Below are positions 1 through 20,946 of a DNA stretch of 20,946 nucleotides, one piece after another. Location of the stretch: positions 1 through 20,946 of the forward strand of contig DATKYS010000040.1 in assembly GCA_035528375.1 (NCBI GenBank). The letters run 5' to 3'. The stretch is from a bacterium. GTDB taxonomy: Bacteria; RBG-13-66-14. Numbering within the stretch: position 1 is the first letter of the stretch; each line of letters begins with the position of its first letter. Both the position numbers and the translations under genes were made by a program. Under the pieces are notes generated by a model. That model searched no databases and had not been told where the DNA came from. It was given only the letters and a program-made list of their open reading frames with translations.

Positions 1-230
1 ACAAGGACAACTACGACGCGTACTACGAGAAAACCCTGAAGCTCCTGCGTCCCGGCGGACTCGTCGCCCTGGACAACGCCCTGCGGCACGGGCGGGTGGC
101 CGACGCCGCCGACGCCGACCCGGGGACGGCCGTCATCCGCGCACTCAACCGGAAAATCCGGGACGATGCCCGCGTTACCATGTCCCTGGTGCCCATCGCC
201 GACGGGCTGATGCTGGCGAGGAAGCGTTGA
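1..230 (+). CDS. O-methyltransferase (caffeoyl-CoA OMT-like), 3' part only
   Basis: The window opens inside this gene; the reading frame starts at base 3 and gives 75 residues before TGA at 228-230. The visible C-terminal part has the layout of SAM-dependent O-methyltransferase family 3 (PF01596-like): KDNYDAYYEKTLKLLRPGG, then LVALDNALRHGRVAD (the Asp-Asn pair of the metal/catholate site in this family), then a VIRALNRKIRDD helix and a final strand ending DGLMLARKR. Family members move a methyl group from S-adenosylmethionine to a hydroxyl. The acceptor cannot be told from this fragment. Its stop codon overlaps the TTG start of the next gene (TTGA), so the two were probably translated together. 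High-GC codon use matches the chromosome. Confidence 0.82.
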   Translation, partial: KDNYDAYYEKTLKLLRPGGLVALDNALRHGRVADAADADPGTAVIRALNRKIRDDARVTMSLVPIADGLMLARKR

Positions 231-367
231 GCCGCATCGCCGTCGTCGGCTCCTCGATCCTGGACGTGGCGGTGGTCACGCCGCGCTTCCCGCGCCCCGG
301 CGAGACGGTTCGGCCCGACGCGCTCGGCCTCTACCCCGGCGGTGGGTCCGGGTCCTACGCTCTTTGA
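227..367 (+). pseudogene. ribokinase/PfkB-family kinase, 5' fragment truncated at an AT-rich junction
   Basis: A TTG start at 227 overlaps the previous stop. The frame reads SRIAVVGSSILDVAVVTPRF, then PRPGETVRPDALGLYPGG, the N-terminus of ribokinase-like sugar kinases (beta strand with VGSSxxD, followed by the PGGKGANQA sugar-binding motif). After the second Gly of PGG (about 343) the homology stops: the next codons give GSGSYAL and a TGA at 365-367, and the DNA turns AT-rich. Only about 39 of the usual roughly 300 residues are kinase-like, and the remainder is nowhere in this window. The gene was probably cut by insertion of the neighbouring island or by a rearrangement; an assembly misjoin cannot be excluded. 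Confidence 0.72.
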
Positions 368-416
368 TGTTTATGGTTTTTGGACGAGTTGAGTTTAATT
401 GCGGTGTAGGTATTAC

Positions 417-439
417 AAAAAGGCCCGGCAAGGCCGGGC
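417..439 (-). terminator. Rho-independent terminator of the HNH gene
   Basis: Read on the minus strand there is a 7-bp perfect GC stem (GCCCGGC / GCCGGGC) with a 3-base CTT loop, followed by CTTTTT. It lies about 30 bases past the stop of the HNH gene at 469. Confidence 0.75.
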
Positions 440-468
440 GAGTCGGGTTGAGATTGAAAAGATGAATA

Positions 469-714
469 TTAAGTAGTCGGATGAGGGCACCCATCTCTAA
501 TGCACTCACATTGATAACCTGCCCTCTCTAGAGCCTTTGTCTTTGTATCGTCGGAGAATTCAGGTGGTGGATTATCTGTAGATTCCCCATAAGAAGGTGT
601 TTTTTGGTGGCAAAAACTACATAAAACTTGAGCGTTTGCAAGCCCGTTTCCGCCACCACGGTTAATGTGATGTACTTCGAGGTCTTCTGTGTTCGTACAG
701 CGTAGGTTAACCAT
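469..714 (-). CDS. Small HNH-family protein with a circularly permuted-looking zinc/HNH domain
   Basis: 81 residues. I start at the ATG at 714 because TAAGGAG lies 6 bases upstream; an upstream ATG (834) would add a run without HNH similarity. The N-terminal half carries the HNH core: CTNTEDLEVHHI (residues 6-17), an Asn-rich GG-N-LANAQ step, and LCSFCHQKT with CxxC at 32-35. The C-terminal half reads KALERAGYQCEC...GCPHP (60-79), which in ordinary HNH proteins comes before the LEVHH core. Joining the end to the start would rebuild a standard domain order. HNH proteins are metal-dependent DNA nucleases found in mobile elements, restriction systems and phages; nuclease activity here is inferred. 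Composition is lower in GC than the chromosome. It stands alone on its strand and has its own terminator. Confidence 0.7.
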   Translation of the reverse strand: MVNLRCTNTEDLEVHHINRGGGNGLANAQVLCSFCHQKTPSYGESTDNPPPEFSDDTKTKALERAGYQCECIRDGCPHPTT

Positions 715-1016
715 AATCGACTCCTTAAAATTGCCTGCATAGAGGATGGGCAGGGGTGGTGCCCCGGCCCAGGGAACGAACAGGGAAGGGAGATACGGAC
801 TCCCCGCCGCGCGGCCAACACCACGCCAGACCACGGCCTGCTGCCCGTCCCTAACTGTGGAACTTATGAATCTTAGCAGGTCCTAGAAGGTCCGTCAAGG
901 GCCGGGGAGATACCTTGAAAAGTCCCATTACCCACTGGGGGCTTTTACGGTAGCGCATATGGGCGCCGGGCCGTCCATGCCCACGCGGGAGGAGCTAAAT
1001 ATTTTTTAAAAGGAAC
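715..1016. other. Non-coding mosaic stretch inside the island
   Basis: I see no convincing gene here. The part at 740-850 is GC-rich and chromosome-like; the rest is mixed. A hairpin-like element at 918-946 (AAAAG-CCC ... GGG-CTTTT arms) could end transcription in either direction, but the stem is interrupted. The upstream extension of the HNH frame across 715-834 lacks family similarity and is taken as non-coding. Confidence 0.4.
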
Positions 1017-1046
1017 TTGACAAAAAGATAAAAGAGAAGATAATAA
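1017..1046 (+). promoter_or_regulatory. Sigma70-like promoter of the membrane-protein/proline-rich unit
   Basis: A perfect TTGACA at 1017-1022 is followed by an 18-base spacer and TAATAA at 1041-1046. This places the start of transcription near 1053, about 20 bases ahead of the ATG at 1072, with GAGAGGAAA as ribosome binding site. It is one of the closest matches to consensus in the window. Confidence 0.68.
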
Positions 1047-1071
1047 TATTTGTGACTGGAGAGGAAATCTT

Positions 1072-1626
1072 ATGAGTAATACAGAGAAAGAATCAAAGCC
1101 TTATCAGATAAGAAATCCATTCACGTTAAAAAGATATGAAAATTTAATGATTTATTTTCAAAGTGAAATAACCTCTCTTACACAAAGGACAACAGCTTTA
1201 TTATCAATTTCTATAGCAATAATTGCAGCACCTTTCTATATAACTTTTTTACAAATAGGAAAATTTGATACTGTTTGTTTCGATAATAATTTTATTTATT
1301 CATTATGTTTTATAGGTTCCCTCTTAACATCTTTCTTATCAATTATATTTCTCTTTTGGTCTGGATTTTCATATTTAGAGACAGTAGGACCCTACGCTTC
1401 TTTTAATATGGAAATACCAAGTGATAAGAGTATTACAGATGATTATCAAGAGAATAAAGAAATTGAAATATATAAATTGTATAGGATGGCTATTTTGATA
1501 AATAATTTATTGAATTTTTATAATTATAAATTGAGTTTTTATGGTAAAGGTATAAGAAATACAAAAATAAGCGTAATAATATTACTTTTTTCAATTCTCT
1601 TAACCGTTGTTTCTAGCTTTCTCTAA
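1072..1626 (+). CDS. AT-rich hypothetical membrane protein, three predicted TM helices
   Basis: 184 residues, not assignable to a family with confidence. What can be seen: a charged N-terminal 40 residues with a helix RYENLMIYFQSEITSLTQRT, hydrophobic segments at about 41-60, 74-97 and 164-183, and a long hydrophilic, acidic loop between the second and third. The third segment runs to the C-terminus. This plan (amphipathic lead, two TMs, coil, final TM) is loosely like small membrane effectors of the SLATT or Pycsar type, but no nucleotide cyclase or sensor gene is next to it, so that is only a topological analogy. Codon use is strikingly AT-rich (many ATA, TTA, AAT) against a GC-rich chromosome, which points to recent transfer. 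It has its own promoter, and the next gene follows with a 12-base gap. Confidence 0.72.
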   Translation: MSNTEKESKPYQIRNPFTLKRYENLMIYFQSEITSLTQRTTALLSISIAIIAAPFYITFLQIGKFDTVCFDNNFIYSLCFIGSLLTSFLSIIFLFWSGFSYLETVGPYASFNMEIPSDKSITDDYQENKEIEIYKLYRMAILINNLLNFYNYKLSFYGKGIRNTKISVIILLFSILLTVVSSFL

Positions 1627-1638
1627 AAGGAGGTGTTC

Positions 1639-1824
1639 GTGAACGGGGAAGATGACAACAAAAGCTCTCCGCCGAAGAAACCAGACATTGACAAGGATAA
1701 AACAATTGTGAAAAAGGGAGTCCCTGATCCAAAACCGGCCCCTGCTCCTAGACCAACCCCTGATCCTAGACCAGCCCCTGATCCTAGACCAGCCCCTGAT
1801 CCTAGACCGAGGCACGGTGACTGA
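1639..1824 (+). CDS. Short proline-rich repeat protein
   Basis: 61 residues from the GTG at 1639. I prefer it to the GTG at 1633 because AAGGAGG (1627-1633) then sits 5 bases upstream; at 1633 the two would overlap. The first 35 residues are highly charged (EDDNKSSPPKKPDIDKDK). The rest is PAPRPT followed by PDPRPA repeats, ending RHGD. No signal peptide or TM helix is visible, so it is probably cytoplasmic and unstructured. The gene begins 12 bases after the membrane protein gene, shares its promoter and is followed by a terminator, so the pair forms a closed two-gene unit. Function unknown; proline-arginine repeats often act as spacers or binding tails. Confidence 0.6.
   Translation: MNGEDDNKSSPPKKPDIDKDKTIVKKGVPDPKPAPAPRPTPDPRPAPDPRPAPDPRPRHGD
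1741..1812 (+). repeat. Four 18-bp tandem repeats coding PxPRPx units
   Basis: Four head-to-tail 18-base units start at 1741, 1759, 1777 and 1795. Units two and three are identical; the first and last differ at a few bases. They stay in frame and give PAPRPT, PDPRPA, PDPRPA, PDPRPR. The identity at DNA level suggests recent slippage expansion. Confidence 0.9.
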
Positions 1825-1841
1825 AAAACACTGGATAGGCG

Positions 1842-1874
1842 AAAACAAGGTTCCCAACTGGAGCCTTGTTTTTT
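1842..1874 (+). terminator. Rho-independent terminator of the membrane/proline-rich unit
   Basis: Arms AAAACAAGG and CCTTGTTTT (with inner TCC/GGA pairing) flank a short loop, and the 3' arm runs into TTTTTT. It lies about 18 bases past the stop at 1824. Confidence 0.72.
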
Positions 1875-1930
1875 GGGGAACCCGAGGGGCTCCGTATTAT
1901 TACTCGGGACGCTACATGATTAGCACTTAA

Positions 1931-1958
1931 CGGGCGGGTGTGGACACCCGCCCCTACG
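1931..1958 (-). repeat. GTAG-led palindromic repeat (type GGGCGGGTGT / ACACCCGCCC), copy 1
   Basis: On the minus strand it reads ACGTAGG, then arms GGGCGGGTGT and ACACCCGCCC around a 2-base centre, then G. Near-identical copies lie at 8628-8655 and 20829-20856. It sits just downstream of the tRNA terminator and at the right edge of the AT-rich island. Confidence 0.88.
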
Positions 1959-1977
1959 TCACAACCCGGTAGAATAT

Positions 1978-2005
1978 AAAAACCCGACGCCTCGATGACG
2001 CCGGG
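1978..2005 (-). terminator. Terminator of the tRNA-Ala gene
   Basis: On the minus strand a 9-bp stem (CCCGGCGTC with GGCGTCGGG, including two G-T pairs) encloses the loop ATCGA and is followed by TTTTT. It starts 10 bases after the encoded CCA end. Confidence 0.8.
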
Positions 2006-2014
2006 TATTTTAAT

Positions 2015-2090
2015 TGGTGGACCCGAGGGGATTCGAACCCCTGACCTCCTCCACGCCAAGGAGGCGCGCTCCCAACTGCGCCACGGGCCC
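2015..2090 (-). tRNA. trnA-GGC: tRNA-Ala, anticodon GGC, CCA end encoded
   Basis: The minus strand folds into a full cloverleaf: acceptor GGGCCCG/CGGGTCC, D arm GCGC...GCGC, anticodon stem CCTCC/GGAGG with loop TTGGCGT (anticodon GGC), variable loop AGGTC, and T arm AGGGG-TTCGAAT-CCCCT. The third acceptor pair is G-U, the classic alanine identity element. A73 is followed by an encoded CCA (2017-2015). It decodes GCC and GCU. It has its own promoter and terminator. The AT-rich island lies on its 3' side, the usual side for elements that use tRNA genes as attachment sites. Confidence 0.97.
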
Positions 2091-2102
2091 AAGGGCTGCG
2101 GC

Positions 2103-2131
2103 ATGCTAGCACAGGGGCGGCTTTTTGTCAA
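2103..2131 (-). promoter_or_regulatory. Promoter of tRNA-Ala
   Basis: On the minus strand TTGACA (2131-2126), a 17-base spacer and TAGCAT (2108-2103) lie 12 bases ahead of the mature tRNA 5' end at 2090. Confidence 0.75.
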
Positions 2132-2158
2132 CGTCGGGCGCCGCCCACGAAACGCGGG

Positions 2159-3205
2159 CTAATCGCCGAAGAGTTCGTAGTACTTCTCCGCCACCGCCTT
2201 TACCTTGGGGTCGTCCTCGGTGTACTTGAGCGTGTTGTAGGTCAGGTAGAGGTCCTTGACGACGGCCCTGTTGTCGGGGTCCACATCGAAGAAGGCTTTC
2301 TCCAGGTACTTCACGGCGAGGACGAGGTCGTCGAAGTTCATGTCGTTGCGGGTGATGTAGTAGACGCCTGCGTCGGAGAGCGCCTCGGCGTAGTCGTCTC
2401 TGGCCTCCTCGATATTTTCCTCGGTCGCGGCGTCGTAGGCCTTCTCGGCGTCGGCGACGAGGGTCTTGTAGGCGTCCTCGGCGCGGGGGTCGTCCATGTC
2501 GTAGAGGACGCGGGCCCGGGTGCGCTCCACCTTGACGAAGCCCGGGAACTTCTCCAGCCCCATGTCGCAGACCTCGAGGGCCTTGTCGTAGAGCTCGGCC
2601 TCGGCGATGGTGGCGCTGCCGACGTAGTACACCGTCCGCTGGGTCTTTTCGTCGGGCATGGTGAAGCGTCCGACGGTCTCCATGTTGTAGAGCTTCTGGA
2701 TGGCGAGGTAGTACTCCTCGGCGGCCTCGGTGTTGCGCTCCATCAGCCGCAGGCACTCGGCGGCGATGTAGAAGGCCTGGTAGTGGTCGGGCTCCAGCTC
2801 CTCGGCGAACCGGGCGTAGGCCAGCGCCTTCTCGAATTCGCGGCTGTTGATGGCCTTGGCCGCCTCCTGGCGCGCCACGAGGAAGTACTCGAACTCGACG
2901 ATGATGTCCTCCATCTCCTTGCGGGAGTCGGGGTCCATCGCGATGGCCATGTCGTAGTACTTCATGGCGGTTTCGAAGTCGTGGAGCTGGGCGTAGCCCC
3001 AGAAGAGCATGACATAGGCGCAGGGCTCGTTCTTGCCCTCGCCGGCGATGTAGTCGAGCATCTTGTCCACGGCCCGCTGGGGTTCGCTGGCGCGGCGGAT
3101 GTCGGTGGCGGCCCCCTCGCACTGGTACGTGCGCGTGGTCTTGCAGGAGCCGACGAGCGCGAGGCATACGGCGAGCAGCAGAATCGCAACGAGGGTCTTG
3201 CGCAT
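2159..3205 (-). CDS. TPR-repeat lipoprotein
   Basis: 348 residues. The start is the ATG at 3205, with AGGAG 7 bases upstream, and it begins a proper lipoprotein signal: MRKTLVAILLLAVCLALVGS followed by Cys, then Lys-Thr-Thr. The open frame extends 31 codons further upstream without a signal-like sequence. The mature part is all-helical and made of TPR-like units, for example AYVMLFWGYAQLHDFETAMKY, the DHYQAFYIAAECLRLMERNT stretch, and LYDKALEVCDMGLEKFPGF. Such outer-membrane or periplasmic lipoproteins act as scaffolds; no partner can be named from context. It has its own promoter at 3256-3284 and ends shortly before the tRNA promoter. Confidence 0.85.
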   Translation of the reverse strand: MRKTLVAILLLAVCLALVGSCKTTRTYQCEGAATDIRRASEPQRAVDKMLDYIAGEGKNEPCAYVMLFWGYAQLHDFETAMKYYDMAIAMDPDSRKEMEDIIVEFEYFLVARQEAAKAINSREFEKALAYARFAEELEPDHYQAFYIAAECLRLMERNTEAAEEYYLAIQKLYNMETVGRFTMPDEKTQRTVYYVGSATIAEAELYDKALEVCDMGLEKFPGFVKVERTRARVLYDMDDPRAEDAYKTLVADAEKAYDAATEENIEEARDDYAEALSDAGVYYITRNDMNFDDLVLAVKYLEKAFFDVDPDNRAVVKDLYLTYNTLKYTEDDPKVKAVAEKYYELFGD

Positions 3206-3255
3206 CGGGCACTCCTTTAACTGGTCCGTTTCTAAGGCTCTCGTCCGGTCGGGTG

Positions 3256-3284
3256 ATGATACAACCGGGGGTGTAAAAAGTAAA
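3256..3284 (-). promoter_or_regulatory. Promoter of the TPR lipoprotein gene
   Basis: On the minus strand TTTACT (3284-3279), a 17-base spacer and TATCAT (3261-3256) give a sigma70-like promoter with a leader of roughly 45 bases before the ATG at 3205. Confidence 0.55.
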
Positions 3285-3325
3285 CCGGGCCGTCTCATCC
3301 GGTTACGCGCGCATGATTGAAAGGC

Positions 3326-3343
3326 AAGGGGTTTAAACCCCTT
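3326..3343. repeat. Perfect 18-bp palindrome
   Basis: AAGGGGTTTAAACCCCTT is its own reverse complement. It sits between the lipoprotein promoter and the end of the flx-hdr operon. It is similar in style to the other palindromic repeats here but lacks the GTAG lead, and its role is unknown. Confidence 0.7.
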
Positions 3344-3365
3344 GTCTCCTTCCCGTGCGGCGGTG

Positions 3366-3388
3366 CAAAAACCGGGGCCTGGCCCCGG
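3366..3388 (-). terminator. Terminator of the hdr-flx operon
   Basis: On the minus strand CCGGGGCC and GGCCCCGG arms are separated by one base (a realistic loop is CCAGG) and followed by TTTTTG. It lies about 19 bases past the flxA stop, the last gene of the long minus-strand operon. Confidence 0.8.
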
Positions 3389-3406
3389 CGAAAATGGTGT
3401 GGTGCG

Positions 3407-4237
3407 TCAGAAGTCCGGCGGGAGCTCGTCAATCTCCGCCTGGCTGAAGACCGGCCCGTCCAGGCAGACGTACTTACTCCCGACGTTGCAGCGGCCGCAC
3501 TTGCCGATGCCGCACTTCATCCGGTTTTCCAGGGTGGTGATGACCTTGTCCGGCGCGAAGCCCATCTTGGAAAGACTCTGGAAGGCGAACTTGATCATTA
3601 TCGGCGGCCCGCAGGTAACGACGAAGGCGTCCTTCGGGTCCAGCCCCACCTCCTCCATCACCGGGGGCACGAAGCCGACCTTGCCCTTCCAGTCCGGCGT
3701 CTCGCCGCCGGGGTCCACGGTGAGGATGAGCTTCGCGTCTTGCTTGGCCCACTCGTCGAACTCGCGCTTGTAGAGGAGGTCGCCGACGGAGCGCGCGCCG
3801 TAGAGGATGGTGACGTCCCCGTAGTCCTTGCGGTTGTCCAGGACGAACCATATCAGGCTGCGCAGGGGGGCGATGCCGATGCCGCCGCCCACGATGTGCA
3901 GGTTCTTCCCCTTCATGAGCTCGTAGGGGAAGTGGTTGCCGTAGGGGCCGCGGACGCCGACGGGATCGCCCGCGTTCCGGCGCGAGAGGCCGCCGGTGAC
4001 GCGCCCCACCTCCTTGAACGTGCACTCGATAAAGCCCTTGCGCGTGGGGGAGCTGGCGATGCAGAAAGTGGACTCCCCCTCGCCGAAGGCCGAGTACTCG
4101 CCGAACTGCCCCGGCTCGAAGGTGAACTCGTCCCGGAGCTTCTCGTCGGCGAACTCGAGCCGGTAGGTCCGGGTGTCCGGGGTTTCCTGGGCGATTTCCT
4201 TTATTTCCGCCAACTGGGGCGCGTAGACGTTGGGCAT
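3407..4237 (-). CDS. flxA: FlxA-like FAD/NAD(P)H oxidoreductase with C-terminal [2Fe-2S] site
   Basis: 276 residues of the ferredoxin-NADP reductase-type family shared by hydrogenase gamma subunits, anaerobic sulfite reductase subunit B and PyrK. The FAD domain (about 1-105) carries STFCIASSP in place of the usual RxYS/T motif and the GGLSRRNAGDPVGVRGPYGN segment. The NAD domain has HIVGGGIGIAPLRSL (114-128) and VVTCGPPIM (206-214). The C-terminus has Cys at 242, 247, 250 and 258 (CGIGKCGRC...VC), a [2Fe-2S] pattern. In Flx-Hdr complexes this subunit takes electrons from NADH in the cytoplasm. The ATG at 4237 follows AAAGGACGGAG. Unusually it is parted from the other flx genes by an ABC transporter pair, with a 29-base gap after the permease. 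Confidence 0.88.
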   Translation of the reverse strand: MPNVYAPQLAEIKEIAQETPDTRTYRLEFADEKLRDEFTFEPGQFGEYSAFGEGESTFCIASSPTRKGFIECTFKEVGRVTGGLSRRNAGDPVGVRGPYGNHFPYELMKGKNLHIVGGGIGIAPLRSLIWFVLDNRKDYGDVTILYGARSVGDLLYKREFDEWAKQDAKLILTVDPGGETPDWKGKVGFVPPVMEEVGLDPKDAFVVTCGPPIMIKFAFQSLSKMGFAPDKVITTLENRMKCGIGKCGRCNVGSKYVCLDGPVFSQAEIDELPPDF

Positions 4238-4266
4238 GTGCTCCGTCCTTTCGGGCGGTTGACGCG

Positions 4267-5082
4267 TTAAAGCAAAATATCCTTACGCCGATAAACGAGG
4301 TGTGAGCCCAGTACGCAGAGCGCGGCGAGGCCGATGAAATAGGCCGCCCTCCACCAGCCCCCGCTCGACGCCCCGGCGATGATGTCGGTCTGGACGAAGC
4401 GGAAGGGGCTTATAAACCCGAAGGCCCTGGTGGACTCGGAAACGCGGGAGAGCCCGCTAACGATGTAAAACCCCAGTACGATTCCGAGACACGCCCCGGT
4501 AACCGCGCGGGCCCGCTTCGCCAGGGCGGCGACGAGGAATCCCACCGCGCCGAAGGCCAGCATCAGCAGCCAAGTCTGCCACGAGACGGTCAGGAAGGCG
4601 CCGACGTCGTACGGGGCGTCGGTGAAGACCGCCAACAGGACGAATCCGGCCAGGACCACGGCCAGGTTCAGACCGGTGATCAGCACACCCAGGGCCGCCA
4701 TCTTCGAGTTGAGCACCTCGCCCCGCGTGACGGGCTTCGTGAGCAGGAACTCGGCCGTCTTTTCTTTCTCCTCGCGGGCGAGGAGCCCCGAACCCAGGAG
4801 AATAGCCACGAGGCTGCCCAGGAGCATGGTGTAGATCGCGTTGTAGGTTACGTAATAGCCCAGGGCGCTGGTCATGCTTTTCATGTCCACGCCGAAGGTG
4901 GTCAGCATCCCCTTGAAGAAGGGGTTCGAGAAGAGGGTATTGAGGTGCTCGAAGACGCCGCTCTCGATGACGAGGGGATAGAAAAGCATCATGAAGGCGT
5001 TCAGGCCGACCAGGACCGCGCACCATATCAGAATCCCCCGCAGGTGCCGGCGCAGCTCCATGAGAAATATATTCGTATTCAT
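4267..5082 (-). CDS. ABC-2 type transporter permease
   Basis: 271 residues with about six hydrophobic segments: near 15-38, 75-100 (GYYVTYNAIYTMLLGSLVAI), 130-150, 165-185, 193-210 and 245-263. Between the second and third is the conserved cytoplasmic stretch LLAREEKEKTAEFLLTKPVT, typical of ABC-2 permeases that work with an NatA-like ATPase. The start ATG overlaps the ATPase stop (ATGA), so the two are coupled. The substrate is unknown; relatives export sodium, bacitracin-like peptides or other lipophilic compounds. Lying inside the hdr-flx operon, it may simply be co-transcribed. Confidence 0.88.
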   Translation of the reverse strand: MNTNIFLMELRRHLRGILIWCAVLVGLNAFMMLFYPLVIESGVFEHLNTLFSNPFFKGMLTTFGVDMKSMTSALGYYVTYNAIYTMLLGSLVAILLGSGLLAREEKEKTAEFLLTKPVTRGEVLNSKMAALGVLITGLNLAVVLAGFVLLAVFTDAPYDVGAFLTVSWQTWLLMLAFGAVGFLVAALAKRARAVTGACLGIVLGFYIVSGLSRVSESTRAFGFISPFRFVQTDIIAGASSGGWWRAAYFIGLAALCVLGSHLVYRRKDILL

Positions 5083-5987
5083 TCGTCTTCAGAGTCTTTG
5101 TAGAAGTGGAGGAAGACCTCCTCGAGGTCCGGCTCCTCGAGGGTCACGTCGTTGACCGGCATCCCCGCCAGGAGCGCGAGGAGGTCCCCGATGCGCCCGT
5201 CGAAGAGAAAGCGGCAGTCGCGGTCCTTCACCTCGAGTTCGTGCACGCCCTCCAGGTCGAACGCGCCGGGCTCCGGGGTTTTACTGAAGCTCAGGCGGAC
5301 CTTCTTGAGCTGCTTCTGGCGCAGGGATGAAATTTCCTCGACGCCGACGACCCGGCCCCCTTTGAGAATCGCCACCCGGCCGCAGATTTTCTGCACCTCG
5401 GACAGAACGTGGGAGGAGTAGAAGATAGTCGTCCCCCGGGCGTTCTCCTCGCGCAGCGTCTCGGTGAGGCGGGCCTGGATGAGGGGGTCCAGCCCGCCCG
5501 TCGGCTCGTCCAGAATCAGCAGCTCCGGCGAGTGGATGAGCGCCGCCAGGATGGCGACTTTCTTCTTGTTGCCCAGGGAGAGGTCGGTAAAGTCCCGCTC
5601 CAGGTCCACCTTGAAGCGTTCGGCCAACTCCCGCGTCCGCCTCCCGTCAACCACCCCGTAAAAGCGGGCCGAGTAAGCTAAAAGGTCCCCCACCTTCAGA
5701 CGGTCGTAGAAGTTTACCTCCGCGGGCAGATACCCGACGCGCCGTTTTATCGCCTTGGAGTCCCGGAGGATGTCCAGGCCGAAGACCCTCCCCTCGCCGC
5801 GGGTCGGGTACAGAAGGGACAACAGGGTGCGGATGGTGGTGGACTTACCGGCGCCGTTGGGGCCGATGAAGCCGAAGATTTCCCCCGGCTCCACCTCCAG
5901 GTCCACGTCCTCGATGCCCCGCGTCTTTTTGTAGAACTTGGTCAGGCCGCGGGTTTCGATCGCCAAGCGGTGAGCGGTGTCCGTCAC
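5079..5987 (-). CDS. ABC transporter ATP-binding protein (NatA/CcmA type)
   Basis: 302 residues. Walker A is GPNGAGKST (42-50), Q-loop region VGYLPAEVNF, signature LSLGN (136-140), Walker B LLILDEPTGGLD (156-167) and the switch His in YSSHVLSE. The signature departs from LSGGQ (Leu for the first Gly, Asn for Gln), a change seen in some drug/antibiotic-export type ATPases. The C-terminal 90 residues form the extra domain common in this subfamily. The start is a GTG at 5987 after AAGGG. It pairs with the permease through an ATGA overlap. An 81-base gap with a small hairpin separates it from the upstream Fe-S gene, the largest gap in this part of the operon, which fits a later insertion into the flx cluster. 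Confidence 0.92.
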   Translation of the reverse strand: MTDTAHRLAIETRGLTKFYKKTRGIEDVDLEVEPGEIFGFIGPNGAGKSTTIRTLLSLLYPTRGEGRVFGLDILRDSKAIKRRVGYLPAEVNFYDRLKVGDLLAYSARFYGVVDGRRTRELAERFKVDLERDFTDLSLGNKKKVAILAALIHSPELLILDEPTGGLDPLIQARLTETLREENARGTTIFYSSHVLSEVQKICGRVAILKGGRVVGVEEISSLRQKQLKKVRLSFSKTPEPGAFDLEGVHELEVKDRDCRFLFDGRIGDLLALLAGMPVNDVTLEEPDLEEVFLHFYKDSEDE

Positions 5988-6035
5988 GTGACCCTTAGTC
6001 CCGACCGGTCTTTGATCGTGGAGGGGCGGAGCCGT

Positions 6036-6052
6036 GGTTTCGAGCCGAAACC
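6036..6052. repeat. Small hairpin between the flx and ABC genes
   Basis: Arms GGTTTCG and CGAAACC around a 3-base loop lie in the 81-base gap. No T-run follows on the minus strand, so it may be an RNA processing or pause site rather than a terminator. Confidence 0.45.
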
Positions 6053-6068
6053 GGCACGTTCGGAGCGC

Positions 6069-7106
6069 CTATTCCCCCAGCTCGGCCACGGCGGCCATGA
6101 CCTCGGTGATGTCCTGACCGACGGGGCAGACGCGGATGCAGCGCCCGCAGCCGACGCAGCCGGGCAGGTTCCACTTGTCCAGGAAAATCTTGAACTTGCA
6201 GGTGAAGCGGTTGCGCCAGCGGAGGGGCTGACGTGCGCGCGGGTTGTGCCCCGAGGCGTGGAGGGTGAAGTGGTCGAACTGGCAGGCGTCCCAGTTCTTC
6301 TTGCGCTCGCCGGCGCCCAGCTTGCCCTCGTCCACGATGTCGAAGCAGTGGCAGGTGGGGCAGACGAAGGTGCAGGCGCCGCAGGAGAGGCAGCGGAACG
6401 CCATCTTCGGCCACTTCTCCGAGTCGTAGTTGGAAAAATCGTCGAGCCAGGGCTTGATCCGCTCCGGGGCCTCCGTGAGGTCGTGGCGCAGGTCCTTGTA
6501 GGCCTTCTCGATGGCATGATCGCGCAGGGCGCGCTCGGGCGCCGGCGCGAATATCTTCTCGTGTTTGGCCAGAAGCTCCTCACCCTTGGCGCTGCCGGTC
6601 TCGACGTAGTAGCCGTCGTCGGGGAGGGGGGTCAGAAGTATGTCCGCCCCCTCCACGCCGTCGGGCCGTCCGCCGGTGGAGGTGCAGAAGCAGGCGTCGT
6701 CCGCGGCGGTGCAGCTCACGGCGACGATGATCGTGGCGGCGCGCCTCTTCAAATAAAAGTCGTCCTCGTACTCCCCCGCGAAAACCGCGTCCAGGCTCTG
6801 CATGCCGCGGGCGTCGCAGGGACGGGCGCCCAGAATCACCGTGGGCGGGTACACGTCGAGGAGGAGGTCGCGGACCCGCGTCTCGGTCGCGTCGTAATCA
6901 TAGGCGAGAATAGGCTCCGTCCGGGCGAAGATGAAGTCCTTGGCGGAGTTGGCGGTGCAGACGTAGTCCGCCTCGTAGTCCTCCATCGAGGAGATCTCGG
7001 CGAAGACGACGTCGTCGCCCCGCTTCTTCGGACCAATGATCCTGTAATTGTCGCCCGTGAGCGCCTGGAAGAGGTCGTTCAGTTCCCTCAGCTTGCCCTC
7101 GCGCAT
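6069..7106 (-). CDS. flxC: Iron-sulfur protein of the Flx complex (AsrA/HydB-like, FlxC-type)
   Basis: 345 residues from the ATG at 7106, chosen because AGAGGAA lies just upstream and the family N-terminus (KLRELNDLFQALTGD) starts there. The frame stays open to an ATG at 7163, only 11 bases after the previous stop, but with a poor ribosome site. The protein has the GARPCDARGM element of the hydrogenase-beta/anaerobic sulfite reductase A family and two cysteine clusters near the C-terminus: CLSCGACTFVCPTCHC and CVGCGRCIRVCP, for two [4Fe-4S] clusters. It probably relays electrons between FlxA and FlxD/HdrA in the cytoplasm. The naming as FlxC rather than FlxB is less certain than membership of the complex. 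Confidence 0.8.
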   Translation of the reverse strand: MREGKLRELNDLFQALTGDNYRIIGPKKRGDDVVFAEISSMEDYEADYVCTANSAKDFIFARTEPILAYDYDATETRVRDLLLDVYPPTVILGARPCDARGMQSLDAVFAGEYEDDFYLKRRAATIIVAVSCTAADDACFCTSTGGRPDGVEGADILLTPLPDDGYYVETGSAKGEELLAKHEKIFAPAPERALRDHAIEKAYKDLRHDLTEAPERIKPWLDDFSNYDSEKWPKMAFRCLSCGACTFVCPTCHCFDIVDEGKLGAGERKKNWDACQFDHFTLHASGHNPRARQPLRWRNRFTCKFKIFLDKWNLPGCVGCGRCIRVCPVGQDITEVMAAVAELGE

Positions 7107-7174
7107 GGCTTTCCTCTGGTAAAGATGACGTTGGTCTGAGGCGGCAGCGTGGGGCGCGGTCATCCCCGCGACCG

Positions 7175-8050
7175 CTACCTTATAAACTCCTCGGCATCCT
7201 TTTCGTTGTAGGTGGTCAGGGGCGGCCGGGCCTCGGGGTCCAGGCCGGCCACGTAACCGAAGCGGTCAGCGACGACCCGGCGCAGGTGCTGGTTCAAGAG
7301 GTCCAGCGGTATGCCCACGGGGCAGGCCCGCTGGCACTCGCCGCAGCCGATGCAGCGCCCGGCCAAATGAAACGCCCGCACGATGTTCCAGCTCCAGTTC
7401 CCGAGCTCGTGCCCCGAGGTGGGGACCCACTGCGGCTGGTTCGAGTCGGCGATGCACCGCTCGCAGGAGCACAGGGGGCACGCCGCGCGGCAGGCGTAGC
7501 ACCGGATGCACTTGGAAAAAGCCTCGCGCCAGAAGGCGTAGCGTTCCTCCCGGGATTTTCCGGCCAGCTCCGCGGCCCGTTCGCTGGGGCGATACTCCGT
7601 GAGCGCCGGGGCCTCGGGGAGGTCGCCGACCACGTGGGCCGTGTTCCTCGGCCGGTGGACGTCGCAGATTTCACATTTGAAGGGGCGCTCGCCGTCGGCG
7701 GAATCGTAATCGGGCACGACCCCCTCGCAGCAGACGCCGATGAGGGTGACCTTCCCCGGGTCGAGCTGGGCCTCCTGGATGAGCCCCACGGCGGCCTTGG
7801 CGTCGCAGCCCTTCAAGACGACCGCCGGCTTGGAGAACTCCGCCCCCAGGAGCTTGTAGCGCTTGTTCAGATACCCGGCGAGGTTGTTCAGGCAGCGTTC
7901 GTCGAAGATGAGCTTCTCCACGTCCGCCGGGTCGGTGACGAAGACCGGCGCCCGCCGCCGCTCGTCGTGGTGCCTGCCGTAGCCGATGACGACGTCGGCC
8001 TCGCCGGATTCGAGCAGCTTTTTCGCCAGCTCGCGCAATTCCTTTTCCAT
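7175..8050 (-). CDS. flxB: Iron-sulfur protein of the Flx complex (4Fe-4S dicluster, FlxB-type)
   Basis: 291 residues. The N-terminal 170 residues hold the VVLKGCDAKAAVGLIQEAQL element and extra cysteines (C107, C108, C126, C129, the last two as CEIC) related to the F420-hydrogenase-beta/AsrA group. Then come CIRCYACRAACPLCSCERC (181-199) and CIGCGECQRACPVG (233-246), binding two [4Fe-4S] clusters. It is the second Fe-S relay subunit of the Flx module. The gene starts 4 bases after the flxD stop and ends 11 bases before the upstream-most ATG of the next gene. The letter B versus C is tentative. Confidence 0.8.
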   Translation of the reverse strand: MEKELRELAKKLLESGEADVVIGYGRHHDERRRAPVFVTDPADVEKLIFDERCLNNLAGYLNKRYKLLGAEFSKPAVVLKGCDAKAAVGLIQEAQLDPGKVTLIGVCCEGVVPDYDSADGERPFKCEICDVHRPRNTAHVVGDLPEAPALTEYRPSERAAELAGKSREERYAFWREAFSKCIRCYACRAACPLCSCERCIADSNQPQWVPTSGHELGNWSWNIVRAFHLAGRCIGCGECQRACPVGIPLDLLNQHLRRVVADRFGYVAGLDPEARPPLTTYNEKDAEEFIR

Positions 8051-8054
8051 GTCC

Positions 8055-8576
8055 CTACCTGGAGAGGTTGTGGTAGTCGGTGTTCGGCCCCAGTTCCCGC
8101 ACCTTGTCCGTCACTTCGTTGATGACCTTGACCCACTTGACGCCCTCGGCCGCGGAGACCCAGGAGAACTGGAGCCTTTGTAGGTCCAGGCCGAGGAAGC
8201 TGAATAATTCGCGGAAGACGGTCCAGCGCCGCCGGGCGTGGTAATTCCCCGTGTTGTAGTGGCAGTCGCCGGGGTGGCAGCCCGAGACCAGGACGCCATC
8301 GGCCCCGTTCTCGAAGGCCTTGATGACGAAGAGCGGGTCTATGCGGGCGCTGCACGGCAGCTTGATGACGCGGACGTTGGGCTGGTACTTCATGCGGCTG
8401 GTGCCCGCCAGGTCCATGCCCAGGTAGGTGCACCAGTTGCAGACGAAGGCGACGATGCGCGGCTCCCACTTCCCCTCGGAGGGCTCGGGTTCTTCCATCT
8501 TCTCCAGGGGGGTGGATGTCTGTTCGGCGACCAGCTCGTCGGCGGTCTTGGTGGTCAGGGCTTCCTTCTCGGCCAC
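8055..8576 (-). CDS. mvhD: FlxD / MvhD [2Fe-2S] electron-transfer subunit
   Basis: 173 residues; GTG start at 8576 with AAGGAG 7 bases upstream. The domain (about 40-150) is typical MvhD: VAFVCNWCTYLGMDLAGTSR (Cys 46, 49), KLPCSARID (Cys 75), and SGCHPGDCHY (Cys 100, 105) followed by GNYHARRR. In methanogens MvhD bridges hydrogenase to HdrA through a [2Fe-2S] centre; in Flx-Hdr complexes the equivalent FlxD does so for the Flx module. The first 38 residues are Glu/Thr-rich and poorly conserved. Normally it follows hdrA closely; here an HNH gene and a repeat lie between. Confidence 0.93.
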   Translation of the reverse strand: MAEKEALTTKTADELVAEQTSTPLEKMEEPEPSEGKWEPRIVAFVCNWCTYLGMDLAGTSRMKYQPNVRVIKLPCSARIDPLFVIKAFENGADGVLVSGCHPGDCHYNTGNYHARRRWTVFRELFSFLGLDLQRLQFSWVSAAEGVKWVKVINEVTDKVRELGPNTDYHNLSR

Positions 8577-8627
8577 GTTTTCGCTCCTTGTACCCTTCGC
8601 GGGGTGGGGAGTTTCTGAGGTTTCCCG

Positions 8628-8655
8628 CGGGCGGGTGTGGACACCCGCCCCTACG
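8628..8655 (-). repeat. GTAG-led palindromic repeat, copy 2, inside the hdr operon
   Basis: Essentially identical to the copies at 1931-1958 and 20829-20856: minus-strand ACGTAGG, arms GGGCGGGTGT / ACACCCGCCC. It lies between the HNH stop (8680) and the flxD ribosome site, at the left edge of the AT-rich insert. No T-run follows, so read-through to flxD is possible. Confidence 0.88.
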
Positions 8656-8679
8656 TCCGTTGAGTTACGCCATCAAGCC

Positions 8680-9003
8680 CTAATCATCGTCCTTTGGCTT
8701 GCTGTCAACGTTTTTATTCCCCGATGATGTGACGTAACCTTTCAATTTCTTATCTGATTTGTCATTGTTATTAGCCCACTGCAATGGTCTTAGATTTGAG
8801 GGTTCGTTATTTTCTTCATTACAATCAATGTGGTCTATTTCCCAGCTAAAACTTGTTCTGACTTCTCCCTTTTTTCTTCCGTATCGTTCCCTTCTTATCC
8901 AAGCCCCACATTTATCTTTACGGACTCTATCTTTGTTGTGTCCCTTGACGACTGTTCCTTTCTCCCAAACAGCTTGTTTTTCTTTCTCTGTGAAGTTACC
9001 CAT
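8680..9003 (-). CDS. AT-rich HNH endonuclease-like protein inserted in the hdr operon
   Basis: 107 residues from the ATG at 9003, with AAAGGAG 6 bases upstream; it starts 29 bases after the hdrA stop. It matches a compact HNH family by its motif order: N-terminal EKQAVWEKGTVV, then KDKCGAWIRRERYG, then SWEIDHID (the DH pair of the first HNH strand) and PSNLRPLQWANNNDKSD, where the Asn residues supply the N and final positions. The last 20 residues are Lys/Asp-rich and unstructured. Codon use is AT-rich against a GC-rich operon, so it looks recently acquired. It is co-oriented with the operon and would be transcribed with it. Nuclease activity is expected from the motifs but not shown; it has no functional link to Hdr that I can see. 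Confidence 0.75.
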   Translation of the reverse strand: MGNFTEKEKQAVWEKGTVVKGHNKDRVRKDKCGAWIRRERYGRKKGEVRTSFSWEIDHIDCNEENNEPSNLRPLQWANNNDKSDKKLKGYVTSSGNKNVDSKPKDDD

Positions 9004-9032
9004 CTTAGCTCCTTTGATATAAGTTGAGGTAA

Positions 9033-11078
9033 TTACAGGGACTGAATCTCCGCGTAGAGCTGCCTGTCGTTGAAGCCGGCCAACTGGGCCGAGTTGGAAC
9101 GGCAGACCGCCGAGCACAGACCGCAACCCTGGCACAAACCGGGATTGACCTCGGCCACCATCCGCAGCACCGCCCCCTCGCGGTTTTTGATTTCCTTCTC
9201 GGTGATGGCCTGGTATGGGCAGGCGTTGACGCAGTCCCAGCAGCCGATGCAGGTCGTCTCGTTGACGTGGGCGACGACGGGGTCGCGCTCCAGCTCGTCG
9301 AAGGCGAAGAGTATCTGGATTTTCGAGGCGGCGGCCGAGCCCTGGGCCACGCAGTCCGGGATGTCCATCGGACCCTGGCAGACCCCGGCGAGGAAGATGC
9401 CGCCCGTATTCGTCTCCACGGGCCGCAGCTTCGGGTGGGCCTCGACGTAGAACCCGTGCTGGTCGTAGCTGATGGAGAGCTTGCGGGCGAGCTCCTTGGC
9501 GTCGGGCTGGGGGATCATGGCAGAGGCGACCACGACCATGTCCACGGCCAGCTCGATCTCTTCCCCGGCGATGGTGTCGGCCCCCTTGAGGACCAGCTTG
9601 TCCCCGTCGCGGTAGATGCGGGAGACGCGGCCGCGCAGGTAGAGCGCCCCGTCCTCCTCGATGGCCCGGCGCACGAACTCCTCGTAGCGCTTCCCACCGG
9701 CGCGCACGTCCATGTAGAAAACCACGGCCTGCCCGTCGTGAACGGCGTGCTTGTAGAGCATGGTGTGCTTGGCGGTGTACATGCAGCAGATTTTGCTGCA
9801 GTACTCGATGCCCTTCTCCGGGCAGCGGGAGCCGATGCACTGCAGGAAGGCGATGGTCTTCGGGACTTTATTGTCCGATGGCCGCTTGAGCTGGCCCAGG
9901 GTGGGTCCCGAGGAAGTTACGATGCGCTCGAACTGGAGGCCGTCTATGATGTCGGGGTCCTCGCCGTACCCGTACTCGCCGTAGCCCGTGTAGAGGCCGC
10001 CCTCGGGCTGGCGCCCCAGCTCGTAGAGGGTGTAGCCGGTGGCCGCCACGACGGCGCCGACGTCGTACTCCAGAATCTCGTCCTGCTGTTCGAAGTCTAT
10101 GGCCCCGGTGGGGCAGACCTTTTCGCAGACCTTGCACTTGCCGGTCTGGAAGTAGGTGCAGTAATCGGGGTGGAGGACCGGGGTGTTGGGCACGGCCTGG
10201 GGGAAGGGGGAGTTGATGGCCTTGGTCATGGCGCCCCGCCGGACGTCGGAGGCCTCCTTGTAGCTGCCGGAGAAGACCCCGAGACCGGCCTCGAAGTAGT
10301 TGGGCATCCGGGCGGGGCACTTTTCCTGGCACAGGCCGCAGCCGGTGCAGAGGTCGGTGTTGACGTAGCGGGCCCGCCGGCGGATTGTGGCCTTGAAGTT
10401 GCCGATGAAGCCCTCCAGCTTCTCCAACTCGGCCCAGGAGATGATGGTCACGTTGGGGTGCTTGGCCGCCTCGACCATCCGCGGCGTCAGGATGCACTGG
10501 GAGCAGTCCAGGGTGGGGAACGTTTCATCTAACTGGGACATGTGGCCGCCGATGGAGGGGCTCCTCTCCAGAAGGATGACCTCGTGGCCGCCGTTGGCGA
10601 TGTCCAGGGTGGCCTGGATGCCGGCGATGCCCCCGCCGATTACCAGCGCCCGCTTGGTCATCGGGACCCGGATGCGCTCCAGCGGCTCGTCGAAGAAAGT
10701 CTTCTCCACCATCATCTTCGTCAGCTCGACGGCCTTGGGGGTGCCCGTCTCCTTCGACGTGTGGACCCAGGAGCACTGCTCCCGGATGTTGGCCACCTCG
10801 ACCATGAAGGGGTTCAGGCCGCTGGACTGGGCGGTGGAGCGGAAGGTCTTTTCGTGCATGTGCGGGCTGCAGGCGGAAACCACCACGCCGTCCAGGTCGT
10901 GCTCCTTGATCGCCTGGGCGATCATGTCCTGGCCCGGGGCCGAGCAGACGAACTTGTAGTCCGCCGCGAAGACCACCCCGGGGATGCCCTTCATCTCCTC
11001 GACCACCCGGGGGCAGTCCACGGTGTCGCCGATGTTTTTGCCACAGTGGCAGACGAAGACGCCTATTCTGCGGGCCAT
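9033..11078 (-). CDS. hdrA: HdrA, FAD and iron-sulfur catalytic subunit
   Basis: 681 residues, the usual length of a single-unit HdrA. The N-terminal domain has VFVCHCG (Cys 10, 12), VCSAPGQ (45) and ACSPHMHE (70). The FAD site is GGGIAGIQATLDIANGGHEV (148-167), followed by GGHMSQLDETFPTLDCSQC. An inserted ferredoxin domain carries CTGCGLCQEKC (244-254) and Cys 307, 315, 318, 322. Two C-terminal clusters are CIGCWDCVNAC (610-620) and CQGCGLCSAVC (649-659). HdrA is the flavin-bifurcating centre of Hdr complexes, sending one electron to ferredoxin and one to HdrBC. The ATG at 11078 follows AAGGAG. It is the fifth gene of the operon; two membrane-type genes separate it from hdrB. Confidence 0.96.
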   Translation of the reverse strand: MARRIGVFVCHCGKNIGDTVDCPRVVEEMKGIPGVVFAADYKFVCSAPGQDMIAQAIKEHDLDGVVVSACSPHMHEKTFRSTAQSSGLNPFMVEVANIREQCSWVHTSKETGTPKAVELTKMMVEKTFFDEPLERIRVPMTKRALVIGGGIAGIQATLDIANGGHEVILLERSPSIGGHMSQLDETFPTLDCSQCILTPRMVEAAKHPNVTIISWAELEKLEGFIGNFKATIRRRARYVNTDLCTGCGLCQEKCPARMPNYFEAGLGVFSGSYKEASDVRRGAMTKAINSPFPQAVPNTPVLHPDYCTYFQTGKCKVCEKVCPTGAIDFEQQDEILEYDVGAVVAATGYTLYELGRQPEGGLYTGYGEYGYGEDPDIIDGLQFERIVTSSGPTLGQLKRPSDNKVPKTIAFLQCIGSRCPEKGIEYCSKICCMYTAKHTMLYKHAVHDGQAVVFYMDVRAGGKRYEEFVRRAIEEDGALYLRGRVSRIYRDGDKLVLKGADTIAGEEIELAVDMVVVASAMIPQPDAKELARKLSISYDQHGFYVEAHPKLRPVETNTGGIFLAGVCQGPMDIPDCVAQGSAAASKIQILFAFDELERDPVVAHVNETTCIGCWDCVNACPYQAITEKEIKNREGAVLRMVAEVNPGLCQGCGLCSAVCRSNSAQLAGFNDRQLYAEIQSL

Positions 11079-11130
11079 TTAACGTTCTCCTTCAATCGCG
11101 TCGGGCGTGGATAACGGTGTTTCGGCGAAG

Positions 11131-11409
11131 TCATTCGAAGAGGTCCGGCTTCTTCCGTTCCGATTCCTGGTGGTAGAGACGGGCGATGATGCGGCGGCTC
11201 TGCAGGTACCGGATGATGCCGACGGCGGTGAGGACCCCTCCCAGGGGGAGGAAAACCCAGCCGAGGACCTGGAAGAATGGCGTTTCGCCGAAGAACTTCA
11301 GCATCGTGAACCCCACCGCCCCGAATCCCAGGGCGGTGCGGATGTAGGCCAAAAGAGTTCTTTCGGCGGCCAGGAGGTTCCGATGGGCGGCCAGTTTATC
11401 CCGGATCAA
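11131..11409 (-). CDS. DUF202 small membrane protein (YidH-like)
   Basis: 92 residues. The N-terminus HRNLLAAERTLLAYIRTALG is the hallmark of DUF202 proteins. It is followed by hydrophobic segments at about 25-40 and 45-66 (VLGWVFLPLGGVLTAVGIIR) and a basic tail. Function in the family is not established. Its ATG overlaps the stop of the upstream TonB-like gene (ATGA at 11409-11406), so the two are coupled; hdrA follows after 52 bases. A membrane protein inside an operon for a soluble complex is out of place, and may reflect chance co-transcription. Confidence 0.88.
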   Translation of the reverse strand: MIRDKLAAHRNLLAAERTLLAYIRTALGFGAVGFTMLKFFGETPFFQVLGWVFLPLGGVLTAVGIIRYLQSRRIIARLYHQESERKKPDLFE

Positions 11410-12182
11410 TGGACTCTCTCGCCGTATTTGCCGAGCCTGAGCTGATCGAATCGGCAGGCCCCGCCGCTCTCGTCGGCGCTCGGCTCCTCCGAGGGGACCT
11501 CCTCGGAGGATTCGACCATCGAGGCGACGGTCTCGCTGCGGAAATCGTGGACGTACACCCCGCGGACGAGCCCGTTCCCGGGCACCGCGCCTTCCCAGCA
11601 GACCGAGTATGCGGCGTCCAGGAGCCCGTCGTCGGCGGCCTGCTGGCCGCTCGAACGGATGAGCCAGGCGTCGAGCGCCAACCCCACGTCGTCCACCTCG
11701 AGACCGATTACGGCGAAGCCGTCACCGGGGTAGTCCACGGAAATGGGCGACCGGGGCCTGAGCTCGACCAGCGGCTCGGAGCTCTCCGGCTCGGGGGCCG
11801 GTTCGGCCAGCGCCGGGCCCAGCGGGTCGCCGGGCAGGACACCCAGCTCGAACTCGTAGGGGATGGTGAGCCGGCTCGAGACGGGAACGCCCTCCAGGGT
11901 GGCCGGTTTCCAGCGGGTGGCCTCGGCCGCTTCGAGGGCGGCGCGGTCAACGTCCTCCCGACCGCTGGACTGCGCGATCCAGGCCTCGCCCACCTCGCCG
12001 GACCCGTCTATCAGGAGGCTGACGCGGCACTCCCCCTCGAACCCCTCCTCGGCGGCCCCCGGGGGGTAGGCCGGCGGTTCGAGGGGTTCCATAGGAACGG
12101 GCGCGGTATAGTTCACCGCCGCCCCGGCGGCACCGGCGAGTATGACTAGCAATACCACTATCTGTAAGACCGGACCCTTCAT
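11406..12182 (-). CDS. Membrane-anchored protein with two TonB C-terminal-like domains
   Basis: 258 residues from the ATG at 12182, 5 bases after the hdrB stop; no clear ribosome site, so coupling to hdrB is likely. An N-terminal membrane anchor (PVLQIVVLLVILAGAAGAA) leads to a proline-rich stretch and a TonB_C-type domain (about 38-112): PPAYPPGAAEEGFEGE, SLLIDGSGEVGEAWIAQSSG, ALEAAEATRWKPATLEGVPV. A second, more degenerate copy lies at about 140-215 (SPISVDYPGDGF, LEVDDVGLALDAWLIRSSG). TonB_C domains act in the periplasm with outer-membrane receptors or stand alone in envelope proteins; no ExbB/ExbD or receptor is nearby. The tail is acidic (ESSEEVPSEEPSADES). Confidence 0.75.
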   Translation of the reverse strand: MKGPVLQIVVLLVILAGAAGAAVNYTAPVPMEPLEPPAYPPGAAEEGFEGECRVSLLIDGSGEVGEAWIAQSSGREDVDRAALEAAEATRWKPATLEGVPVSSRLTIPYEFELGVLPGDPLGPALAEPAPEPESSEPLVELRPRSPISVDYPGDGFAVIGLEVDDVGLALDAWLIRSSGQQAADDGLLDAAYSVCWEGAVPGNGLVRGVYVHDFRSETVASMVESSEEVPSEEPSADESGGACRFDQLRLGKYGERVH

Positions 12183-12187
12183 CGTGT

Positions 12188-13051
12188 TCAGGAGAATCTG
12201 GCCGATACCGACCGGGTCGGGACCAGGTGCATGTTCAGCCCGAGCTCCCGGGGCTTGTGCCCGTAGGCCAGGCCGATGAGCTCGGTGAGGTAGACGATGG
12301 GTATGCGCAGCTTCTTTCCGGCGATGCGTCCGGCGCCGCTCTGGCGCATGTCCAGGTTGGCGTGGCACATGGGGCAGGCCACGGCGATGCAATCCGCCGA
12401 AACATTATCCGCCGCCACGAGTATCTTGGCCGCCAGGTTTTCCACGATGTCCACCCGGCTGAAGGGGAAGGCCGCCCCGCAGCACTCGGTGCGGTGGCTC
12501 CAGTCCACCGGCTCCGCGCCGACGCTCTCGAGAATCCGCTCCATCTTGCGCGGCTCCTCGGTGTCGTCCACGACGGCGTAATCCGGCGGCCGGGTGAGCA
12601 GGCAGCCGTAGTAACAGGCGACCTTCAGGCCCTCCAGGCGGCGGTGGACCTTCTTCTGTATCTCCTCGAGCCCCACGTCGTCGGCGAGGAAGTCCACGAT
12701 GTGCCTGACCTCGACCGATCCGTCGTAGGGCTCCTCGACGGCCTCGGCGACCCGGGCCGCCAGCTTCTCGTCGTGCTTGATCTCGTAGTTCGCGGCCGAG
12801 AGCCGGGAGTAGCAGGCGGCGCAGGTGGTCAGCACCGGGAGGTTCAGCGGCTTCGCCTGCGACAGGTTGTACGCCCCCAGGGAGACGGAGAGCAGCTTCG
12901 AGTGGTGGTGTCCGGGGGAGGCGGCGCAGCAGACCCAGTCCGGCACCTCCTCCAGCTCGACGCCCAGGTCCTTGAACACGGCGAAGGCGCTCATCTCGAA
13001 CTCGCGGCTGGTGCCGTGGTTGGAACAGCCGGGGTAGTAGGCGATTTTCAC
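12188..13051 (-). CDS. hdrB: HdrB, subunit with two CCG domains
   Basis: 287 residues. Two cysteine-rich CCG domains are complete: Cys 9, 41-42, 77 and 80 (YYPGCS, WVCCAASPG, TTCAAC), and Cys 150, 190-191, 226 and 229 (YYGCLL, ECCGAAF, CPMC). In methanogen HdrB these hold two non-cubane [4Fe-4S] clusters that cleave the heterodisulfide CoM-S-S-CoB; in bacteria the substrate is another disulfide, DsrC in sulfate reducers. Nothing here shows the partner. The gene starts 18 bases after hdrC, an expected neighbour. The cysteine spacing matches the family, so it should be active. Confidence 0.95.
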   Translation of the reverse strand: MKIAYYPGCSNHGTSREFEMSAFAVFKDLGVELEEVPDWVCCAASPGHHHSKLLSVSLGAYNLSQAKPLNLPVLTTCAACYSRLSAANYEIKHDEKLAARVAEAVEEPYDGSVEVRHIVDFLADDVGLEEIQKKVHRRLEGLKVACYYGCLLTRPPDYAVVDDTEEPRKMERILESVGAEPVDWSHRTECCGAAFPFSRVDIVENLAAKILVAADNVSADCIAVACPMCHANLDMRQSGAGRIAGKKLRIPIVYLTELIGLAYGHKPRELGLNMHLVPTRSVSARFS

Positions 13052-13069
13052 GAAGCCTCCCAGGCTCGA

Positions 13070-13642
13070 TTAATTCCTTGACTCCATCCCGAGCACCCGC
13101 TCGTAGATGTCCTTTACGGCCTGCCGGCCCTTTTTCGTCCCCCGCTGGGGGAAGAGCTTGAGCTTGCCCTTGAAAAGAAGGCCCGGCAGCTTGGTCATGT
13201 TGTTGAAGAAGTGGCCGCTGGTCAGGTTGTACGTCGCGGCGAGCTGGGCCTCGAACAGGCGGCTGTGCATCCGGACCGTGCCCAGGAATCGGCGCTCGAA
13301 GGTCAGAAGGTCGCGGTTCGGAGGCTTTACGCCCCGCATCCGGGCGATCTGGCGCAGGGCGTCCATGACGGCGGCGACCGACACGCCCTTGGGGCAGCGC
13401 GTGTAGCAGGTTTCGCAACTGGCGCAGATCCAGGGCGTGTTCACCTTCAGGAGCTTTTCGCCGAAGCCGAGCTGCAGGTAGCGGATGACGCGGTTCGGCT
13501 TGATTTCCATCTCGTAGGCGGTCGGGCAGCCGGCGGTGCAGTTGCCGCACTGGTAGCACTCCGCGACGACCTGGCCCGAGAGCTCCGCGACCTGCCGCTC
13601 GACGTCGCCCTGCAACCGCTCAAGCTCGAGTGTCAGCTCCAT
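13070..13642 (-). CDS. hdrC: HdrC, ferredoxin-like subunit
   Basis: 190 residues with two [4Fe-4S] motifs: CYQCGNCTAGCP (29-40) and CASCETCYTRCP (73-84), then a helical C-terminal half ending in FNNMTKLPGLLFKGKLKLFP, as in bacterial HdrC. It passes electrons from HdrA to HdrB. It is the first gene of the long operon; the ATG at 13642 is preceded by CGAGGGATTCC and by a leader of about 113 bases from the promoter at 13763-13791. Confidence 0.95.
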   Translation of the reverse strand: MELTLELERLQGDVERQVAELSGQVVAECYQCGNCTAGCPTAYEMEIKPNRVIRYLQLGFGEKLLKVNTPWICASCETCYTRCPKGVSVAAVMDALRQIARMRGVKPPNRDLLTFERRFLGTVRMHSRLFEAQLAATYNLTSGHFFNNMTKLPGLLFKGKLKLFPQRGTKKGRQAVKDIYERVLGMESRN

Positions 13643-13762
13643 GGAATCCCTCGTGGGGTTGAGTTCGTGAAAAATTGGTGCGCAGTGGGGGAAAGATACG
13701 GCTCGCCCTGGAGCAAGCCCGTGTCGCGGAGGGGTTCGTGGTTGGCTTTCATCCCACGGCGT

Positions 13763-13791
13763 AACCTAGCAGACGGGTCCCGCTTTGTCAA
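13763..13791 (-). promoter_or_regulatory. Promoter of the hdr-flx operon
   Basis: On the minus strand a perfect TTGACA (13791-13786), a 17-base spacer and TAGGTT (13768-13763). The -35 box lies at the end of a 66-bp direct repeat whose other copy also carries TTGACA. The leader to hdrC is about 113 bases, and I see no riboswitch in it. Confidence 0.68.
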
Positions 13792-13850
13792 GACCAGCGC
13801 GCGGCGCTGGACCCGAGTTCCGCGACGTGAATCGTCGGCGTTCGATGGTT
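13785..13850. repeat. Direct repeat with palindromic core, copy 1 (overlaps operon -35 box)
   Basis: It begins TTGTCAAGACCAGCGCGCGG and has the inverted core CCAGCG-CGCGG-CGCTGG, then diverges and ends CGTTCGATGGTT. Copy 2 lies 108 bases on. On the minus strand the repeat ends in TTGACAA, so it supplies the -35 element of the hdr operon promoter. Confidence 0.8.
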
Positions 13851-13892
13851 GGTCTCCGCGAGCGAAAGTTAACGTGCACTGGGGAGATTTTA

Positions 13893-13957
13893 TTGTCAAG
13901 GCCAGCGCGCGGCGCTGGACCGCGCCCCCGCGGGGGGAATCGTAGACGTTCGAGGTT
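13893..13957. repeat. Direct repeat with palindromic core, copy 2
   Basis: The same opening (TTGTCAAGGCCAGCGCGCGG), palindromic core and CGTTCGAGGTT ending as copy 1; the middle (CGCGCCCCCGCGGGGGG) differs. Its outward TTGACA has no good -10 box at 17 bases, so it is probably not a second promoter. Confidence 0.8.
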
Positions 13958-13965
13958 CCGTACGG

Positions 13966-14005
13966 CCCCCTCTCCCTTTTAGGGAGAGGGTTGGGGTGAG
14001 GGTCG
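13966..14005 (-). repeat. GTAG-type 'CCCTCACCCCAACCCTC' palindromic repeat, copy 1
   Basis: On the minus strand it reads CCCTCACCCCAACCCTCTCC, then a CTCCC/GGGAG hairpin with an AAAA loop region. A second copy in the other orientation lies at 20869-20910, and a short remnant of its lead (ending GTAGCCCTCACCCC on the minus strand) lies at 14065-14080. Confidence 0.8.
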
Positions 14006-14023
14006 GGGTATAGAACGCATAAA

Positions 14024-14052
14024 GCGGCGGGGATTAAAATCCCCGCCCTACG
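14024..14052 (-). repeat. GTAG-led palindromic repeat, type GGCGGGGAT / ATCCCCGCC, copy A
   Basis: On the minus strand CGTAG is followed by arms GGCGGGGAT and ATCCCCGCC around TTTA. No long T-run follows. Confidence 0.82.
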
Positions 14053-14086
14053 TTTACGGAACGGGCCGGGGTGAGGGCTACCTTAG

Positions 14087-14120
14087 AAAAAACGGGCCGA
14101 CCTGAAGGTCGGCCCCTACA
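14087..14120 (-). terminator. GTAG-led repeat acting as terminator-like hairpin, copy B
   Basis: On the minus strand TGTAG precedes arms GGGCCGACC and GGTCGGCCC around TTCA, followed by GTTTTTT. The arms differ completely from the neighbouring copies but pair perfectly. It is downstream of the oligopeptidase gene and would be a second-line terminator. Confidence 0.75.
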
Positions 14121-14156
14121 TCATCGCAAATGCAGGGCGAGGTTGGGAACGTGAAA

Positions 14157-14184
14157 GCGGCGGGGATGGGAATCCCCGCCCTAC
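14157..14184 (-). repeat. GTAG-led palindromic repeat, copy C
   Basis: On the minus strand CGTAG is followed by GGCGGGGAT and ATCCCCGCC arms around TCCC. It is the same arm type as copy A, with only CTTTC after the stem. Confidence 0.82.
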
Positions 14185-14249
14185 GGCAATTGAGTGGTGT
14201 AGGGACGGCCCCGTGGGATGAATCCCCTGCGGGCCGCCGGGCATCTGAT

Positions 14250-14284
14250 AAAAAAACGGCGGGGACTAAAGTCCCCGCCCTACA
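14250..14284 (-). terminator. GTAG-led repeat serving as terminator of the oligopeptidase gene, copy D
   Basis: On the minus strand TGTAG, then arms GGCGGGGAC and GTCCCCGCC around TTTA, then GTTTTTTT. It lies about 55 bases after the oligopeptidase stop at 14337, where a terminator is expected. Confidence 0.82.
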
Positions 14285-14336
14285 TTTTGGATTCAATCGT
14301 CATCGAACGAATGCGGACCTTCGCCACCGCTCCGGG

Positions 14337-15941
14337 TCAATCCCCGGGCCGCGTCTCCTCCTCCTGCCGGATCAGCCGCTCGACCAGCGGAACAGGGGAA
14401 ATCTCGGCATAGCCCAGCTCGGCGGCTATCTCCCCGGGCGTCGGCTCATACCCCTGGGACCACAGCCCCTCCAGGAACCCCCCCGCCGCCGGGTCGCGCC
14501 ACCACTCCTCGCCGAATCGGTCCAGGAGCGTCTGGCGGACCTCGGCCTCGAGCAGCCAGGCGTAGAGGTAGCTGGTCGTGTAGAAATCCTCGTTGGTGTA
14601 GTACACGCCGGTGTCGTACTCCTCATCGGTGCGGGTCCAGACGCCGGCCCAGTCCACCAGCTCCCGGTAGCTTTCGAGCGGATCGGCCTCCACCCCGTGG
14701 AGAGTGAGCTCGTACAGAAAACTCACGCAGTAGCTCCGCAGGCCGGAGACCTCGAAATAAAGCTGCTCGCGCCGGAATCGCCGCATTTCCTCCTCGTCCG
14801 TCATCCCCACGGCCTCTTTCAAGAAAGACGGGTTCTCGAAGACGTTCTCGAAGGCAAAGGCGTAGGTCTCGGTGACGGCGTCGTCGCCGAGGAGCTTGAA
14901 TTCGTATGGCAGCCCGGGGTCGGTATAGGCGAAGTGCAGGGCGTGGCCCATCTCGTGGAACAGGGTTTCGTAGTCGGTGAACCCGCCCGTGGGCTTGACC
15001 AGGACCCGGATGTCCTCGGGGACCCGCATGGGCCAGCATGCGGCGCGGGGCTGCTTCTCCGGCCGGTCCTCCGCGTCGAGCCGGATGTTTTTCAGATTTT
15101 CAAAGTCTATCCCCAGTCCGGCGGTGAACTCGAGCCACAGGGGGATGAGCCTCTCGGCGGGGAAGTTTTTATCGAACTCGTCGGTGCGCCAGAGCTGCCC
15201 CCGGTCGTAGCTGCGCACGTCCTCCAGAGCGAGGTCGGGGAAGACCTCCGCCACCCTTTCGCGCGCCAGTGTCTCGAACAGGCCCCGCGTGGCGCCGAGG
15301 ATGTAGAGGCAGTCGCCGGTGAGTTTTGCGAAGTCCCGGTCGTTGATTTTTGCGTAGTAGTCCACGAAATCGCGAAAACCCAGCTCGCGGCACTCATGGC
15401 GGGTGGCCCCGACTATCTCGCCCAGGCGCGGGTTGATCTCGTCCACGATGAACTGCCGCTCGGCGGTCCACAGCTCCCGGCGGCGGCCCCGGTCGTCCTC
15501 GCGGAAGATGACGTCGTCCAACTGCCGGTAGGGAATCTCCTCCCCGCCGACCTCGATGACCGCGGACGCCTCGGTCGTGACGTAGTCGTAGTAGAGCTCC
15601 TCGAGGGGGAACCACAGGAGGTTGTCCTCGATGTCTTTGACGAGGAATGCGTAAGACCTGCGCTCCAGCGGGTCCGTCGCGTCGTTTTCCAGGGAGCGGA
15701 GCCAGTCCACCAGGGCGGGGTGGTCCAGGAAGGCGTATTTTTCAAAGATGGGCTCCGTGTCCACCTCCTCCCCGTAGGCGTCCAGGGCGTAGTAGGCCTC
15801 GGCCAGCTCGTAGCCGAAGCTCTCCAGCTCCCCGCGCAGGGTCTCGACGGTGAGAGGTTCCCCGTCGGGAGAGAGCGGCGCCGGGACGGATGCGAGGGCG
15901 CCGAAAGCGAGTAAAAGCAATACTAAGGTGTTACGTCGCAT
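14337..15941 (-). CDS. Secreted M3-type zinc oligopeptidase (oligoendopeptidase-like)
   Basis: 534 residues. The N-terminus MRRNTLVLLLLAFGALASVP is a signal peptide, so the enzyme acts outside the cytoplasmic membrane. The zinc site is HEMGH at 329-333, with the third ligand Glu358 in TETYAFAFE, 25 residues after the second His, the same spacing as in thimet oligopeptidase (H473, H477, E502). The C-terminal YYTNEDFYTTSYLYAWLLEAE region matches the substrate-binding helices of the family. These enzymes cut short peptides, suggesting peptide scavenging. The ATG at 15941 lies inside the last codons of rluD (11-base overlap), with GGAG upstream in the rluD frame. The terminator is repeat copy D. 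Confidence 0.88.
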   Translation of the reverse strand: MRRNTLVLLLLAFGALASVPAPLSPDGEPLTVETLRGELESFGYELAEAYYALDAYGEEVDTEPIFEKYAFLDHPALVDWLRSLENDATDPLERRSYAFLVKDIEDNLLWFPLEELYYDYVTTEASAVIEVGGEEIPYRQLDDVIFREDDRGRRRELWTAERQFIVDEINPRLGEIVGATRHECRELGFRDFVDYYAKINDRDFAKLTGDCLYILGATRGLFETLARERVAEVFPDLALEDVRSYDRGQLWRTDEFDKNFPAERLIPLWLEFTAGLGIDFENLKNIRLDAEDRPEKQPRAACWPMRVPEDIRVLVKPTGGFTDYETLFHEMGHALHFAYTDPGLPYEFKLLGDDAVTETYAFAFENVFENPSFLKEAVGMTDEEEMRRFRREQLYFEVSGLRSYCVSFLYELTLHGVEADPLESYRELVDWAGVWTRTDEEYDTGVYYTNEDFYTTSYLYAWLLEAEVRQTLLDRFGEEWWRDPAAGGFLEGLWSQGYEPTPGEIAAELGYAEISPVPLVERLIRQEEETRPGD

Positions 15942-16914
15942 GGTTTTCTCCGTCTCCGCGGAGCAGTTCGAGGGCTTTGGTGAAAGCGGGAGGGGGGTCC
16001 GATGTGAAACTGAGCCGTTCTCCGCTCTCCGGGTGGTCGAAGGCCAGCATCCGGGCGTGGAGGGCGTGGCCCTCGAGGGGCAGGCCGGCGGAGGCGCGGC
16101 GGCTGGCCCGGCTACCGTACACCTCGTCCCCCAGGAGAGGATAACCCCGGTGGGCGAGATGCACCCGGACCTGGTGGGTGCGGCCGGTTTCCAGGCGGCA
16201 TTCGACGAAAGCGGCCCAGGGGTCGCCGCGCGGCAGCGCCTCGAGAATCCGGTAGCGGGTCACGGCGGGCCGACCGCTCAGGACGACGGCGAAACGCTTG
16301 CGGTCCCGCGGATGGCGGCCGATGGGCGCCTCGATGGTCCCCGCGGGGGGCTCGGGCACGCCGTAGGTGAGCGCCCAGTACACCCGGTCGGTGGTGTGCG
16401 CCGAGAACTGCCCCACCAGGGATAGGAGGGCGGCTCGGGTCTTGGCCACCACCAGGACCCCAGAGGTGTCCATGTCGAGCCGGTGGACCACCCCCGGTCG
16501 GCGGCCGTCACCCACGACGGCCAACTCGATTCCACGTGCCGCCAGGGCGTTCAAGAGGGTGTCGTCGGCGTGGCCGTGGGCCGGGTGGACGACGAGCCCC
16601 GCCGGCTTGTCCACCACGACCACCGAGGAATCCTGGTAGAGAATCCCGATTTCGGCTTCGCGGGGGGTGAGCGGGTTCAGCGGTTCCGGCTCGGCCAGGG
16701 CCCGGGGGAGGATTTTTACCCTCTCTCCGCCCCGGAGCCTTTTATCCGGCGAGGTCGGCGCGCCGTCGAGGGTGACCAGCCCTTCGCGGATGGCCGCCGC
16801 GATGCGGGAGCGCGAGACGCCGAGCTTTTGGGCCAGAAAGCGGTCCAGCCGCGTAAACCGCGTTTCCCCGGCCGCGTCCTCTTCGACCGAAAACTCAACC
16901 GATTCGGCGTCCAC
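15931..16914 (-). CDS. rluD: RluA/RluD-family pseudouridine synthase with S4 domain
   Basis: 327 residues from the GTG at 16914. The frame is open to an ATG at 17052, but that extension has no family similarity and runs across the divergent gene and its promoter, so I reject it. The S4 RNA-binding domain (RLDRFLAQKLGVSRSRIAAA) occupies about the first 75 residues. The catalytic domain has DKPAGLVVHP, the active-site motif HRLDMDTSGVLVVAKT with catalytic Asp at about 147, and GRTHQVRVHLA. It makes pseudouridine in large-subunit rRNA (the E. coli RluD target is the helix 69 loop); the exact site here is inferred. The downstream oligopeptidase gene overlaps its 3' end. Confidence 0.9.
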   Translation of the reverse strand: MDAESVEFSVEEDAAGETRFTRLDRFLAQKLGVSRSRIAAAIREGLVTLDGAPTSPDKRLRGGERVKILPRALAEPEPLNPLTPREAEIGILYQDSSVVVVDKPAGLVVHPAHGHADDTLLNALAARGIELAVVGDGRRPGVVHRLDMDTSGVLVVAKTRAALLSLVGQFSAHTTDRVYWALTYGVPEPPAGTIEAPIGRHPRDRKRFAVVLSGRPAVTRYRILEALPRGDPWAAFVECRLETGRTHQVRVHLAHRGYPLLGDEVYGSRASRRASAGLPLEGHALHARMLAFDHPESGERLSFTSDPPPAFTKALELLRGDGENHAT

Positions 16915-16927
16915 GCTCGAGTCCCGT

Positions 16928-16956
16928 TTGACCCCCGGTTCGGGGGGCGGTAAAAT
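16928..16956 (+). promoter_or_regulatory. Promoter of the small 78-residue protein gene
   Basis: TTGACC (16928-16933), a 17-base spacer and TAAAAT (16951-16956), then the ribosome site GGGGAGG and ATG at 16972. The start point would fall close to the ribosome site, so the leader is very short. Confidence 0.6.
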
Positions 16957-16971
16957 CACCGGGGAGGCCCC

Positions 16972-17208
16972 ATGCCCTACGTCCGATACCGCGGTCCCTA
17001 CGCCGTTCTGGTCCACGCCTGCCGCCGGGGCGGGAAGGTGGTGCAGCGGCACCTGGCCTACCTGGGGAGACGGGCGAGGGTGGAGCCCGAACTGCGCCGG
17101 AAAATCGAGGCCCGCTTCCCGGAGATTTTTCTAGATTGGGAGAAGCTCGAGTCGGGGCTGCGGGGCGATGTCGGAAAAAGCGCCTCGAGCTGGCTCGAGG
17201 AGGATTAG
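16972..17208 (+). CDS. Small conserved-looking hypothetical protein
   Basis: 78 residues; ATG preceded by GGGGAGG. The first 35 residues (MPYVRYRGPYAVLVHACRRG, then GKVVQRHLAYLGRR) resemble a short beta-rich module also found at the N-terminus of some IS1634-like transposases (pattern YYxLVxSYRxGGKVxQRxLxYLG). The rest is helical and charged. No transposase remainder follows, so it is either a free-standing protein or a domestic remnant. It is divergent from rluD, has its own promoter and terminator, and has chromosome-like GC codon use, which favours a resident gene. Function unknown. Confidence 0.72.
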   Translation: MPYVRYRGPYAVLVHACRRGGKVVQRHLAYLGRRARVEPELRRKIEARFPEIFLDWEKLESGLRGDVGKSASSWLEED

Positions 17209-17225
17209 CCCCGCGGCCGACCTTC

Positions 17226-17253
17226 GAAAGCCCCTGTCGAGTGGGGCTTTTTT
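17226..17253 (+). terminator. Terminator of the small hypothetical gene
   Basis: Arms AAGCCCC and GGGGCTT around an 8-base loop, followed by TTTTT, about 20 bases past the stop at 17208. Confidence 0.85.
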
Positions 17254-17299
17254 TACATCCCGGGTTTCGGATACGGCTGGAACGTTGGTCAGCCCTCTT

Positions 17300-17330
17300 T
17301 CCAAAACCCCGGGCGGACGGGGCTTTTTCG
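17300..17330. terminator. Bidirectional terminator before the NHL lipoprotein stop
   Basis: CCCCG and CGGGG arms with a 6-base loop; CTTTTT follows on the plus strand and GTTTTGG on the minus strand. It can end the minus-strand lipoprotein gene (stop at 17358) and back up the plus-strand terminator. Confidence 0.72.
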
Positions 17331-17357
17331 TTCCTCTCACCGGCCCCGCGGGCGGGC

Positions 17358-18536
17358 TCAGTCCTGCCGGAAGAGGATGATCCGCGCCTTGTTATCCGGC
17401 ACGTATTCGTCCTCCCAGGACTCGTACCAGAGGAAGGCGTCTATGACCCACAGGTCGCCGTCTTCCGTTACCGCCAGGTCCAGGGGGCAGCGCAGCCGCC
17501 AGTAACCGTCGCCGTAGATGACCGCCAGGAGCTCGCCATCGCTGGAGAACTTCTGGATGCGGGCGTTGCGGGTGTCGCAGACGTAGATGTTCCCTTGAGC
17601 GTCCGCGGCCACCCCGAAGGGGGACGAGAGCTGGCCGTTGTTGAAGCCGAAACCGCCTATCGTCCCCTGATAGCTGAAAACGTATGGGTAAATGTACAGC
17701 GGGTCGTAGGCCGGGTCATTGGGGTCGGTGGGGGCGGGCTCCAGGGTGAATGTCTGGAGTCGGTGGTTGATAGCGTCGGAGACGACGACCGTCTCGTCGG
17801 GCGTCACGCAGATGCCCATGGGCCGGTAGAATCTACCCTCCTGATCCCCCTCACCGCCGCCCTCGGCCGTCACGGAGTCCCCCTCGATGTGGAAGAGATA
17901 GCTCAACGCGACGTCGGTGTACACGATTTGGTCCGGCGGGTAGTAGGCCACGGGACCCGGTTGATAGGTGGTGGGGTACCCCACCAGGATGTCGGCTTGG
18001 GTTATCTGGGCGTAGCGGGGGCGGTTGTCGCCGGGGATGTCTAAATTGGGACTGGGCAGCGCCAGCTTGTGGACCTGCCTGCCCCATTCGAACACCAGAC
18101 CCATTTCGGACTGCGATTCGGATACGAGCACCACCTCCTTCAGATAGGACGGGTCGGGGTAGGATTCGATGAAGAGCTGGTAGGTGGAGTGCTGGCGCCC
18201 GCGGGGCCAGACCCAGAAGGCGTCCCAGAGTGCGCCGCCGTCCGGGTTGGGGATGAAGCGTTCGAGGTAGCCGCCCCGGATGTTGGTGACCAGCAGGTCG
18301 CCGTTGGAGTCCACCGCGATGGAGTAGGGGAACCAGAAGCCCCAATCGGGATCGCCCTCGGCGTCGCCGATGGAGTAGGGGCCGGGGTCCTGGTCGCCGA
18401 CCCGGGTTATCTCGAAGCCGCCGATGGAGGAGTAGCTTTCGGTGGGTACGGGGTAGACGGTCTCCTCGCAGCCGGCGAGGGCCAGGAAGGCGCAGGCCGC
18501 GCTCAGGGCGGCAAGGCTGTATTTATTCAGGACCAT
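17358..18536 (-). CDS. NHL/6-bladed beta-propeller lipoprotein
   Basis: 392 residues from the ATG at 18536, which starts a lipoprotein signal: NKYSLAALSAACAFLALAGC, with LAGC as lipobox. The mature protein is a beta-propeller with NHL-type strands, for example FPYSIAVDSNGDLLVTN, the blade with MGICVTPDETVVVSDAINHR, and the blade with FGVAADAQGNIYVCDTRNAR, each followed by RLQTF- or RIQKF-like endings. Two aromatic- and proline-rich inserts interrupt the blades. Such proteins are ligand- or protein-binding scaffolds at the cell surface; no enzyme residues are evident. It is divergent from hypE across a 75-base gap, with TAGAAT close ahead of the start. Confidence 0.86.
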   Translation of the reverse strand: MVLNKYSLAALSAACAFLALAGCEETVYPVPTESYSSIGGFEITRVGDQDPGPYSIGDAEGDPDWGFWFPYSIAVDSNGDLLVTNIRGGYLERFIPNPDGGALWDAFWVWPRGRQHSTYQLFIESYPDPSYLKEVVLVSESQSEMGLVFEWGRQVHKLALPSPNLDIPGDNRPRYAQITQADILVGYPTTYQPGPVAYYPPDQIVYTDVALSYLFHIEGDSVTAEGGGEGDQEGRFYRPMGICVTPDETVVVSDAINHRLQTFTLEPAPTDPNDPAYDPLYIYPYVFSYQGTIGGFGFNNGQLSSPFGVAADAQGNIYVCDTRNARIQKFSSDGELLAVIYGDGYWRLRCPLDLAVTEDGDLWVIDAFLWYESWEDEYVPDNKARIILFRQD

Positions 18537-18584
18537 CGCCTGTATTCTACCACACCGTCCCGCGGCGCGCCAACGGGGGGCCGG

Positions 18585-18593
18585 TGGTATAAT
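18585..18593 (+). promoter_or_regulatory. Extended -10 promoter of hypE
   Basis: TGGTATAAT is a perfect -10 box with the extended TG element; no -35 match is visible, as expected for this class. The start of transcription would be near 18600, just before the GGAGGA ribosome site. Confidence 0.6.
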
Positions 18594-18611
18594 CTCCCGG
18601 CTGGAGGACTC

Positions 18612-19616
18612 TTGAGAGATGAGATTATCACCCTGGCCCACGGCGGCGGCGGCGTCGCCTCGCGGCGCCTGCTACGGGAGCACCTGCTGCCGCGGCTGGA
18701 CTCCGAGGCGCTCCGGCCGCTGGGCGATTCGGCGCTGGTGGACGTTCCCCCGGGCGGGATCGCGCTGACGACCGACAGCTACGTGATTCAGCCCTGGCGC
18801 TTCCCCGGCGGCGACATCGGCCGGCTGGCGGTATGCGGGACGGTCAACGACCTGGCGGTGATGGGCGCCCGGCCGCTCTACCTCACCCTGGGGCTGATTC
18901 TCGAAGAAGGTTTGCCTCTCGCGGATCTGGACGCGGTGGTCTCCTCGGTGGCGGAAACGGCGAAGGAGGCCGGAGTCGTCGTGGTGGCCGGGGACACCAA
19001 GGTGGTCAACCGGGGGGACGCCGACGGCCTCTACATAAACACGGCGGGGGTCGGCGTCTTCGACGAGGGTCATGCGCGACTCCCCGGGCCGCGGATCGGC
19101 GACCGGGTCCTCGTCACCGGGGCCCTGGGGGACCACGGCCTGGCGGTGATGGCCGCCCGGGAGAGGCTGCCCCTGAAGAGCGAGCTGGTTTCCGATTGCG
19201 CCCCGCTCTCGGGGCTGGTCGAGGCGATGCGCGGGGCGGGCGAGGTCACCTGGATGCGGGACTGCACGAGAGGCGGGCTGGCCTCGGCGGCCAACGAGCT
19301 GGCGGCGGATTTTCGCCTGGGCGTCCGCCTTATCGAGGATGAATTGGTCGTCCACGACGCGGCGGCGGCGGTGGCCGAGCTCCTGGGCCTCGACATCCTC
19401 CACGTGGCCAACGAGGGGGTCATCCTGGCCGCGGTGGCGGAGGAAGATGCAGTGCGCGTTCTGGCGGCGGCCCGAGCGCACGCCTACGGTCGGGAGGCGT
19501 CCCTGGCCGGCGGGCTGACGGAAGCCCACCCGCGCCGGGTCGTCCTCGAGACGGCCGTCGGCGGGGAGAGAATCGTGGACATGCTCACCGGTGAGCAACT
19601 CCCCCGCATCTGCTAG
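18612..19616 (+). CDS. hypE: HypE, NiFe-hydrogenase maturation protein
   Basis: 334 residues from the TTG at 18612, with GGAGGA just upstream; this gives the standard HypE opening (ITLAHGGGG). Further family marks are [26 protein letters not shown] and [11 protein letters not shown] of the PurM/AIR-synthase-like fold, and the C-terminal PRIC. The terminal Cys receives a carbamoyl group from HypF and is dehydrated to thiocyanate, the cyanide source for the NiFe active site. No other hyp gene or hydrogenase subunit is in the window, so those must lie elsewhere. recA follows after 64 bases on the same strand and may be partly co-transcribed. Confidence 0.95.
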
Positions 19617-19680
19617 TGTCCGCCCGGGGAATGTGTTAATCTCTTCCCCGTATCGTAAAAGTTCACCCGAAGGAGACGAG

Positions 19681-20727
19681 ATGGCAGAGGGCACGAGCGG
19701 GGAAAAGGCGCGCAACCTGGAGGCGGCCTTCGCCCAGATCGAGCGGAAGTACGGCAAGGGCGCGATCATGCGCATGGGCGGGGAGGGCGAGCGCGACATA
19801 GACGTCATCCCCACCGGCTCCCTCTCCATAGACCGCGCCCTGGGCGTGGGCGGCCTTCCCCGGGGCCGGATCATCGAGATCTACGGCCCCGAGGCCAGCG
19901 GCAAGACCACACTCACACTGCACGTCATCGCCAGCGCCCAGAAGCTGGGCGGCATCGCGGCCTTCATTGACGTGGAGCACGCCCTGGACATAAATTACGC
20001 GAAAAACCTCGGCATCAACATCGAGGAGCTCCTGGTCAGCCAGCCCGACACCGGGGAGCAGGCGCTGGAGATAGTGGAGATGCTCGTCCGCTCGGGCGCC
20101 GTGGACCTCGTGGTGGTGGACTCCGTGGCGGCCCTGGTCCCCCGGGTGGAAATCGAGGGCGAGATGGGCGACAGCCACGTGGCCCTGCAGGCCCGGCTGA
20201 TGAGCCAGGCCCTGCGCAAGCTCACCGGCGTGGTGAGCCGTTCCCACTGCTGCATCCTCTTCACCAACCAGATTCGCGAGAAGATCGGCGTGGTCTTCGG
20301 CAACCCCGAGGTCACCCCGGGCGGCCGGGCGCTCAAGTTCTACACCACGGTGCGCATGGAGGTGCGCCGCATCGGCTCCTTGAAGGTCGGCGGCGACAAC
20401 ATCGGCAACCGCAGCCGGGTCAAGGTGGTCAAGAACAAGGTCGCTCCGCCGTTCAAGGAGGCCGAGTTCGACATCATCTTCGGCCTGGGCATCAACCACG
20501 TGGGCGAGGTGATAGACCTCGGCGTGGAGGCCGGCGTCATCGAAAAGTCGGGGAGCTGGTTCTCCTACGACGGCGAACGCCTGGGCCAGGGCAAGGAGAA
20601 CGTCAAGGAGGCGCTCGACGAGAAGCCGGAGATGCTGGCGGCCATCGAGGCCAAGGTGCGCGATTTCTTCGGCATCCCGGTGCAGAAGGGTGCCGCGAAG
20701 CCCAAAAAAGAGGCCGATTCGGAGTGA
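19681..20727 (+). CDS. recA: RecA recombinase
   Basis: 348 residues; ATG with AAGGAG 5 bases upstream. Walker A is GPEASGKT (69-76), with Ala where E. coli has Ser (GPESSGKT). Other family marks: the IDVEHALD strand, [11 protein letters not shown] (Walker B), the QALRKLTG region and the DNA-binding loop 2 segment [20 protein letters not shown]. The C-terminal tail is short and Lys/Glu-rich. RecA forms filaments on single-stranded DNA for homologous recombination and SOS induction. I find no clear LexA operator in the 64 bases upstream, although the operator sequence in this lineage is unknown. Confidence 0.98.
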
Positions 20728-20764
20728 TTGGCCGGGCCGTAGCGCGCCCGTGAGTCAAATGTAG

Positions 20765-20791
20765 GGCGGGGGCTTCGGTTCCCGCCTTTTT
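20765..20791 (+). terminator. recA terminator with UUCG tetraloop, formed by a GTAG-led repeat
   Basis: After TGTAG, a 9-bp stem GGCGGGGGC / GTTCCCGCC (two G-U pairs) is closed by C(UUCG)G, a very stable tetraloop, and followed by TTTTT. It lies about 37 bases past the recA stop. Confidence 0.9.
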
Positions 20792-20828
20792 GCCCCCTTC
20801 CCTACCCGCATCTGGCTGATTGCGATGA

Positions 20829-20856
20829 CGTAGGGGCGGGTGTCCACACCCGCCCG
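20829..20856 (+). repeat. GTAG-led palindromic repeat (GGGCGGGTGT / ACACCCGCCC), copy 3
   Basis: Plus-strand orientation: ACGTAGG, then the same arms as the copies at 1931 and 8628. Like the preceding terminator, it is oriented with recA transcription. Confidence 0.88.
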
Positions 20857-20868
20857 CAATCTTCAAAT

Positions 20869-20910
20869 GTAGCCCTCACCCCAACCCTCTCCCACGGGGA
20901 GAGGGGGCCG
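20869..20910 (+). repeat. GTAG-type 'CCCTCACCCCAACCCTC' palindromic repeat, copy 2
   Basis: Begins GTAGCCCTCACCCCAACCC, then CTCTCCC-ACGG-GGAGAGGG hairpin and GGCCG. It is the inverse-orientation partner of 13966-14005. A further CCTCACCCCAACCC start appears at 20920-20935, close to the window end. Confidence 0.82.
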
Positions 20911-20946
20911 CTGCAACCCCTCACCCCAACCCGCGCTTCAAAAAAA

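Follow-up and report, generated by a model that had tools for sequence, protein, structure and literature searches.

The protein encoded by a small gene in the DNA analyzed here (the window, a stretch of 20,946 nucleotides) appears to be the first case of natural circular permutation in the very common HNH family. HNH is among the commonest nuclease folds, being found in restriction enzymes, homing enzymes, Cas9 and IscB, and colicins. Judged by its motif and core, the product of this gene is an HNH protein, but the ordinary chain order is explicitly lacking. The protein is quite probably a free-standing HNH (His-Me finger) nuclease, spread by lateral transfer and circularly permuted in form, in which the helix and knuckle that open the domain lie behind the core and are joined to it by an 8-residue linker. 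Sequence comparisons demonstrated this order and its recurrence at three loci, and showed that each half is homologous to its counterpart in ordinary HNH domains and that the catalytic positions are intact. Homology of the opening half was established by profiles in the two bacterial members, and would be inherited from them for the third member, which comes from a phage. Our best reading of these data is an HNH nuclease that is rare and mobile and whose circular permutation is natural. The features concerned are as follows.

469-714, minus strand: permuted HNH gene, 81 amino acids plus stop, ATG at 714-712; the protein is MVNLRCTNTEDLEVHHINRGGGNGLANAQVLCSFCHQKTPSYGESTDNPPPEFSDDTKTKALERAGYQCECIRDGCPHPTT
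721-726, minus strand: AAGGAG ribosome-binding site, identified from sequence, 6 nt before the ATG
413-439, minus strand: intrinsic terminator, a G+C-rich stem at 439-423 with 7 G-C pairs, then CTTTTTGTAA
870-898, minus strand: possible sigma-70-like promoter, TTGACG-17-TAAGAT, 9/12 with TG; weak, the number of such sites being near chance
586-702, minus strand: HNH core, residues 5-43, with the second knuckle cysteine C6, H15-H16, N27, C32-x2-C35-H36 and KTPSYG
562-585, minus strand: linker, residues 44-51, poorly conserved; the homologue in genome bin G003 carries a 3-residue insertion
472-561, minus strand: relocated HNH opening, residues 52-81, consisting of the helix FSDDTKTKALERAGY and C69-E-C71-x4-C76-x-H78-P-T; AlphaFold helix at 55-65
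343-1950, no strand: variable island holding the permuted HNH gene; it interrupts the start of a sugar-kinase gene on the left and ends before tRNA-Ala on the right

An earlier, sequence-only reading of this DNA had located the gene correctly at 469-714 and had left out the strand, which is minus (714..469). The good ribosome-binding site and own terminator that it claimed were both recovered. The G+C content of the gene was 46%, versus 63% in the window. When the protein was compared with HNH models, residues 5-43 scored 50.7 bits against a core profile and were aligned by hhalign with template columns 26-67 (probability 98.5%), and residues 52-76 matched the segment that normally opens an HNH domain, namely a helix and the first zinc-knuckle cysteine. 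PF01844 scored 20.8 bits with the window protein alone (0.6 below its cut-off) and 21.7 bits, above the cut-off, when in-frame neighbours were included; the phage family PHROG 333 matched with an E value of 3e-10. Ordinary HNH proteins have two knuckle cysteines upstream of the hairpin, but in the bacterial members C6 alone precedes it. As we read the sequence, the missing first knuckle cysteine, together with the presence of the rest at the C-terminus, is the permutation itself.

The search for relatives with the same order that the sequence-only reading had proposed yielded two. One, in the same-genus genome bin G003 (L004:1495-1740), was 45% identical and was the sole full-length relative in 61 genomes searched. 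The other (L007:2974-3303), 43% identical and located on a 40.7-kb viral contig, was the only one found when 2.9 million viral contigs were scanned. Both homologues kept the swapped order, which is therefore present in open frames in three independent assemblies, one of them a phage; the permuted gene was present in 2/386 genomes. The order common to the three members reads C - HH - N - LC-x2-CH - T - G - linker - F - CEC-x4-C-x-H-x-T. All three members share the catalytic residues H15-H16, N27, and H36 (the His pair, the middle Asn, and the His after C-x2-C), and C6, C32, C35, C69, C71, C76, and H78 were invariant. Identity to the C-half of the window protein was 55% in G003 and 36% in the virus, and with the cysteines held fixed, 22 of 5000 shuffles were as similar as the phage C-half to that of the window. 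A scan of viral contigs for the motif CEC-x4-C-x-HPT gave four matches, all in frames without an HNH core and judged to be chance. When a natural-order profile was run on 292 further genomes outside the phylum, only ordinary HNH proteins were seen where matches were examined. Rotated queries against phages, plasmids, viral contigs, and the 386 genomes returned generic HNH matches only, and no close unpermuted relative was found.

To score the order itself, a profile was built from 19 HNH domains of ordinary order and every rotation of each protein was scored against it. The window protein rose from 44.3 bits as encoded to 60.2 bits when rotated, with the best cuts at 44-45 and near-best cuts at 43-49, and the G003 protein rose from 16.8 to 29.9 bits, with the best cut at 47 (42-47 near). 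Shuffled C-halves never matched the rotated score (0/300 for the window, 0/300 for G003). The viral protein showed no rotation gain (29.9 versus 30.5 bits at best), because its C-half has diverged beyond the reach of the profile and a separate CSC occurs in its N-terminus. When C-halves alone were compared with the ordinary-HNH profile, those of the window (at profile positions 6-26) and G003 scored 14.6 and 12.3 bits, respectively, and neither score was equalled in 1000 shuffles, whether the cysteines were fixed or free. The viral C-half alone scored 5.2 bits, which was matched by 23/1000 shuffles (24/1000 with cysteines fixed); across HNH profiles it scored 2.2-5.2 bits and was not recognized. 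Profile-profile comparison by hhalign assigned template columns 26-67 to the N-half and 10-26 (p 1.6e-5, probability 79%) to the C-half; at the two bacterial loci, the halves thus tile the HNH domain (profile positions 6-26, then 26-67).

The choice of profile proved to matter. The rotation check against Pfam that the sequence-only reading had recommended was uninformative: PF01844 gave 20.8 bits in natural order and 20.9-21.2 bits rotated, because both orders match model positions 3-43 of 47, which is the core half only. When the profiles covered the opening helix as well, rotation raised the scores of the bacterial proteins by 13-16 bits. Most PHROG HNH families rose with the rotated window protein (phrog_1271 from 18.5 to 28.8, phrog_8446 from 12.7 to 22.9) and a few fell, and the rotated query reached HNH proteins of phages with 90% coverage (E 2e-4), compared with 41% coverage (E 0.08) in natural order. 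Moreover, when six frames of 120 kb were scanned with a profile of the HNH opening, all 14 matches of at least 10 bits were genuine HNH openings, the bacterial C-halves included, although some of these true matches belonged to the training set; the window C-half scored 17.8 bits, and the best unrelated match 8.0. The circular-permutation reading thus survived the sequence tests, with rotation gain in the bacterial members, tiling halves, and the same order in homologues.

A peculiarity of the protein is that each half has its own copy of the second knuckle cysteine. The ordinary HNH domains L061-L063 read C-QAPG-C-TNTRF-LEVHHI, and the window reads R-C6-TNTED-LEVHHI; from these ordinary readings (GCTNTRFLEVHHI / GC-TNTRF-LEVHH), C6 can be assigned as the second knuckle cysteine. 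The end of the C-half, C69-E-C-IRDG-C76, has its cysteines spaced C-x6-C, as in the mycobacteriophage knuckle CQIRRPGC, which makes C76 a second candidate. The sequence-only reading had described the rebuilt domain as continuous and canonical. An HNH domain was indeed rebuilt, but the duplicated cysteine keeps it from being fully canonical and leaves the zinc assignment ambiguous. As to origin, a circular DNA intermediate and a tandem duplication followed by trimming had been offered as alternatives, and the presence of the cysteine in both halves fits duplication better. An ordinary HNH gene may have undergone an in-frame tandem duplication, after which translation would have come to begin immediately ahead of copy 1's second knuckle cysteine and to end immediately past that of copy 2, so that the cysteine stayed at both ends. 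With its doubled cysteine, the protein resembles a snapshot of the duplicate-and-trim mechanism that is invoked to explain permutations. In-frame duplication of an HNH domain does occur: L024:1096-1827 encodes a protein with two tandem HNH-like copies.

Structures were predicted by AlphaFold2 run with the three sequences. Confidence was modest, with a mean pLDDT of 72.8 for the window protein and 75.9 for the G003 protein, and the knuckle was the least certain part. Both models show the strands and helices of an HNH domain. In the window model, strands at 12-16 and 28-32 and a helix at 33-38 were followed by a helix at 55-65. Isolated DSSP bridges were located at 4, 15, 39, and 80 in the G003 model and at 18 and 42 in the window model. 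Because 15 and 39 have their equivalents in 18 and 42, residues 4 and 80 of the G003 protein may pair with each other, as we infer from the DSSP string, and this would bring the termini together. Searches with Foldseek and VIA-align using the two AlphaFold models gave no significant match; these null searches are uninformative, because sequential aligners are expected to miss a permuted domain. HNH proteins are among the weak viral matches from Foldseek (38 columns at 2.5 A, 41 at 1.6 A).

We propose that the C-terminal helix folds back on the core, such that C69 and C76 (or C6) would join C32 and C35 round one structural zinc, while the spare conserved residues C71, H78, and C6 or C76 may seal the new termini, perhaps round a second metal. 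The protein would then nick or cut DNA like other small HNH enzymes, its gene being most likely a free-standing mobile nuclease gene. That the permutation is natural and functional, with the knuckle contributed by the C-terminus and the extra ligands (C6 or C76, C71, H78) closing the termini, possibly with a second metal, we hold to be rather likely. A domain-swapped dimer, in which the halves complete each other between chains and a working domain is rebuilt in trans, would be compatible with every sequence result, and the linker is short (8 residues). Many HNH enzymes act as dimers. However, nothing measured prefers such an arrangement in trans over folding back in cis, and in the G003 model the bridges at 4 and 80 tentatively suggest that the termini meet within one chain; we consider a dimer of this kind rather unlikely. 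Somewhat less likely again is a truncated HNH core accompanied by a separate C-terminal zinc element (e.g., a DNA-binding helix-plus-knuckle) that merely resembles an HNH opening and leaves the core uncompleted. CEC-x4-C-x-H-x-T together with C6 would supply enough ligands for a metal site of its own, and the phage C-half is unrecognizable as an HNH opening. Nevertheless, the bacterial C-halves match HNH openings specifically, which is exactly the part that the N-half lacks, and the core alone, with C32, C35, and C6, has too few ligands for a normal site.

Two further explanations were weighed. In one of these, the gene is a functionless relic of a broken tandem HNH pair, a decaying first copy followed by the beginning of a second, truncated one. 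HNH duplications in tandem do occur (L024), and the second knuckle cysteine occurs twice. However, the homologues keep the order, the frame, and the end points; between the window and G003, the C-half (55% identical) is conserved at least as well as the core (45%), and third codon positions differ more than first and second ones, which is not the behaviour expected of a relic. The gene also has its own ribosome-binding site and terminator. Each bacterial locus contains exactly one opening, with no second core copy around the gene in any frame, and neither a hidden opening upstream of the permuted gene nor a second core downstream was found in any frame. The sole other core-like match in the window, at 9.9 bits, was a separate HNH gene at 8683-9003. 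With a single opening, no second core nearby, and a C-half kept by the homologues, the second, truncated HNH copy that the sequence-only reading had raised against its own proposal was not encountered, and a relic is very improbable. An assembly or annotation artefact (a missed upstream start, a frameshift, or a chimera) deserves mention, in that the assemblies are MAGs and the gene lies ∼500 bases from the contig end. For the in-frame stretch upstream, a GTG at 834 could serve as a start, but this stretch has no cysteine and no HNH opening, no hidden opening exists upstream in any frame, and in G003 a stop codon lies four codons before the ATG. Because the same order was obtained in three separate assemblies, an assembly artefact, which the sequence-only reading had also allowed for, is excluded, and the likelihood of an artefact of any of these kinds is negligible.

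The surroundings of the gene differed at the three loci. Identity between the window and G001 (93%) ended at base 342, inside the sugar-kinase gene, and synteny with G002 resumed at 1950, just before tRNA-Ala. The exact ends of the island are uncertain, because G002 is a gapped scaffold and the contig of G001 stops close to the junction. The sugar-kinase-like gene start at 231-366 (plus strand) is broken off by the island near base 343 and continues in G001. The island also contains a very A+T-rich gene for a probable membrane protein of 184 amino acids (1072-1626, plus strand), divergent from the HNH gene and with no Pfam or PADLOC match, and an 18-base tandem repeat encoding PDPRPA-like units within a 63-amino-acid reading frame (1722-1829, plus strand). 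An imperfect 22-base repeat (82%) of the tRNA-Ala 3' end, at 1873-1894 and 2014-2035, is a possible old integration scar that would mark the right edge of the island. Elsewhere in the window, a second small HNH-like gene of ordinary order (8683-9003, minus strand; 107 amino acids, A+T-richer, with a weak HNH_3 match) sits between hdr-type genes and was matched in none of six relatives from the genus and family.

In G003, the permuted gene was found at a different site, beside frr, and was directly preceded by a gene for a 360-amino-acid protein with an N-terminal signal-like segment and of no known family (L004:395-1477). In the phage, it fills the gap between a C5-methyltransferase gene and a gene for a 355-amino-acid protein, on the strand opposite to both; ORFs further along this contig look like terminase subunits. 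Apart from the phage C5-methyltransferase, no neighbouring gene belonged to a Pfam or PADLOC family hinting at function. The permuted gene is thus an isolated insertion at unrelated sites (the kinase/tRNA-Ala island, the frr neighbourhood, and the phage gap), and its distribution, which is patchy, isolated, and independent of site, is consistent with a nuclease gene that is free-standing and mobile. If the permutation is true, it shows that the knuckle of an HNH domain can come from the far end of the chain, and it offers a ready-made permutation point for HNH domain engineering.

Among known systems, both halves of the protein match ordinary small phage HNH endonucleases of the PHROG 333 type, such as gp1 of Mycobacterium phage Rockstar/Fred313 (RAAGYRCQIRRPGC...TDVDHI...CSRCH). 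These enzymes have an RAGYxC-x6-C opening and an HNH core, like the two halves of the permuted protein, but the latter has the reversed half order, an extra CxC and HPT, and a doubled second knuckle cysteine. The HNH domains L061-L063, from bacterial proteins in the phylum of G038 (RCQAPGCTNTRFLEVHHITPRSRGG), have a nearly identical core motif, CTNT-x2-LEVHHI; they differ in their ordinary order and in that they mostly lie within larger proteins. In NCBIfam and PADLOC, the core was matched best by the HNH domains of IscB and ZorE, but the NCBIfam scores were far below the family cut-offs and the partner domains are absent from the permuted protein. The sequence-only reading knew of no described permuted HNH nuclease, and in agreement with this, no permuted HNH or His-Me finger was found in the open-licence papers searched. 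Natural permuted treble clefs are few, and those named in the accessible text of PMC4999995 (Rds3p, UBR-box, Cse1, Pus10, Ada, and the prolyl-tRNA synthetase C-terminal domain) include no His-Me finger nuclease. According to the same text, the cuts in their chains fall within the knuckle, the loop joining knuckle and hairpin, or the hairpin loop, and some may be convergent. In these permuted treble clefs, as described there, the zinc knuckle has been moved relative to the beta-hairpin and helix, as it has in the permuted HNH protein.
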